DNA of 64,000 nucleotides from Clostridiaceae bacterium (GTDB lineage Bacteria > Bacillota > Clostridia > Peptostreptococcales > Natronincolaceae). A model generated the notes under the pieces. The model was not told the origin of the DNA, did no database searches, and was given only the letters and a program-made list of their open reading frames with translations. The stretch covers positions 1 to 64,000 of the forward strand of contig JAFIFG010000045.1 of the NCBI GenBank assembly GCA_020832135.1, in the 5' to 3' direction. Shown here piece after piece: positions 1 to 64,000 of the stretch; position 1 is the first letter of the stretch, and each line of letters begins with the position of its first letter. Made by a program: the position numbers and the translations under genes.

Positions 1-2
1 TA

Positions 3-512
3 ACAAAGCTTATGAATGAAACTAAGGCAAATGCTACATTGCTAGACAACAACACGACATACACAAAAGAAGTTCATAGCAAAAACATACTAGAGCAAGT
101 CATACACAAGGTAGACACTATATATAAAAGCGGGAAGAATCAATTAAGTCTTCAACTAACACCAGAAAATCTTGGGAAATTATCTATCAAATTGATTTCT
201 GAGAACAACGATATAAAGGCAAAAGTCTATGTAGAATCTCTACAGGTTAAGGAAGTAATAGAAAACAATTTGAATCAGTTAAGAGACTCTCTTAGGGAAA
301 AAGGCATCTATATAGGTAGCTTAGAGGTTTCGGTTGGTGGAGATGGAGAAGATTTTCAAAAAGATAGGCATTTAGCATCAAATCCCTTTAGAATTAAGTC
401 TAAAGGAAAGGAAACAGATATTAATAATAGCATAAGGGCTATAGAGAACATTACATCACAAGCAGTAACCAACCCTTATATGCTAAATAGTCAATTTGAC
501 AAACTAGTTTAA
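3..512 (+). CDS. fliK: Flagellar hook-length control protein FliK, C-terminal part (5' end outside window)
   Basis: FliK measures hook length and signals the export gate to change substrate. The reading frame is open to the left edge with no stop, so the ATG at 12 is probably internal and the gene is 5'-truncated. The visible ~167 residues carry the Flg_hook C-terminal domain: a stretch reading [17 protein letters not shown], followed by a helix-rich segment ending near SLEVSVGG. The last ~50 residues are polar and low in conservation, as is usual for FliK. The flgD Shine-Dalgarno begins at the stop codon, so fliK and flgD are co-transcribed. Position directly before flgD supports the call. 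Confidence 0.85.
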
Positions 513-523
513 GGAGGGATATT

Positions 524-943
524 TTGTATAATATTAATGGTGCAGCAGCAACCCAACAGTACAATAGCTATAACGTTCAAGGGGATAAGCGTGAAGGAAA
601 AATTTCTAATGACTTAGATAAAGATGCATTCTTAAAGTTATTGGTAACACAGCTTAAAAACCAAGATCCATTAAATCCTATGGAAGATAGAGAGTTTATA
701 GCACAAATGGCCCAATTTAGTTCTTTAGAACAAATGCAGAACTTAAATGATACTATGAAAAGAACAGAGGAATCAATAAATGAGCACATGAAAATGATGA
801 ACAATAATATGGTTGAAGGACATTGGATGATGTTGGATAAACTAGATAACCTCAACAATAATTTACAAGAAATAAAAAACCAACTACAGCCTGATAATAC
901 AGAAAGTGAAGAGGAAAACACTTCTACTGAAAATACAGAATAG
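524..943 (+). CDS. flgD: Flagellar hook capping / basal-body rod modification protein FlgD
   Basis: FlgD is the scaffold cap on which hook subunits polymerise. The 139-residue protein is the short Firmicutes form, with the conserved N-terminal block around residues 30-70 ([20 protein letters not shown], then [14 protein letters not shown]). The C-terminal part is a coiled-coil-like, acidic, low-complexity tail without the Ig-like capping domain of proteobacterial FlgD. The start is a TTG at 524 behind AAGGAGGGAT (511-520). It sits between fliK and flgE-cluster genes. Confidence 0.93.
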
Positions 944-954
944 GAGGTGTAAAT

Positions 955-1329
955 ATGCTTACTTATAAAATTAATAAAGAATCAACACCTGTTATGAATC
1001 AGCAACAGGTTATAAAAAATTCATCGGTTAAAGGAAATTTTAATCAAATACTTCAACAGCAGCTTGAAAAAAATAGCACATTAAAATTTTCTAAACATGC
1101 TACACAACGATTAGAAGACAGAAATATAAATTTAACAAGTGAAGAAATAAAGAAACTTAATAATGCTTTACTCACAGCAGAGAAGAAAGGTGTCAAAGAA
1201 ACGCTGATCCTTATGGAAAATAGAGCATTTATAGCAAATGTAAAAAACAAAACTGTGATTACAGCTGCTGTAGAAGAACAACTAAAGGATAATGTTTTTA
1301 CAAATATAGATGGTGCTGTGATTATATAA
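955..1329 (+). CDS. Flagellar operon protein of the TIGR02530 family
   Basis: Small conserved protein found between flgD and flgE in Firmicutes flagellar operons. Its biochemical role is not established. The 124 residues include the family core from about residue 40 (FSKHATQRLEDRNINLT) to residue 105, ending in a short hydrophobic tail. The GGAGGTG at 943-949 is 5 bases before the ATG. The family assignment rests on remembered motif similarity and on gene position. A hook-assembly role is inference. Confidence 0.8.
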   Translation: MLTYKINKESTPVMNQQQVIKNSSVKGNFNQILQQQLEKNSTLKFSKHATQRLEDRNINLTSEEIKKLNNALLTAEKKGVKETLILMENRAFIANVKNKTVITAAVEEQLKDNVFTNIDGAVII

Positions 1330-1351
1330 GCTGGACCACTATGGAGGCTTA

Positions 1352-1377
1352 ACACTTCTGACTGATAGAAGAAGTGT
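1352..1377 (+). other. Stem-loop in the flgE 5' leader
   Basis: ACACTTCT (1352-1359) and AGAAGTGT (1370-1377) form a perfect 8-bp stem with a 10-base loop. No T-run follows, so it is unlikely to be a terminator. It lies ~14 bases upstream of the flgE ribosome-binding site (AGGAGGT, 1391-1397) and could act as an mRNA-stabilising or processing element. Confidence 0.6.
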
Positions 1378-1404
1378 AGAAAAACAAATAGGAGGTTATG
1401 TAAA

Positions 1405-2820
1405 ATGATGCGTTCAATGTTTTCAGCTGTATCAGGACTCAGATCCCATCAGCTTAGAATGGATGCTATTGGTAACAATATCGCCAATGTTAATACAGTA
1501 GGATATAAAGGAACAAGGGTGACTTTTCAAGAAGTATTTAGTCAAACTATAAGTGGAGCAGGATCTCCGCAGGAAGGGAGAGGAGGAACTAATCCTCAAC
1601 AAGTAGGACTTGGCATGACTATTGCCTCTATGGACACCATCCACACTAGAGGTGCCATTGAAACTACAGATGTAAATACAGATCTTATGATAGATGGTAA
1701 TGGTTTCTTCATGGTTTCCGGAGATCCAAACTTTTTAGAGAGAAGCTATACTAGAGCTGGTATGTTTACAGAAGATGCAGTAGGCAATTTAGTTACACCT
1801 GATGGGCTAAAGGTTTTAGGCTATCAAGCAGATCATAACGGTGTCTTGGGTACCAACATAGAAGGTCTAAAAATACCAAAGGACGAGGCCTATCCAGCAG
1901 AAGTAACAAAAAATGTAAGAATGAGTGGAAATCTTAATAGTGAAACTAAGATAATGGATGAACTTGATCCTGCTCCTGGTGCAAGAGTAGCTGAAAATGC
2001 AGATGATGATGCGGTTTACTTAATGAGGAAAAGGGAGGTCAATGGTGAGCCCATAACTTATTATGAACTAAACTCCGAATATAAAGATGCAGTAGCTAGA
2101 GAAACCACTTTTGAAGTATACGATCCATTAGGAGGAATTCATGAAATCAAGCAAGTATTTATAAAAATTGAAGATCCTGCTGGCAATAGTCAATTTGCAG
2201 TGGAAACCTTTTATATAGAGCCAAATGGCAATATGATTCATGCAGGACCTGAAGATGTAAGTATAGAAAATGGTAATGATGTTACATTAGGATTTAATAC
2301 AGCTGGAGAGCTCACTGATGATACTAGAGCTATGAGACTATCTATCCCAGATAGATTAACAAATGGAGCTGGGGAATTTGAATTTGAAATAAATTATTCA
2401 AACCTAACTATGTTTGCCAATTCCTCATCTGTTTCTGCTAGGGAAGTGGATGGTTATAAGCAAGGCACTTTGGTGGATTTCACCATTGCAAATACTGGTG
2501 AAATTACAGGGTATTTTGATAATGGTCAGATGAGGGTACTAGGACAAGTTGCGCTAGCTAATTTCTCTAATCCAGCCGGATTGGAAAAAACAGGATCTAA
2601 TTTATATAGAGCTAGCAACAACTCTGGAAGAGCGGTTGTTGGCACTCCAGGTAAAGATGGACTAGGGGTAATTAGGGCAGGTTCTTTAGAAATGTCTAAT
2701 GTTGATTTGTCAAGAGAATTTAGCAATATGATTACTACTCAAAGAGGTTTCCAAGCTAACTCTAGAGTTATCACTACTAGTGATGAAATGATTCAAGAAG
2801 TAGTAAATATGAAAAGATAA
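1405..2820 (+). CDS. flgE: Flagellar hook protein FlgE
   Basis: FlgE polymerises into the universal-joint hook outside the cell and is exported by the flagellar type III apparatus. The 471 residues show the rod/hook N-terminal motif (AVSGLRSHQLRMDAIGNNIA, residues 8-27, then NVNTVGYKG). A variable middle (FlgE D2-type) follows, then the C-terminal rod domain (about 425-471, SREFSNMITTQRGFQANSR). AGGAGGTT precedes ATG 1405; ATG 1408 is an alternative start. A stem-loop lies on each side of the gene, which may set its mRNA level apart from the rest of the operon. Confidence 0.97.
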   Translation: MMRSMFSAVSGLRSHQLRMDAIGNNIANVNTVGYKGTRVTFQEVFSQTISGAGSPQEGRGGTNPQQVGLGMTIASMDTIHTRGAIETTDVNTDLMIDGNGFFMVSGDPNFLERSYTRAGMFTEDAVGNLVTPDGLKVLGYQADHNGVLGTNIEGLKIPKDEAYPAEVTKNVRMSGNLNSETKIMDELDPAPGARVAENADDDAVYLMRKREVNGEPITYYELNSEYKDAVARETTFEVYDPLGGIHEIKQVFIKIEDPAGNSQFAVETFYIEPNGNMIHAGPEDVSIENGNDVTLGFNTAGELTDDTRAMRLSIPDRLTNGAGEFEFEINYSNLTMFANSSSVSAREVDGYKQGTLVDFTIANTGEITGYFDNGQMRVLGQVALANFSNPAGLEKTGSNLYRASNNSGRAVVGTPGKDGLGVIRAGSLEMSNVDLSREFSNMITTQRGFQANSRVITTSDEMIQEVVNMKR

Positions 2821-2825
2821 TTGTC

Positions 2826-2864
2826 TTATCCAGTAGTAGAGATCTTTCTTCTACTACTGGATAA
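2826..2864 (+). other. Perfect 15-bp inverted repeat after flgE
   Basis: TTATCCAGTAGTAGA (2826-2840) and its exact complement TCTACTACTGGATAA (2850-2864) enclose a 9-base loop, 5 bases after the flgE stop codon. The following bases are AAACAAAC, not a T-run, so this is not a canonical intrinsic terminator. The next gene (flbD) starts only 34 bases later. It could protect the flgE 3' end from exonucleases or act as a partial terminator. Confidence 0.7.
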
Positions 2865-2897
2865 AACAAACTTCAACTTTATAAAAGGATAGAGAAC

Positions 2898-3098
2898 ATG
2901 ATTAAGTTAAAAAGGTTAAATGATAGTGACATTACTATTAATAGTGATTTGATAGAGATTATAGAGGAAACTCCAGATACAGTCATTACCTTAAGTAGTG
3001 GTCACAAGCTAGTAGTTAAAGAAACTGTGGATGATATTATAGATAAGGTGATTGTCTATAAAAGAAAAATTTATAATGCTTACCTTCAAAATGAGTGA
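2898..3098 (+). CDS. flbD: FlbD/SwrD-family flagellar protein
   Basis: 66-residue protein of the FlbD family (SwrD in Bacillus, needed for full flagellar motor power). The core MIKLKRLNDSDITINSDLIE, a predicted beta-rich fold, is followed by LSSGHKLVVKE and a helical tail. AAAGGATAGAGA precedes ATG 2898. It sits directly upstream of motA, the usual position, which suggests a link to stator function. Confidence 0.88.
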   Translation: MIKLKRLNDSDITINSDLIEIIEETPDTVITLSSGHKLVVKETVDDIIDKVIVYKRKIYNAYLQNE

Positions 3099-3123
3099 TG
3101 GGCAAAAGAAAAGAGGTGTACAC

Positions 3124-3918
3124 TTGGATATAGCAACTATTATAGGAATAGTAGTAGGTTTAATATTTGTTTTTTCAGGAATTGTTGTTAGTGGAGAAGT
3201 GCTAATGTATTTAAACTTGCCTTCTATCTTAATTGTATTAGGAGGAACTATATCAGCAACCTTCGTTGCCTATCCTCTAGTCAAGGTTTTGGAAGCTTTT
3301 AAAATTGCTTCCAAAGCTTTTGCAAATAAAGAGGGTAAGGCAGGTGATATTATTGCTAGCATAATAGGACTTGCCAACACCGCTAGAAAAGAAGGGTTAT
3401 TGGCTTTAGAAGAAGCGGCAGATGGAGTTGAGGATGAATTTTTGCAAAAAGGTGTTATGTTAATTGTAGATGGCACTGATCCTGAATTGGTAAGAAATTT
3501 GTTGGAAACTGAATTAGCTTTTGCAGAGGAAAGACATAAAGACGGGCAAGGAATTTTTGAAGCTATGGGTGCTTATTCTCCTGCCTTCGGTATGATAGGT
3601 ACCTTGATAGGGTTAATTAATATGTTAAGAACTTTAGATGACCCTGCAACTATAGGACCTAGTATGGCAGTTGCACTAATCACTACTTTTTATGGAACTT
3701 TAATGGCAAACTTAATTTTTCTTCCACTAGCTAATAAATTAAAACTTCGTAGTAGAGAAGAAATATCTAGAAAAGAAATAATGGTGGAGGGGTTACTGTC
3801 TATACAGGCTGGTGAAAACCCAAGAATTATAGAAGAAAAGCTGAAGGCTTTCTTACCACCAAAAGTACGAAAAGAATTACAGGAAAATCAAGAAAGTGAG
3901 GAAGGTGTTGAAGCTTAA
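3124..3918 (+). CDS. motA: Flagellar motor stator protein MotA
   Basis: Membrane subunit of the ion-driven stator. I place the start at TTG 3124 because AGAGGTG (3112-3118) lies 5 bases upstream. The longer frame from 3052 or the ATG at 3091 would overlap flbD and has no ribosome-binding site. The resulting 264 residues begin with LDIATIIGIVVG and contain four hydrophobic segments: two near the N-terminus, and two flanking a conserved stretch (GAYSPAFGMIGTLIGLINML). A charged cytoplasmic region lies between the pairs. The stop overlaps the motB start by one base. Confidence 0.95.
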   Translation: MDIATIIGIVVGLIFVFSGIVVSGEVLMYLNLPSILIVLGGTISATFVAYPLVKVLEAFKIASKAFANKEGKAGDIIASIIGLANTARKEGLLALEEAADGVEDEFLQKGVMLIVDGTDPELVRNLLETELAFAEERHKDGQGIFEAMGAYSPAFGMIGTLIGLINMLRTLDDPATIGPSMAVALITTFYGTLMANLIFLPLANKLKLRSREEISRKEIMVEGLLSIQAGENPRIIEEKLKAFLPPKVRKELQENQESEEGVEA

Positions 3919-4667
3919 TGGCACGTAGAAGGCCGAAGGAGGATAATACACAAAATGGTGCACCTGCATGGATGGCAACTTATGGGGACATGGTTACATT
4001 ACTACTTGCTTTTTTTGTTTTATTATTTGCATTTTCAGAAGTGGATGCTCAAAAATTCGAAGCTATTATACAGTCTTTTCAAGGATCACTGGGAGTTCTT
4101 GACTCGGGTAAGACAATCGAACCCAGCGAATATATCACCAGTGCCTTAACAGACGAATTGACTATGAGGCAAATCGAAGAATTGGAAGATTTTAGGAAGT
4201 TAGAAGAAAGGTTACAGCAACTCCTAGATGAGAAAAATCTTGATGCTGATGTATTAGTGACACTAGAAACTAGAGGATTAGTCTTAAGATTTCAAGATAA
4301 TGTACTGTTCGATTCTGGGCGAGCCGAACTCAAAGAAACTTCTTTGGAAATTCTTGTGCCCTTATCAGAGTTTTTAAAAGAACCAGAATTTGAAAATAAA
4401 TTTGTTAGGGTGGAAGGCCATACAGACACAGATCCCCTAAGACTTGGAGCTAGATATGAAACTAACTGGGAATTATCAGTAGCTCGTGCTGCAAATGTTG
4501 TAAGATTTCTAATAGAAGAAATTGATCTTGAACCTGAGCGATTCTCAGCATCAGGCTATGGAGAGTACCACCCAGTGGCACCTAATGATACTAGAGAAAA
4601 TAAGGCGAAAAATAGACGGGTGGATATTGTGATTTTAAAATCTGAATTAGTTGCATCTACACTCTAA
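3918..4667 (+). CDS. motB: Flagellar motor stator protein MotB
   Basis: Partner of MotA that anchors the stator to peptidoglycan and carries the ion-conducting aspartate. The N-terminus PAWMATYGDMVTLLLAFFVL holds that residue at D24 inside the single membrane helix. The C-terminal OmpA-like peptidoglycan-binding domain spans about residues 115-245 (VEGHTDTDPL, then NRRVDIVI). The segment after the helix (FAFSEVDAQKF) resembles sodium-type PomB, but ion choice cannot be decided by eye. The ATG overlaps the motA stop, so the two are translationally coupled. Length (249 aa) is normal. Confidence 0.96.
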   Translation: MARRRPKEDNTQNGAPAWMATYGDMVTLLLAFFVLLFAFSEVDAQKFEAIIQSFQGSLGVLDSGKTIEPSEYITSALTDELTMRQIEELEDFRKLEERLQQLLDEKNLDADVLVTLETRGLVLRFQDNVLFDSGRAELKETSLEILVPLSEFLKEPEFENKFVRVEGHTDTDPLRLGARYETNWELSVARAANVVRFLIEEIDLEPERFSASGYGEYHPVAPNDTRENKAKNRRVDIVILKSELVASTL

Positions 4668-4695
4668 GCTATAGATCAAATTGGAGGAAAGTAAC

Positions 4696-5112
4696 ATGGA
4701 TATTAAAAAAGTAATTTTGTATGTTGTCTTAGGTGTTTTATTATCAGGAATATTTTTTGGAACAATAGCATATTTTGCTTTTTTTAGAACACCGAATGAG
4801 ATTAGTAATCAAGTTGAAACCTATGAATTTAATATAGGAAGCTTCTCTACTAATTTGAGTCATCAACGAAGTTTTTTCAAAGGAGAAATAATAATTGAAA
4901 CCACCAACAGAAGATTATTAAAAGTGCTTGAAGAAAAAAATGCAGAGTTGAGAGACCAAATAATTAAGACTCTTATTGGCAAAAATCCAGAGGACATATT
5001 GAAACCCGAAGGACAACAACAATTAAGAGAAGAGTTAACACAAGTTATATCTAAAGTAGTGGATTCCCATGAAATTACGAATATTTACTTTATTGACTAT
5101 ATTGTACAATAG
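4696..5112 (+). CDS. fliL: Flagellar basal-body-associated protein FliL
   Basis: Single-pass membrane protein that surrounds and supports the stator. I start at ATG 4696, 8 bases after GGAGG (4683-4687), giving 138 residues. The upstream in-frame TTG at 4681 overlaps the ribosome-binding site itself. Residues 5-27 form one membrane helix (VILYVVLGVLLSGIFFGTIA). The rest is the periplasmic-side FliL domain, ending NIYFIDYIVQ. It lies between motB and fliM. Confidence 0.92.
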   Translation: MDIKKVILYVVLGVLLSGIFFGTIAYFAFFRTPNEISNQVETYEFNIGSFSTNLSHQRSFFKGEIIIETTNRRLLKVLEEKNAELRDQIIKTLIGKNPEDILKPEGQQQLREELTQVISKVVDSHEITNIYFIDYIVQ

Positions 5113-5124
5113 GAGGTGACATTA

Positions 5125-6120
5125 TTGTCTGATGTTTTATCTCAAAATGAAATTGATGCTCTGCTTCAAGCTCTAAGTACTGGAGAGGTAGATGTAGAAG
5201 AAATTAAAGAGGAAAAACAAGAAAAGAAAGTAAAACCATATGATTTTAAAAGTCCAAAGAAACTTGCAAAAGATCAATTGAGGACATTACAAATCATTCA
5301 TGATAATTTCTCAAGAACATTAAACACATTCTTATCTGGTTATTTAAGAAGCTATGTGCAGGCGGAGGTTTCATCGGTAGAGGAATTATCATATTACGAA
5401 TTTAGCAACTCTATTGCTAACCCTGCAGTATTATCTATTATTAATTTTCATCCTCTTACTGGGCAGATAATTATAGACTTATCACCTTCTATTGCTTTCA
5501 CTCTCATTGATAGGATATTAGGTGGAAGTGGCAAAAACTTTGAAGAATCTAGAACATTTACTGAAATTGAAACTACATTAATTAAAAAATTCATGAGACA
5601 AATAGTAAATTTGATGATTGATCCTTGGGAAAATGTAATTGAACTAGAACCTTCTTTAGATAAAATTGAAACCAATTCACAGTTTGCTCAAATCGTTTCT
5701 CCAAACGAAACCGTAGCTCTTGTCACTTTAAATTTAAAGATAGGTGATGTTGAGGGACTGATGAATATATGTATACCTCATATTGTAATCGAACCTATTT
5801 TAGCTAAATTGAGTACAAAGTTTTGGTTTTCAAGCATAAGCAAAACGGTTACGGAGACAGATAAGAAAAATCTAAAGGGGCGTGTAGAGAAAAGCAAGAT
5901 AGATATAAGAGCTCAGCTGGGATCTACCTATATAACAGTTAAAGACTTTTTAGAACTACAGACTGGAGATGTGATTGTATTAGATAATTCAGCCCATGGT
6001 GAATTAGAAATACTAGTGGGAAATAAACGAAAGCACTTTGGAGTCCCTGGAACAGCTAAAAATAAGCTAGCAGTAAAAGTGACGAAAATCGACAAGGAAG
6101 GGGATGAGCTAGATGAGTGA
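5125..6120 (+). CDS. fliM: Flagellar motor switch protein FliM
   Basis: Switch-complex protein that binds phosphorylated CheY and sets rotation direction. AGGAGGTG (5111-5118) places the start at TTG 5125, giving 331 residues. The GTG at 5116 lies inside the Shine-Dalgarno. The N-terminus (DVLSQNEIDALLQALS) is the CheY-P-binding peptide. A middle CheC-like domain follows, and the C-terminal SpoA domain (about 255-325) interacts with FliY/FliN. The end overlaps fliY by 8 bases. Confidence 0.96.
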   Translation: MSDVLSQNEIDALLQALSTGEVDVEEIKEEKQEKKVKPYDFKSPKKLAKDQLRTLQIIHDNFSRTLNTFLSGYLRSYVQAEVSSVEELSYYEFSNSIANPAVLSIINFHPLTGQIIIDLSPSIAFTLIDRILGGSGKNFEESRTFTEIETTLIKKFMRQIVNLMIDPWENVIELEPSLDKIETNSQFAQIVSPNETVALVTLNLKIGDVEGLMNICIPHIVIEPILAKLSTKFWFSSISKTVTETDKKNLKGRVEKSKIDIRAQLGSTYITVKDFLELQTGDVIVLDNSAHGELEILVGNKRKHFGVPGTAKNKLAVKVTKIDKEGDELDE

Positions 6121-7237
6121 TATGCTCTCTCAAGAAGAAATAGATGCATTGCTTAGCGGAAGCAATACTTCGGATAATAATACTGCAAATGAATCGGTTG
6201 AATTTGCCGAAGTAGAAAAAGATGCTATAGGTGAAATTGGAAACATCAGTATGGGTACTGCTGCAACAACCTTATCTACTTTATTGGGTAATAAAGTCAC
6301 TATAACAACACCACGAGTGTCGCTAGTAACCATGCAACAATTAGAAGATGATTACCCCGTTCCATTTGTTGCATCAGAGGTTAGATATAAAGAAGGTATA
6401 GAAGGCATGAACCTATTGATAATTAAAGTGGATGATGTAAAAATCATTACGGATTTAATGATGGGGGGGAGCGGTGTAGTAACAGAAGATCCTTTGTCAG
6501 AGTTACATCTAAGTGCGGTAGCAGAAGCCATGAATCAAATGGTAGGATCAGCATCCACGTCTTTATCAGAAATGTTTTCTAAAAAGATTGACATTCATCC
6601 ACCAAAGGTCTTTGAATTAAATCTGCAGTCTGGTAAAAGCTATGACGATATTTTTTCTGATGATAAAGAACAGTTAGTCAGAATAGCTTTTAGGATGGAA
6701 ATCGAAGGGTTAATAGATAGTGAAATTATGCAATTAATTCCTATTGACTTTGCTAAAGAAATGATAGATATATTAATGCCTAGAGAGACTATACCAGAAG
6801 AAGCTATAGAAAGTCCAACACAGGAAATATTCCCACAGTCACAGGATCTTGTAGATGATGACTTTTATAGTAGAAATGAACCTTCAACTACAAGGGAGGA
6901 AAAATTAAAGAGACCTCAAAAAATCAATGCACAACCTGTGCAATTTCAGTCATTTGATGCACCTTCATCTAAAGGAACACCTGAAAATATTGCTTTGATT
7001 CAAGATGTGCCATTAAAAGTTACGGTAGAGTTGGGAAGAACACAGAAAAAGATTAGTGATGTTTTAGAGTTTGGACCAGGAACAATTATAGAATTGGATA
7101 AATTAGTTGGAGAGCCTTTAGACATTTTAGTAAATGGACAATATGTAGCCAAAGGAGAAGTTGTAGTTATAGATGAAAACTATGGCATAAGGGTTACAGA
7201 TATTGTAAATCCACACAAACGCATTAATAAAATTTAA
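6113..7237 (+). CDS. fliY: Flagellar motor switch phosphatase FliY (CheC-type plus FliN domain)
   Basis: FliY replaces FliN in many Firmicutes: it is a C-ring component that also dephosphorylates CheY-P. The 374 residues start with a FliM-like peptide (MLSQEEIDALLSG). Next comes a CheC-like phosphatase domain with ExxN signatures at E41/N44 (EIGNISMG) and in AEAMNQMVG. A low-complexity linker (about 225-290) follows, then a C-terminal FliN/SpoA domain (about 295-370). The ATG overlaps the end of fliM. Both active-site signatures look intact. Confidence 0.95.
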   Translation: MSDMLSQEEIDALLSGSNTSDNNTANESVEFAEVEKDAIGEIGNISMGTAATTLSTLLGNKVTITTPRVSLVTMQQLEDDYPVPFVASEVRYKEGIEGMNLLIIKVDDVKIITDLMMGGSGVVTEDPLSELHLSAVAEAMNQMVGSASTSLSEMFSKKIDIHPPKVFELNLQSGKSYDDIFSDDKEQLVRIAFRMEIEGLIDSEIMQLIPIDFAKEMIDILMPRETIPEEAIESPTQEIFPQSQDLVDDDFYSRNEPSTTREEKLKRPQKINAQPVQFQSFDAPSSKGTPENIALIQDVPLKVTVELGRTQKKISDVLEFGPGTIIELDKLVGEPLDILVNGQYVAKGEVVVIDENYGIRVTDIVNPHKRINKI

Positions 7238-7241
7238 GGGG

Positions 7242-7267
7242 TTACATAATTCGACATTATTATGTAA
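7242..7267 (+). other. AT-rich stem-loop between fliY and cheY
   Basis: TTACATAAT (7242-7250) and ATTATGTAA (7259-7267) form a perfect 9-bp stem with an 8-base loop, just after the fliY stop. No T-run follows, and cheY starts ~65 bases later. It is probably an mRNA structural element rather than a terminator. Confidence 0.45.
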
Positions 7268-7333
7268 TATAAGAGTAGGTTAAGAATTTCATATGAAAAA
7301 TACAATGAGAGATTATGAAGGAGGAAAAATAGC

Positions 7334-7696
7334 ATGTCTAATAAAATTTTAATAGTTGATGATGCAGCATTTATGAGGATGATGGTTAAGGATGTATTAA
7401 CTAAAAATGGCTTTGAAGTGATTGGGGAGGCAGAAAATGGGGCTAAAGCAGTTGATAAATATAAAGAACTGAAGCCGGAACTTACCATTATGGATATAAC
7501 CATGCCGGAAATGGATGGTATTGAGGCTGTTAAAGAAATTAAAAAAATAGATGCTGACGCTAAGGTTATTATGTGTTCAGCTATGGGGCAGCAAGCAATG
7601 GTAATAGAAGCTATACAAGCAGGGGCTAAAGATTTCATTGTAAAGCCATTTCAAGCAGAGCGTGTTATTGAAGCCGTTAAAAAAGCACTAGGATAA
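7334..7696 (+). CDS. cheY: Chemotaxis response regulator CheY
   Basis: Single-domain receiver that carries the chemotaxis signal from CheA to FliM. The 120 residues have the acidic pair D9-D10, the phosphoacceptor D54 (TIMDITMP), a conserved Ser/Thr strand end (VIMCSAMGQ) and the lysine in DFIVKPF near residue 104. AAGGAGGAAAAA precedes ATG 7334. It sits between the switch gene fliY and the export gene fliO, as in Bacillus. Confidence 0.96.
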   Translation: MSNKILIVDDAAFMRMMVKDVLTKNGFEVIGEAENGAKAVDKYKELKPELTIMDITMPEMDGIEAVKEIKKIDADAKVIMCSAMGQQAMVIEAIQAGAKDFIVKPFQAERVIEAVKKALG

Positions 7697-7713
7697 GTGA
7701 GTTAGGGGTATTC

Positions 7714-8100
7714 ATGTTGGAAAACATTTATAAAATTTTCTTTATTATTTTTATCACTGTTTTAGTAATAGCTATGGCATACTATGCTACTGTGCTTATC
7801 GGTAAAAAGTCAAGTGTCTATTTTCAAGGTAGATGTGTCAGAGTACTGGAACGTACTGTCATATCTCCAAACTTTAGTATTATAGCTGTTCAAACAATTG
7901 ACAAAGTGTATATTATTGCTTTGCAAAATAAAAATATGATACTCTTGGATACGGTAGAAAGTATGAGATGGCAAGAATATAAAAGCTCACAGAAGGCAGA
8001 AATTAATAATAAAGGTATGATTAACGAACTGATGACATTATCTAGTAAAATTACAAGTAATAAAAAAGGTGATGAAGATAGCGATCATGATAATACATAG
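7714..8100 (+). CDS. fliO: Flagellar biosynthesis protein FliO (FliO/FliZ family)
   Basis: Assembly factor for the FliP core of the export gate. The 128 residues have one N-terminal membrane helix (about 5-28) and the FliO family core (GRCVRVLERTVISPNFSII, about 42-60). A polar tail follows. GTTAGGGG lies before ATG 7714. It overlaps the chosen fliP start by 14 bases. This is a fast-diverging family, so position between cheY and fliP carries much of the weight. Confidence 0.85.
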   Translation: MLENIYKIFFIIFITVLVIAMAYYATVLIGKKSSVYFQGRCVRVLERTVISPNFSIIAVQTIDKVYIIALQNKNMILLDTVESMRWQEYKSSQKAEINNKGMINELMTLSSKITSNKKGDEDSDHDNT

Positions 8101-8872
8101 AATACTAAAACATAAGAAAAAGTTCATACTTGTAGTATTTGCCATAGTCATGTTTTATGCTATCAACATTCCAAATACTTATGCACAACCTAATTTACCA
8201 ATTCCCAGCATAGGACTGAATATTGGAGAAGCTGAAGAACCTCAAGAAGTGGCTACGTCTTTACAGATTCTAGTACTTTTAACTATACTATCATTAGCTC
8301 CTGCTATTTTAATTATGATGACAAGTTTTACTAGAATCATTATCGTGTTATCTTTCTTAAGAAATGCGATTGCCACTCAACAGACACCCCCTACACAGGT
8401 ATTAGTAGGATTAGCATTATTTTTAACCTTTTTCACCATGAGTCCTATTCTATCTGATGTAAATGAAAATGCATTACAACCATATTTACAGGAAGAAATC
8501 ACTCAAGAAGAGGCTATAGCTTTAGGGATGGATCCTATTAGAGAGTTTATGCTTAGACAAACTAGAGAAAAGGACTTAGATTTATTTATTGAAGCATCTA
8601 ATACAGTAGGGGCAGTGGAAGTAAATGAAGTATCCAATACTATACTCATCCCTGCTTTTATTATAAGTGAGTTAAAAACCGCATTTCAAATGGGTTTTAT
8701 ACTATTTATACCTTTTATTGTAATAGATATGGTGGTGGCAAGCACATTGATGTCTATGGGTATGATGATGCTACCTCCTGCAATGATATCCTTACCATTT
8801 AAGTTATTGTTGTTTATTATGGTAGATGGATGGAATATATTAATTCAATCCTTATTGACGAGTTTCAGATAG
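8087..8872 (+). CDS. fliP: Flagellar export gate protein FliP
   Basis: Core pore-forming subunit of the flagellar type III export gate. I favour ATG 8087, giving 261 residues starting MIIHRILKHKKKFILVV, a clear cleavable signal sequence ending near NTYA. AAGGTGATG (8066-8074) lies upstream at a rather long distance, so GTG 8069 and ATG 8072 remain possible. The family signature region ILIMMTSFTRIIIVLSFLR is followed by the conserved TPPTQVLVGLALFLTFF. Four membrane segments are visible in all. Confidence 0.95.
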   Translation: MIIHRILKHKKKFILVVFAIVMFYAINIPNTYAQPNLPIPSIGLNIGEAEEPQEVATSLQILVLLTILSLAPAILIMMTSFTRIIIVLSFLRNAIATQQTPPTQVLVGLALFLTFFTMSPILSDVNENALQPYLQEEITQEEAIALGMDPIREFMLRQTREKDLDLFIEASNTVGAVEVNEVSNTILIPAFIISELKTAFQMGFILFIPFIVIDMVVASTLMSMGMMMLPPAMISLPFKLLLFIMVDGWNILIQSLLTSFR

Positions 8873-8886
8873 GTAGAGGTGATTAT

Positions 8887-9156
8887 ATGAATGAAGCTAT
8901 GGTTATTGAACTTGGACAGCAAACTATGTTTACTATATTAATGATGTCAGCTCCAATGTTGGCCATTGGTCTTATGGTAGGCCTTGCTGTTAGTATTTTT
9001 CAAGCTACAACACAAATACAAGAGGCTACTTTAGCATTTATACCCAAAATTGTTGCAATCCTAGGTTCTGTAGTCATATTTGGACCTTGGTTATTATCTA
9101 TTATTATTAGCTTTACCACAGGATTATATGCAAATATGGGAAGTTTTATACAGTAA
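8887..9156 (+). CDS. fliQ: Flagellar export gate protein FliQ
   Basis: Small two-helix subunit of the FliPQR export core. AGAGGTGAT (8874-8882) fixes the start at ATG 8887, giving 89 residues, the standard family length. A longer frame would run into fliP. Two hydrophobic hairpin helices flank the family motif SIFQATTQIQEATLAFIPK. It lies 14 bases after fliP. Confidence 0.95.
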   Translation: MNEAMVIELGQQTMFTILMMSAPMLAIGLMVGLAVSIFQATTQIQEATLAFIPKIVAILGSVVIFGPWLLSIIISFTTGLYANMGSFIQ

Positions 9157-9171
9157 AGTGTGGTTGAACTT

Positions 9172-9963
9172 ATGAATAATTTATTTGATATAATTTTATT
9201 TAATATGAACTTATTCTTTTTAATATTCTTTAGAATAAGTGGGATTTTTATAGTTGCACCAATATTTAGCAGAAAGAACATTCCCATGATGGTGAAGATA
9301 GGGCTATCAGTACTTATAACATTTATATTACTTCCAATAATTTCTATGGACTTCATGTTTTACCAAATAACTTTTGGAGAACTAGCATTTTATGTAATAA
9401 AAGAATTTCTCTTAGGTATTATTATTGGTTTTGTAGGTTTTTTATATTTCAGCACATTATATTTAGCAGGTACAATCATAGACACACAAATAGGTTTTGC
9501 TATGGTAAATGTAATGGATCCTCAAACCAATAGTCAAATGCCTATTATGTCAAGTTTTTATAATATAATATTTACACTTCTATTTCTAGCTATGAACGGA
9601 CATCACTTAATTATTAGGGCTTTGGTATATAGCTATAATGTATTGCCAGTAGGATTTACCTTATCTATAGGTGAAGAAATGGTACAAAGACTTATCTCTA
9701 TTATGACAGAAATTTTCATACTTTCTTTTAGGTTTAGTGCACCGATTTTAGCTACTATATTTTTAGCAAATGTACTGTTAGGAATCTTAGCTAGAACAAT
9801 GCCCCAGATGAATGTTTTTATTGTGGGACTACCATTAAAAATTATTGTGGGGTTAACCACTATATTAATTACACTACAATTTGTTATACCTTTTTCTGAA
9901 AGATTATTTGATAGAATGTTTCATACCTTATACGAGGTGATTCAAATTCTATCTAGAGGGTGA
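9172..9963 (+). CDS. fliR: Flagellar export gate protein FliR
   Basis: Single-copy membrane subunit completing the FliPQR gate. I use ATG 9172 (263 residues, MNNLFDIILFN), because the only purine-rich stretch (AGTGTGG) is 8-10 bases upstream of it. GTG 9160 is an alternative adding four residues. Several long hydrophobic segments are visible, with conserved blocks FFRISGIFIVAPIFSRKNIP near the N-terminus and GLPLKIIVGL near the C-terminus. Confidence 0.94.
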   Translation: MNNLFDIILFNMNLFFLIFFRISGIFIVAPIFSRKNIPMMVKIGLSVLITFILLPIISMDFMFYQITFGELAFYVIKEFLLGIIIGFVGFLYFSTLYLAGTIIDTQIGFAMVNVMDPQTNSQMPIMSSFYNIIFTLLFLAMNGHHLIIRALVYSYNVLPVGFTLSIGEEMVQRLISIMTEIFILSFRFSAPILATIFLANVLLGILARTMPQMNVFIVGLPLKIIVGLTTILITLQFVIPFSERLFDRMFHTLYEVIQILSRG

Positions 9964-9967
9964 TTTT

Positions 9968-11053
9968 ATGGAGTTGAAAATAAATTTACAGCTATTTACT
10001 GAGGAGAAGACAGAGAAGGCAACACCTAAAAAAGTCAAAGAATCTCGTGAAAAGGGACAAGTATTACAGAGTAAGGAAGTCAACTCTGCTTTTGTATTAC
10101 TGGGGGCCTTTGCAACATTATTGTTTTTGTCAGGATATATAGGTCTTACCATGAAGAGCTTTACCACCCATATATATCATGAATATTTAAATTTAGGTTA
10201 TTTATTCACTACACAAAATATAAATAGGCTACAATTGGCAGTACTTTATAACATTTTAAAAATTACTATGCCAATAGGCATGGTATGTTTAATTATAGGA
10301 GTACTGTGCAGTTATATGCAAGTTGGCTATTTGTTTACAACGAAGACATTAGCTGTTAAATTTAGCAAATTAAATCCCTTAGAAGGATTCAAACGCATGT
10401 TTTCCATGAAATCATTGGCGGAGCTAGTAAAGTCCTTTATTAAAATCATAATGGTGGGCTTAGTTGTATACCGTTATGCCATTGGTCAGATGAATACAAT
10501 ATTTAATACAATAGGTATGGAGATAGAAGTTATTCTAGAAACAATTATTCACATCACTGTTAATATTGGTCTAAGGGCTGGTGTTATGTTACTAGTGATA
10601 GCAATACTAGATTATTATTATCAAAAATATGAGTATCAAAAGAACTTAAAAATGACGAAACAAGAAGTTAAGGAAGAATATAAACAAACGGAAGGTAATC
10701 CACAAATTAAATCTAAAATTAAAGAAAAACAAAGGCAAATGTCTATGTCAAGAATGATGCAGGATGTTCCTAAGGCAGATGTGATTATAACAAACCCTAC
10801 CCACTATGCTATTGCTATACAATATAATCCACAACAATTTCAGGCGCCAAAGGTATTGGCTAAGGGACAAGATTTAATAGCACAAAATATAAAGAAAATC
10901 GCAATCGAAAATAACTTACCTATAGTAGAGAATAAACCATTGGCAAGGATTATATATAGCACAGTAGAGGTAGGAGATTCTATACCTCCAGAACTATACC
11001 AAGCTGTAGCAGAAGTATTGGCTTACGTTTATGAAATAAATAAAAAAATCTAA
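9968..11053 (+). CDS. flhB: Flagellar export switch protein FlhB
   Basis: Membrane protein whose autocleaved cytoplasmic tail switches export from hook to filament substrates. The 361 residues begin with an amphipathic segment (EKTEKATPKKVKESREKGQV). Four membrane helices follow, then the cytoplasmic domain with the self-cleavage motif N276-P277-T278-H279, which is intact. GAGGGTGAT precedes ATG 9968. The FliK fragment at the window start is its usual regulator. Confidence 0.97.
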   Translation: MELKINLQLFTEEKTEKATPKKVKESREKGQVLQSKEVNSAFVLLGAFATLLFLSGYIGLTMKSFTTHIYHEYLNLGYLFTTQNINRLQLAVLYNILKITMPIGMVCLIIGVLCSYMQVGYLFTTKTLAVKFSKLNPLEGFKRMFSMKSLAELVKSFIKIIMVGLVVYRYAIGQMNTIFNTIGMEIEVILETIIHITVNIGLRAGVMLLVIAILDYYYQKYEYQKNLKMTKQEVKEEYKQTEGNPQIKSKIKEKQRQMSMSRMMQDVPKADVIITNPTHYAIAIQYNPQQFQAPKVLAKGQDLIAQNIKKIAIENNLPIVENKPLARIIYSTVEVGDSIPPELYQAVAEVLAYVYEINKKI

Positions 11054-11066
11054 GGGGGGGCACTAA

Positions 11067-13094
11067 ATGAAGCATGGAGATATTATAGTTGCTTTGACGG
11101 TTATTGCTATTGTAATCATTATTATTATTCCTATACCTTTAGGTGCCCTTGATGTATTACTTAGCTTTAATATATCATTAGCACTATTAATACTGCTAAT
11201 AGCCATGTATACACAGGAAGCTTTACAGTTTGCTATTCTTCCTTCCATTTTATTAATCACAACTTTGCTCCGTTTGGCACTAAATATTACTACTACAAGA
11301 TATATATTATCTCAGGGTACTGCTGGTAGTGTCATCGCTACCTTTGGTGATTTTGTTATGCAGGGTAATGCCATTGTAGGGTTTATTGTATTTTTAATTA
11401 TTGTAATAGTACAGTTTTTAGTTATTACAAAGGGATCCGAAAGAGTAGCAGAAGTGGCGGCAAGGTTTACTTTAGATGCTATGCCAGGGAAACAAATGGC
11501 TATCGATGCAGATTTAAATGCAGGACTAATAGATGACACTCAAGCGAGAGAACGTAGAATAAAAATTCAAAAGGAAGCTGATTTTTACGGAGCTATGGAT
11601 GGTGCCAGTAAATTTGTAAAAGGAGATGCAATAGCTGGTATTATAATAACTATTATAAATATTATTGCTGGATTCGTTATTGGTGTATCTATAGAAGGAC
11701 TAGATTTTAGTAGTGCTATACAACGATATACATTATTAACGGTAGGGGATGGTTTAGCAAGTCAAATACCGGCATTGCTAATATCTACAGCTACCGGTAT
11801 TGTAGTTACTAGAGCTGCTACAGATGGGAATCTAGGTAGTGATATTATTGGGCAACTGTTTAATCAACCCAAAGTTATGTTTTTAATTTCAGGAGTTTTA
11901 ATAGCCCTAGGCATAACCCCATTGCCAGCATTACCCTTTTTCTTTTTAGCTATTATATTCTTAATGTTAGGTTTTAGCTTGAGAAAGGAATTAATGCAGG
12001 CTGAAGTTGAGGAAATGCCGGATGAGATAGAAGAAGCTGCTGAAGCAAAAAGGCGACCAGAAAATGTTGTACCTCTTTTAAATATAGATCCTATTGAATT
12101 GGAATTTGGATATGGAATTTTACCTCTAGCCGATGCCAGCCAAGGTGGAGATTTATTTGATAGATTAGTGATGATTAGAAGGCAATGTGCTTTAGAACTA
12201 GGTATTATTGTACCTATGATTCGACTGAGGGATAATATACAGTTGGAGCCGAATCAATATATTATTAAAATAAAGGGCGTGGAAATAACAGCTGGAGAAA
12301 TTATTTTCGATCATTACATGGCCATGAATCCCGGTATGGTGGATGAAGAAATTGAAGGTATTGATACTGTGGAACCAGCCTTTGGCTTACCAGCTAAATG
12401 GATTAATGACGAAGAAAGAGAGAAAGCTGAGATATTAGGCTACACCGTAGTAGACCCTCCATCCATTATAGCCACACATTTAACAGAAATTATAAAGAAG
12501 CATGCTTTTGAATTATTAGGCCGTCAAGATGTTAAGAAACTTATTGACAATGTGAAGGAAAACCATCCAGCCTTAGTAGAGGAATTAATACCTAACCAAT
12601 TAGGTTTAGGGGAGGTTCAAAAGGTATTAAGTAATCTTTTAAAGGAAGGTGTATCTATTAGAAATATGGTAACTATCCTTGAAACTTTAGCAGACTATTC
12701 AGGTATTACTAGAGACACAGATATGTTAACAGAATATGTAAGACAGTCTTTAGGGAGGGCAATCACAAAACAATTTATTCCTTCTCAACCTGCTAAGGTT
12801 ATAACTATTGATAAGGGGTTAGAACAAAAAATAATGGAATCTATACAACAGACAGAAAGTGGAACTTACATATCTATGGAGCCAGATATGATACAGGTTA
12901 TTTTAAATAATTTATCTCATCAACTGGAAAAATTAATGTCTTTAGGTGAGCAACCCATTGTTATTACAGCTCCAATTGTTAGATTATACTTTAAAAGACT
13001 GTCAGAACAACTTACTTTTGATTTGATAGTATTATCTTATAATGAAGTAGACCCTTCAGTAGAAATACAATCTATAGGGGCGGTGAGCATTTAG
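11067..13094 (+). CDS. flhA: Flagellar export apparatus protein FlhA
   Basis: Large export-gate component that docks chaperone-substrate complexes and uses the proton motive force. The 675 residues show about eight membrane segments in the first ~310. Conserved FHIPEP-family stretches include VVTRAATDGNLG and, earlier, the cytoplasmic loop GAMDGASKFVKGDAIAG. The ~340-residue C-terminal docking domain follows. AAGGGGGGG precedes ATG 11067. The stop abuts flhF directly. Confidence 0.97.
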   Translation: MKHGDIIVALTVIAIVIIIIIPIPLGALDVLLSFNISLALLILLIAMYTQEALQFAILPSILLITTLLRLALNITTTRYILSQGTAGSVIATFGDFVMQGNAIVGFIVFLIIVIVQFLVITKGSERVAEVAARFTLDAMPGKQMAIDADLNAGLIDDTQARERRIKIQKEADFYGAMDGASKFVKGDAIAGIIITIINIIAGFVIGVSIEGLDFSSAIQRYTLLTVGDGLASQIPALLISTATGIVVTRAATDGNLGSDIIGQLFNQPKVMFLISGVLIALGITPLPALPFFFLAIIFLMLGFSLRKELMQAEVEEMPDEIEEAAEAKRRPENVVPLLNIDPIELEFGYGILPLADASQGGDLFDRLVMIRRQCALELGIIVPMIRLRDNIQLEPNQYIIKIKGVEITAGEIIFDHYMAMNPGMVDEEIEGIDTVEPAFGLPAKWINDEEREKAEILGYTVVDPPSIIATHLTEIIKKHAFELLGRQDVKKLIDNVKENHPALVEELIPNQLGLGEVQKVLSNLLKEGVSIRNMVTILETLADYSGITRDTDMLTEYVRQSLGRAITKQFIPSQPAKVITIDKGLEQKIMESIQQTESGTYISMEPDMIQVILNNLSHQLEKLMSLGEQPIVITAPIVRLYFKRLSEQLTFDLIVLSYNEVDPSVEIQSIGAVSI

Positions 13095-14243
13095 ATGAAA
13101 GTTAAAAAATTTTTTGCCAGCAATAATCAAGAAGTCTTAATGAAGGTAAAAAGCGAGTTGGGTTCTGATGCAGTAATTTTACACCAAAGAAAAGTAAAGC
13201 CTAAGGGACTTTTCGGTATTTTCAGAAAATCTATTATTGAAGTTGTGGCAGCAAAAGAAGAGGGTATAGTACATAAAGAAGAACATGTTTCTAATAATAC
13301 AGAAGATTTAATTAGGAGTTTGCAGCAAAAAGTTGAAGAAAAAAAGAAGGAAGATTTACCGAATACTGCTATAACACAGGATGTAAACGAAATAAAAACT
13401 ATGCTGAATATGGTCATGCATAAAGTTAATCAGCAAAGTCTACCGCAATTAGTACAAGGAATACAAAATAAAGAAATCACTAGATTGTTTGAAGTCTTAA
13501 AGGAGCAGGAAGTTGAAGATGGATTAATCGAAGAGATCATGCAACAATTTATTAAGATACAAAGTGAAGATAACTATGGAGAAAACTTTATAAAAACAGA
13601 AATTCATAAAGTTATTAAAAAATATATTGGCTCAGATGGAAATAAAAAAGAGTGTAAGATTCTATTTTTTGTAGGGCCTACAGGAGTAGGTAAAACAACA
13701 ACTATTGCTAAATTAGCAGCACAATTTTCTTTAAATGAAGGAAAATCAATTGGTTTAATAAGTGCCGATACTTATAGAATTGCAGCTGTAGAACAATTAA
13801 GGACCTATAGTGAGATTTTAAATATACCATTAGAAGTTATATACAATATCACTGATATTCATTATGCTATAAATCAATTAAAGGATAAGGATATTATTAT
13901 GATTGATACAGCTGGAAGAAGCCATAAAAATAAAAAGCAGGTTGAAGAATTAAAAAACTTACTAGAAGAAATAGAGGAAAAAGAAACGTTTTTAGTAATG
14001 AGCTGTACTTCTAAAAATAGTGATATGAAGGAAATTGTAAAAGCCTATAATTTCATTGAAAAGTACAATATTATATTTACTAAAATTGATGAAGCCACAA
14101 CCTTTGGTGCAATACTAAATGTTGCAAAAGAAACAAATAAACCTATATCCTATATAACAACAGGACAGAGTGTTCCGGATGATATCGAAGAAATGAATGC
14201 TGAAAAAATTGCAAGCCTCTTAACAAAGGAGGTTTTACAATAA
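13095..14243 (+). CDS. flhF: Flagellar placement SRP-type GTPase FlhF
   Basis: GTPase that sets flagellar position and number together with FlhG. The 382 residues comprise a basic N-terminal B domain (MKVKKFFASNNQEVLMKVK). A helical N region follows, then the SRP-type G domain with P-loop G194-P-T-G-V-G-K-T201, the DTAGR box and FTKIDE. The ATG follows the flhA stop with no gap, and its own stop overlaps flhG by one base. Confidence 0.95.
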   Translation: MKVKKFFASNNQEVLMKVKSELGSDAVILHQRKVKPKGLFGIFRKSIIEVVAAKEEGIVHKEEHVSNNTEDLIRSLQQKVEEKKKEDLPNTAITQDVNEIKTMLNMVMHKVNQQSLPQLVQGIQNKEITRLFEVLKEQEVEDGLIEEIMQQFIKIQSEDNYGENFIKTEIHKVIKKYIGSDGNKKECKILFFVGPTGVGKTTTIAKLAAQFSLNEGKSIGLISADTYRIAAVEQLRTYSEILNIPLEVIYNITDIHYAINQLKDKDIIMIDTAGRSHKNKKQVEELKNLLEEIEEKETFLVMSCTSKNSDMKEIVKAYNFIEKYNIIFTKIDEATTFGAILNVAKETNKPISYITTGQSVPDDIEEMNAEKIASLLTKEVLQ

Positions 14244-15139
14244 TGGATCAAGCAACTAAGCTAAGAGATCTTATTAATAAAAGAAGAGCAACGGAAGAAA
14301 AGTCTACTGCTTTTAAAAAAATACCTGCAAAAAAAGCAAGGGTAATATGTGTAACCAGTGGTAAAGGTGGAGTAGGGAAAACTAATTTCACTGCAAATTT
14401 AGCCATTGCTTTATCTAAACAAGATCAACAGGTAGTAATTGTAGACGCAGACTTAGGGTTAGCTAACATTGATGTTGTCCTAGGGGTAATGTCTAAATAT
14501 ACTTTGTTGGATATTGTAAAACATAGAAAAAACATTTTAGATGTTATGAATGTGGGACCTCAAGGTGTAAAAATCATATCTGGAGGTTCTGGTATTATAG
14601 ACTTAGTAGATATGTCAAGTGAACATATTAACACTTTAGTTAGTAGTTTTGATGAAATTACTGATCGTGCAGACATCCTTTTAATAGATACTGGGGCCGG
14701 ACTTTCTAAATCAGTTATGTCTTTTGTGTTAGCTGCCGAAGAGGTTATTATTGTCACCACTGGTGAACCTACATCAATTACAGATGCCTATGCTATGATC
14801 AAGACAATAGGATTACAGGAAAAAAATAAAGATATAAAGCTTATTATTAATCGAATCGAGAGTATAAATGAAGGAAAAGCAGCTTTTGAAAAACTCGAGA
14901 ATGCTTGTAAAAAGTTTTTAAATATCAAGATAGAAAAATTAGGGTTTATAATGGAGGATAATAATGTGAGGAAAGCAGTTAATGCTCAAACTCCCTTTAT
15001 CATCCAATACCCCAATAGTTCAGTAAGTAGAAATATAGAATTAATAGCATCAAAGTTAACGAATAATCATCAGGAGAAAAAAGATATTATTGGAAAAAGT
15101 TCAAGTTTTATTTATAGGGTCGTTAACATGTTTAAATAG
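14243..15139 (+). CDS. flhG: MinD-like ATPase FlhG (YlxH), flagellar number regulator
   Basis: ParA/MinD-family ATPase that stimulates FlhF GTPase activity and limits flagellar number. The 298 residues begin with a basic activating segment (RDLINKRRATEEK). The deviant Walker A motif follows (SGKGGVGKT, residues 39-47), then VDADLGLANIDV and DTGAG. A C-terminal amphipathic helix for membrane attachment is plausible (IYRVVNMFK). The start codon overlaps the flhF stop, implying coupled translation. Confidence 0.94.
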   Translation: MDQATKLRDLINKRRATEEKSTAFKKIPAKKARVICVTSGKGGVGKTNFTANLAIALSKQDQQVVIVDADLGLANIDVVLGVMSKYTLLDIVKHRKNILDVMNVGPQGVKIISGGSGIIDLVDMSSEHINTLVSSFDEITDRADILLIDTGAGLSKSVMSFVLAAEEVIIVTTGEPTSITDAYAMIKTIGLQEKNKDIKLIINRIESINEGKAAFEKLENACKKFLNIKIEKLGFIMEDNNVRKAVNAQTPFIIQYPNSSVSRNIELIASKLTNNHQEKKDIIGKSSSFIYRVVNMFK

Positions 15140-15152
15140 GAGATGAGGATAG

Positions 15153-15803
15153 ATGAAAATTTTATCACAATTAAAAATAGGGGAAAAATTAGAAATTGAA
15201 CCTATAGCTCATAAAGAATTTAATAGAAATACTAGTATTACCAGTCAATTGGTGGATATTAAAGATAATATGTTTTTTATAGCAAATCCTATCAAACTAG
15301 GTAAAGTGTATCCATTGTCTGTAGGGCAACAAATAAAAATTATTTTTCATCATCAGGATAAAGGTGTATATAGCTTTCCCGCAGAAGTTCTACAGGAAAT
15401 TGCAGATAAAATACTGATATATAGGGTAGAACCTATAGGTAGGGTTAGAAAAATACAGAGAAGAGACTATTATAGATTACAGATCTTAATAAAAGCATTG
15501 ATAAAAAGAGTAGAGGACAATGAATATATTGAAGGTTTTACACGGGATATTAGTGGTGGTGGATTAAGAGTTGTTGCAAAGACAAATTTTCAGATAAATG
15601 ATAGAATCGAATGTAAAATTCATTTAGATAAAAATAGTGTTGCTGTTGTCATGGGTAAGGTGATTAGGGTGGAAAAAAATACTAGTACAAATGAAGGCAA
15701 TCTTAGTATTGAATATGATAATATAGATGAAACCACAAAAAAAGAAATTATTGCCTTTATATTTAATAAGCAACGAGAGCTTAGACAAAAAGGGTTGATA
15801 TAA
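15153..15803 (+). CDS. PilZ-domain flagellar brake protein (YcgR/MotI type)
   Basis: Likely c-di-GMP-responsive effector that slows or modulates the motor. The 216 residues contain an N-terminal YcgR-like domain (about 1-95) and a PilZ domain (about 97-205). Both c-di-GMP binding motifs are intact: RxxxR in QRRDYYR and DxSxxG in DISGGG. It is embedded between flhG and cheB, so second-messenger input is built into the operon. GGAGATGAGG precedes ATG 15153. Confidence 0.9.
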   Translation: MKILSQLKIGEKLEIEPIAHKEFNRNTSITSQLVDIKDNMFFIANPIKLGKVYPLSVGQQIKIIFHHQDKGVYSFPAEVLQEIADKILIYRVEPIGRVRKIQRRDYYRLQILIKALIKRVEDNEYIEGFTRDISGGGLRVVAKTNFQINDRIECKIHLDKNSVAVVMGKVIRVEKNTSTNEGNLSIEYDNIDETTKKEIIAFIFNKQRELRQKGLI

Positions 15804-15804
15804 A

Positions 15805-16896
15805 ATGGCATTATTTAAGAAAAAAATAAAGGTAATTGTAGTAGATGATTCTCCTTTTATGAGAAAGATTATAGGAGATATTCTAAATACTCATGAAGAA
15901 ATAGAGGTAATAGGAACTGCGAAAAATGGGAAAGAAGCAATTGAGACTATAAAAGAATTGAAACCTGACGTAGTAACAATGGATATAGAGATGCCTGTTA
16001 TGAACGGTTTAAAGGCTTTGAGTTGTATTATGGAGGAGGAGCCTGTGCCGATTATTATGTTAAGTAGTTTGACTTCTCAAGGAGCCGATGCTACTCTGAC
16101 TGCATTAGAACTAGGCGCAGTTGATTTTATACAAAAGCCATCAAGTTTATTTATGATTAATGCTGAAGACTTAAAGCAAGAAATCGTATCAAAGGTTAAG
16201 GCTGCTAATGGTGCACGAATACATGGAAGAAACAATCTGACTACACAGAATAATCCATCAGTATGTAAAGAATGGAAAAAAACTAAAGATAATAACACCA
16301 GTAGTAAAGTTAGAAATATTATTGCTATAGGCACTTCTACAGGTGGACCTAGAGCATTGCAACATATTATTCCACTGATACCTAAAGATTGTCCTGCTAG
16401 CTTTTTAATTGTGCAACATATGCCTGCAGGCTTTACTAAATCCTTAGCTGATCGTTTGAATAGTATGGCAAAGGTAGTTGTAAAGGAAGCATGCCAGCAT
16501 GAAGCTTTACAGCCTGGCCATGTATATATTGCACCAGGTAATTTTCATTTAGAGTTAGTATCAAATAAATCCAACAGCTTTTCTATACAACTATCTCAAG
16601 GAAAACCAATATCTGGACATAGACCATCGGTTGATGTGCTTTTTCACTCCCTTTCAGAACTGGAAGAAAGGGACATAAATATGGTAGGTGTTATTATGAC
16701 GGGTATGGGCTCTGATGGAACAAAAGGATTAAAGGCACTGAAAGACAAGAAAGGATCCTATATACTTGCACAAAATCAAGAAAGCTGTGTGGTGTATGGT
16801 ATGCCTAAAAGTGCTATTAATGCAGGTGTGGTTGATGAAGTAGTGTCATTAAATAGAGTGATGGATGCTATATTAAATAGAGTGGAGGTGTTTTAG
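15805..16896 (+). CDS. cheB: Chemotaxis protein-glutamate methylesterase/deamidase CheB
   Basis: Removes methyl groups from, and deamidates, chemoreceptors during adaptation. The 363 residues have a receiver domain with D14-D15 and phosphoacceptor D60 (VTMDIEMP), a linker, and the methylesterase domain. The catalytic triad is visible: S178 (GTSTGG), H205 (HMPAGF) and D304 (MGSDGT). No cheR methyltransferase is present in the window. The gene lies one base after the PilZ gene. Confidence 0.96.
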   Translation: MALFKKKIKVIVVDDSPFMRKIIGDILNTHEEIEVIGTAKNGKEAIETIKELKPDVVTMDIEMPVMNGLKALSCIMEEEPVPIIMLSSLTSQGADATLTALELGAVDFIQKPSSLFMINAEDLKQEIVSKVKAANGARIHGRNNLTTQNNPSVCKEWKKTKDNNTSSKVRNIIAIGTSTGGPRALQHIIPLIPKDCPASFLIVQHMPAGFTKSLADRLNSMAKVVVKEACQHEALQPGHVYIAPGNFHLELVSNKSNSFSIQLSQGKPISGHRPSVDVLFHSLSELEERDINMVGVIMTGMGSDGTKGLKALKDKKGSYILAQNQESCVVYGMPKSAINAGVVDEVVSLNRVMDAILNRVEVF

Positions 16897-16897
16897 C

Positions 16898-18910
16898 ATG
16901 GATATGAATCAGTATTTAGACATATTTATGGAGGAATCAAGGGAGCATTTACAAAGCATGAATGATATTTTAATGAAACTAGAAAATGCTCCACAAGACA
17001 TGAGTTTTCTAAACGAAATATTTAGAATAGCTCATACTTTAAAGGGAATGTCAGGAACCATGGGTTTTAATAATATTGCGAGTTTAACCCATGAAATGGA
17101 AAATGTTTTAGATAGTATAAGAAGTGGAAGCATAAATGTTGATTCAAAAGTTATTGATTTATTATTTGAATGCTTTGATAAGTTGGAGAAATATGTAAAT
17201 AATGTCGAGCAGCATAATAGTGAAGGTAATGAAGGATCAGATGAATTGATTGATAAGTTGAAGAGCTTAAATAACACAAAGGTTAAGAATAGAGATTTAG
17301 TAGAGGAATTAAAAGATAATCACATGGAAATAGAAATTAATCAATATGTAGATCATGCTATAAACAAAGCAACAGAGAAGGGACTAAATGTATATTTGGT
17401 TAAAATTCATTTAGATCCAAAATGCATGCTGAAATCTGCAAGAGCTTACATTGTTATCAATACTTTAGAAAAAAATTGTGAGATTATCCATTCTACTCCA
17501 AGTATAGAGGATATAGAGGATGAAAAATTTGAATTTTACTTCCAATTAATTTTAATATCTAAACAGGAGAAAGAGGTTATTCACAAAGAATTAGCAAGTA
17601 TTTCAGAATTAGAATCTATAGAATGTATAGATTTAATTAATGAAAGTTATAGTGTGAAAAGGGAAACTAATAACAATGATAACCTCCAAGAGAAAGAAGA
17701 TACAGAGAAAATAGCTAATACTCTGTTAGACAAGAAGGAAGAGACTATAAGCAAAAAATCCAAGACTGGAAAAACCGTAAGGGTAGACATAGATCGTTTA
17801 GATAATTTGATGAATCTGGTTAGTGAATTGATTATTATAAAAACTAGACTAGAAGATATTGAAGATTCAGAGAAAAAACAAGGAATGAATGAGACAACAG
17901 AGCATTTAGAGAGAATTACCACCAGCTTGCATGATGCTGTTATGAAGGTGAGAATGGTACCTATAGAGAGGGTGTTTAATCGTTTTCCCAGGATGGTTAG
18001 AGATGTTTCAAGAGAACTTAATAAAGAAATATCTTTGATTCTGTCAGGTGAGGACACAGAGGTGGATAGATCAGTTATAGATGAAATTGGTGACCCTCTT
18101 ATTCATCTAATAAGAAACTCTATTGACCATGGAATAGAGGATTTAGAAACACGAGTTCAAAACAATAAAGACAAGAAAGGTACAGTGAAATTAGCTGCTT
18201 ACCCTGATGGTAATAGTGTAGTAATAGAAGTGGAAGATGATGGTGGAGGAATAGACATAGAGAAAGTAAAACATAAAGCTATTGAAAAAGGTGTAATTAC
18301 AATAAAACAAAGTGAAATGATGGAAGAAAACGAAGTTATTCAACTCTTATTTCATTCAGGCTTTAGTACAGCACAAAAAGTTTCAGATATATCGGGCAGA
18401 GGTGTAGGTTTAGATGTTGTTAAAACTAAAATTGAATCCTTGGGTGGAACTGTAGAAGTAATAACAGAAAAATGTAAGGGTAGTAGATTTGTAATAAGGC
18501 TTCCTTTAACATTAGCCATCATACAAGCATTATTAGTAAATGTAGGTTCAGAAAAATATGCTATACCTTTAAATAATATAAAAGAAATTACAACTATCGC
18601 CACTAATTCTATTAGAAAAGTTCAAAAAAATGAAGTAGTATTATTTAGAAACTCTACATTACCAATTTTAAGACTGGCAAAATTGTTAAATGTTCCTAAT
18701 GTAGAAGATGAAAATGATGAATATACAGTAGTAATTGTAAAAAAAGGAGAAAAAGACATAGGTCTTGTTGTAGATGACCTTATAGGACAGCAGGAAATTG
18801 TAATTAAATCCTTGGGTAAGTTTCTATCCAATATAAAAGGGATTGCTGGAGCTACAATTCTAGGTAATGGGTCAGTTGCATTGATAGTAGATACTAATTC
18901 ATTTTTTTAG
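16898..18910 (+). CDS. cheA: Chemotaxis histidine kinase CheA
   Basis: Receptor-coupled kinase that phosphorylates CheY and CheB. The 670 residues show P1 with phospho-accepting H46 (RIAHTLKG). A P2 region and an acidic linker follow. P3 dimerisation comes next (about 290-350, VDIDRLDNLMNLVSELI). The P4 kinase boxes are LIRNSIDHGIE (N), DDGGG (G1) and GRGVGLDVV (G2). A P5 CheW-like domain forms the last ~135 residues. TGGAGGTG precedes ATG 16898, overlapping the end of cheB. Confidence 0.97.
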   Translation: MDMNQYLDIFMEESREHLQSMNDILMKLENAPQDMSFLNEIFRIAHTLKGMSGTMGFNNIASLTHEMENVLDSIRSGSINVDSKVIDLLFECFDKLEKYVNNVEQHNSEGNEGSDELIDKLKSLNNTKVKNRDLVEELKDNHMEIEINQYVDHAINKATEKGLNVYLVKIHLDPKCMLKSARAYIVINTLEKNCEIIHSTPSIEDIEDEKFEFYFQLILISKQEKEVIHKELASISELESIECIDLINESYSVKRETNNNDNLQEKEDTEKIANTLLDKKEETISKKSKTGKTVRVDIDRLDNLMNLVSELIIIKTRLEDIEDSEKKQGMNETTEHLERITTSLHDAVMKVRMVPIERVFNRFPRMVRDVSRELNKEISLILSGEDTEVDRSVIDEIGDPLIHLIRNSIDHGIEDLETRVQNNKDKKGTVKLAAYPDGNSVVIEVEDDGGGIDIEKVKHKAIEKGVITIKQSEMMEENEVIQLLFHSGFSTAQKVSDISGRGVGLDVVKTKIESLGGTVEVITEKCKGSRFVIRLPLTLAIIQALLVNVGSEKYAIPLNNIKEITTIATNSIRKVQKNEVVLFRNSTLPILRLAKLLNVPNVEDENDEYTVVIVKKGEKDIGLVVDDLIGQQEIVIKSLGKFLSNIKGIAGATILGNGSVALIVDTNSFF

Positions 18911-18923
18911 GGAGTGATTTAAA

Positions 18924-19370
18924 TTGAGTAATGATACGAGTGCACTAAATCAATACGTTATATTCAAATTACAGGAGGAACATTATGGTATTTCTATAAA
19001 GGATGTAGAAACTATAGAGAAAGTATCAGAAATAACTAGGCTGCCCAATAGTCCATCCTACGTTCAAGGTGTAATAAACCTTAGGGGTGAAGTTGTTCCT
19101 GTAATTGACTTAAGAAAAAGATTTGAAATGGAAATAAAAGAAAATACAGAGGAAACAAGGATTATTATTTTAAATATAGAAGAGATGATTATAGGTATAG
19201 TAGTGGATAGTTCTTCTGAAGTTTTGACTATACCCGTTGATACCATTGACAATACCTTTGACTTAGTTAATACTCTTGAAGATGATTATGTTAAAGGTAT
19301 AGGAAAAGTGGAAGATCGTATGATTATTATACTAGATATGTTGAAGGCATTAAATATTACAGCATCATAA
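18924..19370 (+). CDS. cheW: Chemotaxis adaptor protein CheW
   Basis: Couples CheA to chemoreceptors. The 148 residues are a single CheW domain: YVIFKLQEEHYGISIKDVET near the N-terminus, then VQGVINLRGEVVPVIDLRK about residues 47-65. TTG 18924 follows GGGAGTGATT (18910-18919). It lies immediately after cheA, as is common. Confidence 0.96.
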   Translation: MSNDTSALNQYVIFKLQEEHYGISIKDVETIEKVSEITRLPNSPSYVQGVINLRGEVVPVIDLRKRFEMEIKENTEETRIIILNIEEMIIGIVVDSSSEVLTIPVDTIDNTFDLVNTLEDDYVKGIGKVEDRMIIILDMLKALNITAS

Positions 19371-19394
19371 ATAGAAAAGGAGGTGCAACTTTAA

Positions 19395-20009
19395 ATGTTT
19401 AATGTTGAGGATTTAAATCATTTGCATCTTGATGTATTAAGAGAGATTGGTAATATAGGAGCAGGTAATGCTGCTACTGCCTTAGCCCTGATGATCCATA
19501 AAAAGATTGACATGGAAGTTCCTATGGTGAAAATTCTAGAATTTGAAGAGGTTGCAAAGATTTTAGGGGGAGAAGAGAGTGTGGTAGCAGGTATTTATTT
19601 TGATGTACAGGGAGATGTAACAGGAAATATTATGTTTTTATTAGATACCTCCTCCTCAAAAGTACTAACTGGTATGCTGATGGGTAGAGAAGATTATTCT
19701 AAGGAATTAGATGAAATGGATCGTTCAGCCCTTCAGGAAATAGGTAATATCTTATCAGGGTCCTATATTTCATCATTATCTACCCTTACTGGACTCAATT
19801 TAGTACTTTCTGTGCCTTCTTTATGTATAGATATGGCAGGAGCTATTTTGAGTGTACCAGCAATTCAATTTGGTCAGGTTAGTGATAAAGTTTTGTTAAT
19901 AGAAACAAAATTACAGGATGGCAATAATTTAGTTAAAGCCAACTTTTTCTTAATACCTAATGCAGACTCCTTTAGAATTTTATTAAAAAATTTAGGAGTG
20001 GATAATTAA
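19395..20009 (+). CDS. cheC: CheY-P phosphatase CheC
   Basis: Dephosphorylates CheY-P and, with CheD, forms part of the adaptation feedback loop. The 204 residues contain two active-site repeats, both intact: E17/N20 in EIGNIGAGNAA and E115/N118 in EIGNILSG. AGGAGGTG precedes ATG 19395. It directly abuts cheD, its functional partner, with no intergenic base. Confidence 0.95.
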   Translation: MFNVEDLNHLHLDVLREIGNIGAGNAATALALMIHKKIDMEVPMVKILEFEEVAKILGGEESVVAGIYFDVQGDVTGNIMFLLDTSSSKVLTGMLMGREDYSKELDEMDRSALQEIGNILSGSYISSLSTLTGLNLVLSVPSLCIDMAGAILSVPAIQFGQVSDKVLLIETKLQDGNNLVKANFFLIPNADSFRILLKNLGVDN

Positions 20010-20495
20010 ATGGAAAAGACTATAAAGGTTGGCATGGCTGACTTGAAGGTGACGAAGTCCCCAAAAGTATTGACAACTTTAGGTTTAGGTTCATGTGTAG
20101 GTGTTGCACTATATGATAGAGAAACTAAAATAATAGGATTAGCCCACATTATGTTACCTAATAGCACACAAATTAAAAATAATGCCAATAAAGCTAAGTT
20201 TGCAGATACGGCAATTGATATTTTGTTAAAGGAAATGATAGGTATGGGCACCAACAAAAGTAGACTTGTTGCCAAAATAGCTGGTGGAGCACAAATGTTT
20301 TCTTTTGGAAGCAATAATGATATGATGAAAATAGGTTATAGAAATGTTGTAGCTACGAAAGAAGTGTTGAAAAGTTTTAATATACCTCTTTTAGCAGAAG
20401 ATACAGGTGGTAATCATGGACGAACTATTGAGGTTTATGGATGCACTGGAAAACTACTTGTTAAAACAATAGGGTATGGTGTGAAAGAAATATAA
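20010..20495 (+). CDS. cheD: Chemoreceptor glutamine deamidase CheD
   Basis: Deamidates receptor glutamines and binds CheC to stimulate it. The 161 residues have the catalytic cysteine C29 (GLGSCVGVALYD) and histidine H46 (GLAHIMLP), consistent with an active enzyme. The ATG follows the cheC stop immediately; TTTAGGAGTGG at the end of cheC serves as ribosome-binding site. Confidence 0.95.
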   Translation: MEKTIKVGMADLKVTKSPKVLTTLGLGSCVGVALYDRETKIIGLAHIMLPNSTQIKNNANKAKFADTAIDILLKEMIGMGTNKSRLVAKIAGGAQMFSFGSNNDMMKIGYRNVVATKEVLKSFNIPLLAEDTGGNHGRTIEVYGCTGKLLVKTIGYGVKEI

Positions 20496-20524
20496 TGACT
20501 ATGCAGGGTCCAGGAGGGTTCTAA

Positions 20525-21256
20525 ATGGACTATGAAATCCTATGGCAAGAATATAAAAAAAACAACAATATAGAAGCTAAAAATAAATTATTAGAAACAT
20601 ATATACAATTGGTTAAAGTGATTGCAGGCAGATTATATACAACCTACGGTAGTAATGTAGAATACGATGACCTAGTGGGTTATGGTATATTTGGATTAAT
20701 AGATGCAGTAGAGAAATTTGACATAAATAAAAAAGTGAAGTTTGAAACCTATGCCCAAATTAGAATTAGAGGAGCAATAATAGACCAACTTAGAAGCTTG
20801 GATTGGATTCCAAGGTCGATAAGACAAAAAGCAAAAAAAATAGAAGAAACATACATAAAGTTAGAAAATACATCAGGAAAAAATGCTTCAGATATGGAGG
20901 TAGCTCAGGAACTAAATATATCTATTAAAGAACTTCATAACACTTTACAACAAATTAACAGCTTTCATGTTATATCGTTAGAAGAAAAACTATATGAAAA
21001 TAACCTAGTATATACATTAAAAGAGGAAACACAAAATTTGCCAGAAGATATTATTTGTGATCAGGAGGTTTATAAGACTCTACAATGTACTATAGATAGA
21101 TTACCTGAGAGAGAAAAAAAGGTAATTTCTCTATACTACTATAATGAATTAACCTATAAAGAAATAGGTAAGGTATTGGAAATATCAGAATCAAGAGTTT
21201 CACAATTACATTCAAAAGCTATAGCTAGATTAAAATCACAAGTAGAAAATTTATAA
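20525..21256 (+). CDS. sigD: Flagellar/motility RNA polymerase sigma factor SigD (FliA/WhiG family)
   Basis: Alternative sigma factor for late flagellar and chemotaxis genes. The 243 residues show region 2 (YDDLVGYGIFGLIDAVEKFD, then FETYAQIRIRGAIIDQLR). Region 3 follows, and region 4 has a helix-turn-helix (YKEIGKVLEISESRVSQLH). CCAGGAGGG precedes ATG 20525. Placing the sigma gene near the operon end is the Bacillus-like arrangement that couples its level to operon read-through. I saw no anti-sigma factor FlgM in the window. Confidence 0.95.
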   Translation: MDYEILWQEYKKNNNIEAKNKLLETYIQLVKVIAGRLYTTYGSNVEYDDLVGYGIFGLIDAVEKFDINKKVKFETYAQIRIRGAIIDQLRSLDWIPRSIRQKAKKIEETYIKLENTSGKNASDMEVAQELNISIKELHNTLQQINSFHVISLEEKLYENNLVYTLKEETQNLPEDIICDQEVYKTLQCTIDRLPEREKKVISLYYYNELTYKEIGKVLEISESRVSQLHSKAIARLKSQVENL

Positions 21257-21284
21257 AGCATAGACTTAATGGGGGGGGGAAGCT

Positions 21285-23123
21285 ATGAAAAGAGATTATG
21301 TTATTGTAGAAGGGAAAAATTATGAAGAAGTATTAAAATCAGGACTTTCAGACCTAAAATTAAAAAAAGATGAAGTGGAGATAGAAGTCTTGAAGGAACA
21401 AAAATCATCTTTATTTAAAAAGTCCTATATACAATTAAGATTAACTGTAAAGCAAGACAAAGAAGAATTAGAATTAATAAAAAAGGCTCAAGACATAAAT
21501 GTAGAGATAGAAGAAACCGTTTTTAAAAGCGATAAATTATTTTACATAAGTTATCTACTCGATGGGGTGTATATCACTATAAACCAATTGAATAAAAAAG
21601 ACAATAATGAAAATTTAACTATTGAAATATTAGAATATTTGGATAAAAAATCCGTGCAGGAAGTGAATACTGAGGAGATTAAACGAATTGTAAGAGAAAA
21701 AGATGGTAATCCTACTAAAATTGCTCCTCAACAGGAAGAGGTTACAATTGATGGGGAAGCACTTGTTGAAGTGTCGAAGGATAAACTACAGGCTTATATT
21801 ACCATAACAGAAGCTGATGGAGGTAAAGTCATTACTTTAAATGATGCTATGGAAAAGCTTTATCAATATAATATTAAACATGGAGTGGACTATGATAAGC
21901 TGAAAAACATAATAGGGAATAATATACTCAATGAAAAAGTGCTTATTGCAGAAGGTAAAAAAGCTATTGATGGTAAGGACGGTAGCTTAATTTATCATTT
22001 TGATATGACAAAAAAGCACCAACCTCAAATACTAGAGGATGGTTCAGTAGATTTCAAACAACTGGACTTAATAACTAATGTACATAAAGGTGATATATTA
22101 ATCGAAATACAGTCTCCTATAGAGGGTACAGAAGGTGTGAATGTACTAGGTGAAAAAATCCCCCCTCAAAAAGGAAAAGCTCCTAAGATACTTATAGGGA
22201 AGAATATAATAGAAAGTAAAGATGGGTTAAAATTATATGCTAATCTAGATGGACAAGTGTTTTACAGGGATGGCAAAATTGAAGTAAATCAAGTATATGA
22301 AATACCGGGAGATGTAGATAACTCTACTGGCAATATTAAATTTAATGGGAAAGTAGTTGTTAGGGGTAGTGTTAAATCAGGTTTTGTTGTAGATGCACAG
22401 GGAGATATAGAAGTGAATGGTGTAGTAGAAGGGGCTACCCTTATTGCTAGGGATAATATTATTCTAAATAGAGGAGTTCAAGGTAATAATCAAGCCTATT
22501 TACAGTGCGATGGAGACTTAATAGCAAAATATATAGAGAATACAAGAATAAAAGTTTCGGGTAATATCCAGGCAGATTGTATTATGCATAGTATTGTAGT
22601 TTCTAAGGGTAATGTTATTGTAAGTGGACGACGAGGTCTAGTAGTAGGCGGACAGGTTAAAGTTGCTGAAGAAATTGTTGCAAAGATAATAGGATCTAAT
22701 ATGGGGACAAGCACCATTATAGAAGTAGGAATAGATCCTGATGAGAAACAAAGGTATGATAGTATAAAAAAGGAAATAACTAAAATAGAAGAAAACTTAA
22801 GTAATTTAAAGAAAACTATAGAGCTCTTAAATAAAGCTAATAAAAGTTCTAAACTACAGGAAAATAAAGAGGAAATTTTGGTTAAGTCACTAAAAACCTA
22901 TGAGTACTTAAAGGATAAATATGAAAATCTTTTAAATGAACTTAATACACTAGAGATTAAAATGCAAAACCTATCCAAAGGAAAAATACATGTAAGTAAC
23001 AAGTTATATCCAGGAGTAAAAGTTGCAATTCAAAATGCTGTAAGACATATACATGAGGAAATACCTATATGTACCTTATATAAAAAAGAAGGAGAAATTG
23101 TTATTGGGCCTTATGAAAAATAG
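21285..23123 (+). CDS. fapA: FapA/DUF342 polymer-forming flagellar assembly protein with Jag-N-like head
   Basis: Large protein of the FapA (DUF342) family, linked in other bacteria to flagellar regulation; molecular role unsettled. The 612 residues start with a ~55-residue Jag/KhpB N-terminal-type domain (IVEGKNYEEVLKSGLSDLKL). The DUF342 beta-helix region follows (about 190-485, short glycine- and valine-rich repeats). A coiled coil lies at about 485-560, with a short C-terminal end. The ribosome-binding site is a G8 run just before ATG 21285. Confidence 0.85.
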   Translation: MKRDYVIVEGKNYEEVLKSGLSDLKLKKDEVEIEVLKEQKSSLFKKSYIQLRLTVKQDKEELELIKKAQDINVEIEETVFKSDKLFYISYLLDGVYITINQLNKKDNNENLTIEILEYLDKKSVQEVNTEEIKRIVREKDGNPTKIAPQQEEVTIDGEALVEVSKDKLQAYITITEADGGKVITLNDAMEKLYQYNIKHGVDYDKLKNIIGNNILNEKVLIAEGKKAIDGKDGSLIYHFDMTKKHQPQILEDGSVDFKQLDLITNVHKGDILIEIQSPIEGTEGVNVLGEKIPPQKGKAPKILIGKNIIESKDGLKLYANLDGQVFYRDGKIEVNQVYEIPGDVDNSTGNIKFNGKVVVRGSVKSGFVVDAQGDIEVNGVVEGATLIARDNIILNRGVQGNNQAYLQCDGDLIAKYIENTRIKVSGNIQADCIMHSIVVSKGNVIVSGRRGLVVGGQVKVAEEIVAKIIGSNMGTSTIIEVGIDPDEKQRYDSIKKEITKIEENLSNLKKTIELLNKANKSSKLQENKEEILVKSLKTYEYLKDKYENLLNELNTLEIKMQNLSKGKIHVSNKLYPGVKVAIQNAVRHIHEEIPICTLYKKEGEIVIGPYEK

Positions 23124-23134
23124 GTGGTGATTAT

Positions 23135-23464
23135 ATGTCGATTAAACCAATAGATTATCAAATTACCTATAACAATACAGTAAATGAAGCAAAAGATAAA
23201 CAAAATCAATTAAACAAAACAAAGGATAGTCACTATTTCGCAGAAAATCAGCAAAATAGTGAAATTCAAAGAAATAAATCTAAAATACAAGATACTGAAG
23301 GTGCAAGTGGCAAAAGTATTAATAAAGATAACCATTCTTCAAAGGAAAATAGACACTCTAAAAACAAGCAACGGAAAAAGAATAGTTCAAAAGATAAAGA
23401 CATTAATAAGGATAATATGAAGCATGTAGAAAACAAAGGATTTAAAATAGATATCTTCATATAA
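23135..23464 (+). CDS. Small highly charged flagellar-operon protein of unknown function
   Basis: I do not recognise a functional domain. The 109 residues start MSIKPIDYQITYNNT and end with a short hydrophobic segment (FKIDIFI). The middle is lysine-, asparagine- and serine-rich and probably disordered. Similar small proteins starting MSIKPID occur at this place in clostridial flagellar operons, as I recall them. GGTGGTGATT precedes ATG 23135, 11 bases after fapA, so it is probably the operon's last gene before the palindrome at 23527. Confidence 0.7.
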   Translation: MSIKPIDYQITYNNTVNEAKDKQNQLNKTKDSHYFAENQQNSEIQRNKSKIQDTEGASGKSINKDNHSSKENRHSKNKQRKKNSSKDKDINKDNMKHVENKGFKIDIFI

Positions 23465-23526
23465 AATAAAGTCTAATTCATATTGGATTTTTGCTGCCAT
23501 TGAATTTTAGTTAAATTAATAGCGAG

Positions 23527-23578
23527 GATGTATTGCTTGATCTCCTGCTTGGCCAAGCAGGAGATCAAGCAATACATC
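23527..23578. repeat. 52-bp perfect palindrome at the end of the flagellar operon
   Basis: Bases 23527-23552 and 23553-23578 are exact reverse complements with no spacer, centred on CTTGGCCAAG. As RNA this would form a stem of about 24 bp closed by a 4-base loop. The bases after it (AAAGATTAAG) contain no T-run, so it lacks a normal intrinsic-terminator tail. It starts 63 bases after the charged small protein and ends 26 bases before the next start codon. Confidence 0.9.
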
Positions 23579-23603
23579 AAAGATTAAGTACAAGAGGTGG
23601 ATT

Positions 23604-24050
23604 ATGTATTACAATATAATTATTTTGACAATAGGTATTATTGTTACAATTATAGCTGCATATTTTTTAAAAAGAAATAGTGAAAACTCTGAAGAATTAT
23701 ACCAAGATATGCCAATGAGTTTAGATAGTAATTTAAAGAAGGTTATTGAAAAATCCCAAAATAAAATACTGGGCGATATAGATCATATGAATGAGGAAAT
23801 GCAGGAAATAAAACATCAATTAAAAGAAATACGCCAATTAATTCGTTTAAATTCACAAGGAGATAATGCGATTCAGACAGACACTCCTGAAGATAAAAAT
23901 TTTAGTCATCTATTAAACTATAATAAATTTCTTGCCAAAAACAAAAAAATCATTGATATGTTTCATCAAAATAAAACAGCAGAAGAAATAGCATGCCAAC
24001 TTAACAAAAGTGTAAGAGAAGTTGAAATGGTTACAAAGTTAATAAAATGA
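23604..24050 (+). CDS. Membrane-anchored protein with C-terminal HTH-like segment (DUF6115-like)
   Basis: 148 residues of unknown function. Residues 4-22 form one N-terminal membrane helix. A charged coiled coil follows (about 40-85, DIDHMNEEMQEIKHQLKEIR) and a linker. The C-terminal motif IIDMFHQNKTAEEIACQLNK resembles the helix-turn-helix end of DUF6115 proteins, which often follow flagellar/chemotaxis operons in clostridia. AGAGGTGG precedes ATG 23604. The assignment is by resemblance only. Confidence 0.65.
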   Translation: MYYNIIILTIGIIVTIIAAYFLKRNSENSEELYQDMPMSLDSNLKKVIEKSQNKILGDIDHMNEEMQEIKHQLKEIRQLIRLNSQGDNAIQTDTPEDKNFSHLLNYNKFLAKNKKIIDMFHQNKTAEEIACQLNKSVREVEMVTKLIK

Positions 24051-24061
24051 GGTGAAGAAAT

Positions 24062-24478
24062 TTGAAAAAATTTTCCATTCATAGCATGGCACTTGGGATA
24101 GGAGTAGGAATGATATTAACAGCTATTTTAAATATCTTTTTTAATACAGGGCTCACAGAGGCGAAAAACTACACCACCACCGACCAATTTATTACACTCC
24201 CTGAAATGAAAACAAATTATGATATAGAGAAGATAGAACAAAACTTTGATGATATCCATAAAAATCAAGAGCATATTACTATTAATATAGAAAGAGGCAT
24301 GAATACTGGTGATATTGCAGTGTTATTACAGAAAGAAGGACTTATATCTAACAGTAATGATTTTTTGAAAACAGCAGATAGAATGGAAGCAACCAATAAA
24401 ATGAGATTTGGCGAAAAGAAAATACCCAATAATAGCACTTTAGAAGATATAGTGAAAATTTTAATACAAATTGAGTAA
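24062..24478 (+). CDS. Small membrane protein resembling the N-terminal LysM-like part of MltG (YceG)
   Basis: 138 residues with an N-terminal membrane helix (about 9-30). A later segment (HITINIERGMNTGDIAVLLQ, then KEGLI) resembles the LysM-like subdomain of the endolytic transglycosylase MltG. The catalytic domain of MltG is absent, so enzymatic activity is unlikely. GAGGTGAAGAAA precedes the start; TTG 24062 is the likely initiator. A role in peptidoglycan binding is inference. Confidence 0.6.
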   Translation: MKKFSIHSMALGIGVGMILTAILNIFFNTGLTEAKNYTTTDQFITLPEMKTNYDIEKIEQNFDDIHKNQEHITINIERGMNTGDIAVLLQKEGLISNSNDFLKTADRMEATNKMRFGEKKIPNNSTLEDIVKILIQIE

Positions 24479-24493
24479 TAAAAACGGCATAAA

Positions 24494-24557
24494 TTGACAA
24501 TAATTATAACAGAATTTTAAATTTGATATTGCGCAATGCTTGACAGTGTGTTAGAAT
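24494..24557 (+). promoter_or_regulatory. Tandem SigA-type promoters for rpsB-tsf
   Basis: P1 is TTGACA (24494-24499), a 17-base spacer and TTAAAT (24517-24522). P2 is TTGCGC (24529-24534), a 17-base spacer and TAGAAT (24552-24557) with an extended TG at 24549-24550. The transcript from P2 would have a leader of about 100 bases before rpsB. The leader (24565-24650) holds a weak hairpin between CTTAG and CTAAG. Autoregulation by S2 is possible but not shown. Confidence 0.65.
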
Positions 24558-24664
24558 ACAAAAGGTGATAAAACACACATTTCATAATCTTCTTAGGAGT
24601 GCCTTTTATTGGTGCTAAGTTGAGATGATTGAGATGGAGGAAAAAAACTAGAGGAGGTACTTAA

Positions 24665-25366
24665 ATGTCAGTAATTTCAATGAAACAATTATTAGAAGCT
24701 GGTGTTCATTTTGGACATCAAACTAGAAGATGGAACCCTAAAATGGCGGAATACATCTTCACAGAAAGAAATGGTATCTATATCATCGACCTTCAAAAAA
24801 CAGTGAAGAAGGTTGAAAAAGCTTATGACTTCATAAGAGAAATATCTGCTGAAGGTAAAAATGTTCTTTTTGTAGGAACAAAAAAACAAGCACAAGAAGC
24901 TATCCAAGAGGAAGCAAAAAGATGTGGAATGTACTATGTTAACCAAAGATGGTTAGGTGGTATGTTAACTAACTACAACACTATAAAAAATCGTATTGAT
25001 CGTCTTCGCAAGATACAAACAATGGAAGAAGATGGTACTTTTGATGTTTTACCTAAAAAAGAAGTTATTAAATTAAGAGCTGAAATGGAAAAACTTGAAA
25101 AATTCCTAGGTGGAATTAAAGATATGAAGGATATGCCTGGAGCTATTTTTGTTATAGATCCAAGAAAAGAAAGAATTGCTATAAAAGAAGCACATATATT
25201 AGGTATACCTGTAGTATCTGTTGTGGATACTAACTGTGACCCTGATGATGTAGATTATGTTATTCCTGGAAATGATGATGCAATTAGAGCCGTTAGATTA
25301 CTTACTGCTACAATGGCAAATGCTGTTTTAGAAGGAAGACAAGGATTCCAAGCTGAAGAAGAATAA
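24665..25366 (+). CDS. rpsB: 30S ribosomal protein S2
   Basis: Essential small-subunit protein needed for S1-side assembly. The 233 residues show the S2 signatures [20 protein letters not shown] (residues 6-25) and [19 protein letters not shown]. Length is typical for Firmicutes. AGAGGAGGTAC precedes ATG 24665. It is followed by tsf, the near-universal partner, across a hairpin-bearing gap. Confidence 0.98.
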
Positions 25367-25386
25367 TTAGCAAGTTATAACAGGAG

Positions 25387-25426
25387 AGGTAAGGGTTTAG
25401 AGGGTTAATCCCTTACTCCCTTACCT
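25387..25426 (+). promoter_or_regulatory. Intercistronic hairpin between rpsB and tsf (partial terminator or attenuator)
   Basis: AGGTAAGGG (25387-25395) pairs with CCCTTACCT (25418-25426). An inner AGGG/CCCT hairpin occupies the loop, giving a two-stage stem. Only two more Ts follow (TTAATAAT), so termination is probably partial. This would let rpsB be made in excess of tsf. Position 15 bases before the tsf ribosome-binding site also allows a translational effect. Confidence 0.6.
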
Positions 25427-25453
25427 TTAATAATACTTTAGGAGGCGTTGTTA

Positions 25454-26101
25454 ATGAACATTACTGCAGCAATGGTAAAAGAGCTTAGAGAGAAAACTGG
25501 GGCAGGTATGATGGATTGTAAAAAAGCCTTAACACAATCAGAAGGAAACATGGAAAAAGCTACAGAATTATTAAGAGAAAAAGGTTTAGCTGCTGTTTCT
25601 AAAAAAGCTGGAAGAGTTGCAGCTGAAGGTTTAGTAGAGTCATACATACATGGTGGTAGAATAGGCGTATTAGTAGAAGTTAACTCAGAGACTGATTTTG
25701 TTGCAAAAAATCAAGATTTCAAAGATTTTGTAAAGGATGTAGCAATGCAAATTGCAGCTTCTAATCCTCAATATGTACGTAGAGAAGAAGTTCCACAAGA
25801 TGAGATTCTAAAGGAAAAAGAAATCTTAAAAAAACAAGCTTTAAATGAAGGAAAGCCAGAAAAAATCGTTGAAAAAATGGTTGAAGGTAGAATTGATAAG
25901 TATTACAAAGAAGTTTGTTTATTAGAGCAACCCTTTGTTAAAAACCCAGATGTAACTATAGGTGAACTATTAACAGAAAAAGTTGCAAAAATAGGAGAAA
26001 ACTTAAGTATAAGAAGATTTGTAAGATTTGAAGTAGGCGAAGGTATTGAAAAGAAACAAGAAAACTTCGCTGAAGAAGTTGCTAAGCAAATAGGAGAATA
26101 A
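25454..26101 (+). CDS. tsf: Translation elongation factor Ts
   Basis: Nucleotide exchange factor for EF-Tu. AGGAGGCG (25440-25447) supports ATG 25454, giving 215 residues; the TTG at 25448 is too close to it. The N-terminal UBA-like signature is intact ([20 protein letters not shown]). The exchange motif follows at about residues 78-86 (SETDFVAKN). The protein is the short clostridial form with a reduced C-terminal subdomain. Confidence 0.97.
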
Positions 26102-26126
26102 CTTTTAATAATAAGTCTTATTTTTG

Positions 26127-26150
26127 GAGAACACTTTTGTGTTCTCTTTT
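26127..26150 (+). terminator. Intrinsic terminator of rpsB-tsf
   Basis: GAGAACAC (26127-26134) and GTGTTCTC (26139-26146) form a perfect 8-bp stem with a TTTT loop, followed by TTTTAAT. This is a standard terminator shape, 26 bases after the tsf stop. Confidence 0.85.
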
Positions 26151-26256
26151 AATAGGTAGGAATAATTAAAAATTTTAAAAAATTTATTTGTTTATGTTAA
26201 ATAAATAAATTTTAGTAAAAACTATAAAATATAAAAACAATCTCTTTAGAAGATAA

Positions 26257-26265
26257 TGTTATACT
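26257..26265 (+). promoter_or_regulatory. Probable extended -10 promoter for pyrH-frr
   Basis: TGTTATACT contains an extended -10 element (TG, one base, TATACT at 26260-26265) in a very AT-rich stretch (26160-26280). No good -35 hexamer is seen 16-18 bases upstream. It lies ~60 bases before pyrH and after the tsf terminator, so a promoter is required here, but the exact site is uncertain. Confidence 0.4.
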
Positions 26266-26326
26266 TAGAAAAAAATAAAGGATTTTTTTGCTAGCTGTAG
26301 AAATAAATAGATTGGAGGATCAAGTT

Positions 26327-27043
26327 ATGACTAAACCTCTGTATAAAAGAGTTTTGCTAAAATTAAGTGGTGAAGCATTGGCAGGAACAAAAGGTTTTGG
26401 TGTAGATACCGAAACTATAACGAATATCGCTTTACAAATTAAATCTCTAATGGAACTAGGTGTAGAAGTTGCTATTGTAGTTGGAGGAGGTAATTTCTGG
26501 AGAGGTAGAAGTGGAGAAGGTATGGATAGAACAACAGCTGATTATATGGGCATGATGGCTACGGTTATTAACTCTTTAGCACTTCAGGATGCTTTGGAAA
26601 ATGTGAATATTGTTACAAGAGTACAAACTGCTATTGAAATGCGACAAATTGCAGAGCCATATATTAGAAGAAGAGCTGTAAGACATCTAGAAAAAAATAG
26701 AGCAGTAATTTTTGCTGCTGGTACAGGTAACCCTTATTTTTCCACTGATACTACTGCAGCTCTTAGAGCTGCCGAGATCGAAGCAGATATTATTCTATTG
26801 GCTAAAAAAGTAGATGCTGTCTACGATAAAGATCCCCATATAAATGAAGATGCAAAGAAATTTGATGAATTATCCTATTTAGATATTTTAAAATTAGAGC
26901 TAAAGGTAATGGATTCAACCGCTACTTCTTTATGTATGGACAACAAAATACCTATTAGAGTATTTAGTTTGGATGAACCTGAAAATATTATTAAGGTTAT
27001 ATATGGTGAAAAAATAGGCACCTATATACATAATGAAAATTAA
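26327..27043 (+). CDS. pyrH: UMP kinase
   Basis: Hexameric kinase converting UMP to UDP, unrelated to eukaryotic UMP kinases. TTGGAGGAT (26312-26320) fixes ATG 26327, giving 238 residues. Motifs are [13 protein letters not shown] near the N-terminus, [11 protein letters not shown] (about 48-58) and [20 protein letters not shown] in the middle. The family is allosterically regulated by GTP and UTP. Its place between tsf and frr is conserved across bacteria. Confidence 0.97.
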
Positions 27044-27063
27044 ATATAAGGGAGGATATTACA

Positions 27064-27621
27064 ATGCAAATGGAAGTGCATAAAAAGTTAGAAGAAAAAA
27101 TGACCAAAACCTTACAGGTACTAAAAGATGATTTAAATGGAATAAGAGCCGGTAGAGCTAATCCTGCCATGCTAGACAAAATAGCAATTGAGTATTATGG
27201 AACCGTTACACCTCTTAAACAGGTTGCTTCTGTATCAGCACCAGAACCTAGAGCTTTAACAATACAGCCTTATGATCCTTCAGTTATTGCTCAAATAGAA
27301 AAAGCTATTTTGCAATCAGACCTAGGTATTAATCCTTCTAATGATGGTAAAATAATCAGACTTAATATACCTCAATTAACAGAAGAAAGAAGAAAAGACC
27401 TAACAAAAATAGTGAAAAAAACAGCTGAGGAGTCCAAAGTAGCCCTAAGAAATGAACGAAGAAATACCAATGATACTTTAAAGAAAATGCAAAAAGATGG
27501 AGAGCTAACGGAAGATAATCTAAAGTCTGCTCAAGAGGAAGTACAAAACATTACCGATAAATTTATTAAAAAAATTGATGAGATGACAGATCAAAAAGAA
27601 AAAGAAATTTTGGAGGTTTAG
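27064..27621 (+). CDS. frr: Ribosome recycling factor
   Basis: Splits post-termination ribosomes together with EF-G. The 185 residues match the family length. Motifs are [20 protein letters not shown] (about 23-42) and [15 protein letters not shown] (about 105-119). GGGAGGATATT precedes ATG 27064; ATG 27070 is possible. It is followed two bases later by a PASTA mini-protein. Confidence 0.98.
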
Positions 27622-27623
27622 AC

Positions 27624-27812
27624 TTGGATACTATTCCTGATGTTTTAGGATATAAATTAGAAGATGCTTTAATTGTATTGAAGGAACAGAAACTTCATGT
27701 AACTACAAGGGAGAGTATCAGTCATAAATGTGAAAAACAAGGTGAAATTAGAGTAATACGTCAAAATAAGCTACATAATAATGAAATTGAACTTATACTA
27801 TCCTATTTTTAA
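27624..27812 (+). CDS. Stand-alone PASTA-domain mini-protein
   Basis: 62 residues that consist of one PASTA-like repeat: IPDVLGYKLEDALIVLKEQK at the start, a middle with GEIRVIRQ, and a final strand IELILSYF. PASTA repeats usually sit outside the cell on Ser/Thr kinases or penicillin-binding proteins and bind peptidoglycan. Here there is no signal peptide, membrane helix or catalytic domain, so the protein should be cytoplasmic. TTG 27624 follows TTGGAGGTT at the end of frr. Function is unknown. Confidence 0.75.
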   Translation: MDTIPDVLGYKLEDALIVLKEQKLHVTTRESISHKCEKQGEIRVIRQNKLHNNEIELILSYF

Positions 27813-27831
27813 GCCCCCCATTAGGGGGTTT
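27811..27831 (+). terminator. GC-rich hairpin after the PASTA mini-protein
   Basis: AAGCCCCC pairs with GGGGGTTT (27811-27818 with 27824-27831, one G-U pair), with loop CATTA. The stem begins at the PASTA stop codon. The T-tract is only TTT followed by AAAAAT, so termination is probably incomplete and uppS may still be reached. Confidence 0.6.
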
Positions 27832-27856
27832 AAAAATAATTGAGGTGATTAAAACT

Positions 27857-28600
27857 ATGATGACATCGAATGAGAGGTTGGGGGATTTCAACATAAACAA
27901 GGAAGAGTTACCTAAACATATTGCCATCATCATGGATGGCAATGGAAGATGGGCTAAAAAAAGAAATCTACCTAGAACTTTAGGACATCGTTCAGGAATA
28001 AATGCATTAAGGGATATTATTAAAACAGCTTCAAATATAGATGTTAATCATCTATCTTTATATGCATTTTCTACAGAAAATTGGAAAAGACCTCAACAAG
28101 AAGTCACGGCATTGATGAAACTATTGATAGAATACTTAAAAAAAGAAGTAAAGGAATTACATAAGAACAATGTGAGAATAAACACTATCGGTGATATTAC
28201 AAAATTCCCTCCAGAAGCTCAAGAGGAAATCCATCAAGCTAAGGAACTTACTAAAAACAATATGGGCTTGACTGTTAATATTGCTTTGAACTATGGTTCG
28301 AGAGATGAGATCACAAGAGGAGTTAAAGATATTTGTCGCAAGGTAGCAAATAAGGAACTTTGTATAGAAGACATAAATGAATCCTTTATAGCTGAATATC
28401 TAGATACCTATAATATACCTGATCCTGACTTATTAATTAGAACTGGTGGAGAGTATAGGTTAAGCAATTTTCTAATGTGGCAATTGGCATATACAGAGCT
28501 TTGGTTTGCAGATACTTATTGGCCAGACTTTAATGGGGAAGATTTATTAAAAGCAATTAGTGATTTTCAAAATAGACAAAGAAGATTTGGTGCTATTTAA
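27857..28600 (+). CDS. uppS: Undecaprenyl (isoprenyl) diphosphate synthase
   Basis: cis-Prenyltransferase making the C55 lipid carrier for peptidoglycan synthesis. TTGAGGTGAT (27840-27849) favours ATG 27857, giving 247 residues; GTG 27845 is inside the ribosome-binding site. The catalytic aspartate is D27 (IIMDGNGRWAKKR). Further motifs are LYAFSTENWKRP and the C-terminal RTGGEYRLSNFLMWQLAYTE. It starts an envelope-lipid run with cdsA, dxr, rseP and ispG. Confidence 0.97.
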   Translation: MMTSNERLGDFNINKEELPKHIAIIMDGNGRWAKKRNLPRTLGHRSGINALRDIIKTASNIDVNHLSLYAFSTENWKRPQQEVTALMKLLIEYLKKEVKELHKNNVRINTIGDITKFPPEAQEEIHQAKELTKNNMGLTVNIALNYGSRDEITRGVKDICRKVANKELCIEDINESFIAEYLDTYNIPDPDLLIRTGGEYRLSNFLMWQLAYTELWFADTYWPDFNGEDLLKAISDFQNRQRRFGAI

Positions 28601-28616
28601 CAAAGGATGGGATTGT

Positions 28617-29396
28617 ATGTTAAAAAGAATAATAAGTGGCGTCGTAGGAATTCCCTTGTTGTTTTTTATTATTTCTAGGGGAGATTTTATTTTGTATTTT
28701 TCAGTCATGGCTGTAGCTATCGTTGGGCTCTATGAATTTTATAATGCTATGAAGGTAAAAGGGCTCAACCCTATGACTACTTTGGGATATTTTATTTCTA
28801 CTGGAATATTGATGGTTTTTATATACTCTAGAAATGATTTGTTACTTTTTTTTCTATTTATAACTATTATTACAATTAGTGGGATATTATTAATGAGTTT
28901 TAAATATACTGTTATAGATGGAAGTATTACGATTTATGGTGTTTTATATGTAACAGTTTTTCTAGGACACATTATATTAACAGATAAACTGGAAAACTCT
29001 GCAATAATATGGTTGATTTTTATTATAGCTTGGGCAACGGATACTTTTGCTTATTTTGGGGGATTTTTTTGGGGAAAAAGAAAATTATGTCCTGAAATCA
29101 GTCCTAAAAAAACCATTGAAGGAGCTATAGCTGGGGTCTTAGGTAGTATGTTTGCATGTGGTTTTTTTGGGTATTTATTTTTAAGTGAATATAGTATTAC
29201 TATTATCATATTAGGTATGGTGGGAAGTGTTATTTCTCAAGCCGGGGATCTAACAGCCTCTCAAATTAAGAGGTATGCTGGTGTTAAAGACTATGGTAAT
29301 TTGATACCAGGGCATGGTGGTATATTAGATCGTTTTGATAGTATTTTATTTACAGCACCTACTGTATTTTATTTTTATACTTTATTTATAAAATAA
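28617..29396 (+). CDS. cdsA: Phosphatidate cytidylyltransferase (CDP-diglyceride synthase)
   Basis: Integral membrane enzyme making CDP-diacylglycerol, the precursor used by PgsA (also in this window). I use ATG 28617 (259 residues, MLKRIISGVVGIPLLFFI) after AAAGGATGGG. The longer frame from 28560 would overlap uppS. About seven membrane segments are visible. The C-terminal family signature is intact (AGVKDYGNLIPGHGGILDRF). Confidence 0.95.
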   Translation: MLKRIISGVVGIPLLFFIISRGDFILYFSVMAVAIVGLYEFYNAMKVKGLNPMTTLGYFISTGILMVFIYSRNDLLLFFLFITIITISGILLMSFKYTVIDGSITIYGVLYVTVFLGHIILTDKLENSAIIWLIFIIAWATDTFAYFGGFFWGKRKLCPEISPKKTIEGAIAGVLGSMFACGFFGYLFLSEYSITIIILGMVGSVISQAGDLTASQIKRYAGVKDYGNLIPGHGGILDRFDSILFTAPTVFYFYTLFIK

Positions 29397-29407
29397 CAAA
29401 GGAAAAG

Positions 29408-29437
29408 AATAAGCATAGCAAAAGCAATGCTTATTTT
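29408..29437 (+). terminator. Hairpin between cdsA and dxr
   Basis: AATAAGCAT (29408-29416) and ATGCTTATT (29427-29435) form a perfect 9-bp stem followed by TT and ACT. The T-run is short, and dxr follows after 22 bases, so partial termination is more likely than a full operon boundary. Confidence 0.5.
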
Positions 29438-29459
29438 ACTATAGATATGGGGTGGGAAC

Positions 29460-30608
29460 ATGACAAAAAAAATCAGTGTTTTAGGGTCTACAGGCTCTAT
29501 TGGAAAACAAACATTAGAAATTGTAAAGGAACATCCAGATAAATTCAAAATAGTTGGTTTGGCAGTAATGAAAAGCATTGATCTCTTAGAACAACAGATT
29601 AAAGAGTTTAATCCGGAAGTGGTAGCGGTCTTTGACAAAGAACAAGCTAAAATATTATCAAGTAGAATTTCTGCTAATATAAAAATATATTCGGGTATAG
29701 AAGGCTTAATTGCAGTAGCTACTCACCACTCTGCTGAATTAGTCTTAAACTCCGTAGTAGGGAGTATAGGACTTTTGCCAACAATTGAAGCTATAAAAGC
29801 AAAAAAAAATATTGCCTTAGCAAATAAAGAGACTTTAGTGGCTGCTGGGGAACTGGTAATGAAGGAGTGTGCAAAAAATAATGTGAGCATAATTCCAGTA
29901 GACAGTGAACATTCAGCTATATTTCAATGCTTACAAGGAGAAAAAATTATCGATATATCAAAAATTATATTGACAGCATCAGGTGGACCTTTCAGGGACT
30001 GGGACTATGATGCTATTAAGAAAGCAACCATTCAAGATGCCTTAAAACATCCTAACTGGAGTATGGGAAAAAAAATATCCATTGATTCTGCCACTTTGAT
30101 GAATAAAGGGTTAGAGGTTATTGAAGCAAAATGGTTATTTAATGTAGAGGTGGAAAAAATACAAGTAGTAGTGCATCCTCAAAGTGTTATTCACTCTATG
30201 GTAGAATTAAAGGACAACTCTATTATTGCACAAATGGGAGTGCCAGATATGAAATTGCCTATACAGTATGCCCTTTCATATCCCGACAGAATTGAGGGTG
30301 AAGTTACTAAACTAGATTTTACTAAATATAACTCACTAACTTTTAATGAGCCAGATATAAGAAGATTCCCTTGCTTGTCTCTAGCATATGAGGCACTAGA
30401 AGTGGGAAATACAATGCCTTGTGTATTAAACATTGCTAATGAAGTGTTAGTGGCTTGCTTTTTAAAAGGAAAAATAAGTTTTTATGATATACCTAAATAT
30501 ATTGAAAAAATAATGGAGAGTCATAACCCCTTTCCCTATAGCTCTGCTAAAGAATTGATTGATTTAGAAAAATGGGTTAAAAACTGGATTTTAAATGAAT
30601 TGAGATAG
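29460..30608 (+). CDS. dxr: 1-deoxy-D-xylulose 5-phosphate reductoisomerase
   Basis: Second step of the MEP isoprenoid pathway: NADPH-dependent conversion of DXP to MEP, feeding UppS. The 382 residues begin with the nucleotide-binding motif (VLGSTGSIGKQTLEIV, about 6-21). Further motifs are NKETLVAAGELV and PVDSEHSAIFQCL with active-site acidic residues, then ASGGPFRDW. GGGGTGGG precedes ATG 29460. Another MEP-pathway gene, ispG, lies two genes on. Confidence 0.97.
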   Translation: MTKKISVLGSTGSIGKQTLEIVKEHPDKFKIVGLAVMKSIDLLEQQIKEFNPEVVAVFDKEQAKILSSRISANIKIYSGIEGLIAVATHHSAELVLNSVVGSIGLLPTIEAIKAKKNIALANKETLVAAGELVMKECAKNNVSIIPVDSEHSAIFQCLQGEKIIDISKIILTASGGPFRDWDYDAIKKATIQDALKHPNWSMGKKISIDSATLMNKGLEVIEAKWLFNVEVEKIQVVVHPQSVIHSMVELKDNSIIAQMGVPDMKLPIQYALSYPDRIEGEVTKLDFTKYNSLTFNEPDIRRFPCLSLAYEALEVGNTMPCVLNIANEVLVACFLKGKISFYDIPKYIEKIMESHNPFPYSSAKELIDLEKWVKNWILNELR

Positions 30609-30620
30609 GAAGGTGTTTTT

Positions 30621-31625
30621 ATGTATACTGCAGTTGTAGCTATTTTTGTTTTTGGGCTTTTAGTTTTTTTTCATGAATTAGGACATTTTGCTGTTGCAAA
30701 ATTTGTAGGTATCAAAGTCCATGAATTTGCTTTGGGGATGGGTCCTAGACTAATAAAATTCACAAAGGGAGAAACCGATTATTCCATAAGAATATTACCA
30801 ATTGGTGGTTATGTTAAGATGGAAGGTGAAGACGAGGTCTCCAATGATAATAGAAGTTTTAGTAAAAAAACAGTGGGTGAAAGAATTAGTGTTATTATTG
30901 CTGGCCCCTTAATGAATTTTATTTTAGCTATTCTATTATTTGTTATTATATTTTACACACTTACTGGAGTACCGACTACTGAAATTCAGCAAATAATCCC
31001 CCAATCCCCTGCAGAAGAGGTGGGTCTACAAGAACAGGATGAAGTTATTTCGGTAAATGGTGTAGAAATGACTAACTGGGAACAATTAGTAGATACCATA
31101 AATGTATCGGCGGGAATACCTTTAGAGGTTACTATACTCAGAAATGGAGATATAATAAAAAAAACTATTACCCCTGAGGTTGATGAAGAGACTGGTCGTG
31201 CTATGATTGGCATTGTTCCGGCTACTGAAAAATCCTTAGCACTGGCGGTTACAGGTAGTTTTAAACAAACAGGAATGATTTTTAGAGAAATGTTTATGTT
31301 TTTTGGCAGTGTGTTTAGAAGGCAAGCTACAACAGCAGATGTAGTTGGACCTGTTGGGATTATCAATCTAGTGGGGGAGGCCAGCAGAGCTGGTTGGGTA
31401 TATGTATTGCACTTGGCTGCATTGATAAGTATTAATTTAGGTATAATTAATTTACTGCCTATACCGGCATTAGATGGTAGTAGAATCATATTTCTAGGGT
31501 TAGAGTCTTTAAGAGGAAAACCCGTGGACCCTGAAAAAGAAGCTATGGTGCATATAGTAGGTTTTGCTCTACTTATGCTACTGATGATTGTTATAACCTA
31601 TAAAGATATTTTAACTTTTTATTAA
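30621..31625 (+). CDS. rseP: Site-2-type membrane zinc metalloprotease RseP/RasP
   Basis: Intramembrane protease that cleaves anti-sigma factors and signal-peptide remnants. The 334 residues have the zinc motif H18-E19-L20-G21-H22 in the first membrane helix, one PDZ domain (about 120-190, AEEVGLQEQDEVISVNG) and the third ligand motif NLLPIPALDGSR in a late helix. There are about four membrane segments. AGGAAGGTG precedes ATG 30621. Its position after dxr is standard. Confidence 0.96.
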   Translation: MYTAVVAIFVFGLLVFFHELGHFAVAKFVGIKVHEFALGMGPRLIKFTKGETDYSIRILPIGGYVKMEGEDEVSNDNRSFSKKTVGERISVIIAGPLMNFILAILLFVIIFYTLTGVPTTEIQQIIPQSPAEEVGLQEQDEVISVNGVEMTNWEQLVDTINVSAGIPLEVTILRNGDIIKKTITPEVDEETGRAMIGIVPATEKSLALAVTGSFKQTGMIFREMFMFFGSVFRRQATTADVVGPVGIINLVGEASRAGWVYVLHLAALISINLGIINLLPIPALDGSRIIFLGLESLRGKPVDPEKEAMVHIVGFALLMLLMIVITYKDILTFY

Positions 31626-31657
31626 TCAACAAAACTTAATAGATGAAGGTGATATAT

Positions 31658-32704
31658 TTGAGAAAAAAGAAAACAGTAATTTCCTGTGGAGATGTATTAA
31701 TAGGGGGTAATCATCCTATAGCTGTACAATCCATGACAACTACAGATACAAGAAATATAGAAGCCACTATAGAGCAAATACATGCTCTTGAAGAAGCTGG
31801 TTGTGATATTGTTAGACTTGCTGTACCTAATATGGAGGCGGCATATGCACTAAAGAAAATAAAAGATAAGGTTAAAATCCCTATAGTAGCAGATATACAC
31901 TTTGACTATAGATTGGCTCTAGAAGCCTTAAAACAAGGGGTAGATGGTTTAAGAGTCAATCCTGGAAACATAGGAAATATAGACAGAGTTAGAGAAATAG
32001 TAGAGAGTGCTAAAACAAGAGATGTTAAAATTAGAATAGGAGTAAATGCAGGTTCTTTGGAAAAAGATCTTATAGTAAAGTATGGATGTGCTACTGCAGA
32101 TGCAATGGTAGAGAGTGCTTTAAACCATATACAAATATTAGAAGATATGAAGTTTTATAATACTGTAATCTCCTTAAAGGCTAGTGATGTACAATTAACT
32201 GTTGAAGCATATGAAAAAATCTCAGAAGTAACGAATTATCCTTTACACATAGGAGTTACTGAAGCAGGTACTATATGGGCTGGCACTATTAAATCTTCGA
32301 TTGGGATAGGAACCCTACTTTTAAAGGGCATTGGCGATACTCTTAGGGTTTCTTTAACTGGAAATCCAGTAGAAGAAGTCAAGGTGGGAAAACAAATATT
32401 AAAATCCTTGGGTTTGCTAAAAAATGAAGTTACTATTATTTCTTGTCCAACCTGTGGAAGGTGCCAAATTGACTTGATTAACCTTGCAAATGAAGTAGAA
32501 GGTAAAATAAGTAGTTACAAAAAAACAATAAAAGTTGCTATAATGGGATGTGCTGTTAATGGTCCAGGAGAAGCAAAAGATGCAGATATAGGTATTGCTG
32601 GAGGGGTTGGATCTGCTTTATTGTTTAAAAAAGGTAAAGTGATAAAGAAAATCCCTGAGAATCAAATTACAAAAATACTTTTGGAAGAAATAGAAAATAT
32701 GTAG
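31658..32704 (+). CDS. ispG: 4-hydroxy-3-methylbut-2-en-1-yl diphosphate synthase (flavodoxin)
   Basis: Iron-sulfur enzyme for the penultimate MEP step. AAGGTGAT (31647-31654) supports TTG 31658, giving 348 residues beginning RKKKTVISCGDVLIGG. ATG 31643 precedes its own possible ribosome-binding site, so it is unlikely. The [4Fe-4S] ligands are visible as C263 and C266 (SCPTCGRC) and C298 (MGCAVNGPGE). The N-terminal TIM-barrel contains IPIVADIHFDYRLALEAL. It is in the same run as dxr and uppS. Confidence 0.95.
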   Translation: MRKKKTVISCGDVLIGGNHPIAVQSMTTTDTRNIEATIEQIHALEEAGCDIVRLAVPNMEAAYALKKIKDKVKIPIVADIHFDYRLALEALKQGVDGLRVNPGNIGNIDRVREIVESAKTRDVKIRIGVNAGSLEKDLIVKYGCATADAMVESALNHIQILEDMKFYNTVISLKASDVQLTVEAYEKISEVTNYPLHIGVTEAGTIWAGTIKSSIGIGTLLLKGIGDTLRVSLTGNPVEEVKVGKQILKSLGLLKNEVTIISCPTCGRCQIDLINLANEVEGKISSYKKTIKVAIMGCAVNGPGEAKDADIGIAGGVGSALLFKKGKVIKKIPENQITKILLEEIENM

Positions 32705-32718
32705 CAAGGAGGATGTCG

Positions 32719-33348
32719 ATGAAGATATCTGCTATTATTCCTGCATACAACGAAGAAAAGCGGATAGAAAAAGTATTAAATACTATCGTCACCTCCTTTT
32801 TAATTACAGATATTGTAGTTGTAGACGATGGGTCTCAGGATCATACATCTGCAATAGTTTCTAAATATGATGATGTGAAGCTTATTAAACTAGACAAAAA
32901 CCTAGGAAAGGCAGAAGCTATCAAAACAGGATTAGCATATTGTAATGCTGAGGTTGTCTTGCTTTTGGATGCAGATTTAGTAGGCTTAACGACAACACAT
33001 ATTGAAAATCTATTATATCCCGTAGTTAATAATGAGGTTGAAATGACGATTGGCATTTTTCAATCTGGAAGATTGATAACAGACTTAGCACAGAAAATTG
33101 CCCCTAATCTTTCAGGACAAAGAGCATTTAGAAGTAATTTAATACCTGAAATAATGAATTTAAACATGACAGGTTATAACTTAGAGGTAGCTCTTTCTAA
33201 ATTTGTAAAGAACAATAATATAAAAACAAAACAAATCATGTTGAAAGATATAAGTCATGTAATGAAAGAAGAAAAATTAGGCCTTAGTAAAGGTATGATT
33301 TGGCGATTGAAGATGTATAAAGATATAATAAAACACTGGTTAAACTGA
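32719..33348 (+). CDS. Family 2 glycosyltransferase
   Basis: GT-A-fold glycosyltransferase using a nucleotide sugar; acceptor unknown. The 209 residues show IIPAYNEEKRIEKVL near the N-terminus, then VVDDGSQDHT and the DxD-like LLLDADL (about 85-91). There is no membrane helix, unlike many lipid-linked GT2 enzymes, and the C-terminal half is basic. AAGGAGG (32706-32712) supports ATG 32719. It occupies the rseP/ispG-to-polC interval where proS lies in Bacillus. Confidence 0.85.
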   Translation: MKISAIIPAYNEEKRIEKVLNTIVTSFLITDIVVVDDGSQDHTSAIVSKYDDVKLIKLDKNLGKAEAIKTGLAYCNAEVVLLLDADLVGLTTTHIENLLYPVVNNEVEMTIGIFQSGRLITDLAQKIAPNLSGQRAFRSNLIPEIMNLNMTGYNLEVALSKFVKNNNIKTKQIMLKDISHVMKEEKLGLSKGMIWRLKMYKDIIKHWLN

Positions 33349-33363
33349 GATAGGAGGAGCCAA

Positions 33364-36300
33364 ATGTATCCTTTGGAGGAAGTCGGATTTAAAGATATTG
33401 CAAATACTTTTGGTTTAAAAACTAGTAATATATTAGAGGAAACCTTTGTAGAGGGTCTTAAATTTTATAAAAAAAGCAAAAAACTTACTATTAACTTGAA
33501 AGCTACTAATGTAATCCATCAAGAAGAACTATATCATCTCACACACCAACTTAAGGACAAGGTGTCCAATCTAAAGAATGTGGAGGTTAATATAAACTAT
33601 AATCTAACCTATGACTCTTTAGAAGAATTAGTAAAGTTAAACTGGGAAAATATATTTTTTATGTTAAAAAAAGAAGTACCCTCTGTAAAAGCTGTTGCTG
33701 ATAAAATTACTTGGAAGGTAAATAACAATCAACTGACTATAGAAGTAACAGAACCTTTTGTTACAGAAAAAATAAAGGAACGTCATGTTGATAAATCAAT
33801 AAAGTATTATTTTGAAAAGTATTTTAATGTGAAATTAAAATGTATTATAGCCAGTAACAATAGAGAGTTTGATTTTTCTACTTACGAAACACTTAAGGAA
33901 CAAGAAAATGTTGTATTTCTAGATCAAATTAAGCGAGAAACTGCTGAACTTGAAAAAGTACAGCTCAAAACAAAAGGAAAAAGCACTGGCTCTTCTCCAA
34001 GTAAAAATTCTAAGTCCGTGGTGATTTTAGGGAAAAACTTCAATGGAGAGGTAATGCGGTTGGAGGATTTAAAGGAAGATTCTGAACGGGTTATAATAGA
34101 AGGAGAAGTTTTTCATATAGAAGACAGGGAATTGAGAAGTGGTAAAACCTTAATTATTATGAATATTACTGATTATACTAATTCAATAACTGTTAAGGTC
34201 TTTGAAGGGGAAAAACAACCTCAAAGTATAAAGGAATTATTAAGTGATGGTGAATATATCAAAGTCAAGGGCGATATTGTCTATGATAAGTTTATCAGAG
34301 AGAATATTTTAATGGCAACAGATATAGTTCGTGTCAACAAGGCGGTAGAAAGGAAAGACCTAGCCGAGGAAAAAAGAATTGAACTGCATATGCATTCACA
34401 AATGTCGGCTATGGATGGACTAAGTAGCACCAAAGATTTAATAGCTAGAGCGGCAAAGTGGGGACATGAAGCTATTGCGATTACAGATCATGGAGTAGTA
34501 CAGGCTTATCCAGATGCAATGGAAGCAGCAAAAGAATACGGTATAAAAGTCATCTACGGGATGGAAGGGTATATGGTAAACGATGAAGATAATTTAGTTT
34601 ATGCTCCCAACTATCATTATTCACTAGATGATGAATATATTATCTTTGATATTGAAACAACAGGCTTATCCAATATAAACGATAAAATAACAGAAATAGG
34701 AGCTGTAAAGATAAAAAATGGGCAAAAGATAGATACATTTTCCTCTCTGGTAAACCCCCATAGGCCTATACCAGCCAAAATAATAGAGTTAACGGGAATT
34801 ACCGATGATATGGTAAAAGATGCACCCAGTATAGAAGAAGTTTTACCTGAATTTTTAAGCTTTATTGGGGAAAGTTGCATTGTGGCCCATAATGCTGACT
34901 TTGATGTTGGTTTCATTCGAGAAAATGCTAAGAGGTTGGGTTGTAAATTAGATAACCCAATAGTGGACACTCTTAAACTATCAAGAGTGCTATTGAGTCA
35001 TTTGAAAAGACATAAATTAAATACGATAGCAAAAGAATTAAAGGTCAGCCTAGAAAATCACCATAGAGCAGTGGATGATGCAAAGGCAACAACAGATATT
35101 TTTATAAAGTTAATAGAAAAAATGAAAGAAAAAGAAGTATTTAGCTTACAAGATATTAATACTAATTTGGGTAAAAAGGTAGATGTTACTAAATTAAATA
35201 CCTATCATATTATGCTATTAGCAAAAAATCCAACGGGATTAAAAAATTTATATAAAATAGTTAGTGAGTCACATTTACAATACTTTTACAAGAAGCCTAG
35301 AATACCTAAAAGTTTATTAAATAAATATAGAGAAGGTATTATTGTAGGTTCTGCATGTGAGGCAGGGGAATTATTTCAAGCAGTACTAAGCAATGTGGCG
35401 GTTGAAGAAATTGAGAAAATTGCTAAATACTACAATTATTTAGAAATACAACCGGTGGAAAACAATGAATTTCTTATAAATAAAGGGTTAGTTAAATCAA
35501 CTGAAGATATTAGAAATATAAACAAACGCATTGTAGCTTTAGGGGACAAATTGAACATTCCTGTAGTAGCCACTGGGGATGTGCATTTTTTAGATCAGCA
35601 CGATGAATATTATAGAAGAATCTTAATGACGGGACAAGGTTTCAATGATGCTGATAATCAACCGCCCTTATATTTAAAAACCACTGCAGAAATGTTGCAG
35701 GAATTTAATTACTTAGGAAGTGAAAAGGCAAAGGAAGTTGTAGTAATTAATCCTAATAAAATAAATGAAGAAACTGAGAACTTATTACCTATCCCCAATG
35801 GGACTTTTCCTCCAAAGATTGAAGGATCGGAGGAAGAATTGCGGGAACTATGCTATGGAAAGGCCGAACGAATTTATGGTAATCCACTACCGGAAATCGT
35901 GCAAGCTAGGTTAGATAGAGAATTAAATTCAATTATTAATAATGGCTATGCAGTGATGTATATTATTGCTCAGAAGCTTGTTACAAAATCCTTAGAAGAT
36001 GGATATTTAGTTGGATCAAGGGGGTCTGTTGGGTCTTCTTTTGCTGCCACCATGAGTGATATTACAGAGGTAAACCCTTTGCCACCCCATTATGTGTGTC
36101 CAAAATGCAAGTTATCAGAATTTATTACCGACGGTTCTTATGGGTCTGGAGCAGATTTACCCGATAAAAAATGTCCTCATTGTGGAGAACAATTTGTTAA
36201 AGATGGGCACGATATTCCTTTTGAAGTTTTTTTAGGCTTTGAAGGGGATAAAGAACCGGATATAGACTTAAACTTTGCTGGTGAGTACCAGAGTCAAGCA

Positions 36301-37677
36301 CAAAAATATACGGAGGAACTTTTTGGAGAGGGGAAGGTTTTTAGAGCAGGAACCATTGGTACTATTGCTGATAAAACCGCCTATGGTTTTGCCAGAAAAT
36401 ATCTAGATGAAAAACAAATAAATTATACTTCAGCAGAAGTTAACAGACTTACTAAGGGATGTACAGGTGTTAAAAGGACCTCAGGACAGCATCCCGGTGG
36501 ATTAATGATTATTCCAGCAGATAGGGATGTTCACGAATTTACTCCTGTTCAGTACCCAGCAAACGATGCTAGTTCAGGAGTAATAACTACACACTTTGAT
36601 TATCATGCCATAAGTGGTAGATTGTTGAAACTAGATAATCTTGGACATGATGTACCCACCATTATAAAAATGCTAGAAGATATTACTGGAACCAATGTGC
36701 AACTCATTCCCCTTGACGATGAAAAGACTATGAGTATATTCACTGGCACAGATGCTTTACAAGTAAATAAAAAGGACTTCAAATATGAAGTAGGAACCTT
36801 AGGCATTCCAGAGTTTGGCACAAAATTTGTACGACAAATGTTAATTGATACCCAACCTAGCACTTTTGGTGAGTTAGTAAGAATTAGTGGTTTGTCTCAT
36901 GGTACTGATGTTTGGTTAAATAATGCTCAAGAACTTGTAAGAGCTAATGTAGCAGAGTTAAAGGATGTAATATCTACAAGGGATGATATTATGAACTATT
37001 TAATTTTAAAGGGGCTACCGGCTAAAGCTTCCTTTAAAATTATGGAGAAGGTAAGAAAAGGTAAAGGCTTAACACCAGAAGATGAAGAAATGATGAAGGA
37101 AAACCAAGTGCCACAATGGTATATCGATTCCTGTAATAAAATAAAATATATGTTTCCAAAAGCTCATGCAGCAGCTTATGTTATGATGTCCTTCAGAATA
37201 GCATATTATAAAGTATATTACCCTGAGGCTTTTTATGCCACTTACTTTACTATGAAGGCAGAGGACTTTGATGCGGACTTGGTAGTAAAGGGAAAAGAAG
37301 TTGTGAAAGAAAAGCTTATAGAATTAGAATCTATGGGCAATAATATGACAGCAAAAGAGAAAAATTTACAGACAGTACTGGAAGTAGCTCTTGAGATGTA
37401 TAGTAGAACGATACACTTGTTACCTGTGGATATATATGAATCAGATGCTGATAGGTTTGTCATCGTAGAAGGAAAACTGTTACCACCACTTAAATCTTTG
37501 CAGGGGGTTGGGCAAAATGCAGCTAGAAGTATTGATGAAGCTAGAAAAAATGGAAAGTTTTTATCTTTAGAAGATCTTCGTGAGCGAACAAAAGTAACAA
37601 AAACTGTAATAGAGACTTTAGTAAACCATGGATGTATTAGTGATTTGCCCAAAACCAACCAGCTTTCTCTGTTTTAA
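33364..37677 (+). CDS. polC: DNA polymerase III alpha subunit, PolC type (with 3'-5' exonuclease)
   Basis: Main replicative polymerase of low-GC Gram-positives. The 1437 residues comprise, in order: an N-terminal domain, an OB fold (about 225-320), a PHP domain beginning HMHSQMSAMDG (H342, H344) and split by the exonuclease, the DEDD proofreading exonuclease (FDIETTGL, D429 and E431), the rest of PHP, and the palm/fingers with a zinc-binding CPKC...CPHC pair. The catalytic segment includes EPDIDLNFAGEYQ. Motifs and length are complete. GATAGGAGGAG precedes ATG 33364. Confidence 0.98.
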   Translation: MYPLEEVGFKDIANTFGLKTSNILEETFVEGLKFYKKSKKLTINLKATNVIHQEELYHLTHQLKDKVSNLKNVEVNINYNLTYDSLEELVKLNWENIFFMLKKEVPSVKAVADKITWKVNNNQLTIEVTEPFVTEKIKERHVDKSIKYYFEKYFNVKLKCIIASNNREFDFSTYETLKEQENVVFLDQIKRETAELEKVQLKTKGKSTGSSPSKNSKSVVILGKNFNGEVMRLEDLKEDSERVIIEGEVFHIEDRELRSGKTLIIMNITDYTNSITVKVFEGEKQPQSIKELLSDGEYIKVKGDIVYDKFIRENILMATDIVRVNKAVERKDLAEEKRIELHMHSQMSAMDGLSSTKDLIARAAKWGHEAIAITDHGVVQAYPDAMEAAKEYGIKVIYGMEGYMVNDEDNLVYAPNYHYSLDDEYIIFDIETTGLSNINDKITEIGAVKIKNGQKIDTFSSLVNPHRPIPAKIIELTGITDDMVKDAPSIEEVLPEFLSFIGESCIVAHNADFDVGFIRENAKRLGCKLDNPIVDTLKLSRVLLSHLKRHKLNTIAKELKVSLENHHRAVDDAKATTDIFIKLIEKMKEKEVFSLQDINTNLGKKVDVTKLNTYHIMLLAKNPTGLKNLYKIVSESHLQYFYKKPRIPKSLLNKYREGIIVGSACEAGELFQAVLSNVAVEEIEKIAKYYNYLEIQPVENNEFLINKGLVKSTEDIRNINKRIVALGDKLNIPVVATGDVHFLDQHDEYYRRILMTGQGFNDADNQPPLYLKTTAEMLQEFNYLGSEKAKEVVVINPNKINEETENLLPIPNGTFPPKIEGSEEELRELCYGKAERIYGNPLPEIVQARLDRELNSIINNGYAVMYIIAQKLVTKSLEDGYLVGSRGSVGSSFAATMSDITEVNPLPPHYVCPKCKLSEFITDGSYGSGADLPDKKCPHCGEQFVKDGHDIPFEVFLGFEGDKEPDIDLNFAGEYQSQAQKYTEELFGEGKVFRAGTIGTIADKTAYGFARKYLDEKQINYTSAEVNRLTKGCTGVKRTSGQHPGGLMIIPADRDVHEFTPVQYPANDASSGVITTHFDYHAISGRLLKLDNLGHDVPTIIKMLEDITGTNVQLIPLDDEKTMSIFTGTDALQVNKKDFKYEVGTLGIPEFGTKFVRQMLIDTQPSTFGELVRISGLSHGTDVWLNNAQELVRANVAELKDVISTRDDIMNYLILKGLPAKASFKIMEKVRKGKGLTPEDEEMMKENQVPQWYIDSCNKIKYMFPKAHAAAYVMMSFRIAYYKVYYPEAFYATYFTMKAEDFDADLVVKGKEVVKEKLIELESMGNNMTAKEKNLQTVLEVALEMYSRTIHLLPVDIYESDADRFVIVEGKLLPPLKSLQGVGQNAARSIDEARKNGKFLSLEDLRERTKVTKTVIETLVNHGCISDLPKTNQLSLF

Positions 37678-37678
37678 C

Positions 37679-37707
37679 TTGCACTATAGTAGACTTTATG
37701 TTATAAT
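37679..37707 (+). promoter_or_regulatory. Near-consensus SigA promoter directly after polC
   Basis: TTGCAC (37679-37684), a 17-base spacer, and TATAAT (37702-37707) with an extended TG at 37699-37700. The -35 begins 2 bases after the polC stop codon. Transcription should start near 37714 and run toward rimP, but meets the hairpin at 37738 after ~25 bases. Confidence 0.8.
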
Positions 37708-37737
37708 TTTCTTAACAATTTACAAAGTTTTCTAGAG

Positions 37738-37765
37738 GAGTGGGGATATGCCCACTCTTTCTATT
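37738..37765 (+). terminator. Terminator or attenuator between polC and rimP
   Basis: GAGTGGG (37738-37744) and CCCACTC (37751-37757) form a perfect 7-bp GC-rich stem with a 6-base loop, followed by TTTCTATT. It can end polC transcripts, but also lies ~25 bases downstream of the strong promoter's start. From 37766 to 37943 the region is AT-rich, with only a weak inverted repeat (TAGATAT/ATATCTA, 37827-37844) and the rimP ribosome-binding site. Confidence 0.75.
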
Positions 37766-37943
37766 ATATTTAGTGTTTTTTAAATATAATTCTAGCTATT
37801 ACATAATCTTTTCGAATTTATTAATATAGATATGTATATATCTAAAACTATATATGAATGGATACATTAGGGAATAATTATAAAATAAATTACAAAATAT
37901 ACAAATATAAGATTTTAAAACTTAATATTAGGGAGGTTATAAA

Positions 37944-38408
37944 ATGGGAAAAGGGAAAGTTGAACAAATGACAGAGGAGTTAGTTAATCCCATTGTACAA
38001 CAACAAAACTTTGAACTGGTTGATATTGAATTTAAAAAAGAGGGACCTCATAAATACTTAAAGATTTATATTGATAAACCTGGTGGAATTACATTAGATG
38101 ATTGTCAAAAAGTTAGTGAACAATTAAGTGAAAAGCTAGACGAAACAGATCCAATTCAAGAAAATTACTTTTTAGAAGTTTCATCTCCAGGCCTAGACAG
38201 ACCCTTAAAAAGAGATAGCGATTTTGTAAAATTCAAAGGGGAAAATGTTGAAGTTAAACTTTATGAAGCCATAGAAGGTAAGAAGGTTTTAGAAGGGGAA
38301 TTAGTGGGATTAGAAGATAATAACATTAAATTAAATATAGAAAATGTAGGTTTAGTAGAGATACCTAAAGAAAAAGTAGCCATTACTAAACTTGCTATAA
38401 AACTTTAG
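37944..38408 (+). CDS. rimP: Ribosome maturation factor RimP
   Basis: Needed for 30S subunit maturation. The 154 residues have the N-terminal alpha-beta domain (FELVDIEFKKEGPHKYLKIY) and the motif EVSSPGLDRPLKRDSDF about residues 74-90. A C-terminal Sm-like domain follows. GGGAGGTT precedes ATG 37944. It is first gene of the conserved rimP-nusA-ylxR-ylxQ-infB-rbfA operon. Confidence 0.96.
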   Translation: MGKGKVEQMTEELVNPIVQQQNFELVDIEFKKEGPHKYLKIYIDKPGGITLDDCQKVSEQLSEKLDETDPIQENYFLEVSSPGLDRPLKRDSDFVKFKGENVEVKLYEAIEGKKVLEGELVGLEDNNIKLNIENVGLVEIPKEKVAITKLAIKL

Positions 38409-38420
38409 GGGGTATTACAG

Positions 38421-39461
38421 ATGAGTACGGAGTTTATTGAAGCTCTAGAGCAAATCCAAAAGGACAAAGGTATCTCAAAAGATGTATTGCTTGATGCAAT
38501 TGAAGCAGCTTTAATATCAAGCTACAAAAGGAATTTTGGCTCTGCTCAAAATGTAAGAGTTGAAATTAATAGAGACAATGGTGATGTTCATGTATATTCA
38601 CAAAAAGAAATAGTGGATAATGTGGAGGATGATTTGCTACAAATTAGTTTAGAGGAAGCTAAAGAAACAAGTAGGAATTATGAATTAGGAGATATAATAG
38701 AAAAAGAAGTTACACCTAGAAACTTTGGTAGAATTGCAGCTCAAACTGCAAAACAAGTAGTAGTTCAGAGAATACGAGAAGCAGAACGGGGTATAGTTTA
38801 CGAAGAGTTTATTAATCGAGAATCTGACATTATTACTGGAACTGTAGCTAGGCTAGCCAAAGGTATAGTATATATTAATTTAGGAAAAATTGAAGCTATG
38901 CTAGCGCCTACTGAACAAATTCCTAATGAGCAATATAACCATGGAGACAGGGTAAAAACTTATATTGTAGAAGTAAAGAAAACCACAAAAGGACCGCAGG
39001 TATTAGTTTCTAGAACACATCCAGGATTAATAAAAAGACTGTTTGAATTAGAGGTGCCAGAAATACATGATGGTACAGTTGAAATTAAAAGCATCTCTCG
39101 TGAAGCTGGATCTAGAACAAAGATAGCAGTGGAATCTAGGGATCCAAATGTTGATGCAGTAGGTGCATGTGTTGGACCGAAGGGTGCAAGAGTTCAGACT
39201 ATAGTAGACGAACTAAGAGGAGAAAAAATAGACATTATAAAATACAGTGAAGATCCAAGTGCTTTTATTGCTAGCTCCTTAAGTCCAGCTAAAGTTATTA
39301 CATCAGAGGTAGATGTAGAAAACAAAACAGCTAAAGTTGTAGTACCAGATTATCAATTATCGTTGGCTATTGGTAAAGAAGGACAAAATGCTAGATTAGC
39401 TGCCAAACTGACAGGATGGAAAATAGATATAAAAAGTGAAAGTCAACAAGAAGTAAAGTAA
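38421..39461 (+). CDS. nusA: Transcription termination/antitermination factor NusA
   Basis: RNA polymerase-binding factor that modulates pausing and termination. The 346 residues comprise the N-terminal polymerase-binding domain (about 1-125), an S1 domain (about 135-200, IITGTVARLAKGIVYINLGK) and two KH domains (about 205-345, GACVGPKGARVQTIVDEL, then AIGKEGQNARLAAKLTGW). The C-terminal acidic repeats of E. coli NusA are absent, as is usual in Firmicutes. GGGGGTATT precedes ATG 38421. Confidence 0.97.
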   Translation: MSTEFIEALEQIQKDKGISKDVLLDAIEAALISSYKRNFGSAQNVRVEINRDNGDVHVYSQKEIVDNVEDDLLQISLEEAKETSRNYELGDIIEKEVTPRNFGRIAAQTAKQVVVQRIREAERGIVYEEFINRESDIITGTVARLAKGIVYINLGKIEAMLAPTEQIPNEQYNHGDRVKTYIVEVKKTTKGPQVLVSRTHPGLIKRLFELEVPEIHDGTVEIKSISREAGSRTKIAVESRDPNVDAVGACVGPKGARVQTIVDELRGEKIDIIKYSEDPSAFIASSLSPAKVITSEVDVENKTAKVVVPDYQLSLAIGKEGQNARLAAKLTGWKIDIKSESQQEVK

Positions 39462-39474
39462 GGGATGTGATTTT

Positions 39475-39747
39475 ATGAAAACAAAAAAGATCCCACTAAG
39501 AAAATGTATTGGGTGTAATGAGATGATACCTAAAAAGCAATTAATAAGAGTAGTTCGTAACAAAGAAGGAGAAACAAGTATAGATACTACGGGAAAAGCT
39601 CATGGCAGAGGAGCTTATGTGTGTAACAATAAAGATTGCTTCAAAAAAATAAATAAAACAAAGGCACTAAACAGAGCTTTCAAGTGTGAAATACCACAAG
39701 AAATTTATGAAAGATTAACCAAGGAGATTGATGATAGTGAACAATAA
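39475..39747 (+). CDS. ylxR: YlxR family RNA-binding protein (RnpM)
   Basis: Small nucleic-acid-binding protein; in Bacillus it was reported to modulate RNase P activity. The 90 residues begin with the family motif RKCIGCNEMIPKKQLIRVV and continue GKAHGRGAYVCNNKDCFKK. These carry four cysteines that pair as CxxC and CxxxxC. GGGATGTGATTT precedes ATG 39475. Its end overlaps the ylxQ start. Confidence 0.93.
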   Translation: MKTKKIPLRKCIGCNEMIPKKQLIRVVRNKEGETSIDTTGKAHGRGAYVCNNKDCFKKINKTKALNRAFKCEIPQEIYERLTKEIDDSEQ

Positions 39748-40047
39748 GGTTGTGAATTATTTAGGTTTAGCCATGAGGGCCGGCAAAATTGTATCAGGTG
39801 AAGATTTATGCAAGAAAGAACTTAAAAAAAAAATATATTTCTTATGATTGTAGCTGAAGATGCCTCCTCAAATACAAAAAAAGTTTTTATGGACAAAACA
39901 AAGTACTATAACACGCCCTTAAGATTTACAGGAACTAAAGAGGAATTAGGACATTCTATAGGAAAGACTACTAGAGCTGTTATGGGAGTAAAGGACAAAA
40001 GGTTAGCAGAAATATTGTTAGAGCAAATAGGTAATAAGGATGTTTAA
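39731..40047 (+). pseudogene. ylxQ: YlxQ (L7Ae-family) gene split by a frame change at an A10 run
   Basis: L7Ae/L30e-type RNA-binding protein, normally ~100 aa. The first part, from ATG 39731 or GTG 39737, reads VVNYLGLAMRAGKIVSGEDL and runs into the A10 tract 39824-39833. It then stops at TGA 39845-39847. The rest (MIVAEDASSNTKKVF to the stop at 40047) is in the -1 frame. Joining the two at the A-run gives an uninterrupted family sequence of 105 aa (...KKKNIFLMIVAED...). It could be a true mutation, a homopolymer sequencing error, or recoding by transcriptional slippage or -1 ribosomal frameshifting. AAGGAG (39721-39726) is the ribosome-binding site. Confidence 0.85.
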
Positions 40048-40065
40048 ATATAGGGGGTGATTATT

Positions 40066-42198
40066 TTGTCAAAGGTGAGGGTGTACCAATTGGCAAAACA
40101 ATTAGGTATCAGTAGTAAGGATTTAATTGAAAAACTAAAGGAATTATCAGTAGAAGTGGGAAATCATATGAGCACTTTAGAAGATGAAGATGCAAAATTA
40201 TTAGTTGAACTTTTCACTTCAGAAAATGACAGTGTTAGTAATTTAGGCAATACAGTGGAGAAGCCTACAATTCAAGAAAACAAAGAATCAAAAGTCACAG
40301 AAAAAACCTCGGTAGATAAAAGCCAAGAAGCAAAAAAAGATAGTGGTAGCAAAAACCATAATAACAAAAATAAAAGTAAAAACAAAAATAAGAAGAAATT
40401 CAAAAATAGTAATGAACACGTACGAGAGAATACACAGGAAAAAGGTGAGCAAGTGATACAAATAGATGAAAAAATTATTGTTAAAGATTTTGCAGAAAAG
40501 ATAAATAAAAACCCAAATGAAATTATAGGGAAATTAATACAACAAGGTGTTATGGCTGCTATCAATCAAGAAATTGATTTTGAGACAGCAGAAGCTATAG
40601 CTAATGAGTATGAAATAGAAGTAGAAAAAAACACCACCGTACAAGAAGAAATAGCAGATTTATATATAGCTCCAGATGATGAGAAAGACTTAAAACCTCG
40701 TCCACCTGTGGTAACAGTAATGGGTCATGTAGACCACGGTAAAACTTCATTACTTGATGCCATCAGACAAACACATGTAACAGAAAGAGAAGCTGGTGGA
40801 ATCACACAGCATATCGGAGCATCAGAAGCAGAAGTTGGTGGAAAGAAAATTGTGTTTTTAGATACACCAGGACATGAAGCTTTTACTACTATGAGGGCAA
40901 GAGGAGCAAAGGTTACTGACATTGCTATTTTAGTAGTTGCTGCTGATGATGGAGTTATGCCTCAAACCATTGAAGCTATTAATCATGCTAAGGCAGCAGA
41001 AGTTCCTATTATTGTGGCAATTAACAAAATGGATAAAATAGGTGCTAATTCTGATCGTGTAAAGCAGGAACTGGCAGACCACGGTGTTATCATAGAAGAA
41101 TGGGGCGGGGATGTTATAGCTGTTGAAGTATCAGCTATAGAAGGAACAAACATAGATACACTATTAGAAATGATTTTATTAGTAGCTGAGATGGAGGAGT
41201 TAAAGGCAAATCCTAACCGTAGAGCTATAGGAACTGTGATAGAAGCTAGACTTGATAAAGGTAGAGGACCAGTAGCTACTATTTTGGTACAAAATGGTAC
41301 CTTAACAGTTGGGGACCCTGTTGTTATTGGGAACACTTATGGTAGAATAAGAGCTATGTTGAGTCATAAAGGTAAAAATGTTAAAGCTGCTAATCCAGCT
41401 ACTGCAGTTGAGATTACAGGGTTTTCTGAAGTACCAGAAGCTGGAGATCAATTAGTGGCGGTAGAAGACGACAAGACAGCAAGAGATATATCTGAAAAAA
41501 GAAAAGAAAAAATTAAAGAAGAGCAATTGAAGACAAGTCAAAAAATTTCTCTTGATGCACTATATAGTCAGATGCAACAGGGGCAAATTAAAGATCTAAA
41601 TATAATTATTAAGGCAGATGTACAAGGATCAGTAGAGGCAGTAAAGCAATCTATTGAAAAACTATCTACTGACAAAGTAATTATTAAAGCAATTCACGGC
41701 GGGGTAGGTGCTATTACTGAAACCGATGTTATGCTAGCTGCTGCTTCCAATGCCATTATCATAGGTTTTAATGTAAGACCTACTTCGGGTGCTACAGGTA
41801 CTGCTAAAAAAGAAGAAGTAGACATTAGAACCTACAGAATTATATATAATGCATTAGAAGATATAGAAGCAGCTATAAAAGGTATGCTTGATCCAGAATA
41901 CAAAGAAGTTGAACTAGGGAAAGCGGAAGTTAGAGCGACCTTTAAAGTTCCAGGGATTGGAGCTATTGGAGGGTGCTATGTTATAGAAGGAAAAATATTA
42001 AGAAATGCTAAAGTTAGATTAGTTAGAGATGGAATTGTGATTCATGATGGTGCAATAGGTTCATTAAGGAGATTTAAAGATGATGCTAAAGAAGTAGCTA
42101 CCGGATATGAATGTGGTATTGGCTTAGATAACTTCAATGACCTTAAAGAAGGAGATATTATTGAAGCATATCAAATGCAAGAAATAGAAATCAAATAG
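40066..42198 (+). CDS. infB: Translation initiation factor IF-2
   Basis: GTPase that brings initiator tRNA to the ribosome. AGGGGGTGAT (40052-40061) supports TTG 40066, giving 710 residues. The start [20 protein letters not shown] is the IF2 N-terminal domain, followed by a Lys/Asn-rich linker (about 80-125). The G domain has G1 at 220-228 (GHVDHGKTS), then DTPGHEAF and NKMDK. The C-terminal domains end with an initiator-tRNA-binding beta barrel. It is a short, single-form IF2. Confidence 0.97.
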
Positions 42199-42215
42199 AA
42201 AGGATGAGGAATACA

Positions 42216-42605
42216 TTGGCTTATCCTAGAGTGAATAGATTAAATGAAGAAATAAAAAAACTTGCCAGTAATATTATTAGAAATGAATTAAGAGATCCTA
42301 GAATTTCATCTATGACTAGTATTATAAATGTAGATGTAACTAGAGATTTGAGGTATGCAACAATATATGTGAGTATTTTAGGAAATCAAGAAGAAAAAGA
42401 GAATACAATGGCGGGTTTGCAAAAGTCAGCTGGTTTTGTAAGAAGAGAAGTAGGTAAAAAAATTAAAACTAGATATACTCCAGAAGTAATTTTCAAGTTA
42501 GATGATTCAATAGAAAAGGGAGTTTATATGTACCATAAAATCAATGAGGTAAATGAAAACCTACACCAGCCAGAGGATGAAAAAGATGAAGAAGATGGAG
42601 AATAA
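42216..42605 (+). CDS. rbfA: Ribosome-binding factor A
   Basis: 30S maturation factor with a KH-like fold. AAGGATGAGG (42200-42209) supports TTG 42216, giving 129 residues starting [17 protein letters not shown]. Motifs are [13 protein letters not shown] and [13 protein letters not shown]. The acidic tail of the frame ([13 protein letters not shown]) overlaps the start of the nrnA gene by 20 bases. Confidence 0.95.
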
Positions 42606-43551
42606 TCCATTATCATTAGTAGATAAAAATAGCAAGGTAGCTGTTATAGCTCATGTCAACCCTGATGGAGATAGCCTAGGCTCTACTTTAGGTCTAGGCT
42701 TGGCACTTAAAAAGATCTGTAATCAAGTTGCTATATATATTAATGACGAGTTTCCTAAAAAATATAGCTTTTTACCAGCATATCAAGATATAAAATTATA
42801 CCAAAGTGAAGATCATGCTCCATTTGATCTTTGTTTTGTATTAGACTGTGGGGACGAAAAGCGATTAGGTTATAGTAAAAGAATTTTAGAAAACAGTATT
42901 CAAGTTATTAATATTGACCATCATATAAGTAATACAAATTTTGGGCATATAAATTTAATAGATGCAAAGGCTTCTTCAACATGTGAGATGATTTATAGTG
43001 TTGTAAAAGACTTTAAAGTGGAATTCGACAAGGACATCGCTACCTGCCTGTATACAGGAATAGTAACTGATACAGGAAACTTTATCTATGATAATACTAC
43101 CTCATATACACATAAAATAGTTTCGGAATTAATGGAGTTAGAAATAGACATCAATAATATTACATATAACCTTTACCAAAACAGACCATTAAATACTGTG
43201 AAGTTTTTAGGATATATACTTAATAATTTACATATCTGTTATGATGGAAAACTAGCTATTATAGAGGTGAAGAAAGATTTATTAGGAGAATTCAATCTCT
43301 CACATAGTGATGTGGATGGAGTTATAAATTATGCTAGAGATATAGAGGGTATAGAAGTGGCTGTCCTGTTAAAAGAGGTTAATATGCAGGAAGTAAAGGT
43401 AGGCTTTAGATCCAAAAGTCATGTAGATGTCAGTAAAGTAGCTCAGAACCTTGGAGGTGGAGGACATAAAAAAGCCTCGGGTGCTACCATTTACAATGGG
43501 TTAGATGAAGCAAGAAAAAAAGTTGAAGAAGAATTAAAAAGAGTTTTATAG
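42586..43551 (+). CDS. nrnA: Bifunctional oligoribonuclease / pAp phosphatase NrnA (DHH family)
   Basis: Degrades short oligonucleotides and 3'-phosphoadenosine 5'-phosphate. GAGGATG (42573-42579) favours ATG 42586, giving 321 residues; ATG 42595 is an alternative. DHH motifs are [11 protein letters not shown] (H23, D27, D29), a conserved FVLDCGD, and IDHHISN (D111-H113). The DHHA1 domain ends with [13 protein letters not shown]. It lies between rbfA and truB as in Bacillus. Confidence 0.94.
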
Positions 43552-43563
43552 GTTGGTGATTAT

Positions 43564-44457
43564 TTGAAGGGTATTTTAAACATTTTAAAACCACCGGGAA
43601 TGACCTCACATGATGTTGTAAGTAGAGTGAGAAGAAAAACAGGAATAAAAAAAGTAGGTCATACTGGAACATTAGATCCAAATGCTGCAGGTGTATTGCC
43701 AATATGCATAGGACAGGCTACAAAAATTTCTCAATATCTTCTTGACAGTAAAAAGACCTATAGGGCAGAATTAACCTTAGGAATTAAAACTGACACACAA
43801 GATATTTATGGTACCGTCTTAGAAACAAAACATCCAAATGTTTCTCAAGATCTAATAGAGGAAACCATTTTAAGTTTCATGGGTGAGTATAATCAAATAC
43901 CCCCTATGTATTCAGCTTTGAAAGTAAAAGGAAAAAAACTTTATGAATTAGCAAGAGATGGTATAGAAGTAAAAAGAGAACCAAGAAAACTTACAATATA
44001 TAATATAGATATTATTAGCATCGGAGACTGTAGGGTCTTATTTGATGTAACTTGCTCAAAAGGCACCTATATTAGAACCCTATGTCATGATATAGGGGAA
44101 CTACTAGGGTGTGGGGGTGTTATGTCTTTTTTGCTAAGAACAGAAAGCAGTGACTTTAGTATACACTCAGCTATCACTTTAGAAGAAATGCAAGATACTG
44201 AAGATATAAAAAAAATACTTAGGCCCATAGATTATCCTTTAAAACACATAGCTAAAATTAACCTAGATAATAAATATAAAAATTTAGCCCTAAACGGAAA
44301 CAAAATTTTTTTAGATAAAGTATCTTTGGATGACTCAAGAATTATAGAAAACAATATAGTAAGAATTTATTTAGAGCAGGAATTCATAGGAATAGGAGAA
44401 ATTAAAAAAGATACTAGTCAAAAATTTTATATTAAATTTTCTAGGTTATTCACTTAA
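43564..44457 (+). CDS. truB: tRNA pseudouridine-55 synthase
   Basis: Makes pseudouridine at tRNA position 55. The 297 residues contain the catalytic aspartate D38 in GHTGTLDPNAAGVLPI. Further motifs are YRAELTLGIKTDTQD and GTYIRTLCHDIGE, with a C-terminal PUA-like segment. TTG 43564 follows TTGGTGATT. The next gene, ribF, is 12 bases away, the usual neighbour. Confidence 0.96.
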   Translation: MKGILNILKPPGMTSHDVVSRVRRKTGIKKVGHTGTLDPNAAGVLPICIGQATKISQYLLDSKKTYRAELTLGIKTDTQDIYGTVLETKHPNVSQDLIEETILSFMGEYNQIPPMYSALKVKGKKLYELARDGIEVKREPRKLTIYNIDIISIGDCRVLFDVTCSKGTYIRTLCHDIGELLGCGGVMSFLLRTESSDFSIHSAITLEEMQDTEDIKKILRPIDYPLKHIAKINLDNKYKNLALNGNKIFLDKVSLDDSRIIENNIVRIYLEQEFIGIGEIKKDTSQKFYIKFSRLFT

Positions 44458-44469
44458 AGGAGCAGACTT

Positions 44470-45411
44470 ATGAATGTTAATCAAGAATATAAACAAATTA
44501 ATAATAATATCCAACGAGGCTTAGCTCTAGGAAACTTTGATGGAATACATATAGGTCACCAAAAACTTATCATGTCGTTACTAACAAAAGGTAAAGATAG
44601 AAATCTTGAATCTTGTGTATATACTTTTATGAATCACACGATACCTGTGTTGAAAAATAGAGAACCTATAAAATATATTACAAATATAGATACAAAAATA
44701 AAGGTGTTTAAAACATTAGGTGTTGATAGATTGTTTCTCGATACCTTTAATAGAGAAATAATGTCTCTTAGTCCAAAGGAGTTTGTTGAAGAAATACTCA
44801 TTAATACATTTAATTGTAAGCTGGCAGTTGTTGGATTTGATTATCGTTTTGGATATAAAGCTCAAGGGGATGTTGAATTATTAAAGAACTTAGCCATAAC
44901 TTATGGATTTGAAGTAGAGGTTATTGATCCAGTCACTTTTGAGGAAGAAAAAGTAAGTAGTTCTAGTATAAGAAACTATCTGAAAAATGGAGATATAGAA
45001 AAAGTTAACAATTTAATGGGAAGACCATTCATACTTAATAATGAAGTGATTCATGGAGATGGAAGAGGTAGTAAATTGGGGTATCCTACTGCTAATATCA
45101 ATGTAGACCCTTTCCAAGCAATCCCTAAGTCAGGGGTATATGCTACCTTAGTAAAAATCAATGGAACTACTCATATGGGAGCTACCTTTATAGGAACTAA
45201 ACCAACCTTTAGTTCTACTAGAGTCTCTATTGAGACCTTTATAATGGATCATACGAAAGACTTATATGGACAATCTATAGAAATACAGTTTATCAAAAGA
45301 ATTAGAGGGGAAATTAAATTTGAAACCCCCCACGATCTAATCAAACAAATAGATAAAGATATAGACCATATAAAAAGCTATTTACAACATAATATAAGTA
45401 TGATAAAATAA
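44470..45411 (+). CDS. ribF: Bifunctional riboflavin kinase / FAD synthetase
   Basis: Converts riboflavin to FMN and FMN to FAD. The 313 residues have the nucleotidyltransferase domain (ALGNFDGIHIGHQKLI, about 18-33) and FDYRFGYKAQGD. SSSIRNYLKNGDIE follows, then the kinase domain (about 185-305, GDGRGSKLGYPTANI). AAAGGAGCAG precedes ATG 44470. No FMN riboswitch is seen or expected here inside the operon. Confidence 0.96.
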   Translation: MNVNQEYKQINNNIQRGLALGNFDGIHIGHQKLIMSLLTKGKDRNLESCVYTFMNHTIPVLKNREPIKYITNIDTKIKVFKTLGVDRLFLDTFNREIMSLSPKEFVEEILINTFNCKLAVVGFDYRFGYKAQGDVELLKNLAITYGFEVEVIDPVTFEEEKVSSSSIRNYLKNGDIEKVNNLMGRPFILNNEVIHGDGRGSKLGYPTANINVDPFQAIPKSGVYATLVKINGTTHMGATFIGTKPTFSSTRVSIETFIMDHTKDLYGQSIEIQFIKRIRGEIKFETPHDLIKQIDKDIDHIKSYLQHNISMIK

Positions 45412-45425
45412 TTAAGGTTGTGGAA

Positions 45426-45470
45426 CCTATTCTCAGTAATTTGAATCACCGACGGTTACTTAGAATAAGG
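45426..45470 (+). promoter_or_regulatory. Structured leader of rpsO, candidate S15 autoregulatory site
   Basis: CCTATTCTCAGTAA (45426-45439) pairs with TTACTTAGAATAAGG (45456-45470), giving 14 pairs with one bulged base and one mismatch. A competing small hairpin ACC-GAC-GGT sits in the loop. The structure ends 11 bases before the rpsO ribosome-binding site (AAGGAGGTG). S15 represses its own translation through leader structures in several bacteria; that this one does so is inference. Confidence 0.55.
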
Positions 45471-45495
45471 GGATATAAAATAAGGAGGTGAAAAA

Positions 45496-45759
45496 ATGAA
45501 TAAAGATAAGAAACAAACACTTATTGATGGTTACAAGAATCATGAAAGTGATACAGGTTCACCAGAAGTGCAAGTTGCACTGTTAACTGAAAGAATTAAT
45601 CACTTAAACGAGCATCTAAAAACTCACAAGAAAGATCATCACTCTAGAAGAGGTCTTTTAAAGATGGTAGGTAAAAGAAGGAATCTACTTAACTATGTTA
45701 AGAATAATGACATAGCAAGATATAGAGAACTTATTGAAAAATTAGGATTAAGAAAATAA
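45496..45759 (+). CDS. rpsO: 30S ribosomal protein S15
   Basis: Primary 16S rRNA-binding protein, also used to bridge to the 50S subunit. The 87 residues contain the signature [20 protein letters not shown] (about 40-59) and [28 protein letters not shown] precedes ATG 45496. It has its own structured leader and a terminator, and lies before pnp as in most bacteria. Confidence 0.98.
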
Positions 45760-45762
45760 TTA

Positions 45763-45783
45763 AGAGCGGGGATACCCCGCTCT
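45763..45783 (+). terminator. GC-rich hairpin terminator after rpsO
   Basis: AGAGCGGGG (45763-45771) and CCCCGCTCT (45775-45783) form a perfect 9-bp stem with a 3-base loop, followed by ATTATTTAATTT. The stem is strong but the T-tract is broken, so some read-through into pnp is possible. The region 45785-45900 is AT-rich, and I see no convincing promoter hexamers in it. Confidence 0.8.
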
Positions 45784-45914
45784 ATTATTTAATTTACATA
45801 ATAATATAACAAATAGAATATTCAATTTAAGGACATAATACATAATAAATAAAAACATAGAACTTTGTTTAAACTAGGAAAGATGCAAACTATGAAAGGA
45901 GGATACAATTAATA

Positions 45915-48050
45915 ATGATAAAAACATTTAAAACAGAACTTGCTGGTAGAACTTTAGAAATAGAAATTGGCAAGTTATCTCAATTAGCAAATGGTTCCTG
46001 CTTAGTGAGATACGGTGATACAGTTGTTTTAGCCAATGCTACAGCTTCACAATCACCAAGAGAAGGGATTGACTTTTTTCCACTAAGTGTAGATTACGAA
46101 GAGAAACTTTATGCTGTTGGTAAAATCCCGGGAGGCTTTATTAAGAGAGAGGGAAGGCCTTCTGAGAAGGCAGTGTTAACTTCAAGACTGATAGATCGTC
46201 CTATAAGACCCTTGTTTCCTAAAGGCTATAGAAACGAGGTTCAAGTTATTACAACAGTATTATCAGTAGACCAAGATTGTCCTTCAGATATTACTGCTAT
46301 GATAGGGTCATCTATTGCATTGTCCATATCAGATATTCCTTTTCAAGGACCTACTGGATCTGTTAGGGTGGGCATGATAGATGGAGAGTATATTATAAAT
46401 CCTACTAGTAAAGAAAATGAAGTAAGTGATCTAGACTTAACTATATCAGGTACAAAAGATGCTGTTATGATGATAGAAGCTGGTGCTAATGAACTAACTG
46501 AAAAACAAATGCTGAGTGCTATTGAGTTTGGACATAAAGAAATTAAAAAAATAGTTTCATTTATTGAAGACATTGCTTCAGAAGCAGGTAAGCCTAAGCA
46601 AGAATTTATAGTATTTGAAGTGAATGAAGAAGTGGACAAAGAAGTAAGAGAATATGCTACAGAAAAAATACTAACTGCAATAAAAGTTGTTGATAAGCAT
46701 GAGCGTAACGAAAAAATGAATGCTGTAAAAGAAGAAGTTTTGGAATATTTCAATGAGAAATATGAAGAAAATATAAAAGACATAAAAGTTGTTCTAGATA
46801 CTATTGTAAAAGAGCAATTCAGAAGCATGATTATTAATGAAAAAAGAAGACCTGACGATAGAGGGTTAGAGGAAATAAGACCTATATCATGTGAAATTAA
46901 TTTATTGCCTAAAACACATGGATCAGCTCTCTTTACTAGAGGACAAACTCAAGTAATGAATATAGCAACACTGGGAGCACTAGGAGATGTTCAAATCTTA
47001 GATGGTCTAGGTGAAGAAGAGTCCAAAAGATATATGCACCATTATAATTTTCCACCTTACAGTGTAGGTGAGGTTAAATTTTTACGAGGGCCAGGAAGAA
47101 GAGAAATAGGACATGGTGCCTTAGCCGAAAGAGCTTTAGAGCCAATGATCCCTTCAAAGGAAGAATTTCCTTATACTTTAAGATTAGTGTCGGAAGTATT
47201 AGGGTCTAATGGATCAAGTTCTATGGCCAGTGTATGTGGAAGTACTTTATCTTTACTTGATGCTGGAGTCCCTATTAAAAAGATGGTGGCTGGTATTGCA
47301 ATGGGACTTGTTAAAGAAGAAGAAGGCATTGCTATTTTATCTGATATTCTAGGGATGGAAGATTTCTTGGGTGATATGGACTTTAAAGTAGCAGGGACAG
47401 AAGATGGTATTACAGCTATTCAAATGGATATTAAAATCCGTGGCATTGATACCACTATTATGGAAACAGCATTGGAGCAAGCTAGAGTAGGAAGGCTACA
47501 TATCATGGATAAGATGAAGGAAGTCATAGATAAACCCAAGCCAGATTTGTCTCCGTATGCACCAAGAATTTTCACTATGAAAATTAACCCAGATAAGATT
47601 AGAGATGTTATAGGTGCTGGTGGTAAAACAATTAATAAAATTATTGAAGAAACCAGTGCTAAAATTGACATAGAAAATGACGGCACCATTTATATTGCAG
47701 CAGAAAATAAGGAATTAGGAGAAAAAGCTCTTAAAACCATCGAAAATATCATAAAAGAACCTGAAATAGGTGAAATCTATAAAGCAAAAGTAGTGAAAAT
47801 AATGAATTTTGGTGCTTTTGTAGAGATATTACCTGGCAAAGAAGGGTTGATACACATCTCAAATCTAGCTCATGAAAGAGTTAACAAAGTAGAGGATGTA
47901 CTCAAGGTTGGACAGGAGATTGATGTAAAAGTAATGGAAATAGATCAACAGGGTAAAATTAATTTGTCACATAAAGCATTGTTACCTAAACAAGATACTG
48001 ACACTAAAGAAAAAAAACAAGACAATAACGACAATAACAAAGAAGCATAA
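45915..48050 (+). CDS. pnp: Polyribonucleotide nucleotidyltransferase (PNPase)
   Basis: Phosphorolytic 3'-5' exoribonuclease. The 711 residues contain two RNase PH domains separated by an alpha-helical domain: N-terminal [17 protein letters not shown] with the motif [14 protein letters not shown], then the catalytic half [18 protein letters not shown] domain follows (about 560-620, [15 protein letters not shown]), then an S1 domain (about 622-692, [17 protein letters not shown]). AAAGGAGGAT precedes ATG 45915. It may cooperate with RNase Y, also encoded here. Confidence 0.98.
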
Positions 48051-48074
48051 ACCAAAATAGGTTTATGTTTTTTT
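48046..48074 (+). terminator. Intrinsic terminator overlapping the pnp stop codon
   Basis: CATAAACC (48046-48053) and GGTTTATG (48060-48067) form an 8-bp stem followed by TTTTTTTA. The 5' arm contains the pnp TAA (48048-48050), so a terminating ribosome would cover the stem. The 100 bases up to ylxY are AT-rich, without a confident promoter. Confidence 0.85.
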
Positions 48075-48176
48075 ATTATTTCTTACAAAATATTGTACGA
48101 AAATTTAATTATATAGAATAAGTCTTCTGTTTTGGAATAATATATTATCAAAGTCATGTTTAAGGGGGAGTATGGA

Positions 48177-48914
48177 ATGATTCTTATTATGAATAGAAGA
48201 TTTGTAAAAATGATTGCTATAATGTTTTTAATAGTTATCATTATAGCTGTAGGAACGGTTATAATATATAATAGAAAAACTACACCTACAACCGTAATAA
48301 ATCATCACACCATAAGCAATCCAATTGAGAAAGGTAGTGAAGAAAGTAATTATATTGCATTTGCCTGTAATGTAGATTGGGGTAACGAAGTTATACCAGA
48401 AATGTTGGAAAATTTAAATGAAAAAGATATTAAGATAACTTTTTTTGTAACCGGCAGATGGGCTAAAGCTTTTCCAGAACTATTAGAGGCAATTGTTAAA
48501 GAAGGACATGAAATTGGAAGTCATGGATACCAGCATTTAGATTACAGTCAATTGTCTATAGAAAAAAATAAAGAACAAATTAGAAAGGCTGAGGAAGTTA
48601 TTATGGAACAAATAGGCATAAAACCTAATTTGTTTGCACCGCCTTCAGGAGCATATAATCAACATACTCTAATAGCAGCAGAAGAATTAGGTTACAAAAC
48701 AATTCTATGGTCTATAGATACTATTGATTGGAGACAAGGAAGCACAAAAGATGTTATTGTTGAAAGAGTGATGAAAAAATCTAATCATAATGGTGCGATA
48801 ATATTAATGCATCCTATGCCAGAAACTGCTAAGGCACTACCTACTTTAATAGAAGAAATGAATAAAAAGGGACTAAAGGTGGGACGAATTAGTGACGTGT
48901 TAATAAATGACTAG
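48177..48914 (+). CDS. ylxY: Polysaccharide deacetylase-family protein YlxY
   Basis: Carbohydrate esterase 4-type membrane-anchored protein; Bacillus ylxY has the same neighbours (pnp before, mlpA after). AGGGGGAG (48162-48169) favours ATG 48177, giving 245 residues with an N-terminal membrane anchor (about 9-30). NodB-domain motifs are ACNVDWGNEV, where a single Asp replaces the usual DD pair, ITFFVTGRWA, and GHEIGSHGYQHLD with the His pair. The altered first motif makes full zinc-dependent catalysis uncertain. Confidence 0.9.
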   Translation: MILIMNRRFVKMIAIMFLIVIIIAVGTVIIYNRKTTPTTVINHHTISNPIEKGSEESNYIAFACNVDWGNEVIPEMLENLNEKDIKITFFVTGRWAKAFPELLEAIVKEGHEIGSHGYQHLDYSQLSIEKNKEQIRKAEEVIMEQIGIKPNLFAPPSGAYNQHTLIAAEELGYKTILWSIDTIDWRQGSTKDVIVERVMKKSNHNGAIILMHPMPETAKALPTLIEEMNKKGLKVGRISDVLIND

Positions 48915-48977
48915 GTTGCATATATGAAGAAACTACTTTATAATGAATAATGAAAATTAGTTACATAGGAGGATAAA

Positions 48978-50234
48978 ATGTATAAAAAACATACGTTAGA
49001 TAATGGCCTTAAGATAGTAACAGAGCACATCCCTTTTGTAAAATCAATATCCATAGGTGTATGGATTGAAGCAGGTTCAAAACATGAAACAATACATAAT
49101 AGTGGAATCTCACACTTTATAGAGCATATGTTATTTAAAGGAACGGATACCAAATCAGCAAAAGAAATCGCCGAAACAATAGACAGTATAGGTGGTCAAA
49201 TAAATGCTTTTACCAGTAAAGAATGTACTTGTTATTATACAAAAGTATTGGATTCCCACTATAAAACAGCTATTGATTTGTTAACGGATATGTTGTTTAA
49301 CTCTAAGTTTGACCCTGTGGATATAGATAGAGAAAAAAGTGTTGTCTATGAAGAAATTAGTATGTATGAAGATTCACCAGAAGATTTAGCTCATGATTTG
49401 CTATATCAATCAATGTTCAAAGACAGCTCTCTCGGTCTACCAATACTTGGGGACAACAACTCTGTAAAATCGATTACTCGTGACGAAATGTTAAAATATA
49501 TGAGCCAATATTACGTTCCTAATAATGCTGTTATATCAGTAGCTGGAAATTTCGATGAAAAGGATTTATTAGAGGCCATAGAAGCTAAATTTGGTCACTG
49601 GAAACCATCTAACATTTCATTAAGAGAACAAGAAAAGGCACACTATAATTTTCAACATATTGATAAATTTAAAGATATAGAACAAATACATTTATGCTTA
49701 GCATTTAAAGGAATTACATTAGGAGAAGGTAGATTATATCCCTTGCTAGTAGTAAATAATGTACTAGGAGGTAGTATGAGTTCCAGGTTATTTCAAAAAA
49801 TTCGTGAGGATAGAGGATTAGCCTACTCCATATACTCTTACCCCTCTAGTTATAAAGCAGGAGGCTTATTGACTATTTATGCAGGTATGGGACCACGAGT
49901 TGTAGATGAAGTTACCTCATTAATTTATGATGAATTAAAGTATCTAAAGAAAAATGCATTAACAGAAGTAGAGGTTCACAAAGCTAAGGAACAATTAAAA
50001 GGAAATTACACATTAGGTTTAGAAAGTACAAGTAGCAGGATGACATCTATCGGCAAGTCTGAATTATTATTAAATAAAATTTATAGCCCAAAAGAAATTT
50101 TACAAAAGATAGATAATGTAAATATGAGCCATGTAAAAGAGATTATTGATGAAATTATAGATTTAAATCATGTAGCATCTACTAAAGTTGGAAAAATAAA
50201 TAATGAGAACATATCCCCAAAAGAGGCTAAATAA
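48978..50234 (+). CDS. mlpA: M16-family zinc metallopeptidase (MlpA/YmxG)
   Basis: Pitrilysin-family peptidase. The 418 residues carry the inverted zinc motif HxxEH intact (H46, E49, H50 in SHFIEHMLFKGT). The distal glutamate lies in the segment EKSVVYEEISMYEDSPED. The inactive-half domain ends with GGSMSSRLFQKIREDRGLAYSI-type sequence (about 270-290). In Bacillus the homologue affects alkaline protease production. ATAGGAGGAT precedes ATG 48978. Confidence 0.94.
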   Translation: MYKKHTLDNGLKIVTEHIPFVKSISIGVWIEAGSKHETIHNSGISHFIEHMLFKGTDTKSAKEIAETIDSIGGQINAFTSKECTCYYTKVLDSHYKTAIDLLTDMLFNSKFDPVDIDREKSVVYEEISMYEDSPEDLAHDLLYQSMFKDSSLGLPILGDNNSVKSITRDEMLKYMSQYYVPNNAVISVAGNFDEKDLLEAIEAKFGHWKPSNISLREQEKAHYNFQHIDKFKDIEQIHLCLAFKGITLGEGRLYPLLVVNNVLGGSMSSRLFQKIREDRGLAYSIYSYPSSYKAGGLLTIYAGMGPRVVDEVTSLIYDELKYLKKNALTEVEVHKAKEQLKGNYTLGLESTSSRMTSIGKSELLLNKIYSPKEILQKIDNVNMSHVKEIIDEIIDLNHVASTKVGKINNENISPKEAK

Positions 50235-50247
50235 TAGCCTTTTTTTA
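50222..50247 (+). terminator. Terminator overlapping the mlpA stop codon
   Basis: AGGCTA (50224-50229) and TAGCCT (50235-50240) form a short stem extended by flanking A-T pairs and followed by TTTTTTTAATA. The loop contains the mlpA TAA. The gap to ymxH (50248-50355) is AT-rich with a TATAAT-like element, but the best -35 spacing is only 14 bases, so no promoter is claimed. Confidence 0.7.
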
Positions 50248-50355
50248 ATAGTATATATCATATAAAATGTTATCATAAATGATAATGAATAGATTTTAAA
50301 GTGTTTTAATATACTTGAATAAGACAAGTTTTAATATAATAGTGGAGGTGATGAG

Positions 50356-50619
50356 ATGAGATTCAGCAATATGGGTGGTAAGGAAATTGTTAACTTATCT
50401 GATGGTAGCAGATTGGGAATTATTGCAGATTCAGACTTGCTTATAGATGAAAAAAATGGGAAAATAATAGCTTTACTTGTACCTGATGAAAAAGGTTTAT
50501 TAAATTTTTTTTCAAGCAACTCCTTAATGGAAATACCCTGGGATGCCATTAAAAAAATAGGTAATGATATGATGATTATAGAATTGGAGGATAGTAATAA
50601 AAGAAAACACTCTTTATAG
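50356..50619 (+). CDS. ymxH: YlmC/YmxH-family PRC-barrel sporulation protein
   Basis: 87-residue single PRC-barrel-like protein: NMGGKEIVNLSDGSRLGIIA at the start, an acidic strand segment SDLLIDEKNGKIIALLVP, and a final WDAIKKIGNDMMIIEL. The family is annotated as sporulation-related; no mechanism is known to me. GGAGGTGATG precedes ATG 50356. Placement between mlpA and tepA matches other Firmicutes. Confidence 0.88.
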   Translation: MRFSNMGGKEIVNLSDGSRLGIIADSDLLIDEKNGKIIALLVPDEKGLLNFFSSNSLMEIPWDAIKKIGNDMMIIELEDSNKRKHSL

Positions 50620-50732
50620 AGCATATTGTTCAAATACTTCTAATAAATTAAAATTATTTATTGAGGAATAGAAGATAAAGATTAGGTAAAAATAATATTG
50701 GTAATATAAATAGTTAATTAGAGGTGAAGGAT

Positions 50733-51476
50733 ATGTATGATGAATATATGCCAAATTTAAGGAATGAAGATCAGAAACCTGATAAAAACAACTCAAGTGC
50801 TCCACAAGGAAAGTCAGTTGATTCTAGTTTAATGAACATTAATTCATTAGGTACAGCCAATATACCTAAACTTGATCAAAAGATTCATACATTACCTATA
50901 ATAGGCCATATTGAGGGACATACAGTAGCACCACCCCAAAACAAAACAACAAAATATGAACATATTATTCCTCAGCTTATAGCAGTTGAAGAAAACCCTG
51001 ACGTAGAGGGAATGTTAATTATTTTAAATACAGTAGGGGGAGATGTGGAGGCAGGGTTAGCCATATCAGAATTAATACACAGTATGTCAAAACCAAAAGT
51101 CACATTAGTTTTAGGAGGTAGCCATAGTATTGGTGTGCCGCTTGCCACTTCAGGCGATTACTCTTTTATAGCTCCCACAGCTACTATGACACTTCATCCT
51201 ATTAGAATGACTGGATTGGTAATAGGAGTACCACAAACTTTTAAATACTTTTCAAAAATGCAGGATAGAATTATCGATTTTATCGTTAGATCGTCAGATA
51301 TCAATAGAGATGCACTTTTTAATTTAATGAATGCTACTGATGAATTAGCAAATGATGTAGGTAGCATACTTATAGGAGAAGAGGCAGTAGAGTATAATCT
51401 TATTGATGAAGTTGGGGGATTAAATAATGCATTGCAAAAACTAGATGAGCTAATCAAATTAAAAAAGCAAAGTTAA
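50733..51476 (+). CDS. tepA: ClpP-like serine protease, TepA/YmfB family
   Basis: Translocation-enhancing protein TepA, a ClpP-fold protein linked to protein export in Bacillus. AGAGGTGAAGG supports ATG 50733, giving 247 residues; GTG 50724 lies in the ribosome-binding site. The first ~55 residues are a disordered polar leader. The ClpP-like core has the nucleophile segment GGSHSIGVPLATSG, the histidine segment TMTLHPIRM and the motif AVEYNLIDEVGG. The gene sits directly upstream of ftsK. Confidence 0.92.
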   Translation: MYDEYMPNLRNEDQKPDKNNSSAPQGKSVDSSLMNINSLGTANIPKLDQKIHTLPIIGHIEGHTVAPPQNKTTKYEHIIPQLIAVEENPDVEGMLIILNTVGGDVEAGLAISELIHSMSKPKVTLVLGGSHSIGVPLATSGDYSFIAPTATMTLHPIRMTGLVIGVPQTFKYFSKMQDRIIDFIVRSSDINRDALFNLMNATDELANDVGSILIGEEAVEYNLIDEVGGLNNALQKLDELIKLKKQS

Positions 51477-51495
51477 TTTATTCAAAAAAATCTGC

Positions 51496-51529
51496 AAGAG
51501 AACCTTTGAACTAAGAGGGTTCTCTTTTT
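51496..51529 (+). terminator. Intrinsic terminator after tepA
   Basis: AAGAGAACCT (51496-51505) pairs with AGGGTTCTCTT (51516-51526) over ten pairs, including one G-T, followed by TTTATG. The stem's own 3' Ts serve as the U-tract. From 51531 to 51710 the gap is AT-rich; a TGTTAAAAT extended -10-like element occurs near 51680 with no clear -35. Confidence 0.85.
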
Positions 51530-51723
51530 ATGAATAAGATTACAAAAATTATGTATTACACTGGTATTTAGTTAATATTACTTTTTTAATTTTATTAGTA
51601 AATAAATATATACTACTTTTAGAAGGAAAGGCATATTTTATAAAAATTATTACTAGAAAGAGAGCAAAATAACAATTATTGTGTTAAAATACATATTGTA
51701 CATAAGAAGATGAGGTGATAAAC

Positions 51724-54012
51724 ATGGCAAGAAAAAGAAAAAGCAGTAAAGGAAAGTTAAATGATTTAAAACAACAATTCAACAATGAAATTTATGGGAT
51801 TTTTATTATTGCCTTAGGGCTGATTTTCTTAACTGCCCTACAAAGTAGTGGAGCAGGTAAGGTAGGTGAAGGTCTTAAATTCATACTAATGGGTTTATTT
51901 TCAAATGTAGCTTTGCTTATTCCCTATGTTATGGTTTTATTAGGAGTGTTAATTTTTATTAATAAGCCCCTATGGAATGATTTAAAAGGAATTTTATTTT
52001 TCATATCAGTTTTTATATGCTTATTGGTGTTCAAGTCCCTATTACACATGGAACTAATAGAAGAAATAGCAGTTGTCAATTTTTTTGAAGCAATAAAACT
52101 AACCTTTACTAAAGGATCAGATGGTATAGGGGGAGGAATGATAGGGACGGGTATTGCATATCTCTTTATTAGTTTATTTGGTGAAACAGGTACTTATATT
52201 ATCATTATTACTTTATTTGTAACTGCTATTATCTTATATACTCAAATATCTCTACTTGATATTACTGCACAAGGAAAACCGCTAATTATAAAATCCCTTC
52301 AATTTTTTAAAAAACTTATAGATAAATTTGTGGTAAATATAAAACAAGAAAAGAAAAATTTCTCCGATAAAAAATGTAGTTTTAATGAAAAAGAGGTTAT
52401 AACAACTTCTAGCTTAGATAGTATGGATGATGCCGTAGAAGAAAAAATAAAAATATTAGATTATACTGCCATTAATAATAACAACAAACAAGATGAAAAG
52501 AAAACAGAAGAAAGCAAACAAATAATTAAAACAGAAGAAAAACATGAGAAAGTAACTTCTCTTGATGTTAAAAATTATAATACTATGAATAATATTGAAT
52601 ATGATTTACCAAGTACAGATTTATTAAATAAGATTGATCATTTGCCCAACAAGGATGATAAGAAAAAAATTGTTTCTAAAGTTAAGGTTCTAGAGGATAC
52701 ATTAAAAAACTTTGGTGTGCAGGCTAAAGTGTTGCAGGTAAGCAAAGGACCTACCATTACTAGATATGAATTACAACCAAGTACTGGGGTGAAAGTTAGC
52801 AAGATTGTTAACCTTAGTGATGATATAGCATTAAATTTAGCTGCGGCTGCCATAAGAATAGAAGCTCCTATCCCTGGAAAAGCTGCTATAGGTATTGAAA
52901 TACCTAATGAAGATATTACAATGGTTACTTTAAGAGAAATAATAGACAGTGAAAATTATCAAAACACTTCCTCTGCTTTACCTTTTTCACTAGGTAAGGA
53001 TATATCAGGAGAACCAATTATTACAGATATTAGTAAAATGCCTCATTTGTTGATAGCTGGAGCCACTGGCTCTGGAAAAAGTGTATGTATAAATACCTTA
53101 ATATTAAGTTTGCTTTATAAAGCACCACCAGAAAATATAAGATTAATGTTAATAGATCCTAAAATGGTAGAATTAAATCAATACAATGGCATTCCACACC
53201 TTTTAATTCCAGTAGTAACAGATGCAAAAAAAGCAACAAGTGCATTAAATTGGGCAGTGCAAGAAATGACAGAGAGATATAAGCTATTTGGAGATAATGG
53301 TGTAAAGGATATTAATGGATATAATGAGAAATTTGAAGATAATAAAATTCCCCACATCGTAATTATCATAGATGAGTTAGCTGATCTTATGTTAGTAGCA
53401 GCTAATGAAGTAGAAGATGCTATATGCAGGTTAGCACAGATGGCTAGAGCTGCAGGAATGCATTTGATTATAGCTACACAAAGACCTTCAGTAGATGTTA
53501 TTACGGGTGTTATAAAAGCTAATATTCCCTCTAGAATCGCTTTCTCTGTTGCAGCACAAACAGATTCTAGAACCATATTAGATATGGGAGGAGCAGAAAA
53601 ATTATTGGGTAAAGGGGACATGTTATTTCATCCTATTGGAGCTAGCAAGCCTACGAGGATACAAGGTGCCTTTGTCTCAGAAAAGGAAGTAGAAAGAGTA
53701 GTTGCATTTATTAAGGAACAAGTAGAGCAGCCTAGATATGAAGCTGAGATTATTGAGAAGATAGACCAAAGTACTATTATAAATAGTGATGAGGAAACAG
53801 ATGATTTGTTTGATGATGCATTAAAGATAGTTGTAGAAAATCAGCAGGCCTCTATTTCCATGCTACAAAGAAGACTTAGAGTTGGTTATAATAGAGCTGC
53901 AAGGCTTATTGACGAAATGGAGAGTAAAGGCATAGTAGGGCCTCATGAAGGGAGTAAGCCAAGGCAAGTATTAGTAACACAGGAAGTGTTATCTGAAGAA
54001 AAAAGCAGTTAA
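51724..54012 (+). CDS. ftsK: DNA translocase FtsK/SpoIIIE
   Basis: Septal motor that pumps chromosomal DNA, in vegetative division and forespore engulfment. GAGGTGAT supports ATG 51724, giving 762 residues. About four N-terminal membrane segments (25-165) precede a long charged linker (about 200-300). The RecA-like motor has Walker A GATGSGKS (446-453) and MARAAGMHLIIATQRPSVDV. A C-terminal winged-helix gamma domain reads DNA polarity motifs (LRVGYNRAARLIDEME). Confidence 0.97.
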   Translation: MARKRKSSKGKLNDLKQQFNNEIYGIFIIALGLIFLTALQSSGAGKVGEGLKFILMGLFSNVALLIPYVMVLLGVLIFINKPLWNDLKGILFFISVFICLLVFKSLLHMELIEEIAVVNFFEAIKLTFTKGSDGIGGGMIGTGIAYLFISLFGETGTYIIIITLFVTAIILYTQISLLDITAQGKPLIIKSLQFFKKLIDKFVVNIKQEKKNFSDKKCSFNEKEVITTSSLDSMDDAVEEKIKILDYTAINNNNKQDEKKTEESKQIIKTEEKHEKVTSLDVKNYNTMNNIEYDLPSTDLLNKIDHLPNKDDKKKIVSKVKVLEDTLKNFGVQAKVLQVSKGPTITRYELQPSTGVKVSKIVNLSDDIALNLAAAAIRIEAPIPGKAAIGIEIPNEDITMVTLREIIDSENYQNTSSALPFSLGKDISGEPIITDISKMPHLLIAGATGSGKSVCINTLILSLLYKAPPENIRLMLIDPKMVELNQYNGIPHLLIPVVTDAKKATSALNWAVQEMTERYKLFGDNGVKDINGYNEKFEDNKIPHIVIIIDELADLMLVAANEVEDAICRLAQMARAAGMHLIIATQRPSVDVITGVIKANIPSRIAFSVAAQTDSRTILDMGGAEKLLGKGDMLFHPIGASKPTRIQGAFVSEKEVERVVAFIKEQVEQPRYEAEIIEKIDQSTIINSDEETDDLFDDALKIVVENQQASISMLQRRLRVGYNRAARLIDEMESKGIVGPHEGSKPRQVLVTQEVLSEEKSS

Positions 54013-54050
54013 TAATTTTCATAAGAAATATACTTGAGGATGAAGAGTAA

Positions 54051-55112
54051 ATGATAAAAATTAATGTTGAAGATGTTATATATAGAGATAGTAACAATGT
54101 ACTCTTTATTGATTTGCGGTCCCCTTATGAATTTAATGAAGGTACAATACCAGGAGCAATAAACATACCACTGTTTAATAATGAAGAGAGAATAGAAATA
54201 GGTAAGCTTTATAAAAATAAAGGTATAGAAGATGCTAAGTACAGAGGAGTCGAATTAACAGCAAATAAGCTTCCCCATATTTATAAGCATATTTTAGAAC
54301 TCAGCAAAGTATATTCTGATAAAGATATTATACTATTTTGTGCTAGAGGTGGATTAAGAAGTACTTCCCTGTTAGGCTTTCTTAACAATTTAGGAATAAA
54401 AGTATATCAATTGGTTGGAGGATATAAAGCTTTTAGAAAATTCTCCTTAGACTACTTAGACAATATTAAAAAACATCATGAATTTCTTGTTCTACATGGA
54501 TATACAGGTGTAGGTAAAACAAAAATAATTAACATGTTAAAAACTGAAGATACTGCTGCAATAAATATGGTATTCCTCGCTAAAAATACTGGATCTGTTT
54601 TTGGTAATATCATATTCCCAAAGATTACAATAACACAAAAAATGTTCGAAGGGTTATTAGTGTATGAACTTGTACAGTGTAGGAAAAGATTAATTATTGT
54701 GGAGAGTGAGAGTAAAAGAATAGGTGCAGTAAGTATTCCAAATTGTCTATATGAGCTTATTGTTAATGGTCGACACATACTAGTCAATACTGGAATAGAA
54801 AATAGAGTCGCTAGACTAGTAGAAGAATATGTAGGAACTTCAACCCTTGATGACACAGCATTAATAAGTTCTGTACAGTATTTAAAAAAAGGTATTGGAA
54901 AAGAAAATGTTGAAAAATATATTGAATATATAAAAAACAAAAAATATAATGATGTAGCTAGACAATTAATAATAAATTACTACGATCCTTTATATAAGCA
55001 CTCAATAGCTAAATATAATTATCATTTGCATATAAATTATGATACAATTGAATTGGCAGTTAAACAAATAAAAAAATATTACTTTGAGATAGAAGAGGAG
55101 ATAAACCAATGA
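54051..55112 (+). CDS. mnmH: tRNA 2-selenouridine synthase
   Basis: Replaces sulfur by selenium at the 2-thiouridine of tRNA wobble positions, using selenophosphate. The 353 residues have an N-terminal rhodanese domain ([20 protein letters not shown]) with catalytic cysteine C97 (CARGG). A P-loop domain follows, with GYTGVGKT at residues 150-157. It implies a selD gene elsewhere in the genome. It overlaps rimO by four bases and follows ftsK at 38 bases. Confidence 0.93.
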
Positions 55113-56449
55113 ATTTAACTATTTACTTAGAATCCCTTGGATGTTCTAAAAATCTAATTGATGCTGAAATTATGTTGGGATTATTAAATAAGTATGGATA
55201 TAAACTAACAAATACTATATCAAAAGCTGACGTAATCATTGTTAACACTTGTGGATTTATTGAGTCAGCGAAGGAAGAATCCATTAATAAAATTATTGAG
55301 CTAGGAGCTTTAAAGGAAGAAAGATTGAAATTATTAATTGTTTCTGGCTGTTTAGGAGAAAGGTATTCAACAGAGATTTTAGATGAAATACCAGAAGTAG
55401 ATGCTGTAGTGGGTACAGGGAATTATGATAAAATTATAGATGTTATTAATGAAGCAATAGAGGGTAATAGAACAGCTTATATAGGTGACACAGATAGACT
55501 TTATGATGAATCGTTACCAAGACTACAAACTACTCCAGATTATAGTGCCTATGTAAAGATTTCTGATGGATGTGACAATTATTGTACTTATTGTATCATT
55601 CCAAAATTAAGAGGCAAGTATAGAAGTAGAAAAATAGAGAGTATTGTTGAAGAGGTAAATGGTCTTGCATCTAAGGGAGTAAAAGAAATTGTATTAATTG
55701 CTCAAGATACTACTAGGTATGGTATAGATATCTATGATGAATATGCACTTCCAAAACTTTTAGAAGAGCTAAATAAAATAGAGGGTGTAAAATGGATAAG
55801 ATTATTATACTGCTATCCTGAAATGATCACAGAGAAATTAATAAATGCTATTGCAAATTATGATAAAGTATGTAAGTATATTGATATACCTATTCAACAT
55901 TGTAGTGATCCTATATTGAAGAGAATGAATCGTAGAACTACAAAGAAGGATTTAGAGGCTTTAATAAACAAACTTAAATTACAAATACCTGATATTGTTA
56001 TTAGGACATCATTAATTGTGGGCTTCCCTGGAGAAAAAGAAGAACACTTTAATGAATTAGTGGAATTTGTAAAGAAAATGAAATTTGATAGGTTAGGGGT
56101 ATTCACATACTCACAAGAAGAAGATACTGCTGCTGCAAAGTTTCCTGATCAGGTTTTACAGGAAGTGAAAGTAGAGAGACAAAACATTATAATGGAAATA
56201 CAGCAACAAATATCTCTAACACAAAACAGAGAAAAAATAGGAAAAACCTTAGAGGTTCTAATAGAAGAAAAGTTAGATAATAATAACGAATATATAGGAA
56301 GAACTAAAGGAGATTCTGCTGAAATTGATGGATTAGTATATGTTAGCTCAAACACTCCTTTAAGTAATGGAGAGATAATAAAAGTCAAAATTAATAATGC
56401 TTTAGAGTATGATTTGATAGGGGAGAAGGTAGATGAATTTAGCCAATAA
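55109..56449 (+). CDS. rimO: Ribosomal protein S12 (Asp) methylthiotransferase RimO
   Basis: Radical SAM enzyme that methylthiolates an aspartate of ribosomal protein S12. The 446 residues have an N-terminal UPF0004 domain with Cys ligands C12 (SLGCSKN) and C48 (VNTCGFIES) plus a third in SGCLGER. The radical SAM triad C155-xxx-C159-xx-C162 (CDNYCTYC) follows, with a C-terminal TRAM domain. The ATG overlaps the mnmH stop and the end overlaps pgsA, giving one coupled unit. Confidence 0.96.
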
Positions 56450-56969
56450 GTTAACTTTTTTAAGAATTTTTTTAATACCTGTTTTTATGATCTTTCTTCT
56501 AAATAAAATAAACTATGGGGTAGAGATAGCAGCGGTTATATTCATAATAGCAGCAATTACTGATGCTTTAGATGGATATGTAGCTAGAAAAAAGAATCAA
56601 ATTACCACTTTAGGAAAATTCATGGATCCATTAGCTGATAAACTGTTAGTGTCAGCTGCTTTGATATCCTTAGTACAGATGGGGAAACTCTCAGCATTAG
56701 TGGTAGTTATTATTATTGCCCGTGAATTTACAATTAGCATTTTAAGAGCAGTGGCTGCGGCAGAAGGCATAGTGATAGCAGCTAGTTGGTGGGGAAAACT
56801 AAAAACCATTACACAAATTGTTGCTATTGTAGTAGTGTTAATTGATAATTTTCCATTTAAATATATTAATTTTCCATTTGATACCATTATGGTTTGGGTA
56901 GCGGTGATTTTCACGGTGGTTTCAGGAATAGATTATATACGTATTAACAAACATATTTTAAAGCATTAA
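56433..56969 (+). CDS. pgsA: CDP-diacylglycerol-glycerol-3-phosphate 3-phosphatidyltransferase
   Basis: Makes phosphatidylglycerol phosphate from CDP-diacylglycerol, the CdsA product. The 178 residues show the CDP-alcohol phosphotransferase motif [20 protein letters not shown] and then MDPLADKLL, which supply its Asp residues. About four membrane segments are visible. The ATG overlaps the rimO end by 17 bases. A clean terminator follows the stop. Confidence 0.95.
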
Positions 56970-56970
56970 A

Positions 56971-56997
56971 AAAGACATAGAAATATGTCTTTTTTTA
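56971..56997 (+). terminator. Intrinsic terminator after pgsA
   Basis: AAAGACATA (56971-56979) and TATGTCTTT (56984-56992) form a 9-bp stem with a 4-base loop, followed by a continuous T-run. It ends the mnmH-rimO-pgsA unit just before the recA promoter region. Confidence 0.9.
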
Positions 56998-57010
56998 CAT
57001 CATATATTAA

Positions 57011-57072
57011 AAACAAATGTTTGACCTTTTGTTTTCAATAAGGTATAATTATGACATAGGAACATTTGTTCG
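57011..57072 (+). promoter_or_regulatory. recA promoter with two LexA-like operators
   Basis: The promoter is TTGACC (57021-57026), a 17-base spacer and TATAAT (57044-57049), near consensus. A good Gram-positive LexA (DinR) box, GGAACATTTGTTCG, lies at 57059-57072 just after the predicted start point. A weaker one, AAACAAATGTTT, at 57011-57022 overlaps the -35. Both have the half-site, four-base gap, half-site form, so SOS control is well supported. Confidence 0.85.
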
Positions 57073-57091
57073 AAAACAGGAAGGTAGGTGA

Positions 57092-57108
57092 CCAGACAAG
57101 GTCTGGAG
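57092..57108 (+). promoter_or_regulatory. Hairpin overlapping the recA Shine-Dalgarno
   Basis: CCAGAC (57092-57097) and GTCTGG (57101-57106) form a perfect 6-bp stem with a 3-base loop. The 3' arm runs into the ribosome-binding site TGGAG (57104-57108), 5 bases before recA ATG 57114. This could lower or regulate translation. The effect is inferred from sequence only. Confidence 0.5.
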
Positions 57109-57113
57109 ATATT

Positions 57114-58142
57114 ATGGAAAAGAAAAAAGCATTAGAAGCAGCGATTAGCAACATTGAAAAACAATTTGGTAAAGGCTCAATTATGAAATTAGGAGAAGAA
57201 GCAAAGCTAAATTTAGAATGTATTTCTACAGGATCTATTGATCTAGATGTAGCTTTAGGAATTGGCGGTGTACCAAGAGGAAGAGTTATAGAAATCTATG
57301 GTCCGGAATCCTCTGGTAAAACAACAGTTTCCCTTCATATTATAGCGGAGGCTCAAAAAAATGGAGGAACAGCAGCATTTATAGATGCAGAGCATGCATT
57401 GGACCCTAGCTATGCAAGAAAACTTGGTGTAAACACAGATGACTTAATTGTATCACAACCTGATACAGGGGAACAGGCCTTAGAAATAGCAGAAGCATTA
57501 GTTAGAAGTGGAGCTGTCGATGTTATTGTTGTAGATTCTGTTGCCGCATTAGTACCTAAAGCAGAGATTGAAGGTGAAATGGGAGATGCTCACGTAGGTC
57601 TACAAGCGAGATTGATGTCTCAGGCTTTAAGGAAGCTAGCAGGTGCTATCAGCAAGTCTAGAACTACTGCTATTTTTATCAATCAGCTTAGAGAAAAAGT
57701 AGGTATTATGTTTGGAAATCCGGAAACTACTTCAGGGGGAAGAGCATTAAAATTCTATGCTTCCGTTAGATTAGATGTAAGAAGAATAGACGTTATTAAA
57801 CAAGGTAGTGATATTTTAGGTAATAGGACAAGAGTTAAAGTTGTGAAAAATAAAGTAGCTCCTCCATTTAAGCAAGCTGAATTTGATATTATGTATGGTG
57901 AAGGAATCTCAAAAACAGGCGATGTTTTAGATGTAGCTAGTAATTTAGACATCGTTAAAAAAGCAGGGGCTTGGTATAGTTACGGAGACCACAGACTGGG
58001 TCAAGGAAGAGAAAATGCAAAGCAATTCTTAAAAGAGAATCTAGATATATATTTAGATATAGAAAATCAAATTAGAGCAAAATATGATCTGCCAATAGTA
58101 GAAAAAAATAGGGAAGAGATTGTAGAAGAAAAAGCCGAATAA
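57114..58142 (+). CDS. recA: Recombinase RecA
   Basis: Strand-exchange ATPase that also triggers LexA self-cleavage. TCTGGAG fixes ATG 57114, giving 342 residues; the frame upstream to 57066 contains the LexA box and is not coding. Walker A is at 63-70 (GPESSGKT), and [14 protein letters not shown] is the family signature. Motifs for the DNA-binding loops are INQLREKVG and [14 protein letters not shown]. Length and sequence are normal. Confidence 0.98.
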
Positions 58143-58150
58143 CTCTTTGA

Positions 58151-58184
58151 AAAGAGCTTCAATAACATATGAAGTTCTTTTTTT
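58151..58184 (+). terminator. Intrinsic terminator after recA
   Basis: AGAGCTTCA (58153-58161) and TGAAGTTCT (58170-58178) form a 9-bp stem with one G-T pair, extended by A-T pairs, and are followed by a run of seven or more Ts. It closes the recA transcript. Confidence 0.88.
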
Positions 58185-58264
58185 ATACATAGTATTATTA
58201 TACAATCTGCCAGTAAATGGTAAGAATACATTAGAGTTATTATAATTATCAGGAAGAATCTAGC

Positions 58265-58293
58265 TTGACACAAAATTAAAAAAGATATACAAT
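58265..58293 (+). promoter_or_regulatory. SigA-type promoter for rny
   Basis: TTGACA (58265-58270), a 17-base spacer and TACAAT (58288-58293). The transcript would start near 58300 and have a leader of about 117 bases before the rny start. Within that leader lie an AT-rich hairpin (AAACTTTTAA/TTAAAAGTTT, 58328-58358) followed by TTATT, and a second one abutting the Shine-Dalgarno (TTTATTA/TAATAAA, 58384-58402). Confidence 0.75.
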
Positions 58294-58416
58294 AAAAAGA
58301 AATCATGGTGGTTATATGATTTTTTTCAAACTTTTAAGACATAGTAATTTAAAAGTTTTTATTAATGCGATGAAGAAAAGTGTTTTATTAAAACTTAATA
58401 AAGGAGGTGTCCACGT

Positions 58417-59958
58417 ATTAATAATGGTCTAATCATACTAATAGGTTTAATTGCTGCTATAGTAGGATGCCTTATCGGCTATTTTATTCGAAAGAATATT
58501 GCGGAGGGGAAAATTAATAGTGCTGAAGAATTGGCTAAAAAATTAGTTGAAGAAGCTGAAAAAGATGCTGAAACTTCTAAAAAAGAAATTTTATTAGAAG
58601 CCAAAGAAGAAGTGCATAGACTTCGTAATGAATTTGAACGAGAAAGTAGAGAAAGGCGAAATGAACTACAGCGCATTGAAAGAAGATTAATTCAAAAAGA
58701 AGAAAGTTTAGATAAAAAGTCCGATGTGTTAGAGAATAAAGACGAAAAGTTGAATAAAAAGTTAAGAGATATAGAGTCTCAACAACAAGAAATTCAAACG
58801 ATTTGTGAAAAACAACTTCAAAAGTTAGAAGAGTTATCTGGCCTAACATCGGAAGAAGCAAGAAGTCTTTTATTGAATGATATCGAAAAAGAAATTAAAC
58901 ATGAAGCTGCAATAATGGTGAAGGATATAGAATCAAAAGCCAAAGAAGAAGCAGATAAAAAAGCTAAAGAAATCATTACCTATGCTATTCAGAAATGTGC
59001 AGCTGATCATGTGGCAGAAACTACTGTTACGGTAGTTCAACTACCTAATGATGAAATGAAGGGTAGAATCATTGGAAGAGAAGGTAGAAACATAAGAACC
59101 TTAGAAACATTAACAGGAATTGACTTAATTATCGATGATACACCTGAAGCAGTAATCCTATCCGGCTTTGATGCTATAAGACGTGAAGTTGCAAGGTTAG
59201 CCTTAGAAAAGCTAATAGTAGACGGTAGAATACATCCAGCTAGGATAGAAGAGATGGTTGAAAAAGCTAAGCGTGATGTGGATAATATCATTAAAGAAGA
59301 AGGTGAACAAGCTACATTTGACACTGGAGTTCATGGCCTTCACCCTGAACTTATTAAGTTGTTGGGAAGGTTAAAGTATAGAACAAGCTATGGTCAAAAT
59401 GTACTAAAACATTCTATCGAAGTGTCGTACTTAGCTGGAATTATGGCAGCTGAATTAGGAGTGGATGTAAAGTTAGCTAAAAGAGCCGGACTTTTACATG
59501 ATATAGGAAAAGCAGTGGATCATGAGATAGAAGGGACACATGTGGAAATAGGTATGGAATTACTTAGAAAATACAAAGAATCTAAAGATGTAATTCATGC
59601 TATGTCTACACATCATGGTGATTATGAACCTGAAACAGTTGAAGCAGTTTTAATTACAGCTGCAGATGCTATATCAGCTGCTAGACCTGGAGCAAGGCGA
59701 GAAACTTTGGAATCTTATATTAAGCGCTTGGAAAAACTCGAAGAAATAGCCAATAGTTATGATGGGGTTGATAAGTCATTTGCTATTCAGGCGGGAAGAG
59801 AAATAAGAATCATGGTTAAGCCAGAAGCCTATAATGATGAAGAAATGGTTATATTGGCTAGAGACATGACGAAATGCATAGAATCTGAGTTAGAATATCC
59901 TGGACAAATTAAAGTCCATATTATTAGAGAGACACGAGCTATAGAATATGCAAAATAA
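58417..59958 (+). CDS. rny: Ribonuclease Y, with probable AUU start codon
   Basis: Membrane-anchored endoribonuclease that begins mRNA decay. No ATG, GTG or TTG occurs in frame between the stops at 58396-58401 and TTG 58531, yet this stretch encodes the family's membrane anchor ([20 protein letters not shown]). AGGAGGTGT (58402-58410) points to ATT 58417, giving 513 residues, the expected family length. After the anchor come a coiled coil, a KH domain ([18 protein letters not shown]) and an HD domain ([13 protein letters not shown]361-D362). A start at 58531 would lose the anchor. Confidence 0.9.
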
Positions 59959-59990
59959 AAACTGCCACCGGCAGTTTTTATTTTTTTTAA
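59957..59990 (+). terminator. Intrinsic terminator after rny
   Basis: AAAAACTGCC (59957-59966) and GGCAGTTTTT (59970-59979) form a 10-bp stem with a 3-base loop, followed by ATTTTTTTT. It starts at the rny stop codon. Confidence 0.92.
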
Positions 59991-60028
59991 AAATAAATGT
60001 AATATTTTTTCCTAAATTTTATGAAAAA

Positions 60029-60055
60029 GCAGGTATTTTTTAAAAAAAGTAGAAT
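60029..60055 (+). promoter_or_regulatory. Candidate SigH promoter for spoVS
   Basis: GCAGGTATT (60029-60037), an 11-base spacer, and GTAGAAT (60049-60055) match the SigH pattern (RnAGGAwWW, 11-12 bases, RnnGAAT) with one mismatch in the -35. Bacillus spoVS is SigH-dependent. The site is ~65 bases before the spoVS start and just after the rny terminator, in the only gap where the gene's promoter can lie. Confidence 0.6.
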
Positions 60056-60120
60056 AGTAATAAAAGATATTCAATATTCTACTAAATCAAACATATTATA
60101 TCAAAGGGGGCTTTTAACTA

Positions 60121-60381
60121 ATGGAAGTTTTAAAAGTATCAGCAAAATCAAAACCAAATTCTGTTGCAGGAGCATTAGCAGGTGTTTTAAGAGAAAGAGG
60201 ATCTGCTGAAATCCAAGCTATTGGTGCTGGAGCTCTAAATCAAGCAGTAAAAGCAGTAGCAATTGCACGGGGATTCGTAGCTCCTAGTGGAATTGATTTA
60301 ATATGTATACCTGCATTTACTGATATTGAAATAGATGGTGAAGAAAGAACAGCTATCAAATTAATTGTAGAACCTAGATAG
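60121..60381 (+). CDS. spoVS: Stage V sporulation protein S
   Basis: Small Alba-like protein that affects septation and spore coat assembly. The 86 residues are close to the canonical sequence: MEVLKVSAKSKPNSVAGALA at the start, GAGALNQAVKAVAIARGFVA in the middle and TAIKLIVEPR at the end. AAAGGGGGC precedes ATG 60121. It stands alone between two strong terminators. Confidence 0.97.
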   Translation: MEVLKVSAKSKPNSVAGALAGVLRERGSAEIQAIGAGALNQAVKAVAIARGFVAPSGIDLICIPAFTDIEIDGEERTAIKLIVEPR

Positions 60382-60392
60382 TAATTAACTAT

Positions 60393-60428
60393 TATAAAAA
60401 GCCTGCTATTGTAGCAGGCTTTTTATAA
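60393..60428 (+). terminator. Strong bidirectional terminator after spoVS
   Basis: Bases 60393-60408 pair with 60412-60428 around loop TTG. The GC core is AGCCTGCTA/TAGCAGGCT, flanked by A-run and T-run arms, so the sequence can terminate in both directions. Confidence 0.93.
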
Positions 60429-60434
60429 TTAGTA

Positions 60435-60464
60435 TTGACATTTTTAAGATAAAAGTTCTATTAT
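60435..60464 (+). promoter_or_regulatory. SigA-type promoter for the PHP-padR pair
   Basis: TTGACA (60435-60440), an 18-base spacer and TATTAT (60459-60464). It lies directly after the spoVS terminator and ~65 bases before the PHP gene. Confidence 0.65.
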
Positions 60465-60528
60465 TTAATGTATTAGGTAATAATTCATATAAAGCAAATA
60501 CTACTTTACATGGACAGGGAGTTATATT

Positions 60529-61365
60529 ATGAATTATATTGATATGCATACACATACAACGGCTTCAGATGGTACATACACACCTATACAACTTGTGGAT
60601 TATGCCATAAAAAAGGGGTTAAATGCTATTGCTATAACAGATCACGATACGATTGATGGAATAGAAGAAGCCATGGTTTATTGTAGAAAAATACCTAATT
60701 TCTTTGTTTTACCGGGTATAGAATTAAGTACTGAATATTTAGATGAAGAAGTACATATTTTAGGCTATAATATTAATTATAAATTTAAAGAGTTATTGAA
60801 TCTTCTTAATACTATACAAAAGCAGAGGATAGATAGGGTAAATCAAATCATCCATAAGCTTAATGCTTTAGATATATCCATTACATATGAAGAGGTTATC
60901 AAAATAGCAGGGGGAGGGACTATAGGTAGACCTCATATAGCTAGGATATTAGTAGAAAAAAAATATGTTGATACTATAGAGGGTGCTTTTCAAAAATTTT
61001 TAAACAAAGGTGCACCAGCCTATGCACCAAGATATAAGTTAAGTCCTTGTGAAGCAATAGACATAATAAAAAAAGCAGGGGGACATGTCAGTATTGCACA
61101 CCCAGGTCTTATCCAAAATAAAAGGATATTAAATAATCTATTGGAAAAGGAAGTAGATGGTATTGAAGTATATCATCCAGACCATAAAGAGAAGAACTGT
61201 AATGAGTTTCTAACAATAGCAAAAACTCATGGTATAATTGTTACAGGAGGGTCAGACTTTCACAGCCCTCCACAGAACAAAAATAAAAGACATGGTGATT
61301 TAGGCAGTAAAACAGTGTTGATTAATAGCATAGAAAAATTTCTTCATAATATTGAGGAGTGGTGA
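60529..61365 (+). CDS. PHP-domain phosphoesterase (RNase AM / YciV-TrpH family)
   Basis: Metal-dependent phosphatase; family members hydrolyse 3',5'-nucleotide bisphosphates or trim RNA 5' ends. The 278 residues begin with the metal-binding MHTHTTASDGT (H7, H9). Further family motifs are AITDHDTIDG, LPGIELST and the late GSDFHSP. TTATATT precedes ATG 60529, with GGGAG at 60518-60522. It ends overlapping the frame upstream of padR, so the two are probably co-transcribed. Confidence 0.9.
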   Translation: MNYIDMHTHTTASDGTYTPIQLVDYAIKKGLNAIAITDHDTIDGIEEAMVYCRKIPNFFVLPGIELSTEYLDEEVHILGYNINYKFKELLNLLNTIQKQRIDRVNQIIHKLNALDISITYEEVIKIAGGGTIGRPHIARILVEKKYVDTIEGAFQKFLNKGAPAYAPRYKLSPCEAIDIIKKAGGHVSIAHPGLIQNKRILNNLLEKEVDGIEVYHPDHKEKNCNEFLTIAKTHGIIVTGGSDFHSPPQNKNKRHGDLGSKTVLINSIEKFLHNIEEW

Positions 61366-61367
61366 TT

Positions 61368-61748
61368 ATGACAGTAACTAAAGGGGAAAGAAATAGACAA
61401 TTCCCTTCTAAAATAAGCACAACACAATTTGTCAAATTATATATTTTACACCTTTTATCTCAAAAAAGTTTTTATGGCAACGAATTAATAGAAGAAATAA
61501 AAACTAGAATGAGTTATAAGTGGGAACCTAGCCCAGGAATGATGTATCCTTTGCTTAGAGAATTAGAAAGCAATAATTATATTAAGGGTTGGTGGGAAGA
61601 ACCTGATAAAAGATCCATCAGACATTATCGAATTACTGATGAAGGTTTAGAGCATTATAGTAATATCAAAAGATTATATGAACCTGTATTACAGGATTCA
61701 CTCACTATTATTAAAAATACTCTAAAAGATATATATAAATACTCATAA
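61368..61748 (+). CDS. PadR-family transcriptional regulator
   Basis: Winged-helix repressor family, often controlling transporters or stress genes; the target here is unknown. GAGTGGTGATT supports ATG 61368, giving 126 residues. The PadR core is YILHLLSQKSFYGNELIEEI followed by PSPGMMYPLLRELESNNYI, with the wing in HYRITDEG. The C-terminal dimerisation helix is short. No ABC or efflux gene lies next to it, unlike many PadR loci. Confidence 0.9.
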   Translation: MTVTKGERNRQFPSKISTTQFVKLYILHLLSQKSFYGNELIEEIKTRMSYKWEPSPGMMYPLLRELESNNYIKGWWEEPDKRSIRHYRITDEGLEHYSNIKRLYEPVLQDSLTIIKNTLKDIYKYS

Positions 61749-61869
61749 ATTGTTAAATATATCTATGAGAAATTGAAAAAATTTGTTAAAATGAAATGTG
61801 TACATAGTATAAATGAAAAAACAAATAAAAAGTATAAGTATTATTATAATATAATTGGAGGGAAAATAA

Positions 61870-63063
61870 ATGAATTTACAACTTTCAAGAAAAAATTTAA
61901 ATATTTCACCATCAGTAACTTTAACTATTAATGCTAAAGCAAATCAAATGAAGTCAGAGGGTACTGATGTTATTTCTTTTGGTGTAGGAGAGCCAGACTT
62001 TGCAACACCAGAAAATATTAAAGAAGCTGGCATAAATGCTATTAATAAAGGCCAAACAGGGTATACTGCTGCTACAGGGTTGCCAGAGCTGAAAAAAGTA
62101 ATTTGCAAGAAGCTACAAAATGAAAACAGACTATCTTATCAGCCAGAGAATATTATTGTTTCTAATGGTGCTAAACACTCTTTATATAATGCATTTCAAG
62201 CAATTTGTAATCCTGGCGATGAGGTGATTATACCTGTACCTTATTGGGTTAGTTACCCAGAATTAGTTAAAATGGCTGAAGCTACCCCTATATATGTTGA
62301 ATGCAGTGAAGAAAATAACTTCAAGCTTAAAAAACAAGATTTACTAGCGGCAATAACCTCTAATACAAAAGCAATTATATTAACTAGTCCCTCTAATCCT
62401 ACAGGATCTGTTTATACAAAAACAGAATTGCAGGAAATCGCAGCAATAGCGGTTAAAAATAATATTATTGTAGTGGCTGATGAAATCTATGAAAAGTTAG
62501 TTTATGATGGAGAAAAACATATTAGTATTGCCAGTTTAAATGAAGATATAAAAGATTTAACCGTAGTCATTAACGGAATGTCAAAAGGGTATGCCATGAC
62601 TGGATGGAGAATAGGATATACTGCATCAAATTTAGAAATTGCAAAAGTCATGGGAAATATACAAAGTCATGCTACTTCTAATGCTAATACTATTGCTCAA
62701 CACGCTAGTATTGAAGGACTAGAAGGAGATCAAAGTTCCTTACGAGTAATGCTTGAAGCTTTTGACGATAGAAGAAAATATATGGTAAATAGAGTAAATG
62801 AAATCAAAGATGTGTCTTGTATCACACCTAAAGGTGCTTTCTATGTCATGATGAATATTTCTAAGTGGATTGGCAAAGAAATAGAAGGAAGAAAGATCAA
62901 TAACTCTGTAGATTTCGCGGAAGTATTATTAGAAAATGCTAAAGTAGCTGTTGTACCTGGATTAGCCTTTGGAGCTGACGATTTTATTCGTTTATCCTAT
63001 GCAACATCTATAGATAATATAAAAGAAGGGCTTAATCGAATTGATGAATGTCTTAATAAATAA
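61870..63063 (+). CDS. aspB: Class I pyridoxal-phosphate aminotransferase, aspartate type
   Basis: Aspartate or aromatic aminotransferase, probably glutamate/aspartate to oxo-acid. The 397 residues have the Schiff-base lysine K239 in NGMSKGYAMTGWRIGY. Substrate and cofactor motifs are GVGEPDFATPENIK (N-terminal), SPSNPTGSVYTK and VADEIYEKLVYDG. Length fits subgroup Ib. TTGGAGGG precedes ATG 61870. Exact substrate cannot be set from sequence alone. Confidence 0.92.
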   Translation: MNLQLSRKNLNISPSVTLTINAKANQMKSEGTDVISFGVGEPDFATPENIKEAGINAINKGQTGYTAATGLPELKKVICKKLQNENRLSYQPENIIVSNGAKHSLYNAFQAICNPGDEVIIPVPYWVSYPELVKMAEATPIYVECSEENNFKLKKQDLLAAITSNTKAIILTSPSNPTGSVYTKTELQEIAAIAVKNNIIVVADEIYEKLVYDGEKHISIASLNEDIKDLTVVINGMSKGYAMTGWRIGYTASNLEIAKVMGNIQSHATSNANTIAQHASIEGLEGDQSSLRVMLEAFDDRRKYMVNRVNEIKDVSCITPKGAFYVMMNISKWIGKEIEGRKINNSVDFAEVLLENAKVAVVPGLAFGADDFIRLSYATSIDNIKEGLNRIDECLNK

Positions 63064-63090
63064 GATATGAGTACTTCTCATATCTTATTT
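63061..63090 (+). terminator. Terminator at the aminotransferase stop codon
   Basis: TAAGATATGAG (63061-63071) pairs with CTCATATCTTA (63077-63087) over 11 bp around loop TACTT, followed by TTTATT. The 5' arm begins with the stop codon TAA. Confidence 0.82.
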
Positions 63091-63135
63091 ATTAATATAA
63101 TTAAATCTTGAGTAATTAGAGAGGAGCTATAGATA

Positions 63136-64000
63136 TTGAATTCAAATACTTATCAAAACCCCTTAGTTGAAAGATACTGTAGCAAAGATATGAATTATTT
63201 ATTTTCTGCGGATAATAAATTTATCACTTGGAGAAAATTATGGATTGCTCTAGCAGAAGCTCAACAAGAACTAGGTGTTCACATCACTGATGAACAAATA
63301 AAAGAATTAAAAGTCTTTAAAGAAAAAATCAATTACGATGTCGCTAGACAACGCGAAAAAGAAACACGACATGATGTAATGTCACATGTTTTTGCCTATG
63401 GAGAACAATGCCCAACTGCAAAGCCTATTATTCACTTAGGAGCAACCAGTGCCTACGTAGGTGATAACACAGATATAATTATTATGACGGATGCATTAAA
63501 AATCATAAAAAATAAACTAATTAACTTAATATATGTTATATCTAAATTTTGTGATGAATATAAGGACTTACCAACATTAGGATTCACACATTTTCAACCA
63601 GCTCAATTGACAACTGTAGGCAAGAGGGGAACCTTATGGTTACAGGACTTGCTTATGGATTTTGAAAATCTAGAGCATCAATTAAATAGAATGAAGCTAA
63701 GAGGTGCAAAAGGAACAACTGGTACCCAAGCAAGTTTTATGAAACTATTTAATGATGATCATAATAAAGTAAAGCTTTTAGATGCTAAAGTGGCAGAAAA
63801 GCTAGGCTTTGATACGACCTTCGCTGTTACGGGACAAACTTATTCAAGAAAATTAGATTATGAGGTATTGTCAATACTAAGTGGGATAGCACAAAGCTTG
63901 CATAAACTAACCAATGATTTAAGATTATTACAAAATCTTAAAGAAATTGAAGAACCCTTTGAAAAAAATCAAATAGGCTCCTCTGCAATGGCATATAAGC
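63136..64000 (+). CDS. purB: Adenylosuccinate lyase, N-terminal part (3' end outside window)
   Basis: Catalyses two purine-synthesis eliminations (SAICAR and adenylosuccinate). TTG 63136 follows GAGAGGAGC (63119-63127). The frame is open to the window edge, giving 288 residues so far. Motifs are TRHDVMSHV, HLGATSAYVGDNTDI and LGFTHFQPAQLTTVGKR, with the catalytic histidine in THFQPAQ. The sequence ends within the signature loop GSSAMAYK. The gene is 3'-truncated by the window only. Confidence 0.93.
   Translation, partial: MNSNTYQNPLVERYCSKDMNYLFSADNKFITWRKLWIALAEAQQELGVHITDEQIKELKVFKEKINYDVARQREKETRHDVMSHVFAYGEQCPTAKPIIHLGATSAYVGDNTDIIIMTDALKIIKNKLINLIYVISKFCDEYKDLPTLGFTHFQPAQLTTVGKRGTLWLQDLLMDFENLEHQLNRMKLRGAKGTTGTQASFMKLFNDDHNKVKLLDAKVAEKLGFDTTFAVTGQTYSRKLDYEVLSILSGIAQSLHKLTNDLRLLQNLKEIEEPFEKNQIGSSAMAYK

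Follow-up and report, generated by a model that had tools for sequence, protein, structure and literature searches.

The window, as we call the whole 64,000-nucleotide stretch of DNA that was analysed, carries the genes nusA-ylxR-ylxQ-infB-rbfA-nrnA-truB in this order. Both nusA (38,421–39,461, + strand) and ylxR (39,475–39,747, +), the upstream neighbour of ylxQ, are intact, as is the downstream neighbour infB (40,057–42,198, +), which has a Shine-Dalgarno sequence of its own. The gene between ylxR and infB occupies the place in the nusA operon by which YlxQ is recognised, and it lies in two reading frames. Its 0-frame part (39,737–39,847, +) runs from a GTG start to a TGA stop (39,845–39,847) over about 36 codons and on its own encodes a truncated protein, and its -1-frame part (39,834–40,047, +) holds the remainder of an L7Ae-like domain and ends at a TAA (40,045–40,047). 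The frames meet at a run of ten As (A10; 39,824–39,833, +), the putative slippage tract, which holds the heptamer A_AAA_AAA in the 0 frame, is separated from the TGA by 11 bases and is the sole run of at least ten As in the window. Direct reading of the letters agreed exactly with the original prediction on the tract, the stop and the extent of the -1 frame.

Two starts are possible, an in-frame ATG at 39,731 and the GTG at 39,737. The GTG is the likely one, because an AAGGAG (about 39,721–39,726) lies at a good distance from it and homologs start at that codon; the frame-restored product would then have about 103 residues, compared with 105 counted from the ATG. This product passed the Pfam model Ribosomal_L7Ae (PF01248; 38.4 bits vs. 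a cut-off of 22.1, E = 1e-9) and the NCBIfam model PRK05583 (78.7 bits vs. a cut-off of 77), while PRK07714 (YlxQ) scored it at 93.5 bits, under its cut-off of 113. Neither half of the gene, searched separately, reached the cut-off of any curated Pfam or NCBIfam model. The product also aligned to the solved structure of Bacillus subtilis YlxQ (3v7q) with E = 4e-18, crossing the joint without a gap. These matches bear out the earlier claim that joining the frames at the A-run restores a family-like protein of 105 residues, and we identify the predicted product as the L7Ae-like RNA-binding protein YlxQ.

The split gene in related genomes

Using the frame-restored YlxQ as query, we searched 20 genomes of the family and found ylxQ in 18 of them. 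It is split in four, the window's own genome (G000) and G010, G012 and G013, each belonging to another genus, and is uninterrupted in a single frame in the remaining 14. All four split genes break at one common codon, at an A9 or A10 and in the -1 direction. The junction reads CTT AAA AAA AAA ATA TAT TTC TTA TGA in G000 (A10), CTT AAA AAA AAA GAT TAT ATT TAA in G012 (A9), TTA AAA AAA AAT TAT ATT TAA in G013 (A9) and TTA AAA AAA AAC TTT ACT TAG in G010 (A9). The comparison of the A-run in related genomes that the original prediction had proposed as a check thus returned an A9 with the identical break in three other genera. Two of the uninterrupted genes, in G001 and G014, carry an A9 at the homologous place, in frame. 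The other genes of the operon had been described as intact, and this holds for the six ylxQ-neighbouring genes examined, both in the window and in the relatives (18 of 18 genomes).

We extended the search to the order, where 306 of 394 genomes had a match, and to the class, where 284 of 392 did. No additional clear ylxQ split appeared among the matches listed, though a split leaving only a single weak, partial match may lie beyond them. Genomes of the order with two matches were checked as possible splits and proved to hold paralogs or contig ends instead; this one-by-one check covered the order. In the class, G405, G407 and G482 had two matches, which are full-length in G405 and G407. Within the family, G011 and G018 (1.6 Mb, one genus) gave no ylxQ match at all, and the gene therefore seems to be dispensable or strongly diverged in this small-genome lineage.

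In a tree built on 1885 operon columns, all four split genomes fall within a fully supported seven-member clade, the other three members of which (G001, G005 and G015) are intact. Path lengths among the split genomes were roughly 0.45–0.75 changes per column. The minimum on this tree is three changes, as with a single break in the ancestor that was later repaired twice. Forcing the four split genomes into one clade was borderline rejected (AU p = 0.051) and forcing the three intact genomes into one clade was not rejected (p = 0.23); if the intact three do form a clade, one break and one repair would be enough. Because branches within the seven-genome clade are weakly supported, independent breaks at the shared A-run are possible as well. 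The pattern indicates that the split is favoured or tolerated in this clade, either repeatedly or over a long time, and it is not required, since G001, G005 and G015 keep an unbroken ylxQ within the clade.

We compared the split genes by codon position in the -1 frame, from an A-D-A-S motif onward. After the break, G000 and G013 show 18, 9 and 32 differences at positions 1, 2 and 3, respectively, and differ at 24 of 56 residues, and G000 and G010 show 11, 10 and 34 differences at the same positions. In every split gene the -1 frame after the break is free of stops, compared with three to eight in each of the other two frames, and the encoded protein keeps the invariant residues of the YlxQ family. 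This position-3 variation in the -1 frame, together with the conserved protein, indicates that the cell makes the trans-frame protein and that selection acts on it, and since a dead gene would lose its open frame over such divergence, ylxQ does not appear to be a pseudogene. The identical split in three more genera and this selection argue against both a sequencing error and a fresh pseudogene. The original prediction had offered recoding, a newly broken gene or a wrong base count as explanations; the common break, codon and direction in G010, G012 and G013 and the conservation downstream point to the first of these, and recoding is well supported as the explanation of the split: the gene has almost certainly not been lost, and its full-length product is made by slippage at the A-run.

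Long A-runs and candidate decoding mechanisms

A-run counts in the window showed a constant drop of 0.39 per added base through seven, and then of 0.165 and 0.14. In a pattern search of the whole genome we located 78 runs of at least nine As (A≥9), where about 806 are expected by extrapolation from the 64-kb window, and 11 runs of at least ten, where about 314 are expected on the same basis; they are thus approximately 10-fold and 28-fold rarer, respectively. Baranov et al. (2005; PMC1088944) used avoidance of A≥9 to identify organisms in which RNA polymerase is prone to slippage at A9, and recognised functional use by an ORF organisation shared among non-identical homologs. Both are found for ylxQ, with avoidance of long A-runs in the genome and a recurrent fused ORF organisation. 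Avoidance of long A-runs can stem from DNA replication slippage too.

We consider it probable, from the sequence comparisons above, that ylxQ is a working gene decoded by RNA polymerase slippage at the A10. The polymerase would slip on the tract and add one A in a fraction of transcripts; slipped transcripts would give the complete L7Ae-like YlxQ (about 103 residues), and unslipped ones a stub of about 36 residues ending at the TGA at 39,845. Consistent with transcriptional realignment, an A-run of about nine or more is kept at the frame junction in non-identical homologs, runs of this length are otherwise avoided, and the trans-frame product is under selection. In vivo, slippage at an A9 in IS1447 of Clostridium thermocellum amounts to about 16% each way (PMC6211511). 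Against this reading, in genome-wide RNA data from Escherichia coli and Buchnera, insertions increase with run length, with no frame restored (PMC5574713).

Rather unlikely, in our assessment, is -1 frameshifting by the ribosome on A_AAA_AAA, in which the transcript stays A10 and some ribosomes slip by one base into the -1 frame and so complete YlxQ. The slippery heptamer does stand in the 0 frame of all four split genes, with a stop a few codons on, and the direction is -1 in each. However, seven As would do for this purpose, yet all four genes have nine or ten, and by eye we saw no Shine-Dalgarno-like element at close upstream spacing. The z-score of the downstream fold is near 0 in G000, G012 and G013 in a model of pseudoknot-free folding, and only that of G010 is low (-3.5 over 120 nt); with no significant downstream fold in those three genomes, there appears to be no conserved ribosomal stimulator. 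Stimulator-free heptamers in E. coli exceed a background of approximately 0.05% by no more than about 10-fold (PMC4066793), which also counts against the ribosome. Because the runs always have at least nine As, no stimulator is conserved and long A-runs are avoided, the data lean toward RNA polymerase in a choice between polymerase and ribosome that the original prediction had not made.

That ylxQ is a contingency locus, toggled among cells by slippage during DNA replication and caught in the off state in the sequenced genomes, we regard as very unlikely. Homopolymer runs are unstable, and the in-frame A9 of G001 and G014 would fit such toggling, but each of the four broken genes shows the -1 state and none the alternative off state. 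In addition, this conserved operon gene is intracellular and not a surface gene, and runs of nine or ten As would be short for a phase-variable locus. We give almost no weight to the production of two proteins, with the C-terminal part re-initiated at an ATGA (39,844–39,847, +) in which the -1-frame ATG at 39,844 overlaps the 0-frame TGA. This overlap exists in G000, but the other split genes do not share it (G010, G012 and G013 have no ATG, GTG or TTG near the break in the -1 frame), and the N-terminal protein would comprise just 36 residues cut from one small domain. Equally improbable is an error of sequencing or assembly, or a recent pseudogene, which a ten-base homopolymer in a draft assembly of 155 contigs might invite but which is hard to reconcile with the identical break in three more genera, with some 30 other A≥9 runs of G000 that lie in intact frames and with the selection on the shifted frame.

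If RNA polymerase slippage does decode ylxQ, its role could be of more than one kind. We suggest only tentatively, and with some doubt, that the split was ancestral to the seven-genome clade, was kept as a programmed device that controls how much YlxQ is made from the nusA-infB operon, and was lost in one or two lineages. As an alternative to such regulatory use of the product ratio, slippage may merely rescue an old deletion.

Known slippage systems and other long runs

A close likeness to the decoding proposed for ylxQ is in tssM1 of Citrobacter rodentium (A11; PMC4256274), also a chromosomal gene with a stop soon after a long A-run, in which slippage adds As to yield the full-length protein without a nearby ribosomal stimulator; Yersinia tssM3 is a second case of this kind (PMC4256274). 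The evidence for tssM1 comes from RNA mass spectrometry and protein blots, whereas that for ylxQ is comparative, and both tssM1 products are needed, the truncated one being functional and 807 residues long, unlike the stub of about 36 residues from ylxQ. The IS1447 transposase (PMC6211511) resembles ylxQ in having an A9 in a clostridial host and in that only a +1 insertion gives the full-length product, but it belongs to a mobile element and not to a conserved chromosomal operon. In Buchnera and Blochmannia, frame-broken cellular genes are likewise rescued at long A-runs, with 12–50% of the transcripts of poly(A)-tract genes corrected (PMC5009743); the genomes of these endosymbionts are reduced and abound in A-runs, in contrast to G000, which has 4 Mb and in which such runs are strongly avoided. 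Thermus dnaX (A9, transcriptional slippage; PMC1088944) is, like ylxQ, a conserved housekeeping gene with a slippage tract, but there the unslipped product is the full-length one and the slipped product is shorter, the reverse of the order proposed here.

Slippage decoding is already known from tssM1, IS1447 and Thermus dnaX, and the unusual point here is that a gene of the nusA-infB operon, conserved and non-mobile, is proposed to use it across genera. Few conserved cases concern ordinary chromosomal genes, and six of the seven conserved A9 cases in the 2005 survey were insertion sequences (PMC1088944). A text search of the literature returned no paper tying ylxQ to transcriptional slippage, and ylxQ is not mentioned in the GeneTack survey's main text. 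The split in four genera offers a tractable test of whether slippage is selected as dose control or tolerated, and annotation pipelines may label split genes such as ylxQ as pseudogenes.

We read all 78 A≥9 runs of G000 and judged three genes to be split there, each in the -1 direction: ylxQ, a PRC-barrel protein gene and an orphan gene. The PRC-barrel gene (C50:37225-37763, - strand; L198) is split at an A9 (C50:37612-37620); its homologs are intact in G001, G005, G010 and G012, with an A10 lying in frame at roughly the equivalent place in G010. The orphan gene (C102:4466-4935, - strand; L175), also split at an A9, has good codon usage on both sides of the break and no convincing homolog in the 20 relatives. 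These two look like isolated breaks, possibly part-rescued by slippage, and ylxQ is the only shared case. Among the 58 such runs read in G010, 26 lie in intact frames and ylxQ was the sole gene judged split. Apparent breaks at truA, a spoIIE-like gene, a radical SAM gene, mobA, fliO/fliP and cysE/cysS were rejected, as the true frame continues or the run lies at the edge of the gene.

Two further runs were seen in the window. An A9 at 29,801–29,809 lies in frame in a dxr-like gene (AIKAKKNIAL), where slippage would lose some product. A nine-G run at 21,271–21,279 stands just 5′ of the ATG at 21,285. The gene starting there encodes 612 residues, looks FapA-like by eye and comes after a sigma-factor gene; the G-run may serve as a strong Shine-Dalgarno sequence or as one of variable length.
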